Part shown: in pieces, positions 1-64,000 of the stretch
Layout: each line of letters opens with the position of its first letter
How positions within the stretch are numbered: the first letter of the stretch is position 1
Source: Geodermatophilus nigrescens
GTDB lineage: Bacteria > Actinomycetota > Actinomycetes > Mycobacteriales > Geodermatophilaceae
Reading direction: 5' to 3'
Assembly: GCF_900129495.1 (NCBI RefSeq)
Contig: NZ_FQVX01000002.1
Location: 372,001-436,000, forward strand
Length of the DNA stretch: 64,000 nt
Program-made: the position numbers and the translations under genes
Notes under the pieces: model-generated
Told to the model about the DNA's origin: nothing
Database searches by the model: none
Seen by the model: the letters and a program-made list of their open reading frames with translations, nothing else

Positions 1-265
1 TCGCGCGCAGCAGCGTCGACTTCGACGTCCCCGGCGGGCCCTCCAGGACGACGTCGCGCCCGGCGGCGACGGCGGCCAGCAGCAGGTCCAGCTCGTGCGC
101 CCGGCCCACCAGGTGGGCGGCCACCCGGCGGCGCACCTCGCGCACCGAGGCGCCGGCGTCGTGCCGCACCCGCGAGCCGGTCACCACCGGGTCGTCGTCG
201 GGACCGGGGTCGGGAGACGGACCAGGACCGGGACCGAGGACGTCGGGCGAGGACGGGGGCGCCAC
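1..265 (-). CDS. MoxR-type AAA+ ATPase, N-terminal part (runs off the window)
   Basis: Only the first ~88 residues are present; the rest lies before base 1. After a Pro/Gly/Asp-rich leader of about 30 residues comes a conserved segment reading HLVGRAHELDLLLAAVAAGR, then the Walker A loop GPPGTSKSTLL. This order is typical of MoxR-type AAA+ ATPases, which act as chaperone-like partners of VWA-domain proteins in maturation of metalloenzymes and dehydrogenases. The GTG start chosen is the first in frame before the conserved part and has no strong ribosome site, so the start is uncertain. A 16-bp operator lies just upstream and is identical to the one in front of the neighbouring SDR operon, suggesting shared control by the adjacent TetR protein. 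Confidence 0.7.
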   Translation of the reverse strand, partial: MAPPSSPDVLGPGPGPSPDPGPDDDPVVTGSRVRHDAGASVREVRRRVAAHLVGRAHELDLLLAAVAAGRDVVLEGPPGTSKSTLLRA

Positions 266-278
266 CCGGCGGACGGTA

Positions 279-294
279 GTGACACCCGGTGCCA
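279..294. promoter_or_regulatory. operator copy 1, shared 16-bp imperfect palindrome
   Basis: The sequence GTGACACCCGGTGCCA contains arms TGACACC and GGTGCCA around one central base, with a single mismatch. The same 16 bases recur exactly at 965-980. This copy lies 14 bases before the presumed start of the MoxR-type ATPase and after the stop of the TetR gene, so it would control the ATPase. Binding by the TetR protein is inferred from position. Confidence 0.65.
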
Positions 295-328
295 CAGGGC
301 AACCCGCGGCCGGTGGACCCGCGGGCGG

Positions 329-931
329 TCAGCCGGCGGCGCCGTCCGGGGGCAGCAGCAGGTCCAGCATCCGGGCCAGCAGGACGCCGAGCTCCTCGCC
401 GGGGTGCCGCGTCCAGTGCTCGTGCGCGGCGAGGGTTGCCGCGAGGACGGCGTGTCCGACGGCGAGCGGGAACAGCGGATCGGCGTGCGGCACGGTGCGC
501 GCGTGCTCGACGGCGAGCTGCCGCCAGGCCGCCCACACCCGGACGGCGTGCGCCTGCACCGCCGGGACGGCGAAGAAGACCTGCGCCCGGTGGAACGCCC
601 AGCTGCGCTCCTCCGGCGGGAACTCCAGCGCCTCGACCACCGCGCGCACCACCCGGGCCCGCCAGGACTCCCCCGTCCGGCCCGCCGCGAGCCCCGCGCG
701 GAACCGCTCGACCTCCCGGGGGGAGTCGACGAACAGCACGTCGGCCTTGGTCGGGAAGTAGCGGAAGAAGGTGCGCCGGCTGATCCCGGCGGCCGCGGCG
801 ACGTCGTCGACGCTCGTGGCGTCGAAGCCGCGCTCGACGAAGATCCGCTGCGCGACGGCCGCGACCTCGTGCGCGCTGCTCACCGGCGGGCGCCCGCCGC
901 GCTCGCCCGCCGTTGCCCGACTGCTCCCCAC
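329..931 (-). CDS. TetR-family regulator, MftR-like
   Basis: The 200-residue product has an N-terminal helix-turn-helix (about residues 20-60) ending in ISRRTFFRYFPTKADVLF. The rest follows the pattern of the mycofactocin-system regulator MftR: an FPPEE segment, VPAVQAHAVRVWAAWR, and VGHAVLAATLAAHEHW near the C terminus. In mycobacteria MftR is an acyl-CoA-responsive repressor of mycofactocin genes. Here the gene is divergent from two mycofactocin-type dehydrogenases, and its likely operator appears on both sides of the gene (279-294 and 965-980). The GTG start gives a normal TetR length and places residues GGRPP just before the DNA-binding domain. That it uses the same ligand as MftR is inference. 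Confidence 0.82.
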   Translation of the reverse strand: MGSSRATAGERGGRPPVSSAHEVAAVAQRIFVERGFDATSVDDVAAAAGISRRTFFRYFPTKADVLFVDSPREVERFRAGLAAGRTGESWRARVVRAVVEALEFPPEERSWAFHRAQVFFAVPAVQAHAVRVWAAWRQLAVEHARTVPHADPLFPLAVGHAVLAATLAAHEHWTRHPGEELGVLLARMLDLLLPPDGAAG

Positions 932-964
932 GCGGTCAGCGTGCCAGCCCGCGGCCCTTCCGTT

Positions 965-980
965 GTGACACCCGGTGCCA
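965..980. promoter_or_regulatory. operator copy 2, between TetR and the SDR operon
   Basis: Exact second copy of the 16-bp imperfect palindrome at 279-294. It lies 33 bases before the TetR start on one side and 41 bases before the first SDR start on the other, the usual place for a repressor controlling both itself and a divergent operon. The two copies are 686 bp apart and bracket the regulator gene. Confidence 0.75.
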
Positions 981-1021
981 TAACGTGCGACGGGGATCAC
1001 ACCGACGAGGGAGGAGCAGTC

Positions 1022-1849
1022 GTGGGACGACTCGAGGGCCAGGTCGCCTTCATCACCGGGGCCGCGCGCGGACAGGGCCGCAGCCACGCCGTCCGGCTCG
1101 CGCAGGAGGGTGCCGACGTCATCGCCGTCGACGTCTGCAAGCAGGTGGAGACGGTGCCCTACCCGACCGCGACGCCCGACGACCTGGCCGAGACCGTGCG
1201 CCAGGTGGAGGCGCTCGACCGGCGCATCGTCGCCGCCGAGGTCGACGTCCGGGACCTCACGGGCCTGACCCGGGCGGTCGACGACGGCGTCGCCCAGCTC
1301 GGCCGGCTCGACATCGTGCTCGCCAACGCCGGCATCTCCACGCCCGCCTCCACGCTGGAGATGGACGAGGAGACCTGGCAGACGATGATCGACGTCAACC
1401 TGACCGGCGTCTGGAAGACGCTGCGCGCCTCGGTGCCGCACGTCGTCGCCGGCGGGCGCGGCGGGTCGGTGGTGCTCACCAGCTCGCTGGCGGCCATCTA
1501 CGCCAACCCGAACACCGCGCACTACTCGGCGGCGAAGGCCGGCCTGGTCATGCTCGCCAAGGTCATGGCCAAGGAGCTGGCGCCGCACCGCATCCGGGTC
1601 AACACCGTCCACCCGACGACGGTGGCCACCGACATGATCCTCAACGAGCCGACCTACCGGCTCTTCCGCCCCGACCTGGAGCACCCGACGCGGGCGGACT
1701 TCGAGGAGGCGGCGCTGACGCTCAACGCGCTGCCGGTCCCGGCCATGGAGGCCGTCGACATCAGCAACGCCGTCCTCTACCTCGTGTCCGACGACGGCCG
1801 CTACGTCACCGGCACCACCCACGTGGTGGACGCCGGCGGTCAGCTCTGA
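1022..1849 (+). CDS. mycofactocin-type SDR oxidoreductase
   Basis: A 275-residue short-chain dehydrogenase. The nucleotide-binding motif is TGAARGQG (about residues 12-19), followed by NAG in the fourth strand and the catalytic pair in YSAAK. An insertion after the second strand (VETVPYPTATPDDLAETVRQ) marks the mycofactocin-coupled SDR subfamily, whose members hold NAD(H) tightly and pass electrons to mycofactocin. The substrate is probably an alcohol or ketone, but it is not visible. The GTG start follows a GAGGGAGGAG ribosome site. It is the first gene of an operon with a second SDR of the same subfamily 17 bases downstream, and the shared operator lies 41 bases before the start. Confidence 0.88.
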   Translation: MGRLEGQVAFITGAARGQGRSHAVRLAQEGADVIAVDVCKQVETVPYPTATPDDLAETVRQVEALDRRIVAAEVDVRDLTGLTRAVDDGVAQLGRLDIVLANAGISTPASTLEMDEETWQTMIDVNLTGVWKTLRASVPHVVAGGRGGSVVLTSSLAAIYANPNTAHYSAAKAGLVMLAKVMAKELAPHRIRVNTVHPTTVATDMILNEPTYRLFRPDLEHPTRADFEEAALTLNALPVPAMEAVDISNAVLYLVSDDGRYVTGTTHVVDAGGQL

Positions 1850-1866
1850 GAGAGGGAGGAACGGTC

Positions 1867-2721
1867 ATGGGCATGCTCGACGGGAAGGTCGCGCTCATCA
1901 CCGGCGGCGCGCGCGGGCAGGGTCGTGCGCACGCCACCACCTGCGCCCGCGAGGGTGCCGACGTCGTGCTGGTCGACATCGCCGACCAGCTGGAGACCGT
2001 CCCCTACCGGATGGCCACCCAGGACGACCTCGCCGAGACCGTGCGGCAGGTCGAGGCGCTGGACCGGCGGGCGCTGGCGGTCACTGCCGACGTCCGCTCG
2101 CAGGAGCAGCTCGACGGCGCCGTGGCGCAGGGGCTGGCCGAGTTCGGGCAGATCGACATCCTGCTCGCCAACGCCGGCATCTGGACCCAGGGCGCGTTCT
2201 GGGAACTGTCGGACCAGTCGTGGGACGAGATGATCGGCGTCAACCTCACGGGCGTCTGGCGCTCCGCGAAGGCCGTCGCGCCGCACATGATCGAGCGGCA
2301 GACCGGGTCGATCGTCATCACGTCGTCGGTCAACGGCCTGGAGCCCGGCGCGAACTACGCGCACTACGTGGCGGCCAAGTTCGGCGTCGTCGGGCTGATG
2401 AAGAACATCGCGCTGGAACTGGCCCCGCACGGCATCCGCTGCAACTCGGTGCACCCGGGCGCCATCCGCACGCCGATGACCGACCACCAGGGCGCGTGGG
2501 ACATGTTCGCCGGCCACGAGGGCGGCACCGAGGCCGACCTGGTCGAGGGCGGCTACGGCTTCCACGCGCTCAAGGGGACGACGTTCATGGACCCGCAGGT
2601 CATCGCCGACACGGCGCTGTACCTCAACTCCGACCTGGCGGCGAAGGTCACCGGCGTGACCATCCCGGTCGACGCCGGGCACATGGTCCTGCCGGGGGTG
2701 AACACCGCGCCGGTCCGGTGA
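1867..2721 (+). CDS. mycofactocin-type SDR oxidoreductase, second of pair
   Basis: A 284-residue short-chain dehydrogenase of the same subfamily as its upstream neighbour. It has TGGARGQG for nucleotide binding, the subfamily insertion (LETVPYRMATQDDLAETVRQ), LANAG, and the catalytic YVAAK. The C-terminal part differs from the first gene: it carries GAIRTPMTDHQGAWDMFAGH, so the two enzymes probably take different substrates or form a mixed oligomer. An AGAGGGAGG ribosome site precedes the ATG. A strong hairpin ends the transcription unit. No mycofactocin biosynthesis gene is in the window, so the cofactor would have to come from elsewhere in the genome. Confidence 0.88.
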   Translation: MGMLDGKVALITGGARGQGRAHATTCAREGADVVLVDIADQLETVPYRMATQDDLAETVRQVEALDRRALAVTADVRSQEQLDGAVAQGLAEFGQIDILLANAGIWTQGAFWELSDQSWDEMIGVNLTGVWRSAKAVAPHMIERQTGSIVITSSVNGLEPGANYAHYVAAKFGVVGLMKNIALELAPHGIRCNSVHPGAIRTPMTDHQGAWDMFAGHEGGTEADLVEGGYGFHALKGTTFMDPQVIADTALYLNSDLAAKVTGVTIPVDAGHMVLPGVNTAPVR

Positions 2722-2726
2722 GCCCC

Positions 2727-2761
2727 GCCGGCCCGCTCCCCGCCGCGGGAAGCGGGCCGGC
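2727..2761. terminator. hairpin between convergent genes
   Basis: Perfect 11-bp inverted repeat, GCCGGCCCGCT and AGCGGGCCGGC, with a 13-base loop. It starts five bases after the SDR stop codon and ends three bases before the stop of the convergent SnoaL-like gene. There is no T-run, as is usual in high-GC actinobacteria. It probably serves both strands. Confidence 0.75.
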
Positions 2762-2764
2762 GCC

Positions 2765-3163
2765 TCAGGAGCCGGCGGTGAGCTGCCGGCCCATCGCCTC
2801 GTGCACGGCCTGGATCGCCTGCAGCGGGCGGAGCATCACGCGGAACTCCACGATCCTCCCGGCGTCGTCACAGCGGATGATGTCGACGCCGTTGACGTAC
2901 CGGCCGCCCACGCTGGTCTCGAACTCCAGCACCGCGGTGTCCCCCGCGGCGACCTGCTTCGTGTAGCGGAAAGCGCCCGGGCCCTCGCCGGCCAGCGCGA
3001 CCGCCGCCGCCTCCAGGTACCGCCTCGTGACCGCCTTGCCCTCCTGCGGCGTGAACACCACCGGGGAGAGGAAGACGACGTCGTCGGCGAGCAGCTCGTC
3101 GAGCGCGCCCGGCGTCCGCTCGTCCATGTAGCGGTGCCAGCGGGCGACGACGTCGTCGATCAC
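2765..3163 (-). CDS. SnoaL/NTF2-like protein
   Basis: A 132-residue protein of the SnoaL-like fold. The N-terminal helix reads VVARWHRYMDERTPGALDELLADDVVF, followed by strands and a terminal segment with the pattern IVEFRVMLRPLQAIQAVHEAMG. Such proteins form a small cone-shaped pocket and act as isomerases, hydrolases or ligand-binding proteins; the reaction cannot be read from the sequence. The GTG start has a GGAGG site six bases upstream. It stands alone, convergent with the mycofactocin-type SDR operon and downstream in direction from the esterase gene. Confidence 0.75.
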   Translation of the reverse strand: MIDDVVARWHRYMDERTPGALDELLADDVVFLSPVVFTPQEGKAVTRRYLEAAAVALAGEGPGAFRYTKQVAAGDTAVLEFETSVGGRYVNGVDIIRCDDAGRIVEFRVMLRPLQAIQAVHEAMGRQLTAGS

Positions 3164-3213
3164 GGGTGCCTCCAGGCGTCTCGCGGGATGTCGGGTGCCG
3201 CGATCCTGCACCG

Positions 3214-5169
3214 TCACACCCGGGCGCGCTGCGGTCCCTGCGCGTCGAGCCAGCCGACCACCGCGGTGCGGGTGGCGGCCGACAGCCGGTGCCAGTCGGC
3301 CAGCGGCACCCGCGGCACGCCGGCCGCGCGGCAGGCGGCGGCCACCGCGCCGGGCGGGGCCTCCGGGTCCCAGGCGGGGTCGAGCACCACCGCGGGGCGG
3401 CCGGCCGTCGTCGCGAGCAGGTCGGCCAGCGTGTACCCGGGCCGGGCGCGCAGCAGCGGCTCGCCGCAGCTGGGCGCGACCAGGACCGTGCCCGCCGTCG
3501 TCACCTCGCCCAGCGCGGACAGGTGCAGCGCCACCAGGGCCCCTGTGCCGTAGGCGGCCACCCACGGCCGGTCGTGCCCGGTGGCGGCCGCGGCCACGGC
3601 GGCCACCGCGGCCGCGTCGGCGGTCATCCGGGCCAGCGGCGAGGAGCCCGGCGCGGGCCGCTCGGCGTGCCGGGCGCCGCTGCCCACCGGGTCGTGGCAG
3701 GCCACCACCCAGCCGGCCTCGGCGAGCTGGGCGGGCAGCGGCTCGGCCTGCTCGTAGCCGGCCCGCCAGCCGGTCGCCGCGCACGGCGGGCCGAGCCAGA
3801 GCACCAGCCCGCGGCCGCCGCCCCCGCCGGGCGGGGTCAGCAGGGTGACCGCGACGCCGTCCGGGGTGCGCAGCTCCCCTGCGCCCGGAGCGCCCGCCGT
3901 CGTCCCGGGCGGACCGAGGGCGGCGCGGACGGCGGTACGCAACTCCTCCCCGCGCACCGGGCGCGGCCCCGGGCGCACCCGGTCGGCGGGCCACGGCACC
4001 GGCGACGACGCCACCGGCGGGCGCGCGGCGCGCCGGGGCGGGCCGCCGAGCACGGACTGCGCCCAGTCCAGCTGGGCGGCGACGGCGGACTCGTCGGCGT
4101 GGTGCCCGCCGGGGCGCAGCGCCAGCTCCAGCCCGCCCGGCCGGCCGAGGAGGGCCCACGCGTCGCGCGCGGCGTCGACGGCGGCGCGGGCGGCCGGCAC
4201 GCGCTCGACCGGGTCCTCGACGGCGACCGACACCAGCACGGGCCGCGGCGCGGCCAGCGCGAGCAGCTCGTGGGCGTCGGTGGGCAGCCGGTGCTCGCGG
4301 CCGGCGAACCAGCGCAGCCGCGGGTGGTACCAGTCCGGGTAGTGCCGGGTGAGCAGCTCCACGCCCTCGCCGAAGTGCCGGTCGGTGCACAGCCGCGCGG
4401 GGATCGCCCCGAGCACCCCGCTGGAGCTGGAGACGACGCCGGCGAACCGGTCGTCGAAGGCAGCGGCCAGCAGCGCCGTCTTGCCGTTGCGGCTGTGCCC
4501 GCCGACGAGCACCCGCCGCGCGTCCACCCCGGGCTGGTCCTGCAGCGCGTCGAGCACCCGCGACAGCGCCCACGCCCGCCACGCCAGGCGGCCGGCGACG
4601 ACGGAGGGGTGCGCCCGCTCGACGTCGGCGGTGTCGTCGTCGCCGTCGGCGGCCGCGACCAGGCACGCGCCCCAGCCGCGGGCCAGCGCCGCCTCCGCCC
4701 ACGGGCCGTGGCTGGACTGCAGCAGGTAGACCGGGACGTCGCGGCGCACGCCGGCCGCGGGCACCGGCAGCAGCAGGCGCGCCCGCACCGACCAGCCGTC
4801 GCCGACTCCGATCTCGCGCGCCTCCACGCCGCCGTCGGTGCGCACCGAGGCGACCCGGGCGGACGTGCGGCGCGGCGCAGGCGGCAGGTCGCCGGTCAGC
4901 CACCGCCGCCAGCGGGCGCGCAGCACGGCGCGGCGGGCCGGCCACGCCGCGGCCCCGGCGCGCCCGCCCGGGAGGCCCTCGGCCGGCGACCACAGGCCGG
5001 TGCGCGCGGGGAGGCGGGCGAAGTCGGGCGCCGGCTCGCCGCCGGCGGCCCGCCACGCCTCGAACGGCCCGCTGGGCGGCAGCGCGCCGGCGAGCTCCGC
5101 GGTGTAGCGACGGCGGCGGGCCGCGGCCGTGCGCGCGTCCCGGGACCGGCCCGGCATCACCTGCGTCAT
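3214..5169 (-). CDS. large alpha/beta hydrolase, CE15 (glucuronoyl esterase)-like
   Basis: A 651-residue product. The centre contains GGHSRNGKTALLAAAFDDRF, with the presumed nucleophile Ser226 in GHSRNGK, a form used by CE15 glucuronoyl esterases and related enzymes instead of the simple GxSxG. The motif SSSSGVLGA follows, then HYPDWYHPRLRWF, where CE15 enzymes have the same aromatic segment, and a late GGHHADE that may give the catalytic His. The last 200 residues (from about 420) form a second, weaker hydrolase-like region with GTGALVALH, so the protein may be a fusion. No signal peptide is evident, which is odd for an enzyme acting on plant lignin-carbohydrate esters. An ATG four codons further in is an alternative start. 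Confidence 0.7.
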   Translation of the reverse strand: MTQVMPGRSRDARTAAARRRRYTAELAGALPPSGPFEAWRAAGGEPAPDFARLPARTGLWSPAEGLPGGRAGAAAWPARRAVLRARWRRWLTGDLPPAPRRTSARVASVRTDGGVEAREIGVGDGWSVRARLLLPVPAAGVRRDVPVYLLQSSHGPWAEAALARGWGACLVAAADGDDDTADVERAHPSVVAGRLAWRAWALSRVLDALQDQPGVDARRVLVGGHSRNGKTALLAAAFDDRFAGVVSSSSGVLGAIPARLCTDRHFGEGVELLTRHYPDWYHPRLRWFAGREHRLPTDAHELLALAAPRPVLVSVAVEDPVERVPAARAAVDAARDAWALLGRPGGLELALRPGGHHADESAVAAQLDWAQSVLGGPPRRAARPPVASSPVPWPADRVRPGPRPVRGEELRTAVRAALGPPGTTAGAPGAGELRTPDGVAVTLLTPPGGGGGRGLVLWLGPPCAATGWRAGYEQAEPLPAQLAEAGWVVACHDPVGSGARHAERPAPGSSPLARMTADAAAVAAVAAAATGHDRPWVAAYGTGALVALHLSALGEVTTAGTVLVAPSCGEPLLRARPGYTLADLLATTAGRPAVVLDPAWDPEAPPGAVAAACRAAGVPRVPLADWHRLSAATRTAVVGWLDAQGPQRARV

Positions 5170-5281
5170 GCGCCCGCACCGTAGGACCGCGGGGCACGCG
5201 CGCGGGTGTCCGCGGTGTTGCGTCTGTGCTGCATCGGGCGCACGGGGTTCGAGCGGCCCGGCGCGGGGGCATCAGGGCCGC

Positions 5282-6169
5282 GTGCGCGTGCTGCTGGTGA
5301 TCACCGACGAGGACTGGTACGAGGACGCCGGCTACGCCGCGGCGTGGGTGCGGGCGCTGGAGGAGGAGGGCGCGGAGGTCGAGCGGCTGGCCCGGGTGCC
5401 CGACGACTGGCCGGTCTCCGGCCCGCCGGCCGGGCGCTACGACCTGGCGGTCGCGCACGTGCTGGTCGAGGAGGTCGTGGCCTACGCGCCGACCTTCGCC
5501 CTGGCCACGCTGCTCGAGGCCGCGGGCGTGCCGCTGCTCAACCCGGTCACCTCGATCGTCGCGTCGGCCGACAAGCTCGTGACGCACGCCGTCTGGGCCG
5601 CCGCCGGGGTGCCGCAGCCGGCCGCCTGGGACCTGGCCCGGCTGCGCGAGTGGCCGATGCCCGGCCGGCAGATGGTGCTCAAGCCCTCGCTCGGCGACGG
5701 CGCCCGCTACATCGAGCTGGTGGGCGACCTCGACGCCGCCCGCCGGGTCGAGGAGGGCTGGCGCGCCGACGAGGCGGCCGGCGGGCACCGGCGCGGCACC
5801 TCGCTGCTGCAGGAGTGGATCGCCGAGCCCGCGTGCGCGCGGGTGTTCGCCACGCCCACCGGCACCTCGCTGGTCTACGAGAAGTCGCGGGAGGAGGGTG
5901 CCCTGGTCACCCACGGCACCGTCTACCCGACGGTCTACGAGGCGCCGCCGGAGATGGCGCGCCTCGCCCAGCGGATGGTCGCCGCGCTGGGCGGGGGCCT
6001 CATGGGCGTCGACGTGCTGGTCGAGCCCGGCGGCCGCCTCGTGGCGCTGGAGGCCAACGCGCCGTTCGGCTTCGACGTCACCGATCCGGAGCAGGGGCGG
6101 TGGGTGGCCCGCGCGGCGCTCGCCGTCGCCGAGCGGGCGGCCGCGGCGCGCCGGACGGCCGCCGCGTGA
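5282..6169 (+). CDS. RimK-like ATP-grasp ligase
   Basis: A 295-residue ATP-grasp enzyme. The N-terminal preATP-grasp half begins VRVLLVITDEDWYED. The ATP-binding part runs from VTSIVASADKLVTHAVWAAAGVP, typical of the RimK/GshB group, through VLKPSLGDGARYIEL (lysine and glycine-rich loop) to LMGVDVLVEPGGRLVALEANAPFGF, which holds the metal ligands Asp, Glu and Asn. Such enzymes join a carboxylate to an amine, amino acid or peptide using ATP. The GTG start is chosen because the fold begins there. The stop overlaps the start of a second, circularly permuted ATP-grasp gene by four bases, so the two ligases are translationally coupled and probably act on the same substrate. Confidence 0.82.
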   Translation: MRVLLVITDEDWYEDAGYAAAWVRALEEEGAEVERLARVPDDWPVSGPPAGRYDLAVAHVLVEEVVAYAPTFALATLLEAAGVPLLNPVTSIVASADKLVTHAVWAAAGVPQPAAWDLARLREWPMPGRQMVLKPSLGDGARYIELVGDLDAARRVEEGWRADEAAGGHRRGTSLLQEWIAEPACARVFATPTGTSLVYEKSREEGALVTHGTVYPTVYEAPPEMARLAQRMVAALGGGLMGVDVLVEPGGRLVALEANAPFGFDVTDPEQGRWVARAALAVAERAAAARRTAAA

Positions 6170-7524
6170 GCGGCGGGACCAGCCTGGACGAGGCGCTGCT
6201 GCCCGACGGCTCCGACCGGGCGCACGCGGCCGCGGCGCTGGCCGCCGTCCGCCGGTACGGCCCGGCCGCGCTGGCCGCCGACGTCGCCCGGGCGGTCGCC
6301 GCGCTGGGCATGGAGCACGGCCCGGAGGGCGAGGCGCACCTGTTCGCCGTCGACCCGGTGCCGCGGGTGCTCGAGCGCTCGGAGTGGGCGGAGCTGGCCG
6401 CGGGGCTCGACCAGCGGCTGCGGGCGCTGGAGGCGTTCGTCGCCGACGCGCACGGCCCCCGCGAGGCCGTGCGCGCCGGCGTGCTGCCGGCCGAGGTGGT
6501 CGACACCAACCGGTACCTGGTGCCCGGCCTGGCGACGCCGCGGCGCTGGATCGGCATGGCCGGCCCCGACCTCGTCCGCGGCGCCGACGGGCGGCTCGTC
6601 GTCCTCGAGGACAACGTGCGCACGCCCTCGCTGCTGGCCTTTGCCCTGGCCGCGCGGGACCTGGTGGCCCCGCGGCTGGGCGTGGAACCGGGCCCCGCCC
6701 CGGTGCGCGAGGCCGCGGAGGCCGCGATGCGGCGGATGCTCGCCGACGCCACCGGCCTGCCCGACCCGGTCCTGGCCGTGCTGGGCGACGGGCCGCGCAG
6801 CTCGGTGCCGTGGGAGATCGACCGGTTCGGCGAGATGGTCGGCGCGCCGGTGGTGCTGCCCTCGCAGCTGACCGCCCGCGGCGACGACCTGCTCCTGCCC
6901 GACGGGCGCCGGGTGGACCTGCTGTGGCGGCGCACCAGCGAGGAGCGGCTGACCGGCGACGACGGCCGGGCGAACGAGCTCGGCGAGCTGCTGCTGGACC
7001 CGCTGCGCGCCGGCACGGTGACCGTCGTCAACGCCTTCGGCACCGGCGTCGCCGACGACAAGCGCACCTTCCCCTACGTCGAGGACCTCGTCCGCTTCTT
7101 CACCGGCGAGGAGCCGCTGCTGCGCTCGCAGCCGGCCTACGACCTCGGCGACCCGGCGCGGTGCCGGGAGGCGCTGCGCCGGCTGCCCGAGCTGGTGCTC
7201 AAGCCGCGGTCGGGCTCGGGCGGCTGGGGCGTGCTCATCGGCCCGCGGGCCACCCGGGAGCAGCTCGAGCGCGTGCGCGCCGAGGTGCTGGCCGCGCCCG
7301 GGGAGTGGATCGCCCAGGAGCCGGTGGCGCTGTCCACCCACCCGACCGTCGTCGACGGCGCCCTCGCGCCCCGGCACGTGGACTACCGGCCCTACGCCTT
7401 CTGCACCGACGGCGGGACGGTCGTGCTGCCCGGCGGCTTCACCCGGGTGTCGCTCACCGAGGGCGAGCTGGTGGTCAACGCCTCCCAGGGCGGGGGCGGC
7501 AAGGACACGTGGGTGGTCGGCTGA
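6166..7524 (+). CDS. circularly permuted ATP-grasp protein (type 2)
   Basis: A 452-residue member of the circularly permuted ATP-grasp group (formerly DUF404/DUF407). Visible signatures are YLVPGLATPRRWIG, VVLEDNVRTPSLLAFALAARD, the segment VDLLWRRTSEERL, NAFGTGVADDKRTFPYVEDL, and VLKPRSGSGGWGV, which corresponds to the ATP-binding lysine and glycine loop, then VDYRPYAFC and SQGGGGKDTWV at the end. Relatives usually sit beside alpha-E and transglutaminase-like genes in proposed peptide-ligation clusters. Those partners are absent here and a RimK-like ligase takes their place, with a GTGA overlap between the genes. Peptide or amino-acid ligation is the expected chemistry; the substrate is unknown. 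Confidence 0.85.
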   Translation: MSGGTSLDEALLPDGSDRAHAAAALAAVRRYGPAALAADVARAVAALGMEHGPEGEAHLFAVDPVPRVLERSEWAELAAGLDQRLRALEAFVADAHGPREAVRAGVLPAEVVDTNRYLVPGLATPRRWIGMAGPDLVRGADGRLVVLEDNVRTPSLLAFALAARDLVAPRLGVEPGPAPVREAAEAAMRRMLADATGLPDPVLAVLGDGPRSSVPWEIDRFGEMVGAPVVLPSQLTARGDDLLLPDGRRVDLLWRRTSEERLTGDDGRANELGELLLDPLRAGTVTVVNAFGTGVADDKRTFPYVEDLVRFFTGEEPLLRSQPAYDLGDPARCREALRRLPELVLKPRSGSGGWGVLIGPRATREQLERVRAEVLAAPGEWIAQEPVALSTHPTVVDGALAPRHVDYRPYAFCTDGGTVVLPGGFTRVSLTEGELVVNASQGGGGKDTWVVG

Positions 7525-7592
7525 CGGCACCGGTCACCCGGACGGGGGACACCGCACCGGGACCTGTCAGACCTCCTGACCAGCATGGAGGC

Positions 7593-7985
7593 ATGACCGC
7601 ACCGCGTCGTGTGCAGCTGTCCCGGGCGCGCGGCTGGCGCAAGCCGGCCGGCACCGTGGTCGTCGCGCGCCCCTCCCGCTGGGGCAACCCGTTCCGCGTC
7701 GGCGAGACCTACCTGTTCCCCGCCGGCGACCCCTCCGACCCGGCGGCCTGGCCGGTGCCCACGCACCGCGAGCCGGGCCTCTCCGACGACGGCGCCCGCG
7801 TCGTCCGCTGCCCCGACCGGGCCACCGCCGTCGAGTGGTACCGCCGCTGGGCCGGCGAGGCGCACCGCGAGCAGGCCCGCCGGCTGCTCCGTGGCCGCTC
7901 CCTCGCCTGCTGGTGCCCGGTCGACGAGCCGTGCCACGCCGACGTGCTCCTCGAGATGGCGAACCCGGTCCGTCTCCGGACGTGA
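7593..7985 (+). CDS. DUF4326 protein
   Basis: A 130-residue protein matching the DUF4326 pattern: a basic start, RPSRWGNPFRVGE near residues 25-37, a middle segment with TAVEWYRRWAG, and the C-terminal LACWCPVDEPCHADVLLEMAN with three cysteines and a histidine that could bind a metal. The family has no established function and is often found on phages and plasmids. The start is the second of two close ATGs, placed after GGAGG. It lies downstream of the ATP-grasp pair after 68 bases with no strong terminator, so read-through from that operon is possible. Confidence 0.78.
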   Translation: MTAPRRVQLSRARGWRKPAGTVVVARPSRWGNPFRVGETYLFPAGDPSDPAAWPVPTHREPGLSDDGARVVRCPDRATAVEWYRRWAGEAHREQARRLLRGRSLACWCPVDEPCHADVLLEMANPVRLRT

Positions 7986-7995
7986 CCGACGACTC

Positions 7996-8023
7996 GTTGG
8001 TGCACCAACCATTGGGGCACCAA
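7996..8023. promoter_or_regulatory. tandem palindromic operator before the OhrR-like gene
   Basis: Two palindromes lie side by side: GTTGGTGCACCAAC (7996-8009, perfect) and TTGGGGCACCAA (8012-8023, one mismatched pair). Their centres are 15 bases apart. They end 17 bases before the MarR start codon, so bound protein would cover the promoter or initiation region. Autorepression by the downstream OhrR-like protein is the simplest reading. Confidence 0.8.
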
Positions 8024-8040
8024 GCGTCTACCGTGGAGGC

Positions 8041-8520
8041 ATGACAGCCGCCGGGTCCCCCGCGCTCCCCGAGGACGTGCTGGCCCTCGACCGCCAGGTC
8101 TGCTTCGCCCTGTCGGTGGCCGCGCGCAACGTCGTCGCCGTCTACCGCCCCGTGCTGGAGCCGATGGGGCTCACCCACCCCCAGTACCTCGTGATGCTGG
8201 CGCTGTGGCAGCACGGGTCCCTGTCGGCGACCCGGCTGTCCGGGCTGCTCCAGCTCGACCCGGGCACGCTCTCGCCGCTGCTCAAGCGGCTCGAGGCCGC
8301 CGGCCTGCTGCGCCGCGAGCGGGACCCGGGCGACCAGCGCACCCTCGCCCTCACCCTGACCGACCGCGGCCGGGAGCTGCGCGAGCAGGCGGAGCGGATC
8401 CCCGGGGGGATCGTCGAGCGCCTCGGGATGCCGCTGGAGGAGCTCACCGAACTGCACGGCGCGCTCACCCGCGTCATCGCCGCGTCGCAGCAGGCCCTCG
8501 GGACGGCGGCCGCGTCATGA
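8041..8520 (+). CDS. MarR-family regulator, OhrR-like redox sensor
   Basis: A 159-residue winged-helix repressor. The sequence VCFALSVAARNVVAVYRPVLE followed by GLTHPQYLVMLALWQHG and LDPGTLSPLLKRLEAAGLLRR is characteristic of the OhrR group. Cys21 occupies the position of the peroxide-sensing cysteine. No other cysteine is present, so it would belong to the one-cysteine class that senses organic hydroperoxides through a mixed disulfide. The usual partner gene ohr is not adjacent; the next gene, overlapping by four bases, encodes a DUF5313 membrane protein. Two strong palindromes just upstream indicate autoregulation. GGAGG sits three to seven bases before the ATG. Confidence 0.83.
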   Translation: MTAAGSPALPEDVLALDRQVCFALSVAARNVVAVYRPVLEPMGLTHPQYLVMLALWQHGSLSATRLSGLLQLDPGTLSPLLKRLEAAGLLRRERDPGDQRTLALTLTDRGRELREQAERIPGGIVERLGMPLEELTELHGALTRVIAASQQALGTAAAS

Positions 8521-8963
8521 CCGCGCCCCACACCTCCGGCGAGCCGGTCGTCCGGCCCGCCCCGCACCGCTGGCTCTGGTACGCCCTCGGCGGCGGGCTC
8601 CCCGCGCGCTCCCGCGGCTGGGTGCTGCACGACACCACCACCGGCACCTGGTGGGCGCGCCACGTCGTGCGCAGCCTCGTGCAGATGGCGGTGCCGATCG
8701 CCCTGGTGATGGTGGTGCTCCCGGCCCCGTGGGGGCTGCGCGTCGCCGTCGCCGGCGGCGGCGTCGCCCTCGGCCTCGTCTACTCCCTCGCCTACATGGT
8801 CGAGGCCACCGAGAACCGCGTGGTCAAGGCCGGCTACCCCGTCGGCACCGCGGGCGCCATCCGCGAGGCCCGGTGGGAGGAGCGCGAGGAGCGCGACCGC
8901 CGGCGGCGCCGCGAGGCCGCGGCGAAGCGGGCCGCCCGCTACCGCGACCGCGCCGGCCGCTGA
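8517..8963 (+). CDS. DUF5313 membrane protein
   Basis: A 148-residue protein beginning with RPAPHRWLWYALGGGLPARSRGWVLHDTT, the recognisable DUF5313 pattern, which is confined to actinobacteria. Two hydrophobic stretches follow, LVQMAVPIALVMVVLPAPWG and GLRVAVAGGGVALGLVYSLAY, likely membrane helices. The C-terminal 45 residues are highly charged and rich in Arg and Glu and should form a cytoplasmic helix. The ATG overlaps the stop of the OhrR-like gene by four bases, so the two are coupled and both fall under the tandem palindromes. The function is unknown; the context suggests a membrane role under oxidative stress. Confidence 0.8.
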   Translation: MTAPHTSGEPVVRPAPHRWLWYALGGGLPARSRGWVLHDTTTGTWWARHVVRSLVQMAVPIALVMVVLPAPWGLRVAVAGGGVALGLVYSLAYMVEATENRVVKAGYPVGTAGAIREARWEEREERDRRRRREAAAKRAARYRDRAGR

Positions 8964-8971
8964 GCCGCACA

Positions 8972-8988
8972 TGACGGTCCCGTGACGG
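8972..8988. promoter_or_regulatory. direct repeat box 1 (TGACGG-N5-TGACGG), csbD-like gene
   Basis: Two TGACGG half-sites start 11 bases apart, one helical turn, as in binding sites of OmpR/PhoB-type response regulators. The box ends 38 bases before the CsbD start. A GGTACCC element follows about 24 bases later, close to the start codon. The same box recurs at 9271, and weaker forms at 10090 and 12844. Confidence 0.7.
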
Positions 8989-9025
8989 CACGGGTGCCGC
9001 CGCCCGCTCCGGGTACCCCCGGTGC

Positions 9026-9196
9026 ATGAGTAACGACGACAAGATCAGCAACAAGGTGGACGAGCTGGCCGGCCGCGGCAAGGAGACCGTCGGCAACGCG
9101 ACGGGCGACCGCGACCTGCAGGCCGAGGGCCAGGGCCAGCAGGCGAAGGGGAACCTCAAGCAGGCCGGCGAGAAGATCAAGGACGCCTTCAAGTAG
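9026..9196 (+). CDS. CsbD-family stress protein
   Basis: A 56-residue, very hydrophilic protein: DKISNKVDELAGRGKETVGN then a repeat of the same motif type, AEGQGQQAKGNLKQAGEKIKDAFK. This is the CsbD fold of small stress-induced proteins, which are expressed under general stress sigma control in many bacteria and whose biochemical role is unclear. The ATG is the only plausible start. Only about ten bases separate it from a GGGTACCC element that could be a -10 region, so the message may be nearly leaderless. It is a single-gene unit, preceded by direct repeat box 1 and followed by a very strong hairpin. Confidence 0.88.
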   Translation: MSNDDKISNKVDELAGRGKETVGNATGDRDLQAEGQGQQAKGNLKQAGEKIKDAFK

Positions 9197-9212
9197 GCCC
9201 GACACGCCCCTG

Positions 9213-9255
9213 CGCGACGGGCGCCGGCTCCCCTCGGGGACCGGCGCCCGTCGCG
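9213..9255. terminator. strong hairpin after the CsbD gene
   Basis: Perfect 15-bp stem (9213-9227 with 9241-9255) and a 13-base loop, starting 16 bases after the stop codon. There is no T-run. It ends the CsbD message before direct repeat box 2. Confidence 0.85.
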
Positions 9256-9270
9256 TGTCCGGGGGCCACA

Positions 9271-9287
9271 TGACGGTCCCGTGACGG
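9271..9287. promoter_or_regulatory. direct repeat box 2, GlsB-like gene
   Basis: Identical to box 1 including four flanking bases on the left (21 bases identical in all). It ends 40 bases before the start of the GlsB-like gene, and again a GGTACCC element follows 24 bases downstream. The matching geometry argues that box and downstream element form one promoter module. Confidence 0.7.
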
Positions 9288-9327
9288 GCCGTTTCCCGCC
9301 CCGGGCCAGCAGGTACCCGCCCCGGCC

Positions 9328-9591
9328 ATGATCGGTTTCCTCGTCGCCGGCCTCGTCATCGGCGCCCTCGCCCGCCTCGTCACGCCCGGCCGCCAGCGGC
9401 TCGGCATCCTCGCCACCCTGCTGCTCGGCCTCGCCGGCTCCGTCATCGGCGGCACGATCGCCAACCTGCTGGGCACCGGCGACGTCTTCGAGCTCAACGT
9501 CCTCGGCTTCGTCGTCGCCGTGATCGCCGCGGTGCTGCTGATCGGCGTCGCCGAGGGCATCGCCGGCTCCCGCCACCGTTCGGTGCGCTGA
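9328..9591 (+). CDS. GlsB/YeaQ/YmgE-family membrane protein
   Basis: An 87-residue protein with three hydrophobic helices: residues 2-17 (GFLVAGLVIGALARLV), 27-46 (LATLLLGLAGSVIGGTIANL) and 58-79 (LGFVVAVIAAVLLIGVAEGI). The glycine pattern, including GSVIGG, matches the GlsB/YeaQ/YmgE family, also called transglycosylase-associated proteins. Family members are induced by general stress; no enzymatic activity is established. It is a single-gene unit with direct repeat box 2 in front and a terminator behind, paired in arrangement with the CsbD gene, so both probably belong to the same stress regulon. Confidence 0.88.
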   Translation: MIGFLVAGLVIGALARLVTPGRQRLGILATLLLGLAGSVIGGTIANLLGTGDVFELNVLGFVVAVIAAVLLIGVAEGIAGSRHRSVR

Positions 9592-9614
9592 CCCCCTCCC
9601 CTTCCCTCCCCTCC

Positions 9615-9642
9615 GCGGCCGGGCCCCTCGGGGCCCGGCCGC
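9615..9642. terminator. bidirectional hairpin
   Basis: GCGGCCGGGCCCC pairs perfectly with GGGGCCCGGCCGC over 13 bp with a minimal loop. It lies between the convergent GlsB-like and STAS genes and is preceded by a pyrimidine-rich run. Confidence 0.8.
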
Positions 9643-9655
9643 CGTCGTGTCCGGG

Positions 9656-10012
9656 TCAGGACGCCGGCGCGCCCCGCCCGCGCACGCCGCCCCGCCGGCC
9701 CCGCCCGCCCTGCACCTGCAGCACCCGCCACAGGCCGGTCCGGCGCAGCATGTCCGAGGTCCGCCCGTCGGCGCCCCGCAGCACGACCCCGCCGCCCCGG
9801 GCGCGGCAGATCCGGTGCGCCCACAGGAACGTGGCGAGGGCCGGGCTGGCGAGGGAGTCGACCCGGGCGAGGTCGACGACGATCCGCCGGGCGCCGCGCA
9901 GCAGCGCATCGTGCAGCAACCAGCGGGCGTCGGCCAGGCCGTCGGCGAGCACCTCCGGGTCGAGCACGACGACGACCTCGTCGTCCTCCCCCGCGGGCAC
10001 TCCGCTGGTCAT
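9656..10012 (-). CDS. STAS-domain protein (anti-sigma antagonist-like)
   Basis: A 118-residue protein with the alternating strand/helix order of a STAS domain: VVVVLDPEVLADGLADARWLL, RRIVVDLARVDSLASPALATFL, GGGVVLRGADGRTSDMLRRTGLWRVLQV. STAS antagonists release sigma factors by binding anti-sigma kinases, with control by phosphorylation of a serine in a DSSG motif. Here the aligned stretch reads ASPA, so proline stands at the usual phosphoserine position; this is an eye alignment. No kinase partner gene lies nearby. The C terminus (last 15 residues) is rich in Gly and Arg. It is convergent with the stress gene GlsB and divergent from the response regulator operon. Confidence 0.78.
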   Translation of the reverse strand: MTSGVPAGEDDEVVVVLDPEVLADGLADARWLLHDALLRGARRIVVDLARVDSLASPALATFLWAHRICRARGGGVVLRGADGRTSDMLRRTGLWRVLQVQGGRGRRGGVRGRGAPAS

Positions 10013-10089
10013 GGGCTCCCCCGTCCGGCGCGGTCGGCGTGCACCCGCCACCCTGCCCACGGCGCGTTGCGGTCCGCGGTGCGGGAGCT

Positions 10090-10106
10090 TTGCGGTCCCG
10101 TGACGA
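10090..10106. promoter_or_regulatory. direct repeat box 3, two-component operon
   Basis: TTGCGG-TCCCG-TGACGA keeps the 11-base period and the TCCCG spacer of boxes 1 and 2 but has a weaker first half-site. It ends 50 bases before the response regulator start and lies in the divergent gap shared with the STAS gene. It would allow autoregulation of the operon. Confidence 0.55.
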
Positions 10107-10156
10107 TCCGCGGGCACCGCCGGCCGGCGGGCGCCTGGGTGGCAGCATGGACGGGC

Positions 10157-10864
10157 GTGTCGCCGCGCCTGCTCCTCGTCGAGGACGACGACCCCATCCG
10201 CACCGCCCTCCGGTGGGCCCTGGAGGACGAGGGCTACACCGTGGACGAGGCCGTCGACGGCGACCGGGCCTGCGCGCTCGTCGACCGCGACCCGCCCGAC
10301 GTGATGGTCCTGGACCTGATGCTCGGCCGCACCGACGGCTACACCGTCGTCCGCCACGTCCGGCGGGCCCACGACCTGCCGATCATCGTGGTGAGCGCGC
10401 GGGCCGACACCCACGACATCGTCGCGGCGCTCGAGGCCGGCGCCGACGACTACGTGACCAAGCCGTTCGCGGTCAAGGAGATCACCGCGCGGCTGCGGGC
10501 GCTGCGCCGCCGCGCGGGCGGCACCCCCGCCGACGCCGCCCGGCCGCGCGAGGTGGTCCTGGACCGGCACCCGGACGAGCCGCTGGTCCTGCGGCCGGCC
10601 GCCGGCACGGTGTCGCGCGGCGAGCGCCCGCTCCCGCTGACCGTCACGGAGTTCCGGCTGCTGTGCGAGCTCGCCTCCGTGCCCGGGCGGGTGCTCAGCC
10701 GGGCCGAGCTGCTCGAGCGGGTGTGGCAGCACGGCTTCTTCGGCGACGAGCGGCTCGTCGACGTCCACATCCGCCGGCTGCGCACGAAGGTCGAGCTCGA
10801 CCCCGGCGCCCCGCGCGTCGTCGTGACCGTCCGGGGCCTGGGGTACCGGCTGGACCCCCGGTGA
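10157..10864 (+). CDS. OmpR-family response regulator
   Basis: A 235-residue protein with a receiver domain (residues 4-118) and a winged-helix DNA-binding domain. The acidic pair is in VEDDD, the phosphoacceptor is Asp53 in VLDLML, and the conserved threonine/serine and lysine occur in VVSARAD and DDYVTKPFAV. The C-terminal domain carries LTVTEFRLLCELASVPGRVLSRAELLERVW and VDVHIRRLRTKVE, typical of OmpR/PhoB members that bind direct repeats with an 11-base period. Four such repeats occur within 4 kb, including one before this gene. The GTG start fits the receiver fold. It overlaps the kinase gene by four bases. The order regulator, kinase, GerMN lipoprotein resembles MtrA-MtrB-LpqB. Confidence 0.93.
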   Translation: MSPRLLLVEDDDPIRTALRWALEDEGYTVDEAVDGDRACALVDRDPPDVMVLDLMLGRTDGYTVVRHVRRAHDLPIIVVSARADTHDIVAALEAGADDYVTKPFAVKEITARLRALRRRAGGTPADAARPREVVLDRHPDEPLVLRPAAGTVSRGERPLPLTVTEFRLLCELASVPGRVLSRAELLERVWQHGFFGDERLVDVHIRRLRTKVELDPGAPRVVVTVRGLGYRLDPR

Positions 10865-12231
10865 GGGCAGGGCCGCGGCCCACCGGCCTGCGGGCCCGCG
10901 TCGCCGCCGCCTTCGGCCTGGGCGCGCTGCTGGTGTCCGCGGTCCTCGCCGGGTCGACGTTCCTGCTCGCCCGCGGGTACCTCCTCGACCAGCGCGAGAG
11001 CGCCGCCACGGCCGCCGCGTTCGTCGACGCCGACTTCCTGCGCAGCCGGCTGGCCACCGCGGGCACCGGCGTCGACGACGTCCTCGCCGAGCTGTCCACC
11101 GAGGGCGGCGACGTCGTCGTGCGCCGCGGCGACTCCTGGTACTCGACGAGCCTGGAGGTGGGCGCGCGCGACGTGCCGGCCGGCCTGCGCGCGATCGTGG
11201 AGTCCGGCTCGGCGGGCCGGGAGCGGGTCGACTCGCCGGCCGGGCCGCGGCTGGTGGTGGGCGTCCCCGTCGCCGGGGCGGGCCTGGACGTCTACGAGGT
11301 CGCCCCGCTCGGCGAGCTGCGGTCGGTGCTCACCACGCTCAGCTGGGTGCTCGGCGCGGCCGCCCTCGCGGCGAGCGCCGCCGGCGCCGGGGTGGGCCTG
11401 TGGGCCAGCCGGCGCGTGGTGCAGCCGCTCGACCAGGTGGCCGGCGCGGCCACCCGCATCGCCGCCGGTGAGCTCACCACCCGCCTGCCGGCCACCGACG
11501 ACCCCGATCTCGTGGCCATCGTCGGCAGCTTCAACACCATGGTCGACGCGCTCGCGGCCCGCATCGACCGCGACGCCCGGTTCGTCGGCGACGTGAGCCA
11601 CGAGCTGCGCAGCCCGCTGACCAGCCTGACCACCGCCGTCGAGGTGATGGGCGCCCGGCGCGGCGAGCTCGACGACCGCTCGCGGCAGGCGCTGACGCTC
11701 GTCGAGCAGCAGCTGGCCCGCTTCCGGGCCACCCTCGACGACCTGCTGCAGCTCGCCCGGCTCGACAACGACCCCGGCGCCCGCGGCGACGAGCCGGTCG
11801 CGGTCGGCGGCCTGGTCCGCGAGGTGCTGGCCGCGAGCGGGCGCCCGGCGGGCCTGCTGGAGACCGACCCGGAGGAGGACACCGTGGTGCGCGGCGACAA
11901 GGCGTGGCTGGAGCGGGCGGTGCGCAACCTGCTGGACAACGCCGACCGGCACGCGGGCGGCGCCCGAGCCGTGCGGGTGGCGCGCCGCGGCGCCAGCGTC
12001 GTCCTCACCGTCGACGATGCGGGGCCCGGCATCCCGCCGGAGGACCGTGAGCGGGTGTTCGAGCGCTTCGCCCGCGGCCCGCGCGCGGCCCGCGGGTCGC
12101 TGCCCGGGGCGGGGCTGGGCCTGGCGATCGTGGCCGACGTCGCCGCCCGGCACGGTGGCGGCGCGTGGGCGTCCGCCAGCCCCGCCGGCGGCGCCCGCCT
12201 CAGCCTGTCGCTGCCCGCGGGGCCCGCGTGA
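10861..12231 (+). CDS. sensor histidine kinase
   Basis: A 456-residue membrane kinase. A first transmembrane helix (about residues 12-37) and a second (about 158-182) enclose a periplasmic sensor region of about 120 residues. A HAMP linker follows (ASRRVVQPLDQVAGAATRIAAGEL). The dimerisation domain holds the phosphoacceptor His247 in DVSHELRSPLTSL, and the ATPase domain shows the N box (NLLDNADRH), DDAGPGIP and GAGLGLAIV. Start and stop overlap the regulator before it and the lipoprotein after it by four bases, so the three are co-translated. The stimulus is unknown; by analogy with MtrB-LpqB it may be envelope state. Confidence 0.93.
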   Translation: MRAGPRPTGLRARVAAAFGLGALLVSAVLAGSTFLLARGYLLDQRESAATAAAFVDADFLRSRLATAGTGVDDVLAELSTEGGDVVVRRGDSWYSTSLEVGARDVPAGLRAIVESGSAGRERVDSPAGPRLVVGVPVAGAGLDVYEVAPLGELRSVLTTLSWVLGAAALAASAAGAGVGLWASRRVVQPLDQVAGAATRIAAGELTTRLPATDDPDLVAIVGSFNTMVDALAARIDRDARFVGDVSHELRSPLTSLTTAVEVMGARRGELDDRSRQALTLVEQQLARFRATLDDLLQLARLDNDPGARGDEPVAVGGLVREVLAASGRPAGLLETDPEEDTVVRGDKAWLERAVRNLLDNADRHAGGARAVRVARRGASVVLTVDDAGPGIPPEDRERVFERFARGPRAARGSLPGAGLGLAIVADVAARHGGGAWASASPAGGARLSLSLPAGPA

Positions 12232-12830
12232 GGCGCGCCGCCCGCGGGTCCGCGGGACTCGCCGTCGCCGTCGTCCTGCTCACCGGCTGCGGCCTGCCCG
12301 GCGGGGCGGCCGAGGCCATCCCCGACGCCGAGGTGCCCTACGGGCTGCTGTCGGCGTCGGGCACGCCGCCGGCGGCGGAGACCACACCCACCGGGGACGA
12401 CGGGGCGCGGATCCACCTCCTCGGGCCCGGCGACCTGCTGACGCCGCGCGAGCGGCCGGTCTCCGGCGCCGACCTGCCCGCCCGCCTCGACGACCTGCTC
12501 GGCCGGCTCGCGGCCGGGCCCGACGCCGGCGAGCGGGCCGCGGCCCTCACCACCGTGCTGCCGCCGGGCACCCGGCTCACGGTGACGGCGGTCGAGGACG
12601 GCACGGCCACCGTCGACCTGACCGGCCCCGGCGAGGTGCCCGACGGCGAGGAGAGCCGGCTGGCCGTCGCGCAGATCGTGCTGACGGCCACCACCCTGTC
12701 CGGTGTCGAGGCCGTCCGGCTCACCCGCGACGGTGAGCCTCTGGAGGCGCCGCTGCCCACCGGGGAGCTGACCGACCGGCCGCTCACCGCGGAGGACTAC
12801 GGCCCGCTGCTCGCCGCTCCCCCGCGGTGA
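12228..12830 (+). CDS. GerMN-domain lipoprotein, LpqB-like partner
   Basis: A 200-residue lipoprotein. The signal peptide ends in the lipobox LLTGC with Cys21 as lipidation site. A GerMN-type domain follows (about residues 55-170): IHLLGPGDLLTPRERPV, LDDLLGRLAAGPDAGERAAALTTVLPPGT, and a strand-rich end VEDGTATVDLTG with AVAQIVLTATTL. In mycobacteria the lipoprotein LpqB, which has GerMN and propeller domains, modulates the MtrB kinase. This protein has only the GerMN part. The GTGA overlap with the kinase gene strongly suggests that it works with that kinase at the outer face of the membrane. Confidence 0.85.
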   Translation: MRRAARGSAGLAVAVVLLTGCGLPGGAAEAIPDAEVPYGLLSASGTPPAAETTPTGDDGARIHLLGPGDLLTPRERPVSGADLPARLDDLLGRLAAGPDAGERAAALTTVLPPGTRLTVTAVEDGTATVDLTGPGEVPDGEESRLAVAQIVLTATTLSGVEAVRLTRDGEPLEAPLPTGELTDRPLTAEDYGPLLAAPPR

Positions 12831-12843
12831 GCCCGCCGGCGGA

Positions 12844-12860
12844 TGACGACCCCGTGACGT
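12844..12860. promoter_or_regulatory. direct repeat box 4, second STAS gene
   Basis: TGACGA-CCCCG-TGACGT, again two half-sites 11 bases apart with a YCCCG spacer. It ends 49 bases before the STAS start. The leader just before the start codon (GGGTGG then AGCATG) resembles the leader of the response regulator gene. Confidence 0.6.
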
Positions 12861-12909
12861 TCTCCGCTCGCGGGCCCGGCCGGCGGCGCGACGCTGTCAG
12901 GGTGGGAGC

Positions 12910-13185
12910 ATGAGCCGAGCAACCACGACCGAGGTCGTCAACGTCCGTCGGGGCGCCGTCCGCGTGACCGGCGACCTGACCGCGCAGGGTGCCGACCTGC
13001 TGCGCGGCACGGTGGAGACGCTGGTCCGCGGCGGTCACCGGCGGGTGCTCGTGGACCTGCGGGACGTGCGCTCGACCGACGCCGAGGGCCTGCTCGTCCT
13101 GCGCGACGTGGAGGAGTCCCTCGCCGCCGACGGCGCCGCGCTCGTCGTCCGGCCACCGGCGGAGGACCGTCCCTCCGTCGGGTGA
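12910..13185 (+). CDS. STAS-domain protein (anti-sigma antagonist-like)
   Basis: A 91-residue STAS domain: VRVTGDLTAQGADLLRGTVETLV, RRVLVDLRDVRSTDAEGLLVLRDVEE, then ALVVRPPAE. The region that holds the phosphorylated serine in SpoIIAA-type antagonists (DSSG) here reads DAEG, so a glutamate stands where the phosphoserine would be. If that alignment is right the protein cannot be switched by the usual kinase and may mimic the phosphorylated state. It is a single gene preceded by direct repeat box 4, placed right after the two-component operon. It is the second STAS gene in this 3-kb block. Confidence 0.82.
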   Translation: MSRATTTEVVNVRRGAVRVTGDLTAQGADLLRGTVETLVRGGHRRVLVDLRDVRSTDAEGLLVLRDVEESLAADGAALVVRPPAEDRPSVG

Positions 13186-13249
13186 CGGCGACCGGCCGCG
13201 CGGCCGGGGCGCGGCGGTCCTGTCGGTGTGCGGCCCCACCATCGCGACC

Positions 13250-13453
13250 ATGAGCCGCCGCGCCCCCCGCTGCCCCGCCTGCCCGGACTCCCCGCGGGGC
13301 GTCCCGCTCGTGATCGGTCTGCCCTCGCCGGAGGACTTCGCCGCGGCCGACCGCGGGGAGGTGGTCCTCGGCGGCTGCGTGCGCATGCCGGGCCCCGAGG
13401 CCGAGTGGGCCTGCCCCGCCTGCGGCCGCGAGCTGTTCCCCGCCCCGGCCTGA
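13250..13453 (+). CDS. small zinc-ribbon protein
   Basis: A 67-residue protein with two cysteine pairs, CPACPDSP near the start and CPACGRELF near the end, spaced like a zinc ribbon. Between them lies VPLVIGLPSPEDFAAADRGEVVLGGCVRM, which resembles small actinobacterial proteins annotated only as hypothetical. The zinc ribbon suggests binding to nucleic acid or protein. The ATG start gives a compact product with the first CxxC at residues 8-11. Possibly it is cotranscribed with the STAS gene 64 bases upstream. Confidence 0.65.
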   Translation: MSRRAPRCPACPDSPRGVPLVIGLPSPEDFAAADRGEVVLGGCVRMPGPEAEWACPACGRELFPAPA

Positions 13454-13472
13454 GCACATGGCGGCGCCGCCG

Positions 13473-13889
13473 TCAGGACGGCGGGGCGAGCAGCTTGCCC
13501 AGCAGGCCCGACAGCCGCAGCCGCTCCGCCTCGGTGAGCCGGCCGAGCCGCTCGTCGGCGAAGTCGAAGGCCCGCCGGACGGCGCGGCGCACCCGGCGGC
13601 CGGCCGGGGTGATCGTGACCCGCTTGACCCGCCGGTCGTCGGCGTCGGCCCGGCGCGCCACCAGCCCGCCGGCCTCCAGCCGCGCGACCAGCTGGGTGAC
13701 GTTCGAGGCGTCGCACAGCAGCAGCTCCGCGAGCTCACCCATCGACCGGCCGCCGTCGGTCAGCGCGTCGAGCAGGCAGGCCTGGGCGGCGCTGAGCCCC
13801 GCCGTACGGGCCGCCCGGTCCCAGGCGGCGTCGTGGGCGTAGACCAGGTCCCACAGTTGCCGGTCGAGCGGGACGGGGCTGTCGGGCAC
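13473..13889 (-). CDS. MarR-family regulator
   Basis: A 138-residue MarR protein: LSAAQACLLDALTDGGRSMGELAELLLCDASNVTQLVARLEAGGLVARRADADDRRVKRVTIT is the winged helix with its DDRR wing. MarR dimers bind palindromes and are released by phenolic ligands, oxidants or metals. The gene is divergent from an NmrA-like gene, and two ACTTGA-N5-TCAAGY palindromes lie in the 86-base gap. Both genes are therefore probably repressed by this protein, and the product of the divergent gene is likely involved in handling the inducer. The ATG start is followed by the expected amphipathic first helix. Confidence 0.88.
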   Translation of the reverse strand: MPDSPVPLDRQLWDLVYAHDAAWDRAARTAGLSAAQACLLDALTDGGRSMGELAELLLCDASNVTQLVARLEAGGLVARRADADDRRVKRVTITPAGRRVRRAVRRAFDFADERLGRLTEAERLRLSGLLGKLLAPPS

Positions 13890-13900
13890 CCCACGAGACT

Positions 13901-13917
13901 ACTTGAGGCGATCAAGT
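13901..13917. promoter_or_regulatory. MarR operator site 1
   Basis: Perfect inverted repeat ACTTGA-GGCGA-TCAAGT, 11 bases before the MarR start. It is paired with a second site 42 bases away, about four helical turns, which would place two dimers on the same face of the DNA. Confidence 0.85.
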
Positions 13918-13942
13918 GTCCGTGCTTCGATGGCGGCACGGG

Positions 13943-13959
13943 TACTTGATGCACTCAAG
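13943..13959. promoter_or_regulatory. MarR operator site 2
   Basis: ACTTGA-TGCAC-TCAAGC, the same palindrome with one outer mismatch, ending 16 bases before the start of the NmrA-like gene. Binding here would block expression of that gene. Confidence 0.83.
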
Positions 13960-13975
13960 CTAATGGGGAGACGAC

Positions 13976-14818
13976 GTGACGCGTGTGCTGGTGACCGGGG
14001 TCCGCGGCAAGACCGGCGTGCCGCTGGCGGGGCTGCTCGCCGCCCGGGGCGTGGAGGTGCTCGGCGGCAGCAGCGACCCGTCGACGGTGACCCTCGACGG
14101 CGTGCGGCCCACCGCCTTCTCGTGGGACGACCCGTCGGGCTGGCCGGCCGCGACGGCCGGCGTCGACGCGGTCTACGTCGTCCGGCCCGACCGCGCCGAC
14201 GCCCCGGGCCTGCTCACGGACCTGATGGCGACCCTGGCGGACGGCACCCACGTCGTGCTGCTGTCGGAGCAGGCGGCCGACCAGGTGGGCCCCGACGGGT
14301 GGTCGCCCGCCGGGGAGCGGGCGGTCCGCGAGAGCGGGCACAGCTGGACCATGCTGCGGCCGAGCTGGTTCATGCAGGTCCTCACCGACCGGCGCTTCTA
14401 CCGCGACGCGGTCGCCGGCGGCGACCTCCCCTTCCCCAGCGCCGGCGCGCGGGTCGCGTGGATCGACGCCCGCGACATCGCCGCGGTGGCGGCGGCCGCC
14501 CTGCTGGACCCGGGCCACGACGGCGCGGTGCACGAGATCACCGGCCCGGACGCGCTCACGCTGCCGCGCACGGCGGAACTGCTCACCCGCGCCACCGGGC
14601 ACCCGGTCGTCCACAGCGACGTCCCGGCCGAGGAGGCCCTCGCCGGCCTCGAGGGCTTCGAGCGGGAGCTCACCGAACTGACCTTCGACCGCGTGCGGGC
14701 CGGGGTCTTCGCCGCCGTCACCGACACGGTGGAGCGGGTGACCGGCCGGCCGGCGCGGTCGCTGGAGGAGTTCCTAGCCGACGCCGCACCGGAGCTGCGG
14801 CCGGCCGCTCAGCGCTGA
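13976..14818 (+). CDS. NmrA-like NAD(P)-binding protein
   Basis: A 280-residue atypical short-chain dehydrogenase of the NmrA group. It starts directly with the Rossmann fold VLVTGVRGKTGVPLAGLLAARG, a GxxGxxG variant. SGHSWTMLRPSWFMQVLTD and VAWIDARDIAAVAAAALLDP are landmarks of the group, and ITGPDALTLPRTAELL occurs in the substrate half. Some members are redox sensors and others reduce quinones; no catalytic YxxxK is seen, so a catalytic role is uncertain. The GTG start follows GGGGAGACGAC. Expression should be controlled by the divergent MarR protein through two palindromes. Confidence 0.82.
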   Translation: MTRVLVTGVRGKTGVPLAGLLAARGVEVLGGSSDPSTVTLDGVRPTAFSWDDPSGWPAATAGVDAVYVVRPDRADAPGLLTDLMATLADGTHVVLLSEQAADQVGPDGWSPAGERAVRESGHSWTMLRPSWFMQVLTDRRFYRDAVAGGDLPFPSAGARVAWIDARDIAAVAAAALLDPGHDGAVHEITGPDALTLPRTAELLTRATGHPVVHSDVPAEEALAGLEGFERELTELTFDRVRAGVFAAVTDTVERVTGRPARSLEEFLADAAPELRPAAQR

Positions 14819-14950
14819 CCGGCGACGATCTCCTCGAGCACCGCGCGCACGGGCGTGGCCGGCCGGCCGGCGACCGAGCGGGCGCTCCTCGCGGAGTGTC
14901 CCGCCCGCTCGATCGCGGCGCTGTGAGCCGGGCCCAGGAGGACGGACCCG

Positions 14951-15124
14951 TCAGGCCGGGACGATGTGCGCGCGGACCTGCTCGACCAGCGCGGGCGGCA
15001 CGTCCGTCAGCCCGTGGTCAGCGGCGGCGTGGCCGGCGACCTGGGCGAGGATGCCGGACTCGTCGGCGGCGGTGAACGAGCGGCCGCAGCCGGGGACGAC
15101 GTCGCCGCAGGCGAAGCTCTTCAT
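14951..15124 (-). CDS. DUF1059 small protein
   Basis: A 57-residue protein, MKSFACGDVVPGCGRSFTAADESGI and then VAGHAAADHGLTDVPPALVEQVRAHI. The cysteines and histidines (Cys6, Cys13, His32, His36) form a CC-HH set that could bind zinc. This is the DUF1059 pattern, small actinobacterial and archaeal proteins of unknown role. The gene is downstream of and in the same direction as the EAL-CBS gene with an 80-base gap. The 132 bases between it and the convergent NmrA-like gene hold no convincing gene or hairpin. Confidence 0.82.
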   Translation of the reverse strand: MKSFACGDVVPGCGRSFTAADESGILAQVAGHAAADHGLTDVPPALVEQVRAHIVPA

Positions 15125-15204
15125 GGGTGGACCTCCGGATCGGGTGGTGCTCGGGTGGTGCACGACCCGCCGCGGACAGTCCGCGTCGGGGGGTTCTCGG
15201 TGCG

Positions 15205-16353
15205 TCAGGCGCGCGGCTGCGTCTCGGCCAGCCGGGACAGCAGGGACTCGACGCGCACCAGGCCGGTGACGGCGCCGACGTCGTCGACGACGACGACGGG
15301 GTCGAACCGGCTGGCCTCGGGCCGGGTGACGACGCGCTGCGCCACCTCGGCGACCGCGGTCGAGGCCGGCACGCGCAGGCTGACCGGCGCCTCGCGGTGA
15401 CCGGCGGGGTCGCCGTCGCGGCGGTGGGCGAGCAGCAGGCCGGTGGGGTGGCCGAACCGGTCGACCCGCACGGCGCTGCCGGCCCCGAGCGGCGTCGCGC
15501 CCTCGGCGACCCGCTCGGCCGGCTCGACCAGGCTGGCGACGTGCTCGACGAGGCGCCCGCGCAGCGCCGACCGGCGCAGCCGCTCCCCGATCTCCGGGTC
15601 GAGGACGGCCCACGGCTCGGCCGGGCGGCCGAGGAGGTAGCCCTGGGCCAGCGGGACACCGAGCCGGGCGAAGGCCTCCATCTCGGCCCACGTCTCGACG
15701 CCCTCGGCCAGCAGCCAGGCATCGATCCTGCCGCCGAACTCCCCCAGCAGCTGGGCGAGCGCGAGCTTGACGTCGTCGGTGTCGGCGCCGGCCACCAGCG
15801 CGCGGTCGAGCTTGATCAGCTGCGGCCGGACGGCGGTCAGCTGCTGCAGGCCGGAGTAGCCCGAGCCCGCGTCGTCGAGGGCGACGAGCGCGCCCCGGTC
15901 GCGCAGCCGGTCGCGCAGGTCGAGCAGCGGACGCAGGTCGGCGACGTCCTGGTGCTCGGTGAACTCGAGCACCAGCGGCGTGAGGTCCCCGGCGCCCAGC
16001 AGCAGGTCGGCGAGCGCCGGGTCGGTCAACAGGTGCGGGCTGACGTTGACGGTCAGGAAGCAGTTGGGGGGCAGCTCGTGACGCAGCCGCAGGCAGCGCT
16101 CCACCACCATGGCCTCGGCGCGGGCGCCGATGCCCGCGGCATCGGCCGCGGCGAACCAGCGGTCGGGGGTCGCGGCGCTCGGCGACCCGTCGGCGGCGGT
16201 GAACCGCGCGAGCGCCTCGTAGCCGGCGACCACGCCGCGGGCGACGTCGACGATCGGCTGGAACACCAGGCGCAGGGTGTCGGGACGGTCCCGCAGGCGG
16301 GCCAGCTCCTCGGTCCAGCCGAAGGAGGCCGGGAGCGGCGTCGTCGCGGTCAC
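15205..16353 (-). CDS. EAL-domain phosphodiesterase with C-terminal CBS-like region
   Basis: About 382 residues. The EAL domain (about 25-250) has FQPIVDV, YEALARF with the signature EAL, LTVNVSPHLL, LEFTEH, ALDDAGSGYSGL, LIKLDRALV, LAEGVETWAE and AQGYLLGRP. The metal and catalytic residues appear kept, so it should hydrolyse cyclic di-GMP. The C-terminal 130 residues look like a CBS pair or GGDEF-remnant, ending in RFDPVVVVDDVGAVTGLVRVESLL, a typical CBS strand/helix; this part could bind a nucleotide and regulate the EAL domain. The GTG start is tentative because the GGGGGAGG site touches it. There is no signal peptide, so it acts in the cytoplasm. Confidence 0.85.
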   Translation of the reverse strand: MTATTPLPASFGWTEELARLRDRPDTLRLVFQPIVDVARGVVAGYEALARFTAADGSPSAATPDRWFAAADAAGIGARAEAMVVERCLRLRHELPPNCFLTVNVSPHLLTDPALADLLLGAGDLTPLVLEFTEHQDVADLRPLLDLRDRLRDRGALVALDDAGSGYSGLQQLTAVRPQLIKLDRALVAGADTDDVKLALAQLLGEFGGRIDAWLLAEGVETWAEMEAFARLGVPLAQGYLLGRPAEPWAVLDPEIGERLRRSALRGRLVEHVASLVEPAERVAEGATPLGAGSAVRVDRFGHPTGLLLAHRRDGDPAGHREAPVSLRVPASTAVAEVAQRVVTRPEASRFDPVVVVDDVGAVTGLVRVESLLSRLAETQPRA

Positions 16354-16484
16354 CCTCCCCCATCGGCGCGTCCCGCGGTCCGGGACAGCGCGGCACGGCG
16401 CGGCCTCACCCGGACGGGGCGGCCGGGACCGTGGCGCTCGCCACGCCGGGCATCCGCGGCGGGCGGCCGGAGCGAAGTCCCGTC

Positions 16485-16724
16485 GTGAGCGTCCCCCCGG
16501 CCCGGCAGCGCTGGCTCCTGCAGCCCCTGGTCGACGCCGGCCTGACCGACGACGAGATCGCCGACCTCGTCGTCGGGCTGGCCTTCGACGGCGTCGTCGC
16601 CGGCCGGGCGCCGGCGCCGGGCCGGCTCGACGCCATGGTCGGGCAGCGCCCCGCCGCCGTGCGGGCCGCCTGGTTCGAGGTGCTCGACCGGATGACGGCC
16701 GCCGGCGCGGACGCTCCCGGCTGA
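16485..16724 (+). CDS. small hypothetical protein
   Basis: A possible 79-residue protein, rich in helix-forming residues: RQRWLLQPLVDAGLTDDEIADLVVGLAFDGVV, then RLDAMVGQRPAAVRAAWFEVLDRMTAAGA. No family is recognised. The segment with TDDEIADLV has the look of a short helical bundle. The GTG start is uncertain. It lies in the gap between the EAL-CBS gene, which reads away from it, and the GH65 gene, convergent and only six bases beyond its stop. Codon third positions look GC-rich as in real genes here. Confidence 0.45.
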   Translation: MSVPPARQRWLLQPLVDAGLTDDEIADLVVGLAFDGVVAGRAPAPGRLDAMVGQRPAAVRAAWFEVLDRMTAAGADAPG

Positions 16725-16730
16725 CGCGGC

Positions 16731-19064
16731 TCAGACCCGGGGCTCCCGGTGGGCCGGCTGCCGCGGCTCGGCGAGCAGCGGGTCCGGGGCGCGCAGCGGG
16801 GCGGTCGCCGGGGCCTGCGCCGTCACCTCCAGCGGGCGGCCGTCGACGACGACGGTCACCGGCCCCTCGCCGCGCACGAGCGTCACCGTGGTGCCCTCCC
16901 GCGTGGTCTCCACCCGCAGCTGCCGGCCGCGCCAGGTCACCGACCACGCGGTGCGCGACAGCGACGACGGCAGCAGCGGCGCCAGCTCGAGCTCCGCGCC
17001 GTCCTCCCGCAGGCCGCCGAGCCCGGCGGTGAGGGCGAGCCAGGTGCCGGCGACCGAGGCCATGTGCAGGCCCTTGGCGGTGTCGCCCTGCACGTTCCGC
17101 AGGTCGACCAGCGCCGACTCGCGCAGGTAGCGCAGCGCCAGGTCGGGGTGCTGCGCCGCGGCGCAGCCGACGGCCTGCACGGCGGCGGACAGCGAGGAGT
17201 CCCGCACGGTGCGCGCCTCGTAGTAGTCGACGTCGCGGGCCACCTGCTCGGCGGTGAAGTCCTCGCGGCACCACCACAGCGCCTGGACGAGGTCGGCCTG
17301 CTTGACCACCTGCCGCCGGTAGAAGGTCGCGTAGTGCGCGTACTCCTGCACCGGGGTGTCCTCGGGCACGTCCTCGAACGGCCACTCCCGGTAGGCGGTG
17401 AAGTTCTGGTTGCTCGGGTGCACGCGCAGCCCCTCGTCCCACGGGACGTGCACCGCCGCGGCCGCCGCGCGCCACGCGGCGGTCTCGGCGTGGTTGACGC
17501 CGAGCTCGGCGGCCCGGGTCTCCAGCCGGGCGCACTCCTCGGCCGCGCGGAGCAGGTTGCGCTTGGCCATGAGGTTGGTGAAGACGTTGTCGTCGACGAC
17601 GCCGGTGTACTCGTCCGGGCCGGTCAGGCCGAACAGGTGCCAGCCCCCGGCGGCGTCCTCGTGGCCGAGGGACATCCACAGCCGCGCCGTCTCCACCAGC
17701 ACCGCCAGCCCGCCGAGGCCGTCGTGGTCGCGGCCGGTGACGTTGCGGAACAGCCAGAAGGCGCGGGAGACGTCGGCGTTGACGTGCATCGCGGCGGTGC
17801 TCGCGGGCCAGTACGCCGACGTCTCGCGCCCGTCGATGGTGCGCCAGGGGAACGACGCGCCCGCGAGCCCCAGCACCTGTGCCCGCTCCCGGGCGAGGTC
17901 GAGGGTGCTCGCGCGCCAGCGCAGCAGCCGCTCGGCCGACGCCGGCCGCAGCAGCGTGAGCGCCGGCAGCACGAAGCCCTCGACGTCCCAGAAGGTGTGC
18001 CCGCTGTAGCCGATGCCGGTCAGGCCCTTGGCGCCGATCGGCGCCCCGGAGATGCACGCGGCCGAGCAGGTGAGCTGGAAGACGGCGTAGCGCAGCGCCT
18101 GCTGCAGCTCCGGGTCGCCGTCGACCTCGACGTCGGCGCTGTCCCACAGGTCGTCGAGCGCGGCGCGCTGCGCGGCGAGCAGCCCCTCCCAGCCGAGGTC
18201 GAGGGCCGAGTCGACGGCCGCCTCGGCCTGCCCGACCAGGGAGTCGGCCGAGGCGTCCAGCGACCAGGTGTGGGCGATCGCCTTGACGACCGTCACGCAC
18301 TCCCCCGCCCCGAGGTCGGCGGTCACCGTGGTGACCGCCTGCCGCCGGTCGGTCCCGCCGTCGACGCGGCCGCCCTCCACCACGTGGCCCACCGCGGCCG
18401 CGACGGTGATGCCCGAGCGCCGCGTGCGCGCGGCGAGCGCGCCGCCGCGGCCGGTGGTGTCGCGCATGAGCGGCTCGAAGGCGTCGCGCAGCACCTCCCC
18501 GACCCGCGGGTCGTCGTTGTCCACGCCGGTGGGCGTCACCTCGCCGTCGACCAGCTCGGAGCGCACGACGACGTGCGCGGGCCCGTCGACGGCGCGCACC
18601 TCGTAGCGCACCGCGCAGACGGCCCGCTCGGCGAGGGACACCAGCCGGCGCGAGGTGACCTCCACCGTCGTGCCCGACGCCGTCGCCCAGCGGACCCGGC
18701 GGTCGAGGGTGCCCGCGCGCAGGTCCAGCGTGCGCTCGTGCACCTCCGGCCGGGCCTCCCGGACGTCGAGGGGCACGCCGTCGACGAGCAACCGCAGCGG
18801 CGTGCCGTCGGCGACCGGGATGAGCGCCTGACCCTCCTCCGGGTGCCCGTAGCCGCCCTCGGGATAGGACAGCGGGTGGGTCTCGAAGACGCCGGACAGG
18901 TAGGTGCCTCGGCTGCCGTGCGGCTCGACCTCGTCGAGGGTGCCGCGGGTGCCGACGTAGCCGTTGGTGAGGGTGAAGAGGGTCTCGGTGACGTCGAGCG
19001 TCTCGGGGTCCACGCGCGGTTCGCGGACCAGCCACGGGTCGACGTCCAGCTCGGGGGCGCTCAT
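16731..19064 (-). CDS. glycoside hydrolase family 65 disaccharide phosphorylase
   Basis: A 777-residue GH65 enzyme of normal family length. The N-terminal super-sandwich domain begins TLFTLTNGYVGTRGTLDE. The (alpha/alpha)6 barrel contains GHTFWDVEGFVLPALTLL, AYWPASTAAMHVNADVS, and TGPDEYTGVVDDN, in which Glu485 is the catalytic acid. NQNFTAYREWPF and KGLHMASVAGTWLA are further GH65 landmarks. Such enzymes cleave maltose, trehalose, kojibiose or nigerose with phosphate, giving beta-glucose 1-phosphate; the substrate cannot be settled by eye. A beta-phosphoglucomutase gene often accompanies the family but is not adjacent. The ATG is two codons before the conserved acidic start. It is a single-gene unit. 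Confidence 0.9.
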   Translation of the reverse strand: MSAPELDVDPWLVREPRVDPETLDVTETLFTLTNGYVGTRGTLDEVEPHGSRGTYLSGVFETHPLSYPEGGYGHPEEGQALIPVADGTPLRLLVDGVPLDVREARPEVHERTLDLRAGTLDRRVRWATASGTTVEVTSRRLVSLAERAVCAVRYEVRAVDGPAHVVVRSELVDGEVTPTGVDNDDPRVGEVLRDAFEPLMRDTTGRGGALAARTRRSGITVAAAVGHVVEGGRVDGGTDRRQAVTTVTADLGAGECVTVVKAIAHTWSLDASADSLVGQAEAAVDSALDLGWEGLLAAQRAALDDLWDSADVEVDGDPELQQALRYAVFQLTCSAACISGAPIGAKGLTGIGYSGHTFWDVEGFVLPALTLLRPASAERLLRWRASTLDLARERAQVLGLAGASFPWRTIDGRETSAYWPASTAAMHVNADVSRAFWLFRNVTGRDHDGLGGLAVLVETARLWMSLGHEDAAGGWHLFGLTGPDEYTGVVDDNVFTNLMAKRNLLRAAEECARLETRAAELGVNHAETAAWRAAAAAVHVPWDEGLRVHPSNQNFTAYREWPFEDVPEDTPVQEYAHYATFYRRQVVKQADLVQALWWCREDFTAEQVARDVDYYEARTVRDSSLSAAVQAVGCAAAQHPDLALRYLRESALVDLRNVQGDTAKGLHMASVAGTWLALTAGLGGLREDGAELELAPLLPSSLSRTAWSVTWRGRQLRVETTREGTTVTLVRGEGPVTVVVDGRPLEVTAQAPATAPLRAPDPLLAEPRQPAHREPRV

Positions 19065-19156
19065 CGGGGCCTCGCGGGTGTCGGAGGGGTGGGCGGGAGG
19101 GGCGCCCCGCCCCCCGTCCTACCGGTCGGCGACCGGCGGCGCGATCCGGGGCCGCC

Positions 19157-19204
19157 GGGGTGGCCGCCGGGGCCGGCCCCGGGGTGGCCGCCGGGGCCGG
19201 CCCC
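19157..19204. repeat. 24-bp tandem repeat, two copies
   Basis: Bases 19157-19180 and 19181-19204 are identical. Each unit carries GGGGCCGGCCCC, a palindrome able to form a hairpin. A partial third copy precedes them. It lies in the divergent gap between the GH65 and dehydrogenase genes, so it may affect both promoters or simply be a slippage-prone minisatellite. Confidence 0.85.
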
Positions 19205-19265
19205 GGACATCCTGCAGACCGGTGGACGGCGGCCCGCTCCCGCCGGCCAGGACGGAGGAGGACCC

Positions 19266-20240
19266 ATGTGGGCGCAGACGCTGCGCGGCCCGTTCCGCTT
19301 CGAGCAGGTGGAGGTGGCCGCGCCCGACCCGGCGGCGCTGCCGCCCGGGCACGTGCTGCTGGCCCCGCGGGCCGGGGCGATCTGCGGCAGCGACCTGCCC
19401 AACTTCCGCGGCGGCGTGTGGCCGCACCCGGCGGCCGAGGACGGCTGGGGCGCCACCCGCGCGCCGGGCTTCCCGATGCACGAGGTCGCCGGTGAGGTGG
19501 TGGCCAGCCGGCACCCCGACCACTCCCCCGGCGACCTCGTCGTCGGCTGGGCGTCGATGTTCGACGCGATCGCCGAGCTGGTGGTCACCGACGGCGAGGG
19601 GCTGGCTCCGTACGACCCCTCGCTCGCGCCGTCGACCGCCGTGCTGCTGCAGCCCCTGGCCTGCGTGCTCTACGCCGTCGAGCAACTCGGCGACGTCACG
19701 GGGCAGTCGGTCGCCGTCATCGGCCAGGGCCCGATCGGGCTGCTGTTCAGCTCGGTGCTGAAGGCCCGCGGCGCCGCGCGGGTGACCGGCGTCGACCCGG
19801 TCGACCGCGGCGACGTCGCGGGCGTCTTCGGCGTGGACGAGACCGTCACCGCGCGCGCCGAGCGGTGGGCGGCCCGGCTGTCGGACGCCGACCGCCCGTC
19901 GGTCGTCGTGGAGGCCGTGGGCCACCAGGTCTCCACCCTGCAGCCGGCGCTGGACGCCGCCGCGCCCGGCGCGCAGGTCTTCTACTTCGGCGTCCCGGAC
20001 GACCCGGTCTACCCGTTCGACATGATGACCTTCCTCCGGAAGAACCTGACCCTGCGCTCGGGCGTGGCCCTCGAGCGGCGCCGGGTGCTCGCCGCCGCCG
20101 GCGAGTTCCTCGCCGCGCACCCCGAGCTGCGCGAGGGGTACGTCACGCACGTGCACCCGGTCGCCGACGTCGAGGCCGCCTTCACCGCCGCGATCAGCCC
20201 CCGGCCCGGGCAGCTGAAGATCGCGGTGGACATGACCTGA
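19266..20240 (+). CDS. zinc-binding alcohol dehydrogenase-like protein (MDR)
   Basis: A 324-residue medium-chain dehydrogenase. The catalytic zinc site is suggested by AGAICGSDLPNF and GFPMHEVAGEVV. The structural-zinc cysteine loop is absent, as in sorbitol-type relatives that have lost it. The NAD(P)-binding Rossmann segment reads VAVIGQGPIGLLFSSVLKARGA, and the C-terminal part has FYFGVPDDPVYPFDMMTFLRKNLTLRSGV. The enzyme probably oxidises a polyol or sugar alcohol; the substrate is not known. The start follows GGACGGAGGAGGACCC, a strong ribosome site. The gene is convergent with the next SDR gene, only two bases separating the stops. Confidence 0.82.
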   Translation: MWAQTLRGPFRFEQVEVAAPDPAALPPGHVLLAPRAGAICGSDLPNFRGGVWPHPAAEDGWGATRAPGFPMHEVAGEVVASRHPDHSPGDLVVGWASMFDAIAELVVTDGEGLAPYDPSLAPSTAVLLQPLACVLYAVEQLGDVTGQSVAVIGQGPIGLLFSSVLKARGAARVTGVDPVDRGDVAGVFGVDETVTARAERWAARLSDADRPSVVVEAVGHQVSTLQPALDAAAPGAQVFYFGVPDDPVYPFDMMTFLRKNLTLRSGVALERRRVLAAAGEFLAAHPELREGYVTHVHPVADVEAAFTAAISPRPGQLKIAVDMT

Positions 20241-20242
20241 GG

Positions 20243-21208
20243 TCAGGCGGCCGCCCGCGCGGTGTCGACCAGCTCCTGGCTGACGTCCCACAGGCGGCGG
20301 GCGGCGACCGGGTCGAGCGCGTGCGGCACGACGCCGTGCAGTCCCTGCAGGCGGTCGACCACCTCGGCCTCGCGGCAGTCCTCGAAGTAGCGCCCGCCGA
20401 TGCCGGCGACCTCCGGGGCGGTGGCGAGGAACACCGACGTCGCCGCGCCCTGCTCCGGAGTCTTCATGGCGAACAGGCCCGCGCCCTCGGCCCGGCGCGC
20501 CTGCTCCTCGGCGGCCGCGCGCTGCTCGGGGCTCCAGTGCCGCTGCAGCGGCGTCCAGATGCCGCCGGGCATGAGCGCGTTGGCGGTGACGCCGTCGGCC
20601 GCCCAGCGCCGCGTCGCCTCCACGGCGAACAGGACGTTGGCGGTCTTCGACTGCCCGTAGGCCAGGCCCGGGTCGTAGGGGCGGCGCTCGAAGAACAGGT
20701 CGTCGAAGACCACCGGCGAGGCGGCGTGCCCGCTGGAGGAGACGACGACGACCCGCGCGTCGCCGGCCGCCGCCAGGGCGCCGTGCAGGCCGGTGGCCAG
20801 CGCGAAGTGGCCGAGGTGGTTGGTGCCGAACTGGGTCTCGAAGCCCTGGCGGGTGCGGCCGAACGGGGTGTCCATGACGCCGGCGTTGGCGACCAGGACG
20901 TGCAGCGGCCCGGACCACGCGGCGGTGAACGCGTCGACCGAGGCGAGGTCGGCGAGGTCGAGCCGGGCGACGGTCACGTCGTCGCGGCCGCTGGTGCGGG
21001 CGATGTCGCTGGCGGTGCGCTCGCCGGCGGCGACGTCGCGGACGGCGAGGACGACCTCCGCCCCCGCGGTGGCCAGGGCCCGCGCGGTCTCGACGCCGAT
21101 CCCGGAGGAGGCGCCGGTGACCACGGCGCGGCGGCCGGTCAGGTCGATGCCCTCGACGACCTCGAGGGCGGTGCTGGTGCTGCCGAAACGGCTCTCGATG
21201 CGTGCCAT
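20243..21208 (-). CDS. short-chain dehydrogenase, retinol-dehydrogenase-like
   Basis: A 321-residue SDR. TGASSGIGVETARALATAG is the nucleotide-binding loop, followed by LVANAGVMDTPFGRT and FGTNHLGHFALATGL, then VSSSGH and the catalytic YGQSKTANVLF. The longer C-terminal part (GLFAMKTPEQGAATSVFLATAPE) is typical of the retinol-dehydrogenase/WWOX-like subgroup, which reduces or oxidises lipophilic aldehydes and ketones. It is divergent from a TetR gene with a perfect 18-bp palindrome between them, so induction by the substrate or a related compound through that regulator is likely. Confidence 0.87.
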   Translation of the reverse strand: MARIESRFGSTSTALEVVEGIDLTGRRAVVTGASSGIGVETARALATAGAEVVLAVRDVAAGERTASDIARTSGRDDVTVARLDLADLASVDAFTAAWSGPLHVLVANAGVMDTPFGRTRQGFETQFGTNHLGHFALATGLHGALAAAGDARVVVVSSSGHAASPVVFDDLFFERRPYDPGLAYGQSKTANVLFAVEATRRWAADGVTANALMPGGIWTPLQRHWSPEQRAAAEEQARRAEGAGLFAMKTPEQGAATSVFLATAPEVAGIGGRYFEDCREAEVVDRLQGLHGVVPHALDPVAARRLWDVSQELVDTARAAA

Positions 21209-21218
21209 GCCCCGAGAC

Positions 21219-21236
21219 TAACCAACTGGTTGGTTA
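21219..21236. promoter_or_regulatory. TetR operator, TAACCAAC-TG-GTTGGTTA
   Basis: Perfect 8-bp arms with a 2-base spacer, 10 bases before the SDR start and 16 bases before the TetR start. It is AT-rich in a GC-rich context, which makes chance occurrence unlikely. It would let one TetR dimer or dimer pair shut both divergent genes. Confidence 0.9.
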
Positions 21237-21252
21237 CCCGTAGGGTGGAGCC

Positions 21253-21825
21253 GTGGTCAGGGACGGGGAGCGCAGCCGGGAGCGGGTGCTGGCGGCCGCG
21301 ACGGCGGAGTTCGCCGAGTACGGCATCGCCGGCGCGCGGGTGGACCGGATCGCCGCCTCGGCCGGGGTGAACAAGGCGCAGATGTACGCCTGGTACGGCA
21401 GCAAGGACGGGCTCTTCGACGCCGTCTTCGACGCGCAGCTGCACCGCATCGTCGACACGGTGCCCCTCGACGTCGACGACCTGCCCGGGTACGCCGTCCG
21501 CCTCTACGACTCCTACCTCGCCTCCCCCGAGCTGATCCGGCTGACCAGCTGGAACCGGCTGGAGCGGGTGCCGGCCGGCGACCTGCTGGCCGGGCACGCG
21601 GAGCTGGCGCGGCCGAAGCACGAGGCGATCGCCCGCGCCCAGGCCGAGGGGCGGATCGTCGGCGGCATCCGCCCGGACGAGGTCTACTCGATCGTCATCG
21701 CGCTGGCGGGCACGTGGTCGCCGGTCAGCGGCACCTACACGGCGTCGGCCGCCGAGGACGAGGCCGAGCACGAGCGCCGGCGGGCGGCGCTGCGCCTGGT
21801 CGTCCGGCGGGCCCTGGTCCCCTAG
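21253..21825 (+). CDS. TetR-family repressor
   Basis: A 190-residue TetR protein. The N-terminal helix-turn-helix reads VLAAATAEFAEYGIAGARVDRIAASAGVNKAQMYAWYGSKDGLFDAVF. The ligand domain (VPLDVDDLPGYAVRLYDSYLASPELIRLTSW, RIVGGIRPDEVYSIVIALAGTWSPV) belongs to a common actinobacterial TetR group with a Tetracyclin-repressor-like C-terminal domain. The GTG start places the first helix ten residues in. It is divergent from the SDR gene and very probably represses it and itself through the 18-bp palindrome. It is followed 32 bases later by the convergent acyl-CoA dehydrogenase gene. Confidence 0.88.
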   Translation: MVRDGERSRERVLAAATAEFAEYGIAGARVDRIAASAGVNKAQMYAWYGSKDGLFDAVFDAQLHRIVDTVPLDVDDLPGYAVRLYDSYLASPELIRLTSWNRLERVPAGDLLAGHAELARPKHEAIARAQAEGRIVGGIRPDEVYSIVIALAGTWSPVSGTYTASAAEDEAEHERRRAALRLVVRRALVP

Positions 21826-21857
21826 GGGCCGCGGCCCGCCGGACGGCGATGGGCCGG

Positions 21858-23147
21858 CTACGGGCGCTGGAACACCTGGACGTCGTCGCGCTGGTCGGTG
21901 ACCGTCCACGGCTTGGCGGTGCCGCTGCCCGACATCCGGAAGTCCGGGTCGTGCTTCATGATCTCGCGCCGGGCGATCGTCATCTTGTGCACCTCGTCGG
22001 GGCCGTCGGCGATGCGCAGCGTCCGCTGGTGGGCGTACATCTCGGCCAGCGGCGTGTACTGGGTGACCCCGGCCGCGCCGTGCACCTGGATGGCCCGGTC
22101 GATCACCTTGAGCACGATGTTGGGCACGGCCACCTTGATGCCGGAGATCTCGGTGGCGGCGGCCTTGTTGCCCACCGTGTCCATCAGGTGCGCGGTGTGC
22201 AGGACGTAGCGGCGGGCCATGTCGATCTCGATGCGCGACTCGGCGATCCAGTCCTGCACCAGGCCCTTGTGCGCCACCGACGAGCCGAACGTCTCCCGCT
22301 GCAGGGCCCGCGTCACCATCAGCGACAGCGCCCGCTCGGCCGCGCCGATCGAGCGCATGCAGTGGTGGATGCGGCCGGGACCCAGCCGCGCCTGGGAGAT
22401 GGCGAAGCCGCTGCCCTCCTGCCCGAGCAGGTTGTCCGCCGGCACCCGCACGTCCTCGAAGACGACCTCGGGGTGCCCGCCGCGGTCGTGGTAGCCGAAC
22501 ACCATGGGGCTGCGGCCGAAGGAGACGCCGGGGGTGTCCTTGGGGACGACGATCATCGACTGCTGGGTGTGGCGCGGCGCCGTCGGGTCGGTCTTGCCCA
22601 TGACGACGAACACCCGGCAGCGCTCGCCCAGCGCGCCGGAGCTGAACCACTTGCGGCCGTTGAGCACGTAGTCGTCGCCGTCGCGCGCGATCCGCAGGCC
22701 GATGTTGGTGGCGTCGGAGGACGCGGAGTCCGGCTCGGTCATGCAGAACGCGGAGCGGATCTCGCCCTCCAGCAGCGGCAGCAGCCAGCGCTGCTTGACC
22801 TCCGGCGAGCCGTAGAGGTTGAGCACCTCCATGTTGCCGGTGTCGGGCGCGTTGCAGTTGAGCGCCTCGGAGGCGAAGGGCACCTTGCCCAGCTCCTCGG
22901 AGATCGGCGCGTAGTCGAGGTTGGTCAGCTTCGTGCCGGGGTGGTCGGGCTCGAGGTGCGGGAGGAAGAGGTTCCACAGCCCCCGCTCGCGCGCGGCCGC
23001 CTTCAGCTTGTCCATCACCGGCGGGTAGCCGGTCGGGCCGACCTCCTCGAGCTGCTCGGCGTAGAGCTGCTCGTTCGGGTACACGTGGTCGTCCATGAAC
23101 CGGCGGACCTCCGCGAGGGCCGCCGTCCCCTGCTCGCTGAACTGCAC
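21858..23147 (-). CDS. acyl-CoA dehydrogenase, ACAD10/11-like
   Basis: A 429-residue flavoenzyme. The N-terminal helices start RRFMDDHVYPNEQLYAEQLEEVG; FCMTEPDSASSDATNI contacts FAD; VLNGRKWFSSGAL is the central beta segment; RETFGSSVAHKGLVQDWIAESRIEIDMAR and VHGAAGVTQYTPLAEMYAHQRTLRIADGPDEVHKMTIAR close the C-terminal domain. The ending DEVHKMTIAR and overall length match the ACAD10/11-like branch, which handles long or branched and 4-hydroxyacyl-CoA chains. The GTG start has a GGGGAGAG site at the right distance. It is a single-gene unit with a hairpin upstream that ends the helicase message. Confidence 0.88.
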   Translation of the reverse strand: MQFSEQGTAALAEVRRFMDDHVYPNEQLYAEQLEEVGPTGYPPVMDKLKAAARERGLWNLFLPHLEPDHPGTKLTNLDYAPISEELGKVPFASEALNCNAPDTGNMEVLNLYGSPEVKQRWLLPLLEGEIRSAFCMTEPDSASSDATNIGLRIARDGDDYVLNGRKWFSSGALGERCRVFVVMGKTDPTAPRHTQQSMIVVPKDTPGVSFGRSPMVFGYHDRGGHPEVVFEDVRVPADNLLGQEGSGFAISQARLGPGRIHHCMRSIGAAERALSLMVTRALQRETFGSSVAHKGLVQDWIAESRIEIDMARRYVLHTAHLMDTVGNKAAATEISGIKVAVPNIVLKVIDRAIQVHGAAGVTQYTPLAEMYAHQRTLRIADGPDEVHKMTIARREIMKHDPDFRMSGSGTAKPWTVTDQRDDVQVFQRP

Positions 23148-23218
23148 GATCTGCTCTCCCCGGCTCCTGGGCCCCCTCCGGGCCGCCCCGGCCGACCATA
23201 GTGACGCCGGCCACGCGC

Positions 23219-23247
23219 CCGGCGGCCGCCCGGGGGACGGCCGCCGG
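23219..23247. terminator. hairpin after the SNF2 helicase gene
   Basis: CCGGCGGCCG pairs with CGGCCGCCGG over 10 bp, with a 9-base loop. It lies 34 bases past the helicase stop and before the acyl-CoA dehydrogenase start on the same strand. Confidence 0.65.
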
Positions 23248-23280
23248 AGCGGGTGAGCGGGGTGGAGGGTCGGGCGGCTG

Positions 23281-25422
23281 TCAGGCGGCGGCGCGGGCGG
23301 CCAGCGCGTCGGTGAGCAGCGCGACGAGCGCCTCGAGCTGCACGTCCGGCGAGGAGGAGACCTCCTGGTCGGACCCGTCGAGCGCCCGGGCGGCGAGGCC
23401 CGCCTTGCTGTCGATGAGCTCGGCGATACGGGCGTCGAGGGTCTGCGCGGCGATGATCCGCCAGGCGGTGACCGGCTCGGTCTGCCCGATCCGGTGGCTG
23501 CGGTCGATGGCCTGCGTCTGCTCGGCGTCGGTCCACGACAGCTCGGCCAGCACCACATTGGACGCCACCTGCAGGTTCAGGCCCACGCCGGCCGCGGTCA
23601 GCGAGCAGACCACCACCGCGACGTCGGGGTCCTGCACGAACGCGTCGACCGCCTGTTGGCGCGCCCGTGGCGTCTGGTCGCCGCGGATCGAGGTGAACCG
23701 CACGCCCTGCCGCTCGAAGGTCTCCTCGGCGGCGTCCATGACGTCGACGTGCTTGGCGAAGAACACGACCTTGCCGGCGCTGCGGGCGAGCTGGGCGGCG
23801 TAGTCGGCGGCGAGCCCCGCCTTCGCCCGGCCGATGCGCCGCATCATGCTGAACACGTTCTCGCCGGACTCCCCCGCGGTCGCGTCCTTGAGCTCGGCGC
23901 GCGCCACCCGGCGCACCAGCGCCGGGTCGATGCCGCCGGCCGGCTCCTCGACGTCGGAGCGGGCGGCCAGCGCCGTCTCGTAGCGGGCGACCATCCGGCG
24001 GGCGAGGTCGGCCTCGGCGGCCCGGATCGAGCGGCCGGCGGCGCCGTCGAGCTCGACGGGCAGGTCGGCGATCCGGCGGGCGGGGATGTCGGCGGCGACG
24101 TCGACCTTGCGGCGCCGGACGATGCCGAGGTCGACCACGCAGCGCCGGGCGGCCGGGTAGAAGCCGCGGTCGGCGGGGGTCAGCCCGGTCGCCTCCAGCG
24201 CCTCGACGAGGTCGCCGAGCGGCTGGGTGTCGTCGATCCAGCCGAGGAACTGCCAGATGGCCCGGAAGTCGTCGATGTCGTTGATCAGCGGGGTGCCGGT
24301 CAGCGCCATGAGCAGGGCCCGGGCGGTGCGCTCCCGGATCCGCGAGGACAGCCGCAGCACATGCTGCGAGCGCTGCGAGGTCTTGTTCTTGATGAAGTGC
24401 GCCTCGTCGACGACCATCCCGCGGAACCCGAAGTCGCCGAGCCACCCGACGTGCCGGTCGAGGACGTCGTAGTTCACGACGACGACGTCGGCGAACCCGT
24501 CGACGGTCTCGCCGTCGCCCTGCACCACGGTCGCGGGGCGGTGCGGCACCCAGATGCCGGCCTCGCGCGCCCAGTTCGTCTTGACCACGTTGGGCACGAC
24601 GACGAGCAGCGGGTAGGCGTCGGCCGCCTCGGCGGCCAGCAGCGCCTGCGCGGTCTTGCCGAGGCCCGGCTCGTCGGCGAGCAGGAAGGTGCGGTGGCCC
24701 TCGGCGGCCGCGGCGACCACCTGCGCCTGGTGCGGCATGAGCTCGCGCCCGGCCGGCACCCGCACCGGCGAGGGCGGGGGCAGCGGCATGCAGGCGGCGT
24801 CGCCGCCGCCGGCGCGCTCGAAGGAGGTGAGCAGCGGGCCGATCAGCTCCCAGCCGGCCAGCCGCGAGGGCCGGGCCGGCCGCTGCTGCACGGCCGAGTA
24901 GTCGGGGGCGAGGAACGGGTTGGCCAGCTGCCGGGAGACCACCGACTGCGGGACCACCCGGCGCTCCGGCGCGGACGGGGCGGCGACGGGCTCGGGCTCC
25001 GGCTCGGCGGCCGGCTCGGGCGTCTCGACGCGGGCCTCGCGCAGGATCTCGCGCGCGGCGGACCGGGCGGCGTCGGAGACGACGGCGTCCTCGGCGAGCA
25101 GGGTGAGCAGGGCGGGCGCCCGGACGGCGGTCTTGGCGAGGATGGTGCCGATGCCGTCGAGGCGCTTGAGCTGCTCGGCGCGGGCGGCGGGGGTGAGCCC
25201 CTCGTCGGCGCGCACCCGGGCGTGCTGCTCGCGCACCAGCAGGGCCACGGCCTGGAACTCCGTGCGCAGGGCAGGCGTCATCCGCCCGCGCCCGACGGCG
25301 GCCTCCAGGCCGCGGACGGCGCGCGCGAGCACGGCGATGACGTCGCCGCCCTCGCGCACGCGCCGTGCGTCGCGCGGGGCGGGGCGGCGAGCGCCCGTCT
25401 GGCGCCGGCCGGGTCGGGCCAC
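23281..25422 (-). CDS. SNF2-family DNA helicase
   Basis: A 713-residue helicase. The first ~230 residues hold no known domain and include an acidic proline-rich stretch (PEPAAEPEPEPVA). The helicase core follows: LMPHQAQVV (Q-like motif), ADEPGLGKTAQALL (Walker A), VVVNYDV, VVDEAHFIKN (DEAH-type Walker B), ALTGTPLIND (motif III), then the second lobe with KVVFFAKHVDVMD, AGVGLNLQVAS and QAIDRSHRIGQTEPV (motif VI). The closest pattern is the SMARCAL1-like SNF2 group, which remodels or anneals DNA. No restriction or methylase gene sits nearby, so it is not obviously part of a defence island. The ATG start follows GGAGGAG. Confidence 0.9.
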   Translation of the reverse strand: MARPGRRQTGARRPAPRDARRVREGGDVIAVLARAVRGLEAAVGRGRMTPALRTEFQAVALLVREQHARVRADEGLTPAARAEQLKRLDGIGTILAKTAVRAPALLTLLAEDAVVSDAARSAAREILREARVETPEPAAEPEPEPVAAPSAPERRVVPQSVVSRQLANPFLAPDYSAVQQRPARPSRLAGWELIGPLLTSFERAGGGDAACMPLPPPSPVRVPAGRELMPHQAQVVAAAAEGHRTFLLADEPGLGKTAQALLAAEAADAYPLLVVVPNVVKTNWAREAGIWVPHRPATVVQGDGETVDGFADVVVVNYDVLDRHVGWLGDFGFRGMVVDEAHFIKNKTSQRSQHVLRLSSRIRERTARALLMALTGTPLINDIDDFRAIWQFLGWIDDTQPLGDLVEALEATGLTPADRGFYPAARRCVVDLGIVRRRKVDVAADIPARRIADLPVELDGAAGRSIRAAEADLARRMVARYETALAARSDVEEPAGGIDPALVRRVARAELKDATAGESGENVFSMMRRIGRAKAGLAADYAAQLARSAGKVVFFAKHVDVMDAAEETFERQGVRFTSIRGDQTPRARQQAVDAFVQDPDVAVVVCSLTAAGVGLNLQVASNVVLAELSWTDAEQTQAIDRSHRIGQTEPVTAWRIIAAQTLDARIAELIDSKAGLAARALDGSDQEVSSSPDVQLEALVALLTDALAARAAA

Positions 25423-25682
25423 TGACCACTCCTCCGTGATGCCGCGGCACGGGAGCCGCGGCGTCGAGCCGCACCGCCCGCGGACCGGGCTCGCCCGGAC
25501 CGGACGGCCGGGCAGCGCCGGGAGCGTCGGAGGCCGCCGGAGCCGGTCGCGGGAGCGACGACGGGGGCGGTCCCGCGGGGGCGGATCCGCCGTGGGGACG
25601 GCCGCCGCGGTCCCGGGACGGGTGCGCGCTCATGCTAACGCCTGGCCCGGCACGGCATTCCCCGGCGCGCCCGCCCTGCCGG

Positions 25683-26567
25683 TCAGCGCCCCCCGGCGAT
25701 CCGGTCCAGCACGGCGAGGTCGTCGTCGGGGACCTCCAGCCCCGCCCCGACCACGTTCTCCCGCAGGTGCGCCACCGACGAGGTGCCCGGGATCAGCAGG
25801 ACGTTCGGGGAGCGCTGCAGCAGCCAGGCGAGGGCGACGGCCATCGGCGAGGCGCCCAGCCGGCCGGCGACGGCCGACAGCGCGCCGGACTGCAGTGGCG
25901 AGAAGCCGCCGAGCGGGAAGTAGGGCACGTAGGCGATGCCCTGCGCGGCGAGGGCGTCGACCAGGGCGTCGTCCTCCCGGTGCGCGAGGTTGTACCGGTT
26001 CTGCACGCACACGACCGGTGCGATGGCTTGCGCCTCGGCCACCTGCTCGCCCGTGACGGTGCTCAGCCCCAGGTGGCGGACGAGCCCCTCGCGCTGCATC
26101 TCGGCCAGCGCCCCGAACGGCTCGGCGAGCGACCCGGCCTCCGGGCCGTCCACGCCGCCCAGCCGCAGGTTGACGACGTCCAGGGCCTCGACGCCGAGGG
26201 TGCGCAGGTTGCTCTCCACCTGCGCGCGCAGGTCGGCCGGGGTGCGGCGCATCAGCCACCGGCCCTCGTCGTCGCGGACGGCCCCCACCTTGGTGACGAC
26301 GACGAGGTCGTCCGGGTAGGGCGCCAGCGCCTCGCGGATGAGCCGGTTGGTGACGTGGGGGCCGTAGAAGTCGGCCGTGTCGACGTGGGTGATGCCGAGG
26401 TCGACGGCGGTGCGCAGGACGGCGAGGGCCTCCTCGTGGTCGCGGGGCGGGCCGAAGACGCCCGGCCCGGCGAGCTGCATGGCGCCGTAGCCGACGCGGG
26501 GAACGGTCAGGTCGCCGGCCAGCCGGTGCGTGCCGCCGGGCAGGGTCTGCGAGGTACGTGAGGTCAT
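25683..26567 (-). CDS. aldo/keto reductase family protein
   Basis: A 294-residue TIM-barrel protein. DTADFYGPHVTN gives the catalytic Asp and Tyr and VVTKVGAV the Lys. The usual catalytic His, found in QLH-type strands of the family, is replaced here: the strand reads ALDVVNLRLGG. The same substitution occurs in a YdbC-like subgroup. The C-terminal nucleotide-binding end LIPGTSSVAHLRENVVGAG is intact. It probably still binds NADPH and reduces a carbonyl compound. It is divergent from a helix-turn-helix regulator gene with a 21-bp inverted repeat between the two, and is preceded on its 3' side by 260 bases with no recognised element. Confidence 0.85.
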   Translation of the reverse strand: MTSRTSQTLPGGTHRLAGDLTVPRVGYGAMQLAGPGVFGPPRDHEEALAVLRTAVDLGITHVDTADFYGPHVTNRLIREALAPYPDDLVVVTKVGAVRDDEGRWLMRRTPADLRAQVESNLRTLGVEALDVVNLRLGGVDGPEAGSLAEPFGALAEMQREGLVRHLGLSTVTGEQVAEAQAIAPVVCVQNRYNLAHREDDALVDALAAQGIAYVPYFPLGGFSPLQSGALSAVAGRLGASPMAVALAWLLQRSPNVLLIPGTSSVAHLRENVVGAGLEVPDDDLAVLDRIAGGR

Positions 26568-26613
26568 GGCGACGACGCTGCGCCCGTGGCCGGGGGCGTG
26601 GCAGTCCCCCGCC

Positions 26614-26634
26614 GGTCCTGGGGGTGACAGGACC
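26614..26634. promoter_or_regulatory. inverted repeat between aldo/keto reductase and regulator
   Basis: GGTCCTG-GGGGTGA-CAGGACC, perfect 7-base arms around a 7-base spacer. It sits in the 103-base divergent gap, 37 bases before the regulator start. It is probably the operator of the MmyB-like regulator. Confidence 0.75.
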
Positions 26635-26670
26635 AGGCTGGGCCGCTCCGGGCCCGCCTACCGTGGCGGC

Positions 26671-27519
26671 GTGAGCACCGAGCTCGGCGCCTTCCTGCGC
26701 GCCCGCCGCGGCCTGGTCCGCCCCGAGGACGCCGGCCTGCGGGTCGACGGCGTCCGGCGCACCCCCGGGCTGCGCCGCGAGGAGGTCGCGCTGCTGGCGG
26801 GGATCAGCGCCGACTACTACCTGCGCCTGGAGCAGGGCCGCGACCGCAACCCGTCGGTGCAGGTGCTGGAGTCCCTGGCGCGGGTGCTGCGCCTCGACGA
26901 CGCGGGCACCGACCACCTGCTCGCCCTGGCCACCCCGCAGCCGCGGCACCGCCGGCGGGTGCGGCCGGAGACCGTCCCGGCGGGCGTCGCGATGCTGCTC
27001 GGGACCCTCGGGTTGCCGGCGTTCGTGGAGGGCCGCTTCTTCGACGTGCTCGCCGCCAACGACCTGGCCACCGCGCTGTCGCCGCGGATCCGGCCGGGCG
27101 GCAACCGGCTGCGCGACGTCTTCCTCGACCCGGCCGAGCGGGCGCTGTTCCCCGACTGGGAGGGCGGCACGGCGCGGCTGGTCGCCGGGTTCCGCGAGCG
27201 CATCGGCGCCGACACCGACGACCCGCGGGCCGTGCAGCTGGTCGGCGAGCTGTCGCTGGCCAGCGACCGGTTCCGCACGCTGTGGGCGCGGCACGACGTC
27301 AAGGTCCCCGTCGGCACGCACGTCTCCTTCGACCACCCGCAGGTCGGCGCGCTGACCCTGCGCTGCGAGAAGCTCGCGGTGAGCGGCACCGCCGGACAGC
27401 TGCTCGCCGTCCACCACGCCGAGCCCGGGACGGCGGACGCCGAGAAGCTCGCCCTGCTCACCGCCCTCGTCCGGCCGGCGGTGACCCCGGCTCCCGCCCG
27501 GCAGCAGTCGCCGGCCTGA
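26671..27519 (+). CDS. XRE-family regulator with MmyB-like ligand domain
   Basis: A 282-residue regulator. The N-terminal helix-turn-helix is typical of its group: VRRTPGLRREEVALLAGISADYYLRLEQGRDRNPSVQVLESLARVLRL. The C-terminal MmyB-like domain (about residues 100-270) has VLAANDLATALSPR, LVGELSLASDRFRTLWARHDVK and KLAVSGTAGQLLAVHHAEPGT and binds a ligand, possibly a fatty acid, in characterised relatives. The GTG start has the segment LGAFLRARRGLV immediately after it, as expected. It faces away from an aldo/keto reductase and probably controls it through the inverted repeat in the gap. A second paralogue of the same type lies at 28515-29411. Confidence 0.9.
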   Translation: MSTELGAFLRARRGLVRPEDAGLRVDGVRRTPGLRREEVALLAGISADYYLRLEQGRDRNPSVQVLESLARVLRLDDAGTDHLLALATPQPRHRRRVRPETVPAGVAMLLGTLGLPAFVEGRFFDVLAANDLATALSPRIRPGGNRLRDVFLDPAERALFPDWEGGTARLVAGFRERIGADTDDPRAVQLVGELSLASDRFRTLWARHDVKVPVGTHVSFDHPQVGALTLRCEKLAVSGTAGQLLAVHHAEPGTADAEKLALLTALVRPAVTPAPARQQSPA

Positions 27520-27583
27520 GCCCGCGTCCCGCTCAACGGCAGCAGGGTGGAGCCGGCCGGGGTGGCGACGGCACCCTCCGACC

Positions 27584-28465
27584 GTGGAGCACACCGAGCA
27601 GCTGCGCATGGCCGAGCAGTGCCGGGTCGTCGTCGACAACGACTGGGCCGGCGACCCCGACGGGCTGGTCGCCCTCGCCCACCACCTGCTCTCCCCCACC
27701 AACCGGGTCGTCGCCGTCACGAGCTCGCCGCTGAACCCGGTGTTCGGCCCGCTGGGGTCGACGGCGGAGCGCGGCTCTGCGCTCGCCCGGGAGCTGGTCG
27801 ACCTGGTCGGCGGGCCGGCCCGGCCACCGGTGCACACCGGGGCGGAGCACCCGTTCGACGCCGGGGCGCCGCTGTCGGCGGCCTCGGCCGCGTCGCGGGC
27901 GATCGTCGAGGAGGCGCGGCGCGACGACGACCTGCCGCTGGTCCTCGTGTGCGCCGGGCCGCTGACCAACGTGGCCGCGGCGCTCGCCGAGGCGCCCGAC
28001 ATCGCGACCCGGCTGACGCTGGTGTGGGTCGGCGGGGCGCTGGCCGAGGGGGCTGCCGAGTACAACCGCGACACCGACCCGGCGGCCGCCGCGGCCGTGC
28101 TGGGCCGGTCGGAGCTCGCCGTCCGCTCGTTCCCGCTGGAGACCTACCGGCGCTGCGCGTACTCGGTGGCCGAGCTCGAGCAGGACCTCGGCGGCAGCGG
28201 CGCGGTGGGCCGGTGGCTGTGGACCCGGTTCCTCGAGCTGCCGCTGCCGGACTGGATCCGGCTCGGCGGGGTCTGGCCGCTCGGCGACAGCCCGCCGGTG
28301 CTGGTCACCGCACTGGACGACGCGTCGAGCACGTGGACGGAGACCACGGCCGCGCCGGGCGGCGGGGCGCGGCGGGTCTACACCGACGTCGACACGCGGC
28401 TGCTGTTCGGCGACCTGCTGGCCCGCCTCCGCCTGCACGAGCGCCGGCGGTCCGCGCTCTCCTGA
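27584..28465 (+). CDS. inosine-uridine-preferring nucleoside hydrolase family protein
   Basis: A protein of 293 residues, or 285 if the ATG at 27608 is used; the latter places the metal-binding loop VVVDNDWAGDPDGLVAL closer to the N terminus, as is usual. This loop keeps the Asp-rich pattern that binds calcium in nucleoside hydrolases. LVLVCAGPLTNVAAALAEAPDI is the second landmark and EYNRDTDPAAAAAVL provides the substrate-binding Asn and Asp. The enzyme should cleave the N-glycosidic bond of a ribonucleoside. The C-terminal part carries little similarity that I recognise. It follows the MmyB-like regulator by 64 bases and could share its message. Confidence 0.83.
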   Translation: MEHTEQLRMAEQCRVVVDNDWAGDPDGLVALAHHLLSPTNRVVAVTSSPLNPVFGPLGSTAERGSALARELVDLVGGPARPPVHTGAEHPFDAGAPLSAASAASRAIVEEARRDDDLPLVLVCAGPLTNVAAALAEAPDIATRLTLVWVGGALAEGAAEYNRDTDPAAAAAVLGRSELAVRSFPLETYRRCAYSVAELEQDLGGSGAVGRWLWTRFLELPLPDWIRLGGVWPLGDSPPVLVTALDDASSTWTETTAAPGGGARRVYTDVDTRLLFGDLLARLRLHERRRSALS

Positions 28466-28472
28466 CCGAGCG

Positions 28473-28513
28473 CTCCCGACCGCGCCCTCCCGACCGCGCC
28501 CTCCCGCCGCGCC
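28473..28513. repeat. 14-bp tandem repeat, three units
   Basis: CTCCCGACCGCGCC occurs twice in tandem (28473-28486, 28487-28500), followed by a third unit that lacks one A (28501-28513). It fills the convergent gap between the nucleoside hydrolase and the second MmyB-like regulator, stop to stop. Confidence 0.85.
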
Positions 28514-28514
28514 G

Positions 28515-29411
28515 TCAGGGGCGGTCGGTCGAGGCGGGGGCAGGGCCGGGCGCGGGCACCGCCCGGGTCGCCGCCCAGCTGGCCAGCAGCGCGAGCGCGT
28601 CCGCCGACGGGGTGTCGGGCTCGGCGGTGTAGATCGTCATGCGCAGGTCCGCGGCGTCCTCGGCCGGCAGGTCGAACGTGTGGTAGCTCAGGTCGAGCGT
28701 GCCGACCACCGGGTGGCGGAACTGCTTGGCCCCGTCGTGGTGGATGCGCACGTCGTGCGCGGCCCAGCGGACGCGGAACTCCTCGCTGACCGTGGACAGC
28801 TCCCCGACCAGCTCCCGCAGGTGCGCGTCGTGCGGGCGGCGCCCGGCCTCCCCCCGCAGCAGCGCCACGGTGGTGTTGGCCGCGCCGGCCCAGTCGGTGT
28901 AGAAGTCGCCCGATCGCGGATCGAGGAACTGGAACCGGGCGAAGTTCGCCGGTCCGCGGGGGCTGTCGAACAGCGGGGCGTGCAGCGCCCAGCCGAGGGC
29001 GTTGGTCGCCAGGACGTCCAGCCGGCCGTTCGCGACGAGCGCGGCCGAGCCCGTCATCGCGTCGAGCATCCACTGCACCCGGGGGGCGATCCGCGGCCGG
29101 GAGCGGCGCTGCGGCGTGCGCGCCGGCCGCGCGGCGGCGCGCGCCAGGTTGAACAGGTGGGTGCGCTCGGCCGCGTCGAGCTGCAGCGCGCGGGCGACGG
29201 CCTCCAGGACGTCCTCCGAGACGCCGGCGATGTGGCCCTTCTCCAGCCGGGTGTACCAGTCGGTGCTCACCCCGGCGAGGACGGCGACCTCCTCGCGGCG
29301 CAGCCCGGGCACCCGCCGCCGCCCGCCGCCGGGCAGCAGGCCGGCCCGCTCGGGCGTGATCCGGGCGCGCCGGGTGGCGAGGAACTCGCGGATGTCGGAG
29401 CGGTTGTCCAC
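28515..29411 (-). CDS. XRE-family regulator with MmyB-like ligand domain, second copy
   Basis: A 298-residue paralogue of the regulator at 26671. The DNA-binding region is RRRVPGLRREEVAVLAGVSTDWYTRLEKGHIAGVSEDVLEAVARAL; the ligand domain includes VLATNALGWALHAPLFDSPRG, NFARFQFLDPRSGDFYTDW, VGELSTVSEEFRVRWAAHDVR and LSYHTFDLPAEDAADLRMTIYTAEP. It is divergent from an alcohol dehydrogenase gene, and a 9-base inverted repeat with a 21-base spacer lies between them. Repression or activation of that dehydrogenase is the likely role. The GTG start gives the standard N terminus DNRSDIREFLATRRARI. Confidence 0.9.
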   Translation of the reverse strand: MDNRSDIREFLATRRARITPERAGLLPGGGRRRVPGLRREEVAVLAGVSTDWYTRLEKGHIAGVSEDVLEAVARALQLDAAERTHLFNLARAAARPARTPQRRSRPRIAPRVQWMLDAMTGSAALVANGRLDVLATNALGWALHAPLFDSPRGPANFARFQFLDPRSGDFYTDWAGAANTTVALLRGEAGRRPHDAHLRELVGELSTVSEEFRVRWAAHDVRIHHDGAKQFRHPVVGTLDLSYHTFDLPAEDAADLRMTIYTAEPDTPSADALALLASWAATRAVPAPGPAPASTDRP

Positions 29412-29443
29412 GCCCGTCGACGGTAGGCCGCGCGGCCCGCGGA

Positions 29444-29482
29444 GGGAGGTCGAGCCTCTACCCCCGACAGATCCGACCTCCC
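29444..29482. promoter_or_regulatory. inverted repeat before alcohol dehydrogenase
   Basis: GGGAGGTCG (29444-29452) and CGACCTCCC (29474-29482), perfect 9-base arms with a 21-base, less GC-rich spacer that may contain the promoter core. The half-sites are three helical turns apart centre to centre, fitting two bound dimers or DNA looping by the MmyB-like regulator. Confidence 0.75.
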
Positions 29483-29588
29483 ACGTCTGCGCGGGACGGC
29501 GTTCCGTGGTGGGCGTTCCCGACGAGGACCACACCCCCACCCCCGCCGGCGACCGACCCACCCGCACACCCCGAGGAGCACTCCACCC

Positions 29589-30629
29589 ATGCGCGTCAAC
29601 GCCTACGCCGCCCCCGCCGCCGGGCAGCCCCTGGCCCCGACCACGATCGAGCGCCGCGACGTCGGCGCGAACGACGTCCTCATCGCCATCGAGTACGCCG
29701 GCATCTGCCACTCCGACATCCACACCGTCAACGGCGACTGGGGCCCGCAGCCGTTCCCGGTCGTCCCGGGCCACGAGATCGTCGGTGTCGTCGCCGAGGT
29801 CGGGGCCGGCGTGACCGGCCACCGCGTCGGCGACCGGGTCGGCGTCGGCTGCATGGTCGACAGTTGCGGCGAGTGCGCGAACTGCCGCGCCGGCGACGAG
29901 CAGTACTGCCGGCAGGGCATGGTCCCCACCTACGCCGGCACCGACCGCGACGGCACCACGACCCAGGGCGGCTACTCCACCCACGTCGTCGTCGACGCCG
30001 GCTACGTGCTGCGCGTGCCCGACGGTCTCGACCCCGCGGCCGCGGCGCCGCTGCTGTGCGCCGGCATCACCACCTGGTCGCCGCTGCGCCGCTGGGGCGC
30101 CGGCCCGGGCCGGCGGGTCGCCGTCGTCGGCCTCGGCGGGCTGGGCCACATGGCCGTCAAGCTCGCGCACGCCCTGGGTGCGGAGGTGACCGTGCTGTCG
30201 CAGTCGCTGAAGAAGCAGGAGGACGGCCTGCGCCTGGGCGCCGACGCCTACTTCGCCACGAGCGACCCGGAGACCTTCAGCCACCTGGCCGGGCGGTTCG
30301 ACCTGGTCCTGAACACCGTCAGCGCCGCCGTCGACGTCGACGCGTACCTCTCGCTGCTCGCCGTCGACGGCGCGCTGGTCAACGTCGGCGCGCCCGCCGA
30401 CCCGCTGAGCCTGAACGCGATGTCGCTGATCGGCGGCCGGCGCACCTTCGCGGGCTCCATGATCGGTGGCATCGCCGCGACCCAGGAGATGCTCGACTTC
30501 TGCGCCGAGCACGGCATCGGCGCCGAGGTGGAGGTCGTCCCCGCCGACCGGGTCAACGAGGCCTACGCGCGGGTGCTGGCCTCCGACGTCCGGTACCGGT
30601 TCGTCATCGACGCCGCCACGCTGGCCTGA
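29589..30629 (+). CDS. NAD(P)-dependent alcohol dehydrogenase, YahK-like
   Basis: A 346-residue zinc alcohol dehydrogenase. The catalytic zinc ligands are in GICHSDIH (Cys), GHEIVG (His) and [12 protein letters not shown] (Cys). The structural zinc loop is complete: [15 protein letters not shown]. The nucleotide fold is [24 protein letters not shown]. These features match the cinnamyl-alcohol/YahK group of broad-range, NADPH-linked aldehyde reductases. The ATG follows a GAGGAGCA ribosome site. It is probably regulated by the divergent MmyB-like protein. A strong terminator separates it from the downstream gnd gene. Confidence 0.92.
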
Positions 30630-30660
30630 CCGCCGGCACGTCCGCACCCCGGCCGGTGCC

Positions 30661-30697
30661 CGCCCTGCCGGTCCCCGAGCCGGGGACCGGAAGGGCG
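30661..30697 (+). terminator. long hairpin between alcohol dehydrogenase and gnd
   Basis: A 16-position stem with one mismatch: CCGGTCCCC pairs with GGGGACCGG around a 5-base loop, and the outer CGCCCT with AGGGCG. It starts 32 bases after the dehydrogenase stop and ends 71 bases before gnd. Confidence 0.85.
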
Positions 30698-30768
30698 TGG
30701 ACACCGCTCCCGGCACGGCTGAGGATCACCGCGGACGCCGAGCAGCCGACGCACACGAGGAGAACGCG

Positions 30769-32220
30769 ATGACCGAGCAGGCAGTGGCGAACATCGGGGT
30801 GGTCGGCCTCGCCGTGATGGGGTCGAACCTGGCCCGCAACCTCGCCTCGCGCGAGGGCAACACCGTGGCGGTCTACAACCGCACCACCGCCCGCACCGAC
30901 CAGCTGCTCAACGAGCACGAGGACCTCGGGTTCGTCGCGGCGCACGACATGGACGCCTTCGTGGCCTCCCTCGCGCGGCCGCGCACGGCGATCGTCATGG
31001 TGCAGGCCGGCCGCGGCACCGACGCCGTCATCGAGCAGCTGGCGCAGCGGTTCGAGCCCGGCGACATCATCGTCGACGGCGGCAACGCCGACTTCCACGA
31101 CACCATCCGCCGCGAGCACGCCCTGCGGGAGCGGGGGCTGCACTTCGTCGGCACCGGCATCTCCGGCGGCGAGGAGGGCGCCCTGAACGGGCCGTCGATC
31201 ATGCCGGGCGGCTCCGACGAGGCGTGGCAGACGCTGGGGCCGATCCTCCGGTCCATCGCCGCCGTCGCCGAGGGCGAGCCGTGCGTGACCCACGTCGGCA
31301 CCGACGGCGCCGGGCACTTCGTGAAGATGGTCCACAACGGCATCGAGTACGCCGACATGCAGCTCATCGCCGAGTCCTACGACCTGCTGCGCCGGATCGG
31401 CGGGCACGAGCCCGACGCGCTCGTCGGCGTCTTCGAGGAGTGGAACCGCGGCGACCTCGAGTCCTACCTGATCGAGATCACCGCCGAGGTGCTCAAGCAG
31501 CGGGACGCCGACACCGGCCGCCCGCTGGTCGACGTCATCCGCGACGAGGCCGGCTCCAAGGGCACCGGCGTGTGGACCGTGCAGAACGCCGTCGGCCTCG
31601 GGGTCCCCGTCTCCGGCATCGGCGAGGCGGTCTTCGCCCGGGCCGTGTCGTCCAAGCCGGCGCAGCGGGCGGCGGTGCAGCGCAGCGTCGGTGAGCGCCC
31701 GGCCCCGGCCCCGGCGCCGGAGGGCTTCGAGGACGACGTCCGCGCGGCGCTGTACGCGTCGAAGGTGGTCGCCTACGCGCAGGGGTTCGACCTCATCGTG
31801 GCCGGCGGCCTCGCCTACGACTGGGACATCGACCTCGGCGCGATCGCCCGCATCTGGCGCGGCGGCTGCATCATCCGCGCGCAGTTCCTCAACCGGATCG
31901 TCGAGGCCTACCAGCGCGACCCGCAGCTGCCGACGCTGCTGGTCGACCCGTACTTCGCCGACGCGGTGGCGCGGGGCGAGGCCGCCTGGCGGCGGATCGT
32001 CGGGATCGCCGCCGCCTCCGGCGTCCCCGCCCCGGGCTTCTCCTCCGCGCTCGCCTACTTCGACTCGCTCGCCTCCGACCGGCTGCCGGCGTCGCTCATC
32101 CAGGGGCAGCGGGACTTCTTCGGCGCGCACACCTACCGGCGCGTCGACCGGGAGGGCACCTTCCACACGCTGTGGTCGCAGGACCGCCGCGAGGTCGCGC
32201 AGGAGCCCTCCACCCACTGA
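30769..32220 (+). CDS. gnd: 6-phosphogluconate dehydrogenase, NADP-dependent, decarboxylating
   Basis: A 483-residue enzyme of the long, dimeric form. The NADP-binding loop is VVGLAVMGSNLARNLASREG with NRTTART behind it as the 2'-phosphate site. The catalytic segment is VGTGISGGEEGALNGPSIMPGG, followed by GAGHFVKMVHNGIEYADMQLIAE, which contains the general-base Lys. RDEAGSKGTGVWTVQNA and WRGGCIIRAQFLN complete the substrate site, and the C-terminal tail has QGQRDFFGAHTYRRVD. It converts 6-phosphogluconate to ribulose 5-phosphate, giving NADPH in the oxidative pentose phosphate pathway. The ATG follows GAGGAGAACGCG. It is a single-gene unit and not joined to zwf or pgl. Confidence 0.96.
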   Translation: MTEQAVANIGVVGLAVMGSNLARNLASREGNTVAVYNRTTARTDQLLNEHEDLGFVAAHDMDAFVASLARPRTAIVMVQAGRGTDAVIEQLAQRFEPGDIIVDGGNADFHDTIRREHALRERGLHFVGTGISGGEEGALNGPSIMPGGSDEAWQTLGPILRSIAAVAEGEPCVTHVGTDGAGHFVKMVHNGIEYADMQLIAESYDLLRRIGGHEPDALVGVFEEWNRGDLESYLIEITAEVLKQRDADTGRPLVDVIRDEAGSKGTGVWTVQNAVGLGVPVSGIGEAVFARAVSSKPAQRAAVQRSVGERPAPAPAPEGFEDDVRAALYASKVVAYAQGFDLIVAGGLAYDWDIDLGAIARIWRGGCIIRAQFLNRIVEAYQRDPQLPTLLVDPYFADAVARGEAAWRRIVGIAAASGVPAPGFSSALAYFDSLASDRLPASLIQGQRDFFGAHTYRRVDREGTFHTLWSQDRREVAQEPSTH

Positions 32221-32253
32221 CCGGGCGGGGCGGCGGTCACCGGGCGGCGGTCG

Positions 32254-32883
32254 TCAGCCGGCGATCGCCGCCCGGACCGGCGCGGGCACCGGCAGGGACG
32301 CCGCGACGACGGTCCCGCCGGCCGCGGGCGTCTCCACCCGCAGCGTCCCGCCGGCGGCCAGCACCGCCCCGGCCGAGCGCAGCAGGTCGGCCGCGGTCAC
32401 CGGCTCGGCGGCGGACGGGTCGGCGGAGGGCCCGAGCACGAGGAGCACGTCCAGGTGCGCCGTCGACCAGGTGAGCGCCACCGACAGCGAGCCGGCCGCG
32501 TCGACGCCCGCAGCCAGCACCTCCTCGACCAGCGCGCGCACCGCGGCCGCGCCGTCCGGCGTCAGCCGCCGCTCCGGGCCGGTGGCGGCGAGGTGCACCG
32601 ACCCGCCGGCGGCGCGGAAGGCGCCGAGCAGGTCGGTGACGACCACCGCGCCGGTCCGTGGCGCGGGCGCGCCGGTGCGCAGCGCGTCCCACACCGCGCC
32701 GCTGGAGACGGTCAGCCCGCGCAGCGCCCGCGCGGCCGCCACCGGGTCCTCGCGCACCAGGTACTCGGCGGCGCGCGCCCGGGCGTGCACCAGGGCCACC
32801 TCGCGGACCAGCGCGTCGTGGCCCTGCGGGGTGGACGCGGTGCGGACGTCGGCGGGCTCGGCGGTGGACAGGTCGACCGGCAT
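32254..32883 (-). CDS. histidine-kinase-like protein without clear sensor (unknown function)
   Basis: A 209-residue protein, not confidently assigned. Residues 20-60 (GHDALVREVALVHARARAAEYLVREDP) look like a helical hairpin, similar to a dimerisation domain of a kinase, with His22 in its first helix. The second half, with AAVRALVEEVLAAGVDAAGSLSVALTW, VLLVLGPSAD and AGGTLRVETPAAGGTVVAASLPVP, resembles the ATPase domain of DesK/NarX-type kinases but lacks clear N and G boxes. It could be a degenerate kinase or anti-sigma-type ATPase. The ATG start is good. It is downstream of gnd, convergent, and reads away from the acyl-CoA dehydrogenase gene. Confidence 0.6.
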   Translation of the reverse strand: MPVDLSTAEPADVRTASTPQGHDALVREVALVHARARAAEYLVREDPVAAARALRGLTVSSGAVWDALRTGAPAPRTGAVVVTDLLGAFRAAGGSVHLAATGPERRLTPDGAAAVRALVEEVLAAGVDAAGSLSVALTWSTAHLDVLLVLGPSADPSAAEPVTAADLLRSAGAVLAAGGTLRVETPAAGGTVVAASLPVPAPVRAAIAG

Positions 32884-33072
32884 GGTGCTCCGTTCTCCGT
32901 CGGGTCCCCCGGACGGCCGCCCGGAGGGGCCGGGGGACGCGAGCGGCGGGGCCCCCGCGCCCGCGCCGGCGCACCCCGGCACCCGGACAACGGGCCCGGC
33001 GGCGGCGAGGGTTCCGCGACGCGCCGGGCGACCCGACAGGATGTGCCCGAGCCCGCCGACCTGGAGGACGCC

Positions 33073-34245
33073 GTGCCCGACCCCGCCGCCCTGCACGACC
33101 TCGACGCCGAGGAGACGGCGGTGGTGGAGGTGGTCCGCCGGTTCGTCGACCGGGAGGTGCGCCCCGTCGTCCGCGAGCTCGAGCACTCCGACACCTACCC
33201 GGAGGCGCTGATCGGGCGGATGCGGGAGCTCGGCGTCTTCGGGCTGCTCGTGCCGGAGGAGCACGGGGGGTCCGACGTGTCGGTGCCGTGCTTCGCGGCG
33301 GTCACCGAGGAGCTCGCCCGCGGGTGGATGAGCCTGGCCGGCGCGATGGGCGGGCACACCGTCGTCGCCCGGCTGCTGCTCGCGCACGGCACCGACGAGC
33401 AGCGGGCGCGGTACCTGCCGCGGATGGCGACCGGCGAGCTGCGGGCCACGATGGCGCTCACCGAGCCCGGCGGCGGCTCGGACCTGCAGGCGATGCGCAC
33501 CACCGCGCGGCCCGACGGCGACGAGTGGGTGGTCACCGGGTCGAAGACGTGGATCACCAACGCCCGCCGGTCCGGGCTGGTCGCGCTGCTGTGCCGCACC
33601 GACCCGGACGCGAGCCCGGCGCACCGCGGCATCAGCGTGCTGCTGGTGGAGAAGGGCCCGGGGTTCACCGTCTCCCGCGACCTGCCCAAGCTCGGCTACA
33701 AGGGCGTCGAGAGCTGCGAGCTGTCCTTCGACGGCATGCGGGTGCCCCGCGACGCGGTCCTCGGCGGCGAGCCCGGCCGCGGGTTCGCCCAGATGATGCG
33801 CGGCCTGGAGATCGGCCGGATCCAGGTGGCCGCCCGCGCGCTCGGGGTGGGCCGCGCCGCGCTGGAGGACTCGGTGCGCTACGCGCAGGAGCGGGAGAGC
33901 TTCGGCCGGCCGATCTGGGAGCACCAGTCGGTGGGCAACCTGCTCGCCGACATGGTCACCCGGCTCACCGCCGCCCGGCAGCTGGTGCTCCACGCCGCCC
34001 GCCGCTACGAGGCCGGCGAGCGCGCCGACATGGAGGCCGGGATGGCCAAGCTGTTCGCGTCGGAGACCGCGATGCAGGTGGCGCTCGACGCCGTCCGGGT
34101 GCACGGCGGCTACGGCTACTCCACCGAGTTCGACGTCGAACGCTACTTCCGCGACGCCCCGCTGATGATCGTCGGCGAGGGCACCAACGAGATCCAGCGG
34201 ACCGTCATCGCCCGCGAGCTGGTCCGCCGCTCCCCGCTGCGCTGA
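33073..34245 (+). CDS. acyl-CoA dehydrogenase
   Basis: A 390-residue enzyme with the family order: FVDREVRPVVRELEHSDTYPEALI, MALTEPGGGSDLQAMRTTA (FAD contact), WVVTGSKTWITNA, then GYKGVESCELSFDGMRVP. YAQERESFGRPIWEHQSVGNLLADM follows, and the C-terminal VHGGYGYSTEFDVERYFRDAPLMIVGEGTNEIQR. The catalytic glutamate is expected in GEGTNE. The GTG start at this position was chosen for its GGAGG site six bases upstream; an earlier GTG at 33043 would add ten residues. It probably oxidises short or branched acyl-CoA. Its last 41 bases overlap the end of a minus-strand membrane protein gene. Confidence 0.9.
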   Translation: MPDPAALHDLDAEETAVVEVVRRFVDREVRPVVRELEHSDTYPEALIGRMRELGVFGLLVPEEHGGSDVSVPCFAAVTEELARGWMSLAGAMGGHTVVARLLLAHGTDEQRARYLPRMATGELRATMALTEPGGGSDLQAMRTTARPDGDEWVVTGSKTWITNARRSGLVALLCRTDPDASPAHRGISVLLVEKGPGFTVSRDLPKLGYKGVESCELSFDGMRVPRDAVLGGEPGRGFAQMMRGLEIGRIQVAARALGVGRAALEDSVRYAQERESFGRPIWEHQSVGNLLADMVTRLTAARQLVLHAARRYEAGERADMEAGMAKLFASETAMQVALDAVRVHGGYGYSTEFDVERYFRDAPLMIVGEGTNEIQRTVIARELVRRSPLR

Positions 34246-34660
34246 CCGCCGGACCCGGGCGCCCGGCGAGCAGCGCCATCGCCGCCGCGCACCCCCAGCC
34301 GGCCACGACGACGGGCGTCTCGACCGGGTCCAGGCCGCCCGGGCGGACGCGGGCGCGCACGGACCGCTCGCTCAGGTAGCCCAGCGTCAGGCCGGCGCCG
34401 ATGCGGCGCAGCACCCAGCGCGCCCGGTCGTCCGGCCCGCGCAGCAACCGGGCGATGGCCCACGCCTGCGGCACGAGCAGGTACGGCGGCGCGCTGTAGG
34501 CGGTGCCGAACCACAGCCAGTCGCGCACCAGGTGCCCGGGGCTGCCGGTCAGGAACGGGACGTCGAAGGCGCGCCCGCGCCGCAGCGCGACGGCGTGCCC
34601 GGCCGCCTGGGCGGCGAGCTGCACCGCGGTGACGACGAGGAGCGGGACCGGCTGCGCCAT
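34205..34660 (-). CDS. hypothetical membrane protein
   Basis: A 151-residue product with hydrophobic stretches at about residues 4-27 (PVPLLVVTAVQLAAQAAGHAV), 48-68 (WLWFGTAYSAPPYLLVPQAWA), 86-96 and 115-135 (VVVAGWGCAAAMALLAG). No family is recognised. The motif VRDWLWFGTAYSAPPYLLVPQA might face the membrane interface. The ATG has no strong ribosome site. The 3' end overlaps the acyl-CoA dehydrogenase on the other strand by 41 bases, an antisense overlap that could cause interference between the two messages. The gene lies 29 bases downstream of the 2-oxoglutarate oxygenase operon, stop to start being in the opposite order, so it is a separate unit. Confidence 0.6.
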   Translation of the reverse strand: MAQPVPLLVVTAVQLAAQAAGHAVALRRGRAFDVPFLTGSPGHLVRDWLWFGTAYSAPPYLLVPQAWAIARLLRGPDDRARWVLRRIGAGLTLGYLSERSVRARVRPGGLDPVETPVVVAGWGCAAAMALLAGRPGPAVSAAGSGGPARGR

Positions 34661-34689
34661 GCCGCCGGACCGTAGGGCCTCCCGGCCGG

Positions 34690-35736
34690 TCAGGCGCCGC
34701 CCTGCGCCGCGAGCACCCGCGCCGCCTCGCGGGCGGCCTCCGGGTTGGCCACGCCGGCCCGCGAGCCGGCCAGCTTGGCGCGGATGTGCTCGCCGACCGT
34801 GATCGGCGGGTAGGGCGACCCGTCGCCGACGCAGGTGGGCAGCGTCTCGATGACCGCGTCGACGTCGCCGTCGTGGAAGAAGGCGGCGCTGCGCCGGCGG
34901 GCGATCGTGCCGTCGACGATCGGCGGCTTGACCCGGTGCAGGGTCGACATCCAGCGGTCGTTGGTCCAGCGCGCCATGAGGTCGCCGAGGTTGATCAGCA
35001 GGGCGCCGTCGGCGGGCATGACGTCGTGCCAGCCGCCGTCGCGCCCGAGCACCTGCAGGCCGGCCACCTGGTCGGCCCACAGCACCGTGACGATGCCGTA
35101 GTCGGTGTGCTCCCCCATGCCGGTCAGGTCGCCGTCGAGCTCGAGCGCGCCGGGCTCCAGGGCGTAGTTGTTCATCCGCAGGACGTCGAGGCTGTGGCCG
35201 GTGTAGCCGGCGAAGAAGCCGGCCGGCAGGCCGAGGGCGTCGGCGAACAGCGTGGTGAGCGTGCGGGCCACCCGGGCGGCCTCGGCGCAGTACGCCTCCA
35301 CCGCCGGGCGGAACGACGGCGCCTCGGCGGGCCACACGTTCTCCGGGTAGTCGGCCTCGGGCAGGTCCAGCCCCGGGAAGTCGGAGACGGCGGCGCCCAC
35401 GTTGAACGCCTCGAAGAAGTCGTGCATCCGGTTGGCGGGTGCCAGGCCCAGGCTCAGGCTCAGCGACTCCGTCTTGGGCGGGGCGTAGCCGCGGTTGACC
35501 TCCGGCGGCGTCCGGTGGCGCTTCTTCACCTCCAGCGGCAGGCCGAAGAACTCGTCGAGCGCGGCGGCGAAGGCGTCGGTGACCGCCTCGGGCACGCCGT
35601 GGCCGACCACCTGCACGAAGCCCACGGTCCGGGCGGCCTCGTCGAAGGCGGCGGCCGCGGCGGCGCGCTCCTCCGCGGTGCCGCCGCGCACGTAGGGCGA
35701 GACGTCGACGGTCGGGACGGTGAACGGCGTGCTCAT
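34690..35736 (-). CDS. Fe(II)/2-oxoglutarate-dependent oxygenase, isopenicillin N synthase family
   Basis: A 348-residue oxygenase. The N-terminal DIOX_N part has GFVQVVGHGVPEAVTDAFAAALDEFFGLPLEVKKRHR. The iron site is HTDYG plus a distant His in STLHRV, the HxD...H facial triad, and RRRSAAFF supplies the Arg that holds 2-oxoglutarate. Family members hydroxylate, desaturate or demethylate small molecules including modified purines and pyrimidines. The ATG overlaps the stop of the deaminase-like gene by four bases, making this the last gene of a six-gene operon with an NMT1-type ABC importer. The likely role is oxidative attack on the imported compound before or after deamination. Confidence 0.92.
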   Translation of the reverse strand: MSTPFTVPTVDVSPYVRGGTAEERAAAAAAFDEAARTVGFVQVVGHGVPEAVTDAFAAALDEFFGLPLEVKKRHRTPPEVNRGYAPPKTESLSLSLGLAPANRMHDFFEAFNVGAAVSDFPGLDLPEADYPENVWPAEAPSFRPAVEAYCAEAARVARTLTTLFADALGLPAGFFAGYTGHSLDVLRMNNYALEPGALELDGDLTGMGEHTDYGIVTVLWADQVAGLQVLGRDGGWHDVMPADGALLINLGDLMARWTNDRWMSTLHRVKPPIVDGTIARRRSAAFFHDGDVDAVIETLPTCVGDGSPYPPITVGEHIRAKLAGSRAGVANPEAAREAARVLAAQGGA

Positions 35737-36818
35737 GCGGGGTCCTCCTGGGGTGCCGGGGGCGCGTCGGGGGTGACCGCCACCTGCGCCTCGACGCGGG
35801 CGAGGAGGGCGGCCTTGTCGGTGTCGTCGAGCCAGCAGGCCTCGACGGCGTTGCGGGTGAGGTCGGCCAGCCGGTCGCGGCGCCAGCCGAGCGCGTGCGC
35901 GAGGACGCGGTGGTCGTGCGTCGGGTCGGTGCCGAACATCGGCGGGTCGTCGCTGTCGATCGTCACCAGCAGCCCGGCGTCGACCATCTCGGCGATCCGG
36001 CGGTGGCTGCCGTCGCCGCTGCCGGAGTAGCGGCCGATGTCGGAGCTGACCGGGGTGCAGGTGAAGGGCACCCGCTCCTCGACGCAGCGGGCGGTGAGCT
36101 CCGGGTCGTCGACGACGTGGTAGCCGTGGTCGACCCGGCTGCAGCCGAGCTCGTCGAGCAGCACCCGGACGTGGTCCGGCGGCCCGGACTCCGAGTGCGC
36201 GGTGCGCCGCAGGCCCGAGCGCGCGGCGAGCCGGTAGGCCTCGACGAACCGCCCGGGCGGCCCGTTCACCTCCGCGTAGTCCAGGCCGATGCCGAGCACC
36301 TCGTCCACGCGGTGCGCGACCACCTGCTCGACCAGTTCCACGGCCGCCGCACCCGACCGCTCCCGGCAGATGCCGACCAGGAAGCGGGCCTGGATGCCGG
36401 TGTCGGCCTCGGCGTCGCGGGCGCCGGCGAGGACGCCCTCGAGGATCGTCGGGTAGGGCACGCCGGGGTGTCCGGGCGGGCTCAGGTGCACCTCGCGGTG
36501 GAGGACGCCGTGCGCGGCGCCGCCGGCGGTGAGCGACTCGTAGGTCACCCGGGCGAAGTCGTCGGGGTCACGGATGAGCGAGCCGACGACGTCGAGGACG
36601 CGGAGGAACTCCCCGAGGTCCTCGTAGCTGCCGTGCTCGTAGAGCTCCTCGGCCGAGCGGCCGAGCTGCACGCCGTGCTTCCGGGCGAGGTCGAGCACGG
36701 TGCCCGGCGCGACGCTGCCGATGAGGTGGCAGTGCAGGCTGACCTTGGGCAGCGCGGCCACCATGGCGTCGATCGCCGGGTCGGCGGGCGTCGGGGTGGA
36801 GTGCACGGTCAGGGTCAC
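35733..36818 (-). CDS. adenosine-deaminase-like amidohydrolase with altered substrate site
   Basis: A 361-residue TIM-barrel deaminase. The metal-binding His29 and His31 lie in LHCHLIGS. Adenosine deaminases have Asp or Glu where Ile33 stands, contacting the ribose or purine. The proton-donor motif, usually HAGE, reads AHSESG, so His and Glu are one residue closer. RVDHGYHVVDDPEL gives the later His and TIDSDDPPMFG the Asp pair that completes the metal site. The chemistry should still be hydrolytic deamination, but of a substrate other than adenosine. The gene overlaps both neighbours by four bases in an operon with an importer and an oxygenase. The GTG start was chosen by this overlap. Confidence 0.88.
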   Translation of the reverse strand: MTLTVHSTPTPADPAIDAMVAALPKVSLHCHLIGSVAPGTVLDLARKHGVQLGRSAEELYEHGSYEDLGEFLRVLDVVGSLIRDPDDFARVTYESLTAGGAAHGVLHREVHLSPPGHPGVPYPTILEGVLAGARDAEADTGIQARFLVGICRERSGAAAVELVEQVVAHRVDEVLGIGLDYAEVNGPPGRFVEAYRLAARSGLRRTAHSESGPPDHVRVLLDELGCSRVDHGYHVVDDPELTARCVEERVPFTCTPVSSDIGRYSGSGDGSHRRIAEMVDAGLLVTIDSDDPPMFGTDPTHDHRVLAHALGWRRDRLADLTRNAVEACWLDDTDKAALLARVEAQVAVTPDAPPAPQEDPA

Positions 36819-37660
36819 CGGGCGGCCTCCGCGCGGCCGAACCGGCTGAGCACGGCGGCCTCCACGAGCTGCGCGAGCAGGTAGAGCACCAGCGCGGTGA
36901 CCGTGACGACGACGACCAGCGCCCACACCCGGGCGTTCTGCGAGCGGCCGGCCGCCGAGACGACGGCGTAGCCGATGCCCTTGCCGGTGGCCAGCCACTC
37001 GGCGAGCAGGGCGCCGGTGAGCGCGCCGGGCACGGCGATCCGCACCGAGGCGAACAGCGCCGGCAGCGCGGAGGGGAAGCCGACCCGGCGCAGCACCGTC
37101 GACGGCGACCCGCCGTAGACCAGCACCAGGTCGCGCATCTGCGGGGTGACCGAGCGCAGGCCCAGCACGATGTTCACCAGCGCCGGGAACAGCACCACGA
37201 TCGCGCTCATCGTGGCGACGAGGACGTACCCGCGGCCCACGGCGAGGATGAGGATCGGCGCCAGCGCGATGAGCGGGACGGTCTGCAGCACCAGCGCCAC
37301 CGGCATGACCGCGCCCTCCAGCAGCCGGTAGCGCACCACGACCGCGGCCAGCACGACGGCGGACAGCAGCCCCGCCACGAAGCCGACGCCGGCGTCGAGC
37401 AGGGTCTGCCCGAGCAGGGCGCCGATCTCTGCGCGCAGCTCGGCGGAGTCGTCCTCGCCGAACAGCGTCGTCCACACCTCCGCCGGCGTCTTGCCGACGT
37501 AGGGCGAGACGTCGAAGACCCGCAGCAGCACCGTCCACAGCAGGACGACGACGGCGAGCACCAGCACCGCGGTGCCCACCTGGCGCAGCACCGCGCGCAG
37601 CAGCGAGCCGGCCCGCCCGGGCGCGGGCGCCTGACCGGCGCCGGGCAGCACCGCGGTCAC
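36815..37660 (-). CDS. ABC transporter permease
   Basis: A 281-residue inner-membrane permease of the nitrate/taurine/NMT1 type, six predicted helices. A long first helix (about residues 29-50) is followed by a periplasmic loop with SPYVGKTPAEVWTTLFGEDD, then a helix-rich core; the EAA-type loop that meets the ATPase reads LVLVYGGSPSTVLRRVGFPSALPALFASVRIAVPGALTGA. Start and stop overlap the adjacent permease and deaminase genes by four bases. With its partner it forms a heterodimeric channel for the compound captured by the lipoprotein. Confidence 0.9.
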   Translation of the reverse strand: MTAVLPGAGQAPAPGRAGSLLRAVLRQVGTAVLVLAVVVLLWTVLLRVFDVSPYVGKTPAEVWTTLFGEDDSAELRAEIGALLGQTLLDAGVGFVAGLLSAVVLAAVVVRYRLLEGAVMPVALVLQTVPLIALAPILILAVGRGYVLVATMSAIVVLFPALVNIVLGLRSVTPQMRDLVLVYGGSPSTVLRRVGFPSALPALFASVRIAVPGALTGALLAEWLATGKGIGYAVVSAAGRSQNARVWALVVVVTVTALVLYLLAQLVEAAVLSRFGRAEAAR

Positions 37661-38451
37661 GCTGCCGCCCCGCGCGACCACGGGGTGACCAGCCGGCCGA
37701 CCAGCCCGAAGGCGGCGTAGAAGGCGCCGGCCACCAGCGCGCAGCCGATGCCCACCGCCCACGCCTGCTCGACGTCGACGTTCTGCTGGGCGATCTTGAG
37801 CACCAGCGCGACGCCCCGCTGCACGCCGCCGACGTACTCGCCGAGGATCGCGCCGAGGAAGGCCGCCGGCGCCCCGATCCGCAGCGCGGCCAGCAGCGAC
37901 GGCAGCGCGGCGACCGCCTGCACCTTCACCAGCTGGCGCACCCTCCCGCCGCCGAACACGCGGACCACGTCGAGGCTGGCGCGGTCGGCCGAGCGCAGGC
38001 CGAGCACCGCCCCCACCACGGTGGTGAAGAAGACCGACAGGGCCGCGAGCGCGGTGGCCGTGCCCGAGCGCTGCCCCTCGTCGGGGTTGCCGATGACGAT
38101 GAACAGCACCGGCGCGACCGCCACCAGCGGCACGCAGTAGCTCATGACGGCGACCTGCATGAGCACCGGCTCGGCGACCGGCAGCAGCAGCACGAGCGAG
38201 GCGACGACGAGGCCGGCGAGCGTGCCGTAGCCGAACCCGACCGCGGCCTCCTGCAGCGTCATGCCGAAGTGCAGCGACCAGAACCGCCAGCCGCCGTCGA
38301 CCGCCGCGCCGGCCACCCCGCCGGGCGTGGGCACGCGGGCGCCCGACAGCACGGTGACCGCCGCCAGCCACCAGACCGCGAGCAGCGCGGCGATGCCGGC
38401 GGCCCCGGTCAGCAGGGACCGCGCCGGCCCGCGGGCGAGGCTCACGCTCAC
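37657..38451 (-). CDS. ABC transporter permease
   Basis: A 264-residue permease of the same family as the next gene. The N-terminal helix is [20 protein letters not shown] and the ATPase-contact loop reads [48 protein letters not shown]. The GTG start overlaps the ATPase gene's stop by four bases and is translationally coupled. Having two distinct permeases instead of one homodimer is usual in riboflavin- and pyrimidine-precursor uptake systems of the NMT1/THI5 group, which fits the type of binding protein at the head of the operon. Confidence 0.9.
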
Positions 38452-39281
38452 TCGCCCGCCGCCGCGGCGCCGCCGAACAGCAGCTCCGACGCCCGGTCGT
38501 GCAGGGCGTGGAACTCCGGCGTGCGCATCATGTCCGGCGTCCGCGGGCGCGGCAGGTCGACGTCGATGACCTCCTGGACCCGGCCGGGCCGCGCGCTCAT
38601 CACCGCGACCCGGTCGGACAGGAAGACCGCCTCGGAGATGCCGTGGGTGACCATGAGCGTGGTCGCCGGCTTCTCCGTCCAGATCCGCAGCAGCTCGACG
38701 TTCAGCCGCTGCCGGGTCATGTCGTCCAGCGCCCCGAACGGCTCGTCGAGCAGCAGCACCGACGGCCGGACCACCAGCGCGCGGGCGATCGACACGCGCT
38801 GCCGCATGCCGCCGGACAGCTGCGCGGGCTTGGCCTTCTCGAACCCCTCGAGGCCGACCAGCCGGATGAGCTCGGCGACGAGCGCGTCGTCGGGCCGCTG
38901 CCCCGAGACCTCGAACGGCAGCCGGATGTTGGACACCACCGACCGCCAGGGCAGCAGCGCGGAGTCCTGGAAGGCGATGCCGAGGTCGTGGTCGCGGCGC
39001 AGCTGCTGCGGCGTGCGGCCGTCGACCAGCGCCGAGCCCGACGTCGGCTCCTCCAGGCCGGCGAGGATCCGGAGGATCGTGGACTTGCCGCAGCCCGACG
39101 GCCCGAGCAGGGACAGGAAGCTGCCCCGGTCGGTCCACAGGGTGGCGTCCTCCAGGGCCTGCACCGTGCGGCGGCCGGTCCGGAAGGTCTTGGTCAGGTG
39201 GTCGATCCGCACGCCGGTGCCGGTGGAGCCCGCGGCCCCACCGGCACCGGCGCCCGTCGACGTCGTGACGACGTCGGTCAT
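38448..39281 (-). CDS. ABC transporter ATP-binding protein
   Basis: A 277-residue ATPase of the nitrate/sulfonate/NMT1 group. Walker A is [14 protein letters not shown], the Q loop lies in [15 protein letters not shown], the signature is [15 protein letters not shown], Walker B is [16 protein letters not shown] and the switch His is in [14 protein letters not shown]. After the core, a short tail with [15 protein letters not shown] follows. The first 22 residues are Gly/Ala/Thr-rich and probably disordered. It powers the two permeases encoded after it. It starts 23 bases after the stop of the binding-protein gene. Confidence 0.94.
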
Positions 39282-39304
39282 GTCGGGTCTCCCGGACGGG
39301 TCGG

Positions 39305-40363
39305 TCAGGCGGGCAGCTCGGTGAGCTCGGGCTTCTCCTCGAGCAGCTGCTCCAGGAGCGAGAGATCGAAGAGGTCCTCGGCCGCGATGTCGATGCCGGC
39401 GGCCTCGAGCGTGGCCATGTTCTGCTCGATGAGCTCGTCGGTGATCGTGAACAGGCCGTTGGCCTCGACGTCGGGCGTGACGATCAGCCCCGCCTGGACC
39501 TCGGACTGCTCGAGCTCCTTGGCCATGTCCAGCTGCAGGTCCGCGCCGTACTCCTCGACCGCCAGGCGGGCGCCCTCGGCCGGGTCGGCCAGCGCGTCCT
39601 GCCAGCCGCGGATCTCGGCCTCCAGGAAGGCCATCACCCGCTCCGGCTCCTCGGCGATCATCCGGTCGGTGGTGATGACCGACTCGGCGACGAAGGGCAG
39701 CCCGTTGTCGGCGAAGGGCAGGTTGGTGACCTCGATGCCCTGCGACTGCACGGTGATCGACTCGTTGGTCAGGTAGGCGAGGAAGCCGTCGACCTCGCCG
39801 TCGATGAGCGGCGCCGGGTCGTACTCGACCGGCACCTTCTCGACATCGGCCGGATCGATGCCGTTGACCTCGAGCAGGGCGTCGAACAGCGTCTCGTTGC
39901 CGCCGGCCTGCACGCCGATGCGCTTGCCCACGAGGTCCTGCGGCGTCGCGATGTTGCCCCCGTCGGCCAGCGACAGGATGGTGAACGGGTTCTTCTGGAA
40001 CTTCGTGCCGACGATCTTGAGCGGCGCGTCCTCCTCGGCGATCACCTGCGCGGTGGAGACGGCGTTGCTCAGGCCGAAGTCGGCGTCCTCGGTGGCCACC
40101 AGGGTCTCGATCGCGCCGGGGCCGGGGTCCATCGTCACCGAGGTGAACCCCGCGTCGGTGTAGTGCCCGTTGGTGTCGGCGAAGAACTCACCGGCGAACT
40201 CGGCGTTCTTGATCCAGGACAGCTGCAGGGTCAGCTCGCCGAGGTCGCCGCCTCCCTCACCGGCGGCCGCGGCGGGCTCGTCGCCGGACCCGCAGGCGGT
40301 GAGCGCCAGGACGGCGGCGGTCAGCAGGGCTCCGGCGCGTGCGGCGCGGCGGGGAAGGGGCAT
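39305..40363 (-). CDS. NMT1/THI5-type substrate-binding lipoprotein
   Basis: A 352-residue secreted protein. The signal peptide ends in LALTAC, with Cys24 as lipidation site. The domain begins [30 protein letters not shown], the NMT1/THI5-like pattern seen in ThiY and RibY-type proteins for pyrimidine precursors and riboflavin. [21 protein letters not shown] and [16 protein letters not shown] line the cleft between the two lobes. It is the first gene of the operon and would deliver the ligand to the permeases. A nitrogen heterocycle is the likely ligand from the family and from the deaminase and oxygenase encoded downstream, but this is inference. Confidence 0.92.
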
Positions 40364-40674
40364 GCGGCTCTCCGTCTGTCGCGGGGCGCACCGGCCGGCG
40401 CCCGCTCGGGACGGACGCTAGGAACGGGTCGTTTCGCGGCCGGGCGCGGAGCGTTTCGAGACGGTTAAGACGCGCACCACCCTGCCTGCGGCGTCGTCCC
40501 GGCCGACCGGCCACCGTCCGGCGGCGGTGCGGTCACGCCCCGTGACACGCGCCGGGCGGACGCCGCGGACCACGGGAAACCGGGTGCCGGGCGGGAGCGG
40601 CCGTCGCTAGCGTCCGGGCCGCACCGTCGCCGTCCGGGGTCGCGGGGGCCCCCGGCTCTCCCGGAGGGGTCCCC
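40364..40674. promoter_or_regulatory. divergent promoter region, importer operon and MMPL gene
   Basis: A 311-base gap without a gene. Two CGTTTCG elements (40430-40436 and 40452-40458) are 22 bases apart, two helical turns, on the side of the importer operon and near the AT-richer GACGGTTAAGACG. On the MMPL side a perfect palindrome GTCACG-CCC-CGTGAC lies at 40532-40546, and GGAGGGG precedes the MMPL start. No regulator gene is adjacent for either operon, so the binding proteins are unknown. Confidence 0.6.
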
Positions 40675-42813
40675 GTGGGCAGGTCGTTCGCGTCCCGTGT
40701 CAGCCACCCGCGCCTCAAGTGGGTCGTGCTCGTCGTCTGGCTGGTCCTGGCCGCGGTGTCGGCGCCGCTGGCCGGCCTGCTCCCCGACCAGCAGGAGAAC
40801 GACGTCGCGGCCTGGCTGCCCGCCGAGGCGGAGTCGACCCGGGCGCTGGAGCTGCAGACCGAGCTCGGCTCGGACCCCGACCTCATCCCGGCCGTCGTCG
40901 TCTACGAGCGGGCCGCGGGGCTCACCGCCGAGGACGCCGCCGCCGTGCAGGCCGACGTCGAGGCCCTCGGCGGGCTCGAGGCGCTCGACGGCGAGGTGCT
41001 CGGCCCGATCCCGTCCGAGGACGGCCAGGCGCTGCAGCTGGTCGTGCCGCTGGACGTCGGGCCCGACGGCTGGGAGGCGATCGCGCCGGTCGTCGACGGC
41101 ATCCGCGCCGAGGTCTCCGACGGCCCGTCCGGGCTCGACGCCTACGTCACCGGCCCCGCCGGCAGCGCGGCCGACTCGTCGGAGGCCTTCGCCGGCATCG
41201 ACGGGACGCTGCTGTTCGCGGCCCTCGGCGTCGTCGTCCTGATCCTGCTGCTCACCTACCGCAGCCCGGTGCTGTGGGTGCTGCCGATCTTCTCCGCGGT
41301 GATCGCGCTGTTCTGCTCGCAGGCCGTGGTCTACCTGCTCGCCCGGTACGCCGACCTGACGGTCAACGCGCAGAGCGCGAGCATCCTCACCGTCCTCGTG
41401 GTCGGCGCGGGCACCGACTACGCGCTGCTGCTGGTCGCCCGCTACCGCGAGGAGCTGCGGCTGCACACCGACCGGCACGAGGCGATGACCGAGGCCGTGC
41501 ACCGGGCCGGCCCGGCGGTGCTGGCCAGCGGCGGGACCGTCGTCCTCGGGATGCTGTGCCTGGTCGCGGCGGAGATGAACTCCACCGCGGGCCTCGGCCC
41601 GGTGGCGGCCATCGGCGTCGCGATCACCCTCGTGGTGCTCATGACGCTGCTGCCGGCGCTCCTGGTCATCTGCGGGCGGTGGGTGTTCTGGCCGGTGCGG
41701 CCCACCTTCGGCAGTGCCGAGCCGAGCGCGACCGGGTTCTGGGCGCGGGTGGGCGCGGCGATCCGGCCGCGGCCGCGGGTCACCTGGGTGGTCACGAGCC
41801 TGCTGCTCCTGCTCGCCTGCACCGCCGTCTTCCGCCTGGACCCCAGCGGCCTCACCCAGGCCGAGGGCTTCCGCGGCGAGCCGGAGTCGGTGCAGGGCGA
41901 CGCGGCGGCCGCCCGCCACTTCCCCGCCGTCGCGGGCAACTCCGTCTACGTCGTGACGACGGCGGACTCCGCCCCGGAGGTCGCGGAGACCGTCGCGGCC
42001 GACGACGGCATCGCCGAGGTGCGCGAGCCGCAGGTCGTCCGGGACGACGCACTGGTCGAGGCGTCGCTGGCCGATCCGTTCGACAGCCCGGCGGCCGCGG
42101 ACACCGTCGAGCGGCTGCGGGTGTCGCTGGACGACGCCGGCGACGGGCAGGCTGTCGTCGGCGGCAACACCGCGCTCAACCTCGACGTGCAGACCGCCTC
42201 CCAGCGGGACAACCGGGTGGTCATCCCGCTGATCATGCTCGTGGTGCTCGCCGTGCTCGGGGTGCTGCTGCGGGCGGTCGTGGCGCCGCTGCTGCTCATC
42301 GCCACCGTGGTGCTGAGCTTCGGCGCGGCCCTCGGCCTGAGCGCGCTGCTGTTCGACGCGGTCCTCGGCGTCACCGACACCGACAGCTCGTTCCCGCTGT
42401 TCGTGTTCGTGTTCCTCGTGGCGCTCGGGATCGACTACAACATCTTCCTGATGACCCGGGTGCGGGAGGAGGCCGTCGACCACGGCACCCGGCGCGCCGC
42501 GCTCGTCGGCCTGGCGGCCACCGGCGGGGTGATCACCTCGGCCGGGCTGGTGCTGGCGGCGACGTTCGCGGTGCTCGGCACCCTGCCGCTGACGTTCCTC
42601 ACCCAGCTGGGCATCGCCGTCGCGCTGGGCGTGCTGCTGGACACGATCATCGTGCGCTCGGTGCTGGTCACGGCGCTCACGCTCGACGTCGGCCGGTGGA
42701 TGTGGTGGCCCTCCCGGCTGGCGCGGCGGCCCGACGAGCACCCGGACGGGGCCGACGTGCCGCCCGGTGGTGCGGCGGTGCCGGCCGAGCCGGGCACGCC
42801 GGTGCGCACCTGA
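40675..42813 (+). CDS. MMPL-family RND transporter
   Basis: A 712-residue membrane protein with the two-fold repeated MMPL layout: one helix (about 16-37), a periplasmic domain with DQQENDVAAWLPAEAESTRA, then five helices, and the same again after RPRPRVTWVVTSLLLLLACTAVF. The conserved GAGTDYALLLVARYREE and its counterpart ALGIDYNIFLMTRVREE carry the Asp-Tyr pairs that relay protons. These proteins export lipids, glycolipids or drugs in actinobacteria. The product is short and lacks the long C-terminal extension of mycobacterial MmpL3. No lipid-synthesis gene is coupled, although an acyltransferase and a patatin lipase follow convergently. The GTG start has a strong GGAGGGG site. Confidence 0.92.
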   Translation: MGRSFASRVSHPRLKWVVLVVWLVLAAVSAPLAGLLPDQQENDVAAWLPAEAESTRALELQTELGSDPDLIPAVVVYERAAGLTAEDAAAVQADVEALGGLEALDGEVLGPIPSEDGQALQLVVPLDVGPDGWEAIAPVVDGIRAEVSDGPSGLDAYVTGPAGSAADSSEAFAGIDGTLLFAALGVVVLILLLTYRSPVLWVLPIFSAVIALFCSQAVVYLLARYADLTVNAQSASILTVLVVGAGTDYALLLVARYREELRLHTDRHEAMTEAVHRAGPAVLASGGTVVLGMLCLVAAEMNSTAGLGPVAAIGVAITLVVLMTLLPALLVICGRWVFWPVRPTFGSAEPSATGFWARVGAAIRPRPRVTWVVTSLLLLLACTAVFRLDPSGLTQAEGFRGEPESVQGDAAAARHFPAVAGNSVYVVTTADSAPEVAETVAADDGIAEVREPQVVRDDALVEASLADPFDSPAAADTVERLRVSLDDAGDGQAVVGGNTALNLDVQTASQRDNRVVIPLIMLVVLAVLGVLLRAVVAPLLLIATVVLSFGAALGLSALLFDAVLGVTDTDSSFPLFVFVFLVALGIDYNIFLMTRVREEAVDHGTRRAALVGLAATGGVITSAGLVLAATFAVLGTLPLTFLTQLGIAVALGVLLDTIIVRSVLVTALTLDVGRWMWWPSRLARRPDEHPDGADVPPGGAAVPAEPGTPVRT

Positions 42814-42821
42814 CGCCCGGG

Positions 42822-42848
42822 CGGCCGGCGGGACTCCCCCGCCGGCCG
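42822..42848. terminator. bidirectional hairpin, MMPL and acyltransferase genes
   Basis: CGGCCGGCGGG pairs with CCCGCCGGCCG over 11 bp around a 5-base loop. It lies between the stops of the two convergent genes and just before the acyltransferase stop. Confidence 0.8.
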
Positions 42849-42849
42849 G

Positions 42850-43887
42850 TCAGCGGCCGGTGTCCTCGGCCGCCGAGGTGGTGGTGATCCAGGCGTCGAT
42901 GGTCTCCCACCAGCGGTAGAGCCAGTCGGTGAGCTCGGCCTCCCCGCGCGGCACCTCGGCGGCCGGGACGAACCACCAGCGCAGGTGCAGCGTCTTGTCC
43001 ATGGGCAGCTCGCGCCAGACGTCGCGGACGCTGTCGAGGTGCTCCAGGCCGGTGTGCGCGACCAGGACGACGTCGGCGTGCGGTGCCGCCTGCAGCGCCG
43101 CGACGACGCCGCCGGGACGCGGCGGCAGCACGTGCCGCAGGGCCTCCGCGCGGCGCGCCGCCGCCACCAGCCCGCGGTCGCGCAGCCGCTGGATGGCCCG
43201 CAGCCGCCGCCCCGGGGTGGCGTTCGCGCCCTCCGGGAAGATCAGCAGCGCGTCCTCTTCGCCCAGGTCGCGGGCGAGGTCGGCGATCGCCCGCTCCGCG
43301 CGCTCGCCGGCACCCGGCCCCGCGGAGACGAAGGAGTTGGGCAGCCGGTTGAGGAAGGTGTCGATGAGCGGGTCGAGCTGGAGGGTGTCCTTGAGGACGA
43401 TCCGCGGCTGGCGCAGGTGGTCGCGGTTCATCAGCGTGTTGACCAGCAGGAACGAGTCGCCCGGCCCGGCGTGGCGGGACAGCACGACCATGGCGTTGGT
43501 GGAGCCGGGCACACCGTCGTCGAGGGGTGACCAGGACTCGCCGTCGGTGACCAGCCGCAGGGCGAACAGCCGCTGCGCGGCGCGCATGACGACGTCGAGG
43601 AGGATCCTCAGCACGGTGTAGTGCGCCGCCCGCCACCCCCGGGCGCGCACGGCCCGGCCGGCGCCACCGGCCACCCACAGCACCGCGGCGGCGGCCAGGC
43701 CGGCCACCTCCATCGCCAGGTAGACCAGCGCGAACGCGAGCAGCCGCAGCGCCCGCAGCCGGCCGGGCAGGAAGAACGAGGCCACCAGCGCGACGACGGC
43801 GAGCACCGGCAGCAGGACGACGCCGGCGACGAGCAGGCCGAGCAGGACCGGGCCGGCCACCCGGCGCACGGGGCGCGGCGGCAGCAC
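42850..43887 (-). CDS. phospholipid/glycerol acyltransferase (PlsC-like)
   Basis: A 345-residue membrane-bound acyltransferase. Two N-terminal helices (about residues 13-40 and 47-73) anchor it. The catalytic motif HX4D is in VLSRHAGPGDSFLL; the second conserved block is FPEGANATPGRR, which binds glycerol phosphate. Between them IVLKDTLQLDPLIDTFLNRLPNSFVSAG fits the family. It probably acylates lysophosphatidic acid or a related lipid. The GTG start lies two bases after the stop of the patatin gene, so the two are cotranscribed and may remodel membrane lipids together, one cleaving and one adding acyl chains. Confidence 0.88.
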   Translation of the reverse strand: MLPPRPVRRVAGPVLLGLLVAGVVLLPVLAVVALVASFFLPGRLRALRLLAFALVYLAMEVAGLAAAAVLWVAGGAGRAVRARGWRAAHYTVLRILLDVVMRAAQRLFALRLVTDGESWSPLDDGVPGSTNAMVVLSRHAGPGDSFLLVNTLMNRDHLRQPRIVLKDTLQLDPLIDTFLNRLPNSFVSAGPGAGERAERAIADLARDLGEEDALLIFPEGANATPGRRLRAIQRLRDRGLVAAARRAEALRHVLPPRPGGVVAALQAAPHADVVLVAHTGLEHLDSVRDVWRELPMDKTLHLRWWFVPAAEVPRGEAELTDWLYRWWETIDAWITTTSAAEDTGR

Positions 43888-43888
43888 G

Positions 43889-44770
43889 TCAGGCCTCCCC
43901 GGGGGTGGTTCGCGCCAGGGACCCGGCCGCGGCGGCGCGGGCCCGCTCGATGCGCTCGGGCACCGCCGAGAAGTCGCGGTAGCGCAGGTTGGCCGCGCCG
44001 GGCGGGGCGTCGTCGCCGGCGGGCAGCACGTGCACCGTCACCCCGGGCGGCAGGGCGGCGAGGTCGGCGGAGTAGCGGTGCCGGCGGGCGATCTCGAAGG
44101 CCACCGTGGCCACCTCCCAGGGCCGTGTGGGCGGGCGCAGCGGGCGGTCGACCCGGCCGACGTGCAGCACGTAGACCGTCCGCGCGCCCAGGGCGACGGC
44201 CCGGCCGACGGGGATGCTGTGCACCAGCCCGCCGTCGAGGTGGTGCTCGCCGTCGATCTCCACCGGCGGCAGCAGGCCGGGCACGGCGCAGGAGGCGAGG
44301 ACGGCGTCGACCAGCGGGCCGTCGGTGAACCACCGCTCGGCGGCCCGCTCGATGCTGGCCGCGACGCACTGGAACGGCACCCGCAGCGCGGCGAAGTCGG
44401 CCGGCAGGGAGGACTCGAGCAGCTCGCGCAGCGGCTCGCGCGGGTGCAGGTGGGTGCGGGTGCGCACCAGCGTGCCGACGCGGGCGACCACCGACCCGGC
44501 GAACACCCGCTTCGAGGCCAGCTCCTCCCAGACCGCGCGCAGGCGGCCGACGGCGTCCGGCGTGGGGTCGGCGGCCACGAACGCGCCGTTGACCGCGCCC
44601 ACCGAGGTGCCGACGACCAGGTCGGGCCGGATGCCGGCGTCGAACAGGGCCTGCAGCATGCCGACCTCGGCGGCGCCGAGCACTCCCCCGCCGCCCAGCA
44701 CGAACGCGGTGCCGCCCCGCTCGTCCGGGCGCTCGGACGGGCGCTCGGACGGCGACTCGGGAGGGGGCAC
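43889..44770 (-). CDS. patatin-like phospholipase
   Basis: A 293-residue lipase. The oxyanion loop is FVLGGGGVLGAAEVGMLQAL, the nucleophile Ser lies in GTSVGAVNGAFV and the catalytic Asp in LDGGLVHSIPVG. The segment LLESSLPADFAALRVPFQCVAAS follows the family. The first 18 residues (PPPESPSERPSERPDERGG) are low-complexity. There is no signal peptide, so it is cytoplasmic or membrane-associated, as in RssA-like proteins. It forms an operon with the PlsC-like acyltransferase. A hairpin upstream separates it from the TIM-barrel gene. Confidence 0.9.
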   Translation of the reverse strand: MPPPESPSERPSERPDERGGTAFVLGGGGVLGAAEVGMLQALFDAGIRPDLVVGTSVGAVNGAFVAADPTPDAVGRLRAVWEELASKRVFAGSVVARVGTLVRTRTHLHPREPLRELLESSLPADFAALRVPFQCVAASIERAAERWFTDGPLVDAVLASCAVPGLLPPVEIDGEHHLDGGLVHSIPVGRAVALGARTVYVLHVGRVDRPLRPPTRPWEVATVAFEIARRHRYSADLAALPPGVTVHVLPAGDDAPPGAANLRYRDFSAVPERIERARAAAAGSLARTTPGEA

Positions 44771-44803
44771 GGCCGCATGCTGCCACCGCCCCCGGACGCG
44801 CGA

Positions 44804-44837
44804 GGGGGCGGCCCCGAAGAATCCCGGGACCGCCCCC
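44804..44837 (-). terminator. hairpin after the TIM-barrel gene
   Basis: GGGGGCGG pairs with CCGCCCCC and, after one mismatch, CCCG with CGGG; the loop is 8 bases. It begins 20 bases past the stop of the minus-strand TIM-barrel gene and lies before the patatin start. Confidence 0.75.
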
Positions 44838-44857
44838 GACGAGCGGAGTGCTGTGCG

Positions 44858-45802
44858 TCAGTAGGTGGTGCAGGTGAGGTAGGCCAGGCCCTCCTCGGCC
44901 GCCTCGAACGGGTCGAAGGTCGGGTCACCGAAGCGCGGGTCGTGCTCGACGACGAAGTAGCGGGTGCTGCCGCCGCCCGCCGCGAAGATCGACGGGAAGT
45001 CGATGTCCCCGCGCCCGACGATCTCGATCCGCCGGTTCAGCTCGGCGTTGAGGTCCTTGACGTGGAACAGCTGGATCCGGTTGCCGTACTCCTCGACCAC
45101 GTCGACCGGGTCGAGCCCCGCGTAGGCCACCCAGTACAGGTCGAGCTGCGAGACGACGTTCTTCTTCTGCGTGTACTGCATCAGGATGTCGAAGGCGGTG
45201 CGGTCGCCGAAGACCCGCGTGAACTCGAAGTCGTGGTTGTGGATCATCAGCGTCTGGCCGGCCTTGCGCGCCTGCTCGCCCACGGCGTCGAGGTACCGCG
45301 CGTAGGCGACCCAGTCGGCCTCGGTCGGCAGCGGCTGCATCCACGGGGCACCCGCGCTGCTGCCGGACCCGAAGTACTTGATGCCCAGGACGCGGTTCTC
45401 CTCGAGGATCCGCGCGATGTCGGCCGGGGCGGTGTGGGTGCCGACGTCGACGTGCCGGGCCGACGCCTTGAGCCCGTACTCGTCGAGCAGGGCCCGGTAC
45501 TCCTCGGCGGACCAGCCGCTGAGCGTGAACGGCTCGACGTTGCGGTAGCCCATCTCGGCCAGCTGCCGCAGGACCTCCTCGTGCCGCGCCTGCTCACCGG
45601 CGCCCCCGCCGATGTAGCCGGCGAACGTGTAGAGCTGGACGGAGATCTTGCTCAGCGGCACGCCGCGGCCGGCGCAGTCGGACGCGCCGGGCGACGTCGT
45701 CGGTGGCGCGGCGGTGGCGGTGCCGGCCAGGCCGATGAACAGCACGGCGGACAGGGCGGCCAGGAGCACGGCGCGGGCCGTGGACCGGAGACTTCTCTTC
45801 AC
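44858..45802 (-). CDS. secreted sugar phosphate isomerase/epimerase-like TIM barrel
   Basis: A 314-residue protein with an N-terminal signal peptide (positively charged start, then AVLLAALSAVLFIGLAGTATA, likely cut after ATA). The mature part is a xylose-isomerase-like TIM barrel: SVQLYTFAGYI, EMGYRNVEPFTL, QTLMIHNHDFEFTRV, VVSQLDLYWVAYAG, IQLFHVKDLN and YFVVEHD. The metal ligands (Glu, Asp, His, Glu) appear in these strands. Cytoplasmic relatives isomerise or dehydrate sugars and inositols; an exported form is unusual and may act on extracellular sugars. There is no lipobox, so it is probably free in the periplasm or medium. A GTG start is used with a weak ribosome site. Single-gene unit. 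Confidence 0.85.
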   Translation of the reverse strand: MKRSLRSTARAVLLAALSAVLFIGLAGTATAAPPTTSPGASDCAGRGVPLSKISVQLYTFAGYIGGGAGEQARHEEVLRQLAEMGYRNVEPFTLSGWSAEEYRALLDEYGLKASARHVDVGTHTAPADIARILEENRVLGIKYFGSGSSAGAPWMQPLPTEADWVAYARYLDAVGEQARKAGQTLMIHNHDFEFTRVFGDRTAFDILMQYTQKKNVVSQLDLYWVAYAGLDPVDVVEEYGNRIQLFHVKDLNAELNRRIEIVGRGDIDFPSIFAAGGGSTRYFVVEHDPRFGDPTFDPFEAAEEGLAYLTCTTY

Positions 45803-45924
45803 CTCGGGTGGATCCCTCTCGACGGGTGCAACGGTGCACGTCGTCGCTCGCGGAGCCGACGTCCCGCGCACCCGGGCACCTCGGCCGAGGCGCCCGGGCG
45901 GCGGGGTGTCGTCCCCGTCCGCGA

Positions 45925-45941
45925 GTGGGGCTGTGCCCCAC
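45925..45941. promoter_or_regulatory. palindrome GTGGGGC-TGT-GCCCCAC
   Basis: Perfect 7-base arms with a 3-base spacer in the 277-base divergent gap between the TIM-barrel and AlkD-like genes. It could be an operator or a leader hairpin. A second, shorter inverted repeat with TGCA arms lies near 45827. Nothing else was seen in the gap. Confidence 0.5.
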
Positions 45942-46079
45942 GTCACCGAACCTAGCGACACTTGTGCGCTCGCGAAAGCAGAAGTCCGTCATGGCTGCGC
46001 ACAACCAGGCTGCGCCGATGAGTCCGGGGTCCTGGTGGGGTCGTTCCCGGCGTCGATCCGCGACGAGAGGAGGCCCCGG

Positions 46080-46787
46080 GTGGGCGAGCGTGCGCCGGCC
46101 ACCGCCGGGGAGTTCCTGGCGGCGGTCCACCGGGCCGCCGCACCGGCCGAGCTGCCCGTCCTCCGGCGGCGGCTGGGCCCGGACGACGACGCCGTCGGCA
46201 TCCGGATGCGCGACCTCTTCGACCTGGCCCGGGCGGCCGCGGACATGCCGCTCGACGAGGTGGCCGTCCTGTTGGCCTCCCCGCTGTACGAGGCCCGGAT
46301 GGGCGCCCTCTGCGTGCTCGACGTCCGCGCGCGCAGGCGGGACACCGACGACGCGCAGCGCCGGCGGCTGTACGACCTGTACCTCAGCCGGCACGACCGG
46401 ATCACGACCTGGGACATGGTCGACCGGGCCGCGCCGAGCGTCGTGGGCCGGTACCTGCTCGGCCGGTCCCCCGCGCCGCTGCACGGGCTGGCGGCCGCGG
46501 CCGACCCGCTGCGCCGGCGGACCGCCGTGACCGCGCCGCTCGCCTTCGTCCGCTGGGGCGACGACGCCGCGCTGGCCGAGGTGTTCCCGCTGGCGGCCGT
46601 GCTCGCCGGCGATCCCGACCCGCTCGTGCACAAGGCGGTCGGCATCCTGCTCGAGCACGCCGGCGGGCGCGATCCGGAGGCCGTGGCCGCGTTCGTCGCC
46701 GAGCACCGCGGGTCGATGCCGCGGCACGCGCTGCGCACCGCCGTCGCGAAGCTCGACGCCGCCGAGCGGGGGCGGCTGCTCGGCTGA
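46080..46787 (+). CDS. AlkD-like DNA alkylation repair protein
   Basis: A 235-residue all-helical HEAT-repeat protein. The landmarks of the AlkD family are present: IRMRDLFDLARAAADMPLDEVAVLLASPLYEARMGALCVLDVRAR, then RRRLYDLYLSRHDRITTWDMVDRAAPSVVGRYLLG, where Trp and Asp of TTWDMVD match the residues that contact alkylated bases, and EHRGSMPRHALRTAVAKLD at the end. AlkD enzymes excise positively charged N3- and N7-alkylated purines without flipping the base. The GTG start has GAGAGGAGG upstream. It stands alone, divergent from the TIM-barrel gene, 54 bases before a hydrolase gene that may be cotranscribed. Confidence 0.87.
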   Translation: MGERAPATAGEFLAAVHRAAAPAELPVLRRRLGPDDDAVGIRMRDLFDLARAAADMPLDEVAVLLASPLYEARMGALCVLDVRARRRDTDDAQRRRLYDLYLSRHDRITTWDMVDRAAPSVVGRYLLGRSPAPLHGLAAAADPLRRRTAVTAPLAFVRWGDDAALAEVFPLAAVLAGDPDPLVHKAVGILLEHAGGRDPEAVAAFVAEHRGSMPRHALRTAVAKLDAAERGRLLG

Positions 46788-46841
46788 CGGCGGCCCCCCG
46801 GATGATCGGCGGGCCGACCGCCGCACCCCGAGGAGCCGCCG

Positions 46842-47711
46842 ATGTCCGCCGCCACCGAGACCGGCGCCGCCCCCGCCTGGTTCGCGGCCGCGCTCGCGCA
46901 GGCACCCGAGCGGCGGGAGGTCGAGGTCGACGGCACGCCCGTGCGCTACCGGGCGTGGGGCGAGGCCGGGCGTCCCGGGCTGGTGCTGGTGCACGGCGGC
47001 GCGGCCCACTCGGGCTGGTGGGACCACGTCGCCCCGCAGCTGCACTCGCACCGGGTGGTGGCCCTGGACCTCAGCGGCCACGGCGACAGCGGCCGCCGCG
47101 CCGCGTACGACATGGGCACGTGGGCGCGGGAGGTCGTGGCCGTGGCGGACGCCGAGCGCCTCTCCCGGCCCGTCGTCCTCGGGCACAGCATGGGTGGCTG
47201 GGTGTCCCTCGTGGTCGGCGTGGAGCACCCGGACGCCGTCGCCGGCGTCGCGGTCATCGACTCACCCCTGGTGCGCCGGCCGCCGGAGGAGGAGCAGCTG
47301 CGCGACCGGCGCCGGCCGCACCGCACCTACCCGACCGTCGAGGAGGCCGTCGGGCGGTTCCGCACCGTCCCGGCGCAGGACGTGCTGCTCCCCTACGTGC
47401 GCGAGCACGTGGCGGCCGACTCGCTGCGCCGGGACGGCGACGGGTGGACCTGGAAGTTCGACCCGCAGCTGTGGGGCTCCCCGCCGCTGCTCACCGAGCT
47501 GCTGCCGCGGCTGACCGTCCCGGCGGCGCTGTTCCGCTGCGAGAAGGGGCTCGTGGACCCGCGGATGGCCGCCGAGATGGCGGCCCTGGTGCCCGGCGGC
47601 CTGCCGGTCGTCGACCTGCCCGACGCCGGGCACCACCCGATGCTCGACCGCCCGCTCGCGCTGGTCACCGGGATCCGCACCCTGCTCGCGTTCTGGCCGC
47701 ACCCCGCCTGA
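46842..47711 (+). CDS. alpha/beta hydrolase
   Basis: A 289-residue hydrolase. LVLVHGGAAHSGWWDHVAPQL is the oxyanion region, VVALDLSGHGDSGRR the second landmark, LGHSMGGWVSLVVG contains the nucleophile Ser (GHSMGG), and the catalytic His is in AGHHPMLDRP. The acid is probably the Asp at VIDSP or later. The pattern fits haloperoxidase/epoxide hydrolase-like proteins; the substrate is not apparent. The ATG follows GAGGAGCCGCC. It may be transcribed with the AlkD-like gene. Confidence 0.85.
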   Translation: MSAATETGAAPAWFAAALAQAPERREVEVDGTPVRYRAWGEAGRPGLVLVHGGAAHSGWWDHVAPQLHSHRVVALDLSGHGDSGRRAAYDMGTWAREVVAVADAERLSRPVVLGHSMGGWVSLVVGVEHPDAVAGVAVIDSPLVRRPPEEEQLRDRRRPHRTYPTVEEAVGRFRTVPAQDVLLPYVREHVAADSLRRDGDGWTWKFDPQLWGSPPLLTELLPRLTVPAALFRCEKGLVDPRMAAEMAALVPGGLPVVDLPDAGHHPMLDRPLALVTGIRTLLAFWPHPA

Positions 47712-47765
47712 GGGCCGGTTCGGGCAGCACGTGGTGACCTGCGCCGGACCGACGTCCTGGCGCGG

Positions 47766-48974
47766 TCAGGCCCCGCTGTGCCGGAAGGTGGTCAGCCGCA
47801 CGCTCTCGGGGAGCGCCTCGAGGGCCTTGACGAGCTCCTCGGGCAGCTGCGCGCTGACGTCGGTGACCGCGTAGCCGAGCTCGCCGCGGGTGGCCAGCAC
47901 CTGCCCGTCGACGTTGAGCCCGTGCTCGCCGACGAGCGCGTCGACCCGGGCCAGCACGCCGGGCACGTTGCGGTGCAGCAGCGCGAACCGGTCGGCCGAG
48001 GAGCCGTGCAGGGCCACGGTGGGCAGGTTGACGCTCAGCGTCGTCGTGCCGGCGCCGGTGTAGTCGACGAGCTTGCCGGCCACAAAGCGCCCGATGTCGT
48101 GCTGCGCCTCCTGGGTCGACCCGCCGACGTGCGGCGTGAGGATCACGTTGGGCAGGCCGCGCAGCACCGAGGTGAACGGGTCGCCCTGCTCGCGCGGCTC
48201 ATCGGGGAAGACGTCGACGGCGGCGCCGGCGATGTGGCCGGACAGGATGTGCTCGCGCAGCGCCTCGTGGTCGACGACGAAGCCGCGCGACAGGTTGAGG
48301 AACAGGCTCCGCCGGCGCATGCGCGCGAACTGCTCGGCGCCGAACATGCCGGCGTTCCCGGCCCGCCCGTCGACGTGCAGCGTCACGGTCTCGGCCCGCT
48401 CGAGCAGCTCCTCGAGGGTGTCGCAGCGCTCGGCGTTGCCCAGCGCCAGCTTGTCCTCGAGGTCGTAGAACAGCACCCGCATGCCCAGCGCCTCGGCGAG
48501 CACCGACAGCTGGCTGCCGATGTTGCCGTAGCCGACGATGCCGAGCGTCCGGCCGCGCACCTCGTGGCTGCCCGACGCCGACTTGTCCCAGGAGCCGGCA
48601 TGCAGCGCGCGGTCCCGGTCGACCAGCCGGCGGGCCAGGATGATGATCTCCGCGATCGCCATCTCCACCACGCTGCGGGTGTTGGAGTACGGCGCGTTGA
48701 ACACCGCCACCCCGGCGCCGGCCGCGGCCCGCAGGTCGATCTGGTTGGTGCCGATGCAGAAGGCCCCCAGGCCGACCAGGCCCGGGCGGGCGGCGAACAC
48801 GCGCGCGGTCACCTGTGTCTTGGAGCGGATGCCGAGGAGGTCCACGCCGTCGAGGGCGGCGACGAGGTCGTCCTCGTCCAGCGCGCCGCGCAGCGACTCG
48901 ACCTCGTACCCGGCCGCGCCGAGCAGGTCGGCCGCCACCGGGTCGATGTTCTCCAGCAGCAGGGCTCTCGGCAC
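47766..48974 (-). CDS. serA: D-3-phosphoglycerate dehydrogenase
   Basis: A 402-residue enzyme of the E. coli-like type. Two-domain 2-hydroxyacid dehydrogenase core: IRSKTQVTARVF, GLVGLGAFCIGTNQIDL, NAPYSNTRSVVEMAIAEII, the NAD loop LGIVGYGNIGSQLSVLAEALG, LNLSRGFVVDHEAL (catalytic Arg in SRG), DVFPDEP (Glu) and LTPHVGGSTQEAQ (His). The last ~75 residues are an ACT domain (VPGVLARVDALVGEHGLNVDGQV), which binds serine for feedback inhibition. It makes 3-phosphohydroxypyruvate, the first step of serine synthesis. The GTG start has a GAGGAGGT site. It is a single gene; a longer mycobacterial-type serA with the extra domain is not what is seen here. Confidence 0.95.
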   Translation of the reverse strand: MPRALLLENIDPVAADLLGAAGYEVESLRGALDEDDLVAALDGVDLLGIRSKTQVTARVFAARPGLVGLGAFCIGTNQIDLRAAAGAGVAVFNAPYSNTRSVVEMAIAEIIILARRLVDRDRALHAGSWDKSASGSHEVRGRTLGIVGYGNIGSQLSVLAEALGMRVLFYDLEDKLALGNAERCDTLEELLERAETVTLHVDGRAGNAGMFGAEQFARMRRRSLFLNLSRGFVVDHEALREHILSGHIAGAAVDVFPDEPREQGDPFTSVLRGLPNVILTPHVGGSTQEAQHDIGRFVAGKLVDYTGAGTTTLSVNLPTVALHGSSADRFALLHRNVPGVLARVDALVGEHGLNVDGQVLATRGELGYAVTDVSAQLPEELVKALEALPESVRLTTFRHSGA

Positions 48975-49075
48975 GTGCAGGGACCTCCTCGACGCGGGGC
49001 CGCCGGCGGACTCCGTCGGCACGAGTATCCCGCCGTCACCGCGGGGGCCGGGTCGGCGGGGTCGGGTGGGTGGGG

Positions 49076-50080
49076 TCAGAGGCCGAGGGAGCCCGAGGCC
49101 GGGTCGGCCCACCGGCTGGAGGCGTCGTAGGAGCGGACGACGAGCGACCGCCACCGCCCAGTCCGGCTGATCTCCTTCTCCGGCACGCCCTGCGCGTAGG
49201 CGGTGGTGGCGAACCCGCGGCGCAGCGAGTGCGGCGACAGCCCCTCGACGGGGACGCCGGCCCGCTCGGCGGCGCGCCGCAGCACGAGGTCGACGCTGCG
49301 CGTGGTCAGCGGCGCCTCCCCCAGCCGCGGCGCGCGCCCCTTGCCCACCGACCGGAACAGCGGCCCGGACGTGATGCCCTGCCCCGCGAGGGCGGCCAGC
49401 CAGGCCCGCACGGCGCGCACGGGGCAGGTGGTCGCGCGGACCCCCTCGGCCAGCGCGAGGGTCTCCCCGGCGCCCTCCTGGTCGGTCTTGGAGTACCGGA
49501 TCAGGACGTCGAGGCCGCCGTGGCCGGCCGGGACGACGTCCTCCACGCGCAGCCCGCACAGGTCTGATGCCCGCAGCCCCAGGGCGAAGCCGACGAGCAC
49601 CAGGGCACGGTCGCGGGTGCCGGCGAGGGTGTCCGGCAGGTCCTCGACGAGCGCGCGGACGGTGGCGGTGTCGACCGCCCGCGCCCGCCGCGGCCGGTAG
49701 CCGCTGCGGACGGCGGTGCGGCGGATGCCGGTGAGCGTCCGGCGCACGCCCTCGCTGTCCCCCGGCGGGGTCAGCCCGGCGCGGCGGTGCAGGTCGTTGA
49801 GCGCGGACAGCCGGCGGGCGACGTAGCGCGGGCTGCGCCCCTCGTCGGCCATCCCGGCCAGCCAGGCCGCGACCGCCAGCGGATCGGCGGGCGGCGCCAC
49901 GGGCAGCGAGCGGCCCCGGCACCACGCCTCCCAGGCGGCGACGTCGCGCGCGTAGGCGTCGCGCGTCGAGTCGGCGTGCGACGCGTCGACGTACGCGCCG
50001 ACCGCCGTGAGGTCGCCCGGCAGCAGCGGTCCCCCGCCCGTCCGAGGGATCACCGCTCGCGTCGTCGGGTCCTCCGTCAT
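49076..50080 (-). CDS. tyrosine recombinase (phage-integrase family)
   Basis: A 334-residue recombinase. An N-terminal SAM-like core-binding domain (about residues 25-105: YVDASHADSTRDAYARDVAAWEAWC, RYVARRLSALNDLH) precedes the catalytic domain. The catalytic residues are seen in FALGLRASDLCGL (Arg), SPHSLRRGFATT (His-x-x-Arg), RTGRWRSL (Trp in place of the usual His, as in some XerD forms) and RSYDASSRW with nucleophile Tyr318. No phage, plasmid or transposon genes flank it, and it is divergent from a zinc-finger/coiled-coil gene across a comparatively AT-rich 104-base gap. An earlier in-frame start would add 18 residues, with MRTTRWAIASEKHLLCEV in front. Confidence 0.88.
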   Translation of the reverse strand: MTEDPTTRAVIPRTGGGPLLPGDLTAVGAYVDASHADSTRDAYARDVAAWEAWCRGRSLPVAPPADPLAVAAWLAGMADEGRSPRYVARRLSALNDLHRRAGLTPPGDSEGVRRTLTGIRRTAVRSGYRPRRARAVDTATVRALVEDLPDTLAGTRDRALVLVGFALGLRASDLCGLRVEDVVPAGHGGLDVLIRYSKTDQEGAGETLALAEGVRATTCPVRAVRAWLAALAGQGITSGPLFRSVGKGRAPRLGEAPLTTRSVDLVLRRAAERAGVPVEGLSPHSLRRGFATTAYAQGVPEKEISRTGRWRSLVVRSYDASSRWADPASGSLGL

Positions 50081-50184
50081 CACTTCGCAGAGTAGGTGCT
50101 TCTCGGAAGCGATCGCCCATCGCGTTGTCCGCACATCTGCCCGGATGGATGCATGAACCGCACATCCGTCTATCGTCGTCCGGC
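50081..50184. promoter_or_regulatory. divergent gap of recombinase and coiled-coil genes with repeats
   Basis: This 104-base stretch is clearly less GC-rich than its surroundings. It holds GCTTC-TCG-GAAGC (50098-50110) and two direct copies of CCGCACATC (50129-50137 and 50158-50166), 29 bases apart. These could be operators, or core sites of the recombinase; no duplicated flanking sequence marking an integration was seen. Confidence 0.5.
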
Positions 50185-51387
50185 ATGACGGAGCAGGACG
50201 ACGCGCAGGACGGAACCCGGTGCGCCTTCCCGGGCTGTCCCGCTCCCCCGCGGCCGCGCGTCCCCGGGCGCAGCGGACCGTCGCCCCGGTTCTGCGACCG
50301 GCCCGACCACAACCCCGAGACGGCGCGCACCGCGCGCGCCCGCGCCGCCGGGCGGCGGAACGGCCGGCTCACCGCGACCGCCACGGCGCTGGCCGAGGAG
50401 CTGCCGCCCGAGGGCCGGGTCCGGCACCTCGTGGGCCGGTGGGCCGAGGCGACCCGCGAGGCCGCCGAGGCCGCGGAGGCGCAGGCCGCGCTGCTCACCG
50501 CCGCCGCCGAGGCCCTCGCGCAGTACCGGGACGAGGCCACCGTCGAGGCGCGGCTCGCCCAGGCGCGGGCCGACGTCGACGGCGCGCACGCGGCCCGGCT
50601 GCGCGCCGAGGAGCAAGCCCGCCGCGACGAGCGGCTGCGGGCGGAGGCCGAGGAGGGCCGCCGCGCAGCCGAGAGCGCGGCCGAGGCCGCCCGGGTCGCC
50701 GCCGAGGAGGCGGTCACCGCCGCCCGCGAGGACGCCGCCGGCCGGGTCGCCGCCGCCGACGCCGCCCGCGAGGCGGCCGAGGAGCAGCGGGACCGGGCGG
50801 AGGCCGCGCGCCGGGCGGCCGAGGAGGAGCGGACGGCGGCGGAGCAGCGCGCCGAGGACGCCGGGTCGGCTGCCCGGGACGCCGAGCGGGAGACGGCGCG
50901 GGCGCGGCGAGACGCCGAGGAGGCCCGGGCGCAGGCCGCCCGGGAGCACGACGAGCTGGTCGAGGCCCGCGCCCGGTGGGACGTCACCGAGCAGACCCTC
51001 ACCGCCGCCCTGCGGGAGCGGACGGGCGAGCGGGACGAGGCGGCCGCCGCCCGCGACGCGGCACTCGCCGACGCGGCCCGCGCGGGCGAGCGGGCCCGCG
51101 ACGCGGAGCGCGAGCGGGACGCCGCCCGGCGCGGGGAGCGCGAGGCCCGCGACCGCGCGGCGGAGGCGACGACGCGGGCGGCCTTCGCCGAGCGCGACCT
51201 CCGTGACGCGCTGGCGGAGGCCGCCGCGGCCGCGCGGCGCGCCGAGGACGCCGCCCGCCGGGCCACCGACGCCGAGGCGGGCGCCCGGCGGGCGGGCGAG
51301 CGGGCCGCCGCGCTCACCGCCGAGGTCGAGGGCCTCCGCGCGCGGCCGGCGGAGCCGGACCCGCCGGACGGCGAGCCGGCCGGCTGA
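50185..51387 (+). CDS. zinc-finger plus long coiled-coil protein, KfrA-like architecture
   Basis: A 400-residue protein of unusual build. The first 45 residues have CAFPGCPAPPRPRVPGRS and FCDRPDHN, a Cys/His set (Cys13, Cys18, Cys37, His42) that may bind zinc. A short basic stretch follows, then LPPEGRVRHLVGRWAEATREAA. From about residue 85 to 385 the chain is a nearly uninterrupted Ala/Glu/Arg heptad region, a very long coiled coil. This recalls KfrA-type plasmid proteins, which join a DNA-binding head to a long coiled coil and aid partitioning or regulation. No family is assigned. It is divergent from the tyrosine recombinase, and a structural partner role with it is an inference. Confidence 0.75.
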   Translation: MTEQDDAQDGTRCAFPGCPAPPRPRVPGRSGPSPRFCDRPDHNPETARTARARAAGRRNGRLTATATALAEELPPEGRVRHLVGRWAEATREAAEAAEAQAALLTAAAEALAQYRDEATVEARLAQARADVDGAHAARLRAEEQARRDERLRAEAEEGRRAAESAAEAARVAAEEAVTAAREDAAGRVAAADAAREAAEEQRDRAEAARRAAEEERTAAEQRAEDAGSAARDAERETARARRDAEEARAQAAREHDELVEARARWDVTEQTLTAALRERTGERDEAAAARDAALADAARAGERARDAERERDAARRGEREARDRAAEATTRAAFAERDLRDALAEAAAAARRAEDAARRATDAEAGARRAGERAAALTAEVEGLRARPAEPDPPDGEPAG

Positions 51388-51393
51388 GGCGGA

Positions 51394-52145
51394 TCAGGCC
51401 TCCCCGGCGCCCGCTCCCCGCGCCGACCCCCGGGCCGCGGACAGGTGCCCGGCCGCCGCCGCGCCGAGCATCGCGACGTCGACGGCGACCGTGACGATCG
51501 TGGCGCCCTCCGCCGCGTACCCGGCCGCCTCCTCGCCGCTGTAGGCGTGCACGCCCACCGGCACCCCGGCGGCGACGGCCCGCGCCACGATCGACGACAG
51601 CACCCCGCGCAGCTCCGCCCGGTGCTCCTCCCCCGCCAGGCCGAGCGAGAGCCCGAGGTCGCCCGGGCCCACGTAGACCCCGTCGAGGCCGTCGACGGCG
51701 AGCAGCGCGTCGAGGTCGTCGAGGGCGCTCGCGGCCTCCACCATGACGACGACCAGCGGCTCGTCGGCCCCGCCGGACAGCCGCCCGATCGACCGGCCCC
51801 CGGCCGGGGCGTACCGGCAGGCGGCGACCACCTCGCGGGCGTGCGCGGCGTCGCGGACGTTCGGCACGATCACCCCGCGCGCGCCGAGGTCGAGCGGGCG
51901 GCCGACGTCGGCGAAGTGCGGGCTGCGGGTGCGCACCAGCGGGACCGCGCCCGCCGCCGTCACGGCTGCAGCCACCCGGGCAGGTCGGCCTCGGTCCCGG
52001 CGCCGTGCTGGAGGTCGACGACGACGTGGTCGGCGCCGGTGCGCGCCAGCACCTCGCCGGTCACCGCGCCGGGCAGCAGGCTCCACAGCCCGTGGCTGGC
52101 CCGGCCCTCCGCCCACCGCGCCCGCAGGTCCGCCTCGCTCGCCAT
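51394..52145 (-). pseudogene. HpcH/HpaI aldolase family gene with a single-base frameshift
   Basis: The gene reads as one aldolase only if the frame shifts once. The first part (62 residues from ATG with a GGGAGG site) is MASEADLRARWAEGRASHGL through VLARTGADHVVVDLQHGAGTEADLPGWLQ and then stops at 51960-51962. The second part continues in another frame with VTAAGAVPLVRTRSPHFADV, LDLGARGVIVPNVRD, VVMVEAASALDDLDAL and VGPGDLGLSLGL, which hold the metal ligands Glu and Asp. Inserting one G after the CAG codon near 51967 restores QAVTAAG, as in intact members. Total length, 752 bases, is one base short of a normal 250-residue gene. It is a pseudogene, or a sequencing error. Confidence 0.82.
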
Positions 52146-52195
52146 CCCGGTCCTCCCGTCGTGCCGCGTCCGCCGGGGCCGATCCTGCCCGCCGC

Positions 52196-53227
52196 TCAGG
52201 GCAGCCGCGGGTCCACGTGCACCTTGGGCCCCGGCCCGGCACCGGGCGGCCGCTCCCCCGCCAGCACCGCGCCCACCTGCGACAGCCCGACGGTCGCGGC
52301 CACCAGCGGGCGCGGGTCGACCTCGCCCACCGCGTAGGCGGCGACGGTGGCGGCCAGCCCCGGAGAGGCCGACAGCACGCCGACGGCGGTGACGTCCCCG
52401 AGCGCCAGGTCGCGGGTGTCGATCCGGCTCGGCGTCCCGGCCAGGCCGATGTAGACCACGCGGCCGGCGGGCTCCACCCGCTCGAGGGCGAGGGCCGGCA
52501 GGGCGGCGGCGGTCGAGGCGTCGACCACGGCGTCGAACGGCAGGTCCGGCAGCGTGTCCGCCGTCCAGGTGTGCGGGAAGCCGAGCGCGCGGGCGAAGGC
52601 CAGCGACGCGGGGTCCACCCCGAGCAGGTGCACCTCGGCGCCGGCGGCGCGCAGGAACATCGCGGTGAGCAGCCCGATCGTCCCTGGCCCGAGGACCAGC
52701 GCCCGGTCGCCCGGCCCGGCGGCCGCCGCCCGCGCCGCGCGCAGCGCGTTGCCGCCGGGCTCCACGAGCGCGCCGAGGACGGGGTCGACGGCGTCGGGCA
52801 GCGGGTGCAGCGAGGTCGCCGGGACGGCGAGCTGCTCGGCCAGCGCGCCGGGCCGCCCGCCGCGGATGCCGACCTCCTGGCGCCGCTCGCACACGTGCTG
52901 CTGCCCGCGCCGGCAGCGGCGGCAGGTGCCGTCGCCGAGCATGGTGTCGCCGGTGACGCGCCGGCCGAGCCAGGCCGGGTCCACGCCCGCGCCGACCGCC
53001 GTCACCCGACCGCACCACTCGTGGCCCAGCCGCATCGGGTAGGCGGCGTGGCCCTGGTGCAGGTAGGCCATCTCACCGGTGGCGAACTCGACGTCGGTGC
53101 CGCAGACGCCGACCCGCTCGACGTCGACCACCACCTCGCCGGGCACGGCGACCGGCACCGGCACCTCCCGCACCGCGCTCTCGCCGGGCCCGGTGAGCAC
53201 GTGCGCCCGCATGGTCGGACCGGTCAC
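52196..53227 (-). CDS. zinc-dependent alcohol/polyol dehydrogenase (MDR)
   Basis: A 343-residue medium-chain dehydrogenase. The catalytic zinc ligands are in GVCGTDVEF and GHEWCGRV. The structural loop is DGTCRRCRRGQQHVC: three cysteines, with Asp where the fourth would be. The acidic ligand is in VEPGGNAL, and the nucleotide fold is ALVLGPGTIGLLTAMFLRAAGAEV. It resembles threonine or polyol dehydrogenases. The GTG start overlaps the stop of the UspA gene by four bases; an ATG five codons later is an alternative. It is followed by the frameshifted aldolase, whose intact form might have used the product in a sugar-acid pathway. Confidence 0.86.
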   Translation of the reverse strand: MTGPTMRAHVLTGPGESAVREVPVPVAVPGEVVVDVERVGVCGTDVEFATGEMAYLHQGHAAYPMRLGHEWCGRVTAVGAGVDPAWLGRRVTGDTMLGDGTCRRCRRGQQHVCERRQEVGIRGGRPGALAEQLAVPATSLHPLPDAVDPVLGALVEPGGNALRAARAAAAGPGDRALVLGPGTIGLLTAMFLRAAGAEVHLLGVDPASLAFARALGFPHTWTADTLPDLPFDAVVDASTAAALPALALERVEPAGRVVYIGLAGTPSRIDTRDLALGDVTAVGVLSASPGLAATVAAYAVGEVDPRPLVAATVGLSQVGAVLAGERPPGAGPGPKVHVDPRLP

Positions 53228-53664
53228 GGCACCACGGTGACCGGCCAGCCGCAGCTGCGGACCAGGCGGGCGGCCAGCGAGCCGGCCAGCCGGTGCGCCG
53301 GGCGGGTGGAGGCGCCCACGACGACGACGTCGGCGTGCTGCTGGTCGGCGACGGCGGACAGCTCGCGCATCGGCTCGCCCACCCGCAGCACGAAGGTCAC
53401 CTCGACGTCGCCCTGCTCGGCGATCCGCCGCGCCTCGGCGCGCAGGTCGTCCTCCGTCGCCTGCCGCGCCTCGAGCGCGGCCTGCACGGCGACGGGGGCG
53501 AGCGCGTCCAGGCCGGGGCCCACCGGGCGCAGCGAGCGGACGTGGACGACGACGAGCCGGCCGGACTGGCGGCGGGCGAGGCCGGCGGCGTAGTCGAGCG
53601 CGCGCAGCGAGGTCGGCGACTCGTCGACGCCGACCACCACCGCCCCGGGCCCGTCCCCGCGCAT
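53224..53664 (-). CDS. universal stress protein (UspA family)
   Basis: A 146-residue protein with the UspA fold: VVVGVDESPTSLRALDYAAGLARR at the start, RLVVVHVRSLRP, and a C-terminal VVVVGASTRPAHRLAGSLAARLVRSCGWPVTVVP. The ATP-binding signature G-2x-G-9x-G-S/T is only partly kept; the second glycine of the first pair is replaced in GASTRP, so nucleotide binding may be lost or weak. It is coupled to the MDR gene downstream by a four-base overlap, a pairing that would link a dehydrogenase to stress conditions. Confidence 0.88.
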   Translation of the reverse strand: MRGDGPGAVVVGVDESPTSLRALDYAAGLARRQSGRLVVVHVRSLRPVGPGLDALAPVAVQAALEARQATEDDLRAEARRIAEQGDVEVTFVLRVGEPMRELSAVADQQHADVVVVGASTRPAHRLAGSLAARLVRSCGWPVTVVP

Positions 53665-53715
53665 CCCGTCCCCTCCCTGCCGGCGGTCAGCCTCCCACCG
53701 GGTGGGGACCGGGGG

Positions 53716-54063
53716 TCAGCCCGGCCCGAGGACGAACGCGAGCGCGAGCAGCCCGGTGAGCACACCGGCGGCGGCGAGCGCCGCGACCGGGAGCCCGCCG
53801 CCGGGCACGCCGGAGAGGTCGCCGCGGGTGAGCAGCGAGGCGCGGACCTCGCGATGGCGGCGCCGCGCCCCGGCCCCGGCCGCCACCGCCTGCAGCAGGC
53901 CGGCCCCGGCCAGCGCGAGGGCGAGCGCGCCGAGCACGGGGGCGGCCAGGCGCCCGGCGCCGACCGCGGCCACGGCCATCGCCAGCGCCGTCCGCCGCCA
54001 GGCCAGCGCCGTGCGCTCGGCCTGCAGCCCGCCGTCGGGCACGGGCCCGGGGACGGTGCTCAC
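53716..54063 (-). CDS. DUF202 membrane protein
   Basis: A 115-residue protein with the DUF202 motif LQAERTALAWRRTALAMAVAAVGAGRLAAP followed by two more helices (LGALALALAGAGLLQAVAAGAG and VAALAAAGVLTGLLALAFVL). DUF202 proteins form small three-helix membrane modules, related to YidH and the VTC family, of unknown role. The GTG start overlaps the stop of a second DUF202 gene by four bases, so the two probably form a heteromer. The positively charged loop HREVRASLLTR sits between helices. Confidence 0.85.
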   Translation of the reverse strand: MSTVPGPVPDGGLQAERTALAWRRTALAMAVAAVGAGRLAAPVLGALALALAGAGLLQAVAAGAGARRRHREVRASLLTRGDLSGVPGGGLPVAALAAAGVLTGLLALAFVLGPG

Positions 54064-54428
54064 CGCAGCAGCAGGCCCAGCACGAGCAGCACGCCGGCCG
54101 CCGCGGTCCCCGCCGCGAGCACCGGGGTGACCACGGGGGACGGCAGTGGCCGGCCCAGCCGCATCGCCCGCTCGGTGGCCGCCCACCCCCACCACGCCTG
54201 CACCGGCGCGAGGACGCCGAGGCCGACGAGCAGCAGCGCGCAGGCCAGCCGCAGCCCCTCGGCGATCGGCACGTCGAGGGCCTCCAGCGCGACGCCGGCC
54301 GCCGACAGCGCCAGCGACGTCCGGATCCAGGCCAGTGCCGTGCGCTCGTTGGCCAGGCTGAACCGCGCGTCCGGCTCCTCCCCCACGCCGTAGACCGAGC
54401 GCGGGCGCCGGGGCGCGGGGGCGGTCAC
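54060..54428 (-). CDS. DUF202 membrane protein, YidH-like
   Basis: A 122-residue paralogue of the following gene. The motif here is the more typical form, DARFSLANERTALAWIRTSLALSAAGVALEAL, followed by LACALLLVGLGVLAPVQAWWGW and VVTPVLAAGTAAAGVLLVLGLLL. The pair order, longer YidH-like first, is the usual YidH/YidG arrangement. The GTG start lies five bases from the stop of the acyl-CoA dehydrogenase gene upstream, so the three genes may form one message. Confidence 0.86.
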   Translation of the reverse strand: MTAPAPRRPRSVYGVGEEPDARFSLANERTALAWIRTSLALSAAGVALEALDVPIAEGLRLACALLLVGLGVLAPVQAWWGWAATERAMRLGRPLPSPVVTPVLAAGTAAAGVLLVLGLLLR

Positions 54429-54432
54429 CGGG

Positions 54433-55572
54433 TCAGGGTGCCAGCGAGCGGCTGATCACCAGGCGCTGGATCTGGTTGGTGCCCTCGAAGATCTGCATGA
54501 TCTTCGCCTCCCGCATGTACCGCTCGACCGGGAAGTCGCGGGTGTAGCCGTAGCCGCCGAGCACCTGGACGGCGTCGGTGGTCACCTTCATCGCCGCGTC
54601 GGTGGCGACGAGCTTGGCCACGCTGGCCTGCCGGCCGTAGGGGCGGCCGAGGTCGCGGCGGCGGGCGGCGTCGAGGTAGGTGGCGCGGGCGGAGTCGACG
54701 GCGGCGGCCATGTCGGCGAGCAGGAAGCCCAGCCCCTGGTGGTCGGCGATCTTGCGCCCGAACGTCGTCCGCTCCTGCGCGTAGCCGACGGCGGCGTCGA
54801 GGGCGGCCTGCGCGAGGCCCGTGGCGACGGCGGCGATGCCCAGGCGGCCGGAGTCCAGCGCGGAGAAGGCGATCGACAGGCCCTGGCCCTCGGCGCCGAG
54901 CAGCCGGTCGGCCTCCAGCAGGGCGCCGTCCCAGTGCGCCGAGGTGGTCGGGATGGCGGTGAGGCCCATCTTCTCCTCGGGCCGGCCGAAGCTCAGGCCC
55001 TCCACCTGCCCGGGCGCGAGGAAGCAGGAGATGCCGCGGGAGCCCTCGCCGGTGCGGGCGAACAGCGCGTAGAAGTCGGCCTTCCCGCCGTGGGTGATCC
55101 ACGCCTTGGTGCCGGTGACCCGGTAGCCCTGCTCGGTGCGCTCCGCCCGGCAGGCGAGCGCGGCCGCGTCGGAGCCGGCCTGGGGCTCGGACAGCGAGTA
55201 GCCGCCGATCTGCTCGCCGGCCAGCATCGCCGGCAGCCACCGCTCGCGCTGGGCGTCGGTGCCGAAGGTGGCCAGCGGGTGGCAGGACAGCCCGTGCACC
55301 GAGACGGCGACGGCGACGGCGGCCCAGCGGGCACCGAGCTCCTCGAGCACCTGCAGGTAGACCTCGTAGGGCTGGCCGCCCCCGCCCATCTCCTCCGGAT
55401 AGGGCAGGCCCAGCAGCCCCAGCCCGCCGAGGGTGGCGAACAGTCCCTCGGGATAGGTCTCGGCGCGCTCGTGCTCGGTGACCCGCGTCGTGAGCTCCTT
55501 GTCGGCGACGTCCCGGACGAGCTCGATCAGGTCCTGCGCCTCGTCGGTGGGCAGCAGACGGTCGACGGCCAC
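54433..55572 (-). CDS. acyl-CoA dehydrogenase
   Basis: A 379-residue enzyme of standard length. YPEGLFATLGGLGLLGLPYPEEMGG, YSLSEPQAGSDAAALACRAE (FAD contact), YRVTGTKAWITHGG, GLTAIPTTSAHWDGA, YAQERTTFGRKIADHQGLGFLLADM and VLGGYGYTRDFPVERYMREAKIMQIFEGTNQIQRLVI mark it as a butyryl/short-chain-type dehydrogenase. The catalytic base Glu should lie in FEGTNQIQ. The GTG start here has the GAGGGG site six bases upstream and gives the usual N terminus VAVDRLLPTDEAQ. It is divergent from a TetR gene with a palindrome between, so it is probably controlled by that repressor. Confidence 0.92.
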   Translation of the reverse strand: MAVDRLLPTDEAQDLIELVRDVADKELTTRVTEHERAETYPEGLFATLGGLGLLGLPYPEEMGGGGQPYEVYLQVLEELGARWAAVAVAVSVHGLSCHPLATFGTDAQRERWLPAMLAGEQIGGYSLSEPQAGSDAAALACRAERTEQGYRVTGTKAWITHGGKADFYALFARTGEGSRGISCFLAPGQVEGLSFGRPEEKMGLTAIPTTSAHWDGALLEADRLLGAEGQGLSIAFSALDSGRLGIAAVATGLAQAALDAAVGYAQERTTFGRKIADHQGLGFLLADMAAAVDSARATYLDAARRRDLGRPYGRQASVAKLVATDAAMKVTTDAVQVLGGYGYTRDFPVERYMREAKIMQIFEGTNQIQRLVISRSLAP

Positions 55573-55586
55573 GGCGATCCCCTCAT

Positions 55587-55615
55587 CGGTACTGGCGGCG
55601 GTGTCCACGGTACCG
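55587..55615. promoter_or_regulatory. CGGTAC elements between acyl-CoA dehydrogenase and TetR
   Basis: CGGTAC (55587-55592) faces GTACCG (55610-55615) with a 17-base spacer, and the second is also part of an 8-base perfect palindrome CGGTACCG (55608-55615). It lies in the 79-base divergent gap and is a candidate operator for the TetR protein. Confidence 0.6.
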
Positions 55616-55651
55616 CTGCGGGGCCGTTCGGGCGTGCGGGAGGATCGGGGC

Positions 55652-56257
55652 ATGTCGGTGGAGGCGCGGGTGCCGGTGCGCCGCGGCGCCGCGCGGCACG
55701 GGGAGCTCCTCGGCCAGCTCGTGCAGGTGCTGCTCGCCGAGGGCTTCGCCTCGCTCACCCTCGACGACCTCGCCGCCCGGCTGCACTGCTCCAAGCGCAC
55801 CCTCTACGCGCTGGCCGGCAGCAGGGACGAGCTGGTCCGGGTGGCGGTCGTGCACTTCTTCCGCGCCGCGACCGCCCGGGTGGAGGCGGCGCTGGCGCCC
55901 CCGCGCCCGCCCGCCGACCGGCTGGTCGCCTACCTCCGGGCGGTGGCCGAGGAGCTCGCGCCGGCGTCGGCCCGCTTCTACGACGACGTCGCCGCCTTCC
56001 CGCCGGCCCGGGAGATCTACGAGCGCAACACCCGGGCGGCCGCCGCGCGGGTGCAGGGGATCATCCGCGACGGCGTGGCCGAGGGCGCCTTCCGCGAGGT
56101 CGACGCCGCCTTCGCCGCCGACGTCGTCACCGCCGTCATGGTGCGCATCCAGCAGCGGCAGGTGGCCGCGAGCACCGGCCTCGACGACGCCGCCGCCTAC
56201 GAGCAGCTCACCGGCCTCCTGCTGCGCGGGCTGGCCAAGGAGCCGGGCGCCGGCTGA
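55652..56257 (+). CDS. TetR-family regulator
   Basis: A 201-residue TetR protein. The DNA-binding domain is GELLGQLVQVLLAEGFASLTLDDLAARLHCSKRTLYALAGSRDELVRVAV. The C-terminal ligand domain has RLVAYLRAVAEELAPASARFYDDVAAFPPAREIYERNTRAAAARVQGIIRDGVAEGAFREVD, similar to regulators of fatty-acid catabolism. It is divergent from an acyl-CoA dehydrogenase gene, so an acyl-CoA or fatty-acid ligand is plausible. The ATG follows GGGAGGATCGGGGC. Confidence 0.88.
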   Translation: MSVEARVPVRRGAARHGELLGQLVQVLLAEGFASLTLDDLAARLHCSKRTLYALAGSRDELVRVAVVHFFRAATARVEAALAPPRPPADRLVAYLRAVAEELAPASARFYDDVAAFPPAREIYERNTRAAAARVQGIIRDGVAEGAFREVDAAFAADVVTAVMVRIQQRQVAASTGLDDAAAYEQLTGLLLRGLAKEPGAG

Positions 56258-56328
56258 GTGGCAGCCGCGTTGCGGTCCGGGGCGGTCGCGGGGCTGTCAC
56301 CGCGCCGCGCGGGGGCCCACCGTGGGGC

Positions 56329-56496
56329 ATGGACCTCGCACGAGTCCCCCGGGCGGTGGGCGCCTACTGGCGGGCGCAGGTGCACCTGTGGGAGGTGTAC
56401 CTGTCGGCGGACCCGTGGCCGCCCCGGCACCCCGGCGGGGAGCCGCTGCACTGGACGGGCCGGCGCCTGCGCGGGTCGGTCCTCCCCGGCCCCTGA
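56329..56496 (+). CDS. small hypothetical protein
   Basis: A possible 55-residue protein: MDLARVPRAVGAYWRAQVHL, then WEVYLSADPWPPRHPGGEPLHW and a basic tail RRLRGSVLPGP. It is rich in Trp and Pro. No family is recognised, but the ATG has a GGGG stretch eight bases before it and the frame is open from 56329 to its stop, four bases before the convergent hydrolase stop. Short proteins of this kind occur in actinobacteria without known function. Confidence 0.45.
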   Translation: MDLARVPRAVGAYWRAQVHLWEVYLSADPWPPRHPGGEPLHWTGRRLRGSVLPGP

Positions 56497-56500
56497 CCGC

Positions 56501-57334
56501 TCAGCCGGTGAGCTCGGCCAGCTCGACGACGGCGGCCACCAGCTGCCCGCCGTCGAGCAGCACCCGGTCGTTGTGGTCGGCGCCCGGCACCTCGACCCGG
56601 CGGTGCAGCGACGCGGCGGCGTCGGCCACCGCCCGGCTCTGCGCCGGCGGCACGATCGTGTCGGCGGCGCCCCAGACCACCGTCGTCGGCACCCGCACGC
56701 GGGCCACCTGCCCGGCCACCGGGTAGCGGTCGCGCAGCAGGAGCCGCACCGGCAGGAACGGGTAGTGGTGGGCGCCGGCGGCGGCCAGGTCGGCGAAGGG
56801 CGAGCGCAGCACCAGCCCGGCCGGCGGGTGCTCCAGCGCCAGCCCCGTGACCACCCCGCAGCCCAGGCTCTCGCCGTAGTAGAGGAGCCGGTCCTCGCGG
56901 ACGCCGGCCTCCTCGACCAGCCAGGCCCGCGCCGCCCGCACGTCCAGCGCCAGACCCTCCTCGCTCGGGCTGCCGGGGTTGCCGCCGTAGCCGCGGTAGT
57001 CGAACAGCAGCACCGCGAGGCCCGCCGAGGACAGCGCCCGGGCCAGCGGCGCGCGCATGCCGCGGTGCCCGCCGTTGCCGCTCGCCACCAGCACGGTGGC
57101 CGCGCCCGCCGGGCCCGGTACGAACCAGGCGCCCAGCGTCAGCCCGTCGGCGGTGGTCAGCTCGACGTCGCGGCCGCCGGGGACCTCGCCGGCCGCCGCG
57201 GGCACCGGGCCGTCGTCGGGCAGGTACACCAGCCGGCGCTGGAACGCCCAGAGCAGCCCCACGACCAGAGCACACACGACGGCGACGGCCAGCGCCGCCC
57301 GGAGCGCCCGCGGCACTCGCAGCGCCCGGCGCAC
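56501..57334 (-). CDS. membrane-anchored alpha/beta hydrolase, BEM46/ABHD-like
   Basis: A 277-residue hydrolase. A single N-terminal transmembrane helix (about residues 12-31, RAALAVAVVCALVVGLLWAF) is followed by LVYLPDDGPVPAAAGEVPGGRDVELTTADGLTLGAWFVPG, the BEM46-like entry. VLVASGNGGHRGMRAPLARAL is the oxyanion region, LLFDYRGYGGNPG the next landmark, YYGESLGCGVVTGLALEHPPAGLVLRSPF holds the Ser in GESLGCG, and VPGADHNDRVL the His. Such enzymes act on lipids or acyl groups at the membrane; the substrate is unknown. Its GTG start overlaps the region just upstream of the aldo/keto reductase stop (3 bases apart), so the two are likely cotranscribed. Confidence 0.85.
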   Translation of the reverse strand: MRRALRVPRALRAALAVAVVCALVVGLLWAFQRRLVYLPDDGPVPAAAGEVPGGRDVELTTADGLTLGAWFVPGPAGAATVLVASGNGGHRGMRAPLARALSSAGLAVLLFDYRGYGGNPGSPSEEGLALDVRAARAWLVEEAGVREDRLLYYGESLGCGVVTGLALEHPPAGLVLRSPFADLAAAGAHHYPFLPVRLLLRDRYPVAGQVARVRVPTTVVWGAADTIVPPAQSRAVADAAASLHRRVEVPGADHNDRVLLDGGQLVAAVVELAELTG

Positions 57335-57336
57335 GC

Positions 57337-58365
57337 TCAGCCGGCGAGGTCCCGGCTGCGCTGCTCCGTGCCGACCTCGCCGTAGGGGTAGTCGGGCTCG
57401 GCGGGGTCGCTGACGGCGTCCAGGCGCGCCGTCTCCTCCGCCGACAGCGCGAGGCCGGCGGCGCCGAGGTTCCCGCGCAGCTGGTCGGTCGTGCGCGCGC
57501 CCAGGATCACCGAGCTCACGGCCGGTCGGGCGAGCAGCCAGGCCAGCGCCACCTGCGGCATGGTCGCCCCGCGCGCCTCGGCGACGTCCTGCACCGCCTC
57601 GAGCACGTCCCAGGTGCGCGCCCTCGCCGCCACCCGGTCGTAGGCCTCCATGCCGCGGCCGGGGTCCTCGCCGAGCCGGGTGGCGCCCTCGGGCCGCTGG
57701 TCGCGGGTGTACTTGCCCGAGAGCCAGCCGCCGCCCAGCGGTCCCCACGGCAGCAGGCCCAGCCCGTTGTAGCGGCAGGCCGGCACGATCTCGGCCTCGA
57801 TGCCGCGCACCAGCAGGCTGTAGGAGGGCTGCAGGGTGACCGGGACGGCGAGGTGCTCGCGCTCGGCGACGTCGACGGCGCGCTGCACCTGCCAGCCGGT
57901 GAAGTTCGACAGCCCCGGGTAGCCGACCTTCCCCGCGCGCACCGCGTCGTCGAGGAAGCGCAGCGTCTCCTCCAGCGGCGTGAGCGGGTCCCAGGCGTGC
58001 AGCTGGTAGAGGTCGACGTGGTCGACGCCGAGCCGGCTCAGCGAGTCGTCGAGCGCGCGGCGCAGGTGCCGGCGGGAGGTGCCGAGCGCGTTGGCGTCCT
58101 CGCCCATCGGGAAGCGGCCCTTGGTGGCGAGCACGACCCGGTCCCGGACGTCGGCGGGCCGGGCGGCCAGCCAGCGCCCGACGATCTCCTCCGAGGCGCC
58201 GGCCGAGTAGACGTCGGCGGTGTCGACGAGCGTGCCGCCGGCCTCGGTGAAGACGTCGAGCTGCTCGTGGGCGCCGGCCTCGTCGGTCTCGGCGCCGAAG
58301 GTCATCGTGCCCAGGGCGAGGGCCGAGACGGCACAGCCGCTGCGGCCGAGGGTGCGCAGTTCCAC
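57337..58365 (-). CDS. aldo/keto reductase
   Basis: A 342-residue aldo/keto reductase of the YajO/YrpG type. GTMTFGAETDE, VDTADVYSAGASEEIVG (Asp and Tyr), VLATKGRFPMG (Lys) and DHVDLYQLHAWD (His) make a complete catalytic tetrad. GLSNFTGWQVQRAVDVAE and the C-terminal VILGARTTDQLRGNLGAAGLAL contribute the NADPH site. The GTG start is preceded directly by GGGGAG, too close for ideal spacing, and an earlier GTG would add six residues. Three bases separate its stop from the start of the next gene, a membrane hydrolase. Confidence 0.9.
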   Translation of the reverse strand: MELRTLGRSGCAVSALALGTMTFGAETDEAGAHEQLDVFTEAGGTLVDTADVYSAGASEEIVGRWLAARPADVRDRVVLATKGRFPMGEDANALGTSRRHLRRALDDSLSRLGVDHVDLYQLHAWDPLTPLEETLRFLDDAVRAGKVGYPGLSNFTGWQVQRAVDVAEREHLAVPVTLQPSYSLLVRGIEAEIVPACRYNGLGLLPWGPLGGGWLSGKYTRDQRPEGATRLGEDPGRGMEAYDRVAARARTWDVLEAVQDVAEARGATMPQVALAWLLARPAVSSVILGARTTDQLRGNLGAAGLALSAEETARLDAVSDPAEPDYPYGEVGTEQRSRDLAG

Positions 58366-58504
58366 CTCCCCAGCAAGCCACACGCGGGCGGGCGCCGCAC
58401 CTCGCCGCCGGGCCCCTCGGGGGAGTCCCCCACCGCGCCGCCGCACAGACGGGGGCCGGTTCGGGGGTTCCACCTGATGTCCGCCGGCGGGCGCCGTCGC
58501 GAGG

Positions 58505-58533
58505 CTCGGGTCCCCGAGAGCCACGGACCCGAG
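58505..58533. promoter_or_regulatory. inverted repeat just before the P450 gene
   Basis: CTCGGGTCC and GGACCCGAG form perfect 9-base arms around an 11-base spacer. The repeat ends right before the AGAAGGCGGA ribosome site, ten bases before the ATG. It may be an operator or a hairpin in the 5' leader able to affect translation. Confidence 0.7.
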
Positions 58534-58543
58534 AGAAGGCGGA

Positions 58544-59902
58544 ATGAGCACTGCCGAGCTGGTCCTCCCCGAGTGCCCCCGTCCCGAGGACCGGGCGCCC
58601 GCACCGCTTCCGCCGCGGCCCCGGCGGGTGCGCCGGTGGCTGGGCGCGCTGCTGGCCCGCCGGGTGCGCCGGCGCGGCATCGACCTGGCCACCCTGCGGG
58701 TGCTGCCCCGCGCGGCGACCGTGCCCCTGCGCCGCGACGGCGTCGGCCCGGCGTCCGCTCTCACCGCCCTGGCGGCGCGCGGCCCGGTGCACCGGCTCGA
58801 GCTGCCCCTCGACGTCGCCGTCCACCTGGTCACCGGGGCGGCCGAGGCCCGCGCCGTGCTGGCCGACGCCGACGGCTACAGCACCGACGTCCGCCACCTG
58901 TTCAGCGGCGACGGCCCCGTCACCGGCGCCGACGTCGGCGGGCTGGGGTTCACCGACCCGCCGGACCACACGCGGCTGCGCCGGCTCGTCGCCCCGGAGT
59001 TCACCCGCGCCCGGCTGCAGCGCCTCGTCCCGGTGGTCGAGGGCACCGTCGACCGCGCGCTCGACGCCCTGGAGGCCGCCGGGTCCCCGGCCGACCTCGT
59101 CCGGCACGTCGCCACCCCGGTGCCGATGTCGGTGATCGCCGGCCTGCTCGGCCTCGAGGGCGCCGACGAGCAGGTGCTGGCCCGGCTGGCCACCCGCCGC
59201 TTCGACGCCACCGGCGGCCCGGCCGGCGCCTTCGGCGCGGTGTCGGCCCAGCGGCGCCTGCTGGCCGAGGCGGTCGCCGCCCAGCGGCGCTCCCCCGGCG
59301 ACGGGCTGATCGGCCGGATCGTCCGGGAAGAGGGCGATGCGATCACCGACCACGAGCTGGCCGGCCTCGCCGACGGGCTGGTGACCGGCGGCTTCGAGAC
59401 GACGGCGTCGACCATCGCCCTCGGCACGGTCGTGCTGCTGCGCGACCCGGCCGCGGCCGCGCTGGTCCGCGGGGGTTCGCCCGCCGACGTCGCGGCGGTG
59501 GTCGAGGAGCTGCTGCGGCTGATCGCGGCCGTCTCGGTGGCCTTCCCGCGCTTCGCCCGCCGGCCCACCGTCGTCGGGGGCACCGCCGTGGCGCCGGGCG
59601 ACGTCGTCCTGGTCTCCCTCGCCGCCGCCGGCCGCGACCCGCGCTGGGCGGGCGACGCCCCGGACGACCTCGACCCGCACCGCGCTCCCCGCGGCGGGCA
59701 CCTCGCCTTCGGGCACGGCATCCACCGCTGCGTGGGCGCCGAGCTCGCCCGCCTGGAGCTCACCACGGTGCTGCCGGCGCTGCTGCGGCGCTTCCCCGAC
59801 CTCGCCCTCGCCGTCCCGCCGGAGCGGCTGGCGTTCCGCCGGCTGTCGTTCGCGCACGGCCTGGACGCGCTTCCGCTCGACCTCGGCCGGCGGGCGCGAT
59901 GA
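58544..59902 (+). CDS. cytochrome P450
   Basis: A 452-residue P450, longer than usual at the N terminus by about 50 residues (Pro/Arg-rich, RAPAPLPPRPRRVRRWLGALLARRV). The core has TDPPDHTRLRRLVAPEFT (C-helix), GLVTGGFETTAST (I-helix with the acid replaced by Glu-Thr), VVEELLRLIAAVSVAFPRFARR (ExxR helix), and FGHGIHRCVGAELARLEL with the heme ligand Cys396. The substrate is not recognisable. No ferredoxin gene is adjacent. An inverted repeat sits before the start. The next reliable gene is a flavin monooxygenase 201 bases downstream, but the intervening gap contains a likely promoter. Confidence 0.92.
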   Translation: MSTAELVLPECPRPEDRAPAPLPPRPRRVRRWLGALLARRVRRRGIDLATLRVLPRAATVPLRRDGVGPASALTALAARGPVHRLELPLDVAVHLVTGAAEARAVLADADGYSTDVRHLFSGDGPVTGADVGGLGFTDPPDHTRLRRLVAPEFTRARLQRLVPVVEGTVDRALDALEAAGSPADLVRHVATPVPMSVIAGLLGLEGADEQVLARLATRRFDATGGPAGAFGAVSAQRRLLAEAVAAQRRSPGDGLIGRIVREEGDAITDHELAGLADGLVTGGFETTASTIALGTVVLLRDPAAAALVRGGSPADVAAVVEELLRLIAAVSVAFPRFARRPTVVGGTAVAPGDVVLVSLAAAGRDPRWAGDAPDDLDPHRAPRGGHLAFGHGIHRCVGAELARLELTTVLPALLRRFPDLALAVPPERLAFRRLSFAHGLDALPLDLGRRAR

Positions 59903-60070
59903 CCGGCGAGGCGCGGGAGCCGGCGTCGGTGGTCGCCGCCCGCCAGCTCGCCGCCGAGGCCCGGTCGCCGCTCCCCCGACGGCTGTCACGGCGCGCCCGG
60001 CTGCTGGTGGCGGCGCGCGCGGCCGCCCGTCCGCCCCTTGCCGCGGTGGGGCGGTCCGGCGGTAGCGTCC

Positions 60071-60084
60071 GTGACCTGGATCAC
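60071..60084. promoter_or_regulatory. CRP/GlxR-like site GTGA-N6-TCAC
   Basis: GTGA-CCTGGA-TCAC matches the core of the CRP consensus TGTGA-N6-TCACA, with 3' A also present. It lies 19 bases before the start of the flavin monooxygenase, near the expected transcription start, so bound protein could repress or position RNA polymerase. Similar cyclic-AMP-receptor sites occur before catabolic genes of actinobacteria. Confidence 0.65.
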
Positions 60085-60103
60085 AGCTCCTGGGGGAGGT
60101 CCG

Positions 60104-61621
<1,518 letters not shown>

Positions 61622-61651
61622 CCCCGACACCCCACGACCAGGAGGACCCCC

Positions 61652-62590
61652 GTGCCGGTCGACCCGTCCATCGCCGCCCTGCTCACGATGCTCGAGCAGT
61701 CCGGCGCACCGCCGCTGTACGAGGGCACGCCCGAGGCCGGGCGCGCCTACTACCTCTCGCTCACCCGCGACGCCCGCGCGCCCGAGGCCGTCGTGCCGGT
61801 GGGCGCCGTCGAGGACCGCACCGTCCCCGGCGCCGCGGGTGACCTGCCCGCCCGCGTGTACCGCCCCGAGGGTGCCGACGGCCCACTGCCGACCGTCGTG
61901 TTCCTGCACGGCGGCGGCTGGGTGATCGGCGACCTCGACACCCACGACAACATGGCCCGCAACGTCTGCCGGCACGCCCGCGCGGTGGTCGTCGCCGTCG
62001 ACTACCGGCTCGCTCCCGAGCACCCCTTCCCGGCCGCCGCCGAGGACGCCGTCGCCTCCGCCCGGTGGGTGGCGCAGCACCTCGACGAGTTCGGCGGCGA
62101 CGACCGCCTCGCCGTCGCCGGGGACAGCGCCGGCGGCAACCTCGCCGCCGTCGTCGCCCAGACGCTGCGCGACGACGGGACGCCGCTGCTCGGCCAGTTC
62201 CTCATCTACCCGGCCGTCGACGCCGAGGGCGACTACCCCTCGCGCGTGGAGAACGCGAAGGGCTACTTCCTGGAGAAGGACACGATGGACTGGTTCTACG
62301 GCCACTACCGCGGCGCGTGGGAGGACGCCCGGGACGCCCGGATGTCCCCACTGCACCACGCCGACCTCTCCGGCCTGCCGCCGGCGGTGGTGGTCACGGC
62401 GGAGTACGACCCGCTGCGCGACGAGGGCGAGGCGTACGGGGAGGCGCTGCAGGCCGCCGGCGCCACCGCGCACGTGCTGCGCTACGACGGGATGATCCAC
62501 GGCTTCTTCGACATGGGCGCCGTCTCCCCCGCCGCGCAGGCCGCGATCGAGGAGAGCTGCGCCCGCTTCGGCGAGCTGCTGCACCGCTGA
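61652..62590 (+). CDS. alpha/beta hydrolase, HSL-family esterase
   Basis: A 312-residue esterase of the hormone-sensitive-lipase group. The signature HGGGWVIGDLDTHDN (oxyanion hole HGGG), the nucleophile in VAGDSAGGNLAAVVA (GDSAGG), the acid in EYDPLRDEG and the His in DGMIHGFFDMG are all present. It hydrolyses esters of small or medium chain. The GTG start has AGGAGG nine bases upstream. It directly follows the EthA-like monooxygenase, consistent with ketone oxidation to an ester followed by cleavage to alcohol and acid. A perfect 15-bp hairpin ends the operon. Confidence 0.92.
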   Translation: MPVDPSIAALLTMLEQSGAPPLYEGTPEAGRAYYLSLTRDARAPEAVVPVGAVEDRTVPGAAGDLPARVYRPEGADGPLPTVVFLHGGGWVIGDLDTHDNMARNVCRHARAVVVAVDYRLAPEHPFPAAAEDAVASARWVAQHLDEFGGDDRLAVAGDSAGGNLAAVVAQTLRDDGTPLLGQFLIYPAVDAEGDYPSRVENAKGYFLEKDTMDWFYGHYRGAWEDARDARMSPLHHADLSGLPPAVVVTAEYDPLRDEGEAYGEALQAAGATAHVLRYDGMIHGFFDMGAVSPAAQAAIEESCARFGELLHR

Positions 62591-62594
62591 CCGC

Positions 62595-62629
62595 CGGCCG
62601 GCCCGGGCCGCACCGGCCCGGGCCGGCCG
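62595..62629. terminator. bidirectional hairpin after the esterase
   Basis: Perfect 15-bp stem (62595-62609 with 62615-62629) and a 5-base loop. It lies between the esterase stop and the stop of the convergent cupin gene. Confidence 0.85.
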
Positions 62630-62633
62630 CGCA

Positions 62634-63146
62634 TCACACCCCGTACGTGTCGTGGCGGAGCATGGACTCCGCCCGCTCCTCCGGCGTCATCCGCTCGCCG
62701 CGCGCCAGCGTCTCGACGTACTCCTCGCGGGGGCCGCCCGGCGCGAACACCAGCAGCATCGAGGCGCGGTCCCCGCAGCGGAACCCGTGCCCGCCGCCCT
62801 CGGGTACGTACACGAAGTCACCCGGCCCGGCGGCGACCCAGGAGCGGCCGTCGACGACCTCCACCGAGCCGGAGAGCACGGAGAACTGCTCGGAGATCGA
62901 CCGGTGGACGTGCGGCCCGGGCCCGGACGTCTCCTCGCCGGAGGTCCACCGGTAGAGCCCGAGCCGGCCGGCCGTCTGCTCGCCGGTGGCCAGGAACTCG
63001 CAGGTCACGCCGGCGGCGGAGACGGTGTCCGGCGGGCGGTCCGCCGGCCGCAGCCAGGCGCTGGCCTCGCCGGTGGTGCCGCGGTACAGGTCGGGCGGGT
63101 GGTGCCGGTGCAGGGACAGGGGTCCCTCCTCCCGTCGCCGGCCCAT
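62634..63146 (-). CDS. cupin-domain protein
   Basis: About 170 residues with a single cupin barrel. Motif 1 is GPGPHVHRSISEQFSVLSGSVEVV (metal ligands His, His, Glu pattern with HVH and E), and motif 2 is GDFVYVPEGGGHGFRCG with the later His. An N-terminal extension carries HRHHPPDLYRGTTGEASAWLRP. Such proteins are dioxygenases, isomerases or binding proteins; the reaction is not evident. The ATG chosen is the first in frame; a better-placed GGAGG lies just inside, so the true start may be a few codons later at a rare codon. Confidence 0.83.
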   Translation of the reverse strand: MGRRREEGPLSLHRHHPPDLYRGTTGEASAWLRPADRPPDTVSAAGVTCEFLATGEQTAGRLGLYRWTSGEETSGPGPHVHRSISEQFSVLSGSVEVVDGRSWVAAGPGDFVYVPEGGGHGFRCGDRASMLLVFAPGGPREEYVETLARGERMTPEERAESMLRHDTYGV

Positions 63147-63172
63147 CCTGGCAGCGGCCGCGGCGGCCGGGT

Positions 63173-64000
63173 TCAGTCCGCGGCGAGCAGGGCGCGCTCG
63201 CGGGCGGCGTCCAGGTCGACGTCGAGGTCCGGCCAGGTGCCGCGGTCCCGTCGCACCCAGTGCAGGGTGTCGCGGGCGGTGTCCTCCACCGGCCGGAAGG
63301 TCAGGCCGGCGGCCAGGGCGGCCGAGGAGTCGACGGCCTCCTGCGGGATCTGGTCCTCCGGGAACCAGAGCGGCCGCCGCTCCTCCTCGACGCCGGCCAG
63401 GCCGCGGCGCAGCGCCTCCTCCCCGACCGGCACGAACTCCACGTCGCCGGGGCCGCCGCCCGCCGCGGCGAGGCAGGCGTCGAGCACGCTCGCCAGGGTC
63501 TGCCGCCGCCCGGGGCCCACGGTGTCGAACACCCCGCCGCGGCCGGCGCGCAGCATCGCGACCACCCAGCCGGCGACGTCGCGGGCGTCGGAGAACTGCA
63601 CGGGGCGGGTCGGGTCGCCCGGCACGCAGACCCGGCGGTCGCGCCGGCCCGCCAGTGCCTCCGCGATCCGGACCGGCCACCAGGTGAACCGGTCGGAGGG
63701 GTCGCGCGGCCCGACCATGATCCCCACCCGCGGCACGAGCACCGGCCCGTCGAAGTGCTCGGCGAGCGCCCGCTCGGCCGCGAGCTTGGCCAGCGACCGC
63801 TGCTGCAGCGGGTCGTCGTCGGGCTGCTGCCCGGCGGCGCGCACGGGCGCGGTCTCGTCGGGCACGGCCGGCCCGTCCGGTGCGTAGACGCTCATCCCGG
63901 ACACGTAGCCGTAGGCACCCACCGACCCGGACAGCAGCCGCGCCGTCGCGGCCACCGCGGGCGCCCCCGGCTCGTCGTCGGTGAACGTGTCGAGGACGGC
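63173..64000 (-). CDS. NAD-dependent epimerase/dehydratase family protein, C-terminal part
   Basis: Open to the window's end, so the N-terminal NAD-binding part is missing. The visible ~275 residues include VGAYGYVSGMSVYAPDGPAVPDETAP (active-site Ser and the YxxxK counterpart further on), LAKLAAERALAEHFDGPVLVPRVGIMVGPRDPSDRFTWWPVRIAEAL, and QFSDARDVAGWVVAMLRAGRGGVFDTVGPG. This is the atypical extended SDR group, seen in isoflavone-reductase/epimerase-like proteins; the substrate is not recognisable. It is the first gene of its direction after the cupin, with 26 bases between their ends. Confidence 0.85.
   Translation of the reverse strand, partial: AVLDTFTDDEPGAPAVAATARLLSGSVGAYGYVSGMSVYAPDGPAVPDETAPVRAAGQQPDDDPLQQRSLAKLAAERALAEHFDGPVLVPRVGIMVGPRDPSDRFTWWPVRIAEALAGRRDRRVCVPGDPTRPVQFSDARDVAGWVVAMLRAGRGGVFDTVGPGRRQTLASVLDACLAAAGGGPGDVEFVPVGEEALRRGLAGVEEERRPLWFPEDQIPQEAVDSSAALAAGLTFRPVEDTARDTLHWVRRDRGTWPDLDVDLDAARERALLAAD

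Follow-up and report, generated by a model that had tools for sequence, protein, structure and literature searches.

A conserved six-gene operon of Geodermatophilus as a candidate scavenging pathway for an unusual purine base

Within the 64,000 nucleotides analysed here (the window), six minus-strand genes at positions 34690-40363 raise the question of which compound their products bring into the Geodermatophilus cell, and what is done with it there. All six genes are complete and free of internal stops.

39305..40363, minus strand: SBP, a binding lipoprotein of the NMT1/THI5 family, 352 aa, ATG start
38448..39281, minus strand: ABC ATPase of the NtrCD/SsuB/TauB-like class, 277 aa, ATG start (ABC_tran, 109.6 bits)
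37657..38451, minus strand: ABC permease 1, 264 aa, GTG start (BPD_transp_1, 45.4 bits)
36815..37660, minus strand: ABC permease 2, 281 aa, GTG start (BPD_transp_1, 79.2 bits)
35733..36818, minus strand: ADA-like, a deaminase-like amidohydrolase of the ADA family, 361 aa, GTG start (A_deaminase, 208.6 bits)
34690..35736, minus strand: 2-oxoglutarate/Fe(II) (2OG/Fe(II)) oxygenase, 348 aa, ATG start (DIOX_N and 2OG-FeII_Oxy)

Profile matches to all of the named families bear out the gene set listed in the initial annotation, namely a lipoprotein, an ATPase, two permeases, a deaminase-like protein and an oxygenase. The accompanying statement that the genes are linked by four-base overlaps holds for four of the five junctions (ATPase/permease 1, permease 1/permease 2, permease 2/ADA-like and ADA-like/oxygenase), but SBP and the ATPase are separated by a 23-base gap. 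At the first of these overlaps it is the GTG start of permease 1 that runs into the ATPase stop; the BPD_transp_1 scan of this permease started at its second GTG. No evident purine gene adjoins the operon in the window, where the flanks, read by eye, are acyl-CoA-dehydrogenase-like and MMPL-like.

The six genes occur in the same order at 18 other distinct loci. Seventeen of them (L056-L059, L061-L071, L085 and L091) belong to Geodermatophilus, Modestobacter, Blastococcus, Nocardioides, Marmoricola and Aeromicrobium, and the eighteenth, L037, comes from the same genus as the window; L036, L038 and L039 duplicate L056, L059 and L058, respectively, and were left out of the count. An additional oxygenase lies between permease 2 and the deaminase at L068 and L069. 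Because the six-gene order recurs in relatives, a lack of conserved linkage, which the initial annotation had named as grounds for giving up its proposal, is not what we find: the importer and both enzymes stay linked at all 18 further loci. The reading as an import-plus-catabolism operon for an aminated N-heterocycle is supported. Since the locus search used peptide patterns of the window deaminase itself, the sample is biased towards close relatives. In all, 69 deaminase rows were examined, of which 40 carry the short "SE" loop described below and 29 (27 loci) are outer relatives. By name, some of the relatives are leaf isolates (Agreia sp. Leaf210 and Leaf283, Marmoricola sp. Leaf446).

SBP scores 146.9 bits against Pfam NMT1 (cut-off 20.5) and has a lipobox-like LTAC at residues 21-24, with Cys24 invariant in 23 aligned sequences; both features of NMT1/THI5 binding proteins, the NMT1 domain and the lipobox, are thus present. 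In the fold ranking of its AlphaFold2 model (pLDDT 88.4), thiamin- and aminopyrimidine-binding proteins stand above sulfonate binders, the nearest being 4nmy (thiamin-bound) and 3ix1 (formylaminopyrimidine-binding). The lower rank of sulfonate-binder folds and a score of 36.2 bits against the aliphatic sulfonate family TIGR01728, far under the cut-off of 163.5, led us to reject sulfonate import. The ATPase reaches 211.8 bits against the ntrCD subfamily, under its cut-off of 291.8. A lipoprotein of this type with ABC subunits is common to the operon and to the ThiXYZ and RibXY importers; unlike those, the operon-type importer genes are linked to purine-catabolic enzymes. Across the SE clade, the NMT1 system is found in 22 of 40 rows and an NCS1 nucleobase permease in 16, never together, accounting for 38 of 40.

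The folds nearest to SBP would suit the salvage or degradation of a thiamin-type aminopyrimidine, in which the lipoprotein would bind thiamin or formylaminopyrimidine and the two enzymes would remodel the pyrimidine, and two NCS1 permeases in relatives give a weak CytX-like score (75.2 and 78.6 bits; cut-off 309.85). However, neither thiamin- nor riboflavin-biosynthesis families appear among the chosen neighbour proteins scanned in relatives, and the relatives' neighbourhoods hold genes of another kind. A xanthine-dehydrogenase-like gene lies near 11 of the 40 SE deaminases, a CDA-fold deaminase near 11 of 40 by reference match and 18 of 40 by cluster, and L080 encodes an allantoinase (521.5 bits, cut-off 357.85) together with an allantoate amidohydrolase (491.4 bits, cut-off 479). 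Thiamin-type chemistry is, with these xanthine-dehydrogenase-like and allantoin-pathway genes in view, quite unlikely. Since the relatives' neighbours are purine-catabolic, purine is preferred over pyrimidine and a pyrimidine-only reading is weakened; the original suggestion of a modified purine or pyrimidine therefore stands on its purine side but not for pyrimidines in general. We consider it highly probable that the substrate is a purine base. The host itself has a urate-to-allantoin cluster, with urate oxidase, hydroxyisourate hydrolase and OHCU decarboxylase each scoring over the family cut-off, but its homologues of the relatives' xanthine-dehydrogenase-type gene match at only 34-37% over the molybdenum part, one of them being of the CO-dehydrogenase type.

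The ADA-like protein matches TIGR01430 at 239.6 bits (cut-off 216.55). The host's only other A_deaminase gene is a separate canonical adenosine deaminase with HDHLDG and HAGE, and the housekeeping role was rejected for the operon copy for that reason. In ADA-like, HCHLIG replaces HxHL(D/E)G, and the catalytic loop reads TAHSESGPP. This H-SE-(S/T/N)-GPP loop, one residue shorter than H-AGE, is found in the window and 39 others of the 69 rows, which form a single branch of the tree (support 100/99), whereas nearly all rows outside it have a full-length H-xxE loop. The His-x-Gly-Glu segment of the ADA family (PF00962, TIGR01430) is accordingly absent from SE rows, but the catalytic Glu is retained in 25 of 25 of them in alignment A1. 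In the same alignment the third zinc His, His238 and the Asp-Asp motif are present in 25/25 SE and 13/13 outer rows; HxH is seen in 21 of 25 SE rows, the other four having a gap there, and its two His occur in 12/13 and 13/13 outer rows. All of these motifs are present in the window protein. The SE clade offers a natural experiment on how an ADA active site copes with a deletion between zinc ligand and catalytic acid.

Asp19 of adenosine deaminase contacts the ribose O5'. At this position the window protein has Ile rather than the nucleoside-type Asp; the 25 SE rows have I (13), T (6), L (2), M (1) or a gap (3), and the 13 outer rows have Glu (12) or M (1). The AlphaFold2 model of ADA-like (pLDDT 92.1) is nearest in fold to the cog1816 protein 4gxw and then to the adenine deaminases 3rys (AAur1117) and 3ou8 (P. 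aeruginosa), with which it has in common the HxH, third zinc His, His238-like and Asp-Asp motifs and a base-type GIGLD.E segment. It differs from all three in having one residue fewer between the zinc His and the catalytic Glu, at 30-34% identity; the residue after HxHL is I/T/L/M in the SE branch, not Asp/Glu, and 4gxw itself has Leu there. We propose that ADA-like is a base-type rather than a nucleoside-type deaminase with a shortened catalytic loop. A plasmid search with the deaminase gave 46 records, all below 60% identity, the best among the matches listed being 38.8%.

The compound degraded might instead be a cytokinin (N6-isopentenyl- or N6-benzyladenine) or N6-methyladenine; ADA-like would then remove the N6 amine directly, and the side chain or the freed amine would be left to the oxygenase. 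The closest fold, 4gxw, is a cog1816 protein, and cog1816 includes the cytokinin deaminase Patl2390, described as taking N6-methyl- and N6,N6-dimethyladenine but not adenine (PMC13296781); the leaf isolates among the relatives would also fit. A direct N6 hydrolase, however, would need no oxygenase, and we regard this account as unlikely. Patl2390 and the N2,N2-dimethylguanine hydrolase NdmH, an AtzB homologue (PMC13054789), belong with ADA-like to the amidohydrolase superfamily and act on alkylated purine bases (PMC13296781, PMC13054789), but unlike the operon enzymes they work, as far as described, by direct hydrolysis without a partner oxygenase, and NdmH is of a different amidohydrolase branch from ADA-like.

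The oxygenase matches DIOX_N (77.9 bits) and 2OG-FeII_Oxy (68.7 bits) in Pfam. By alignment its metal triad is H210, D212 and H267 and its 2OG-binding residues are R281 and S283, so that the HxD...H facial triad and RxS of DIOX_N-type oxygenases are present. H210, D212, H267 and S283 are kept in 35 of 35 aligned rows and R281 in 29 of 35, including the window; the six rows with Leu are all more distant second oxygenases. The closest solved sequences are 9ovh and the thymine dioxygenase 5c3p (thymine-7-hydroxylase), which is likewise a 2OG oxygenase of the DIOX_N type; 6jyv, which we take to be P. aeruginosa PA0147, neighbour of the PA0148 deaminase, was also matched but is given no weight here. 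Of the six pocket residues described for thymine-7-hydroxylase (Asn87, Glu122, Arg190, Tyr217, Phe292 and Asn294; PMC4787775), four are kept as N81, R187, Y213 and F287, while Glu122 and Asn294 are changed to N112 and D289. The pair that stacks on the base in thymine hydroxylase (Phe292, Tyr217) corresponds to F287 and Y213, and the same aromatic pair is kept in the differently labelled relative 9ovh. Unlike thymine-7-hydroxylase, the operon enzyme is linked to a purine-type deaminase, and the six genes include no decarboxylase partner.

The window genome has one DIOX_N gene. The oxygenase family is broader than the operon, with matches (E <= 1e-40) in 48 of the 200 genomes sampled from the order, compared with 5 of 200 for the deaminase (E <= 1e-60). 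In 16 of 20 oxygenase regions fetched from those 48 genomes there was no ADA-like match, and the few such loci scanned had P450, SDR, OsmC, enolase-family or FAD-oxidase genes as neighbours. These contexts were too heterogeneous to yield a substrate inference.

A 2OG oxygenase adjoins the SE deaminase in 28 of 40 rows (gene centres within 1.9 kb). In eight others an unrelated flavin (FMN) monooxygenase of the NtaA/DmoA/riboflavin-lyase type takes the adjacent slot, and the remaining four (L079, L080, L090 and L086, the last split) have no intact oxygenase beside the deaminase. On the tree, the starred branches require no fewer than three changes of the FMN label, and Nesterenkonia, with the FMN type, groups as sister to Aeromicrobium, with the 2OG type (support 100/99). 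A representative replacement enzyme, from L073, scores 420.5 bits against TIGR03860 (cut-off 279.7), and its closest solved relatives are the riboflavin lyase RcaE (282.8 bits) and the dimethyl-sulfide monooxygenase DmoA (280.4 bits). NtaA, EmoA and DmoA cleave C-N or C-S bonds oxidatively. RcaE is described as catalysing oxidative cleavage of this kind as well (PMC12746152). Reactions besides dealkylation are nevertheless catalysed by both NtaA/DmoA and 2OG enzymes.

This replacement bears on whether the operon serves ordinary purine scavenging, in which ADA-like would simply deaminate adenine (or an isoguanine-type base) while the oxygenase hydroxylated a ring carbon, like an alternative xanthine hydroxylase, or an unrelated metabolite. 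The adenine deaminase folds 3rys and 3ou8 and the purine neighbours of relatives fit such a role. The shortened loop, however, marks a separate branch, and the oxygenase is exchanged for NtaA/DmoA-type enzymes, for which we know of no route to hydroxylate purine ring carbons. Moreover, 11 of 40 loci already encode a xanthine-dehydrogenase-type hydroxylase close to the oxygenase, and with a molybdenum hydroxylase at hand ring hydroxylation alone would need no extra oxygenase. Ordinary scavenging is therefore rather unlikely.

Because the replacement enzyme is RcaE-like, flavin or lumichrome catabolism was also considered, and the NMT1/THI5 lipoprotein family does contain riboflavin importers. 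The lumichrome pathway is described as including a two-subunit TPP decarboxylase (PMC12746152), and further out at five outer loci from Rhizobiales there is a TPP enzyme split over two genes. However, RcaE and DmoA score alike, and the TPP pair occurs outside the SE clade and beyond intervening opposite-strand genes. The published pathway, as described, also includes a P450 as well as Rieske and catechol dioxygenases, and neither adenosine deaminase nor glutarate occurs anywhere in its text (PMC12746152). Flavin or lumichrome catabolism, whose published gene set fits poorly, was rejected as very improbable.

Considering the operon as a whole, we give an even chance to a conserved pathway that scavenges an unusual purine, most likely an N-alkylated (e.g., N-methylated) aminopurine base, and combines uptake, oxidative N-dealkylation and deamination for nitrogen; dealkylation as the role of the oxygenase is itself a roughly balanced call. 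Speaking for this reading are the conserved linkage, the exchange of oxygenase types, the two alternative importers, the purine neighbours of relatives, the host's urate genes, the retained pocket residues of the oxygenase and the Rieske genes of outer loci described below; speaking against it are the breadth of the oxygenase family, the two changed pocket residues, the flanks of the window operon, the low identity of the host's xanthine-dehydrogenase-type homologues and the four SE rows with no intact oxygenase beside the deaminase. The lipoprotein and ABC transporter would import the free base, and the oxygenase would hydroxylate the alkyl carbon, which would leave as an aldehyde. ADA-like would hydrolyse the ring amine before or after this step, and the oxopurine product would enter host purine ring degradation with release of nitrogen. 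No named pathway or operon with this gene set was found in the literature searched, in agreement with the initial annotation. Nucleic-acid turnover is a source of many methylated and alkylated purines, as are plants, and their recycling by bacteria is largely open, a point that a 2026 paper makes about the N6-methylated adenines of E. coli (PMC13296781). Because the conserved operon pairs a defined importer with a single oxygenase and a single deaminase, this question becomes approachable through three proteins.

Finally, 10 of the 29 outer rows (9 of 27 outer loci) have Rieske genes within 8.5 kb, mostly 3-7 kb from the deaminase rather than adjoining it, and by sequence these genes match SxtT/SxtDIOX ahead of NdmA/NdmB. 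At L095, sister of the SE clade (99/97) but on a long branch, a Rieske-plus-reductase protein (590 aa), a VanA_C protein that has no Rieske domain (276 aa) and a GST-cluster protein (215 aa) are encoded in a row, ∼4-6.5 kb from the deaminase. A layout resembling that of the caffeine N-demethylase NdmCDE near outer relatives was Pfam-checked at L095 and partly at L099. To our knowledge, the substrate of NdmCDE lacks an exocyclic amine, and we know of no deaminase partner for it. A Pfam scan of the six operon proteins gave no Rieske or GST family match; the operon thus lacks the Rieske chemistry of NdmCDE, whose genes are not among the six, and has in common with it the proposed role, N-dealkylation of a purine, and the similar split genes near some outer deaminase relatives. 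It is possible, though doubtful, that the operon represents a route, so far undescribed, by which actinobacteria break down N-alkylated aminopurine bases. Its oxygenase would then be, as far as we know, the first N-demethylase of the 2OG/Fe(II) class to act on free purine bases, and evolution would have exchanged it with FMN-dependent demethylases, and perhaps also with Rieske demethylases of the NdmCDE kind, around a new short-loop deaminase subfamily. The split gene layout at L095 is that described for NdmCDE, which N7-demethylates 7-methylxanthine, and the function of homologous ndmCDE clusters in Mesorhizobium is reported there as unknown (PMC4408171); the Mesorhizobium loci L112, L114 and L117 place ndmCDE-related genes in a purine setting.

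As the initial annotation had claimed, all six minus-strand genes at 34690-40363 are present and free of internal stops, and the sequence-based family assignments of their products are solid. The claimed four-base overlaps are seen at four junctions; the lipoprotein and ATPase genes are instead separated by 23 bases. The genes and the downstream flank are as follows.

39305-40363, minus strand: binding lipoprotein (NMT1), the first, most upstream gene
38448-39281, minus strand: ATPase (ABC_tran)
37657-38451, minus strand: permease 1 (BPD_transp_1)
36815-37660, minus strand: permease 2 (BPD_transp_1)
35733-36818, minus strand: ADA-like deaminase (A_deaminase/TIGR01430, above cut-off)
34690-35736, minus strand: oxygenase (DIOX_N and 2OG-FeII_Oxy), the last, most downstream gene
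34205-34660, minus strand: 151-aa open frame directly downstream of the oxygenase

Upstream, the operon is flanked by a divergent plus-strand gene at 40675. The 151-aa frame, which has no Pfam match at 1e-5 and may encode a small membrane protein, is found again at the same position in Geodermatophilus relatives (cluster c31, five members, with L036 and L056 representing one genome).

The analysis directly shows the operon's anatomy, its linkage in relatives, the protein families, the variant deaminase loop and the gene neighborhoods. From these we infer a substrate class, an oxygenase reaction and an order of steps: an N-alkylated aminopurine would be imported, oxidatively dealkylated and hydrolytically deaminated, and the product would pass into the host's purine pathway. 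The earlier interpretation stands in outline, with its range of aminated heterocycles narrowed to purines. It had known of no named pathway with this set, and none was found in the open-licence literature, though one may be reported elsewhere.

Conservation of gene order had been proposed as a check. Five of 200 genomes sampled from the order, the window's among them, encode the deaminase (E <= 1e-60); each of these five also has the closest oxygenases (88-100%) and shows matches to the set of six genes (L036-L039 and the window). The oxygenase family is broad, with a match in 48 of the 200 genomes; in 16 of 20 oxygenase regions fetched from these 48, no ADA-like match was found.

Sixty-nine loci were collected in one scan of genome contigs with peptide patterns of the window's own deaminase, which biases the sample toward close relatives. 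Genes were called by script and neighbors mapped to 8.5 kb; L119, L120, L122 and L124 were dropped for fragmentary deaminase matches, and L101 gave no gene calls, leaving its context blank. The 65 kept loci yielded 68 deaminase sequences (three loci hold a second), or 69 with the window. The loop motif H-SE-(S/T/N)-GPP is present in 40 of these, the window included, which form a single branch (the SE clade) with support of 100/99 in a tree of 66 sequences, one fragment and the two most distant having been left out. Because many loci are closely related, the context counts for the SE clade are not independent. The outer set comprises 29 sequences from 27 loci.

In the SE clade, the loop running from the third zinc histidine to the catalytic glutamate lacks one residue relative to the other sequences, which mostly read H-xxE. 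The glutamate lies at an unchanged distance from the start of the GPP helix, so it is probably still the catalytic acid; the HQSE of sister sequence L095 may be an intermediate. The Asp that follows HxHL in ADA contacts ribose. In the ungapped SE-clade sequences of our deaminase alignment (25 SE-clade and 13 outer sequences), I, T, L or M replaces this Asp/Glu, so a free base is a more likely substrate than a nucleoside, and that base possibly carries a hydrophobic substituent. Among solved folds, the AlphaFold2 model (pLDDT 92.1) most closely resembles 4gxw, a cog1816 protein that is uncharacterised, and two adenine deaminases, 3rys and 3ou8, with adenosine deaminases ranking lower. Two outer ADA-like proteins, L098:8001-9074 (HVAHDGPA) and L103:4127-5131 (HMAHDGPA), have His for the catalytic Glu; each lies next to a pair of 2OG oxygenases and has a Rieske protein and a Bmp-type importer in its neighborhood.

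The deaminase has a 2OG oxygenase beside it (centers <= 1.9 kb apart) in 28 of the 40 SE-clade cases, 7 of these 28 being flanked by two, and an NtaA/DmoA-type FMN monooxygenase in eight. Neither type is found intact there in four: L079, where an NtaA/DmoA-type gene lies 6.5 kb away; L080; L086 (Nocardia sp. SYP-A9097), where tblastn matches the adjacent oxygenase in two pieces, so that the gene may be disrupted or its sequence may contain an error; and L090, where the deaminase stands alone among housekeeping genes. The starred branches of the tree force at least three changes for the FMN label and six for the 2OG label, and the partners differ, FMN versus 2OG, in the sister pair Nesterenkonia/Aeromicrobium. 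A third class, a split Rieske system like NdmCDE, lies within a few kb of the deaminase in some outer loci. Genes that replace each other in one place, here two unrelated oxygenase types, likely do the same job, and all three classes include enzymes of oxidative C-N or C-S cleavage. The argument for dealkylation is an indirect one, and hydroxylation without bond cleavage is a possible reaction for the oxygenase; the reaction that would best suit all three classes takes an alkyl group off a nitrogen, either in the ring or exocyclic. Each of the six Agreia loci (L073, L074, L076, L077, L078 and L081) has the NtaA/DmoA-type monooxygenase next to the deaminase, and upstream of this pair are an NCS1 permease and a protein of the CDA-fold deaminase cluster.

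All 35 aligned oxygenase sequences keep the triad and Ser283. Among solved sequences, the window's oxygenase comes closest to 9ovh (128 bits; its function is the depositors' label only) and the fungal thymine hydroxylase (107.8 bits). Four of the six thymine-7-hydroxylase pocket residues listed in PMC4787775 are kept, including both base-sandwiching aromatics; such a set would suit a flat heterocycle but is not specific. In the six two-oxygenase loci listed here, the more distant oxygenase (31-35% identity) reads EELIS in place of the 2OG-binding R-x-S, with Arg changed to Leu in 6/6, and may use another cosubstrate mode:

L088:7093-7974
L089:3192-4163
L092:7108-7989
L094:7057-7998
L098:6985-8001
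L103:3153-4130

At L045 and L048, which have no deaminase match, a 67-68% relative of the oxygenase lies in a separate orphan operon with an NMT1 lipoprotein, an enolase-superfamily enzyme, fused permeases, a FAD_binding_4 oxidase, a SnoaL-like protein and an HTH-cupin-cluster regulator (domains scanned in L045).

An NMT1 importer is near 22 of the 40 SE-clade deaminases and an NCS1 nucleobase permease near 16, with no overlap; neither is seen at L090 or at L060, where a contig end cuts the upstream part. This mutual exclusion suggests that both take up the same base. For the modelled lipoprotein (pLDDT 88.4), the best structural matches are 4nmy, which has thiamin bound, and the aminopyrimidine binder 3ix1, followed by Thi5, with taurine and sulfonate binders ranking lower.

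The neighbors also include purine enzymes. Around 11/40 SE-clade deaminases there is a xanthine-dehydrogenase-like molybdenum enzyme, whose representative at L062 scores 498.7 bits to XdhA, under the equivalog cut-off of 780. A CDA-fold deaminase is near 11/40 by reference match, or 18/40 by cluster (representatives scanned), and an amidohydrolase nearest to the 8-oxoguanine-deaminase reference is near 3/40: L075 (529.3 bits, just below the cut-off of 532), L080 (153.5) and L085, the first two having been scanned. L080 also carries allantoinase and allantoate amidohydrolase, both above cut-off. Near the outer sequences are Bmp-type importers (13/29), Rieske/VanA_C genes (10/29), amidohydrolases nearest to the 8-oxoguanine-deaminase reference (9/29), and GST-like and adenine-deaminase-type genes (7/29 each); 14/29 have none of the scored categories, bar at most one ABC ATPase.

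The Rieske part is separate from the catalytic subunit at L095 (a Rieske-reductase fusion and a catalytic VanA_C protein without Rieske) and at L099 (a Rieske-only and a VanA_C-only protein), each with a GST-cluster protein; further loci from Rhizobiales group with them by cluster membership. This layout resembles that described for the 7-methylxanthine N7-demethylase NdmCDE, of which Mesorhizobium homologues are reported, with unknown function, in PMC4408171. By sequence, the catalytic parts of the outer Rieske genes match SxtT/SxtDIOX first and NdmA/NdmB after, so they are at most possible relatives of NdmC. In Rhizobiales loci L107, L112, L114, L117 and L118, a GMC oxidoreductase and a two-gene TPP enzyme, reminiscent of two-subunit TPP decarboxylases, lie beyond the adenine-deaminase-type gene and a LysR-type regulator (scanned in L107, assigned by cluster in the others).

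The host is a Geodermatophilus, the genus in which the operon deaminase has its closest named relatives (89-92% identity). Its genome (4.74 Mb) encodes a second A_deaminase protein that is a canonical ADA (NF006847, 505.5 bits, cut-off 412; motifs HDHLDG and HAGE), and no DIOX_N gene besides the operon's oxygenase. Urate oxidase, hydroxyisourate hydrolase and OHCU decarboxylase are clustered, each over its own cut-off, so a urate-to-allantoin route is available; the urate would come from one of the host's molybdenum hydroxylases. Elsewhere in the host (G000:C9:226001-239000, region L133), an aerobic CO-dehydrogenase-type molybdenum enzyme (1473.8 bits, cut-off 950) adjoins an NCS2 nucleobase permease, with an FdrA-like protein close by, a combination worth a look.
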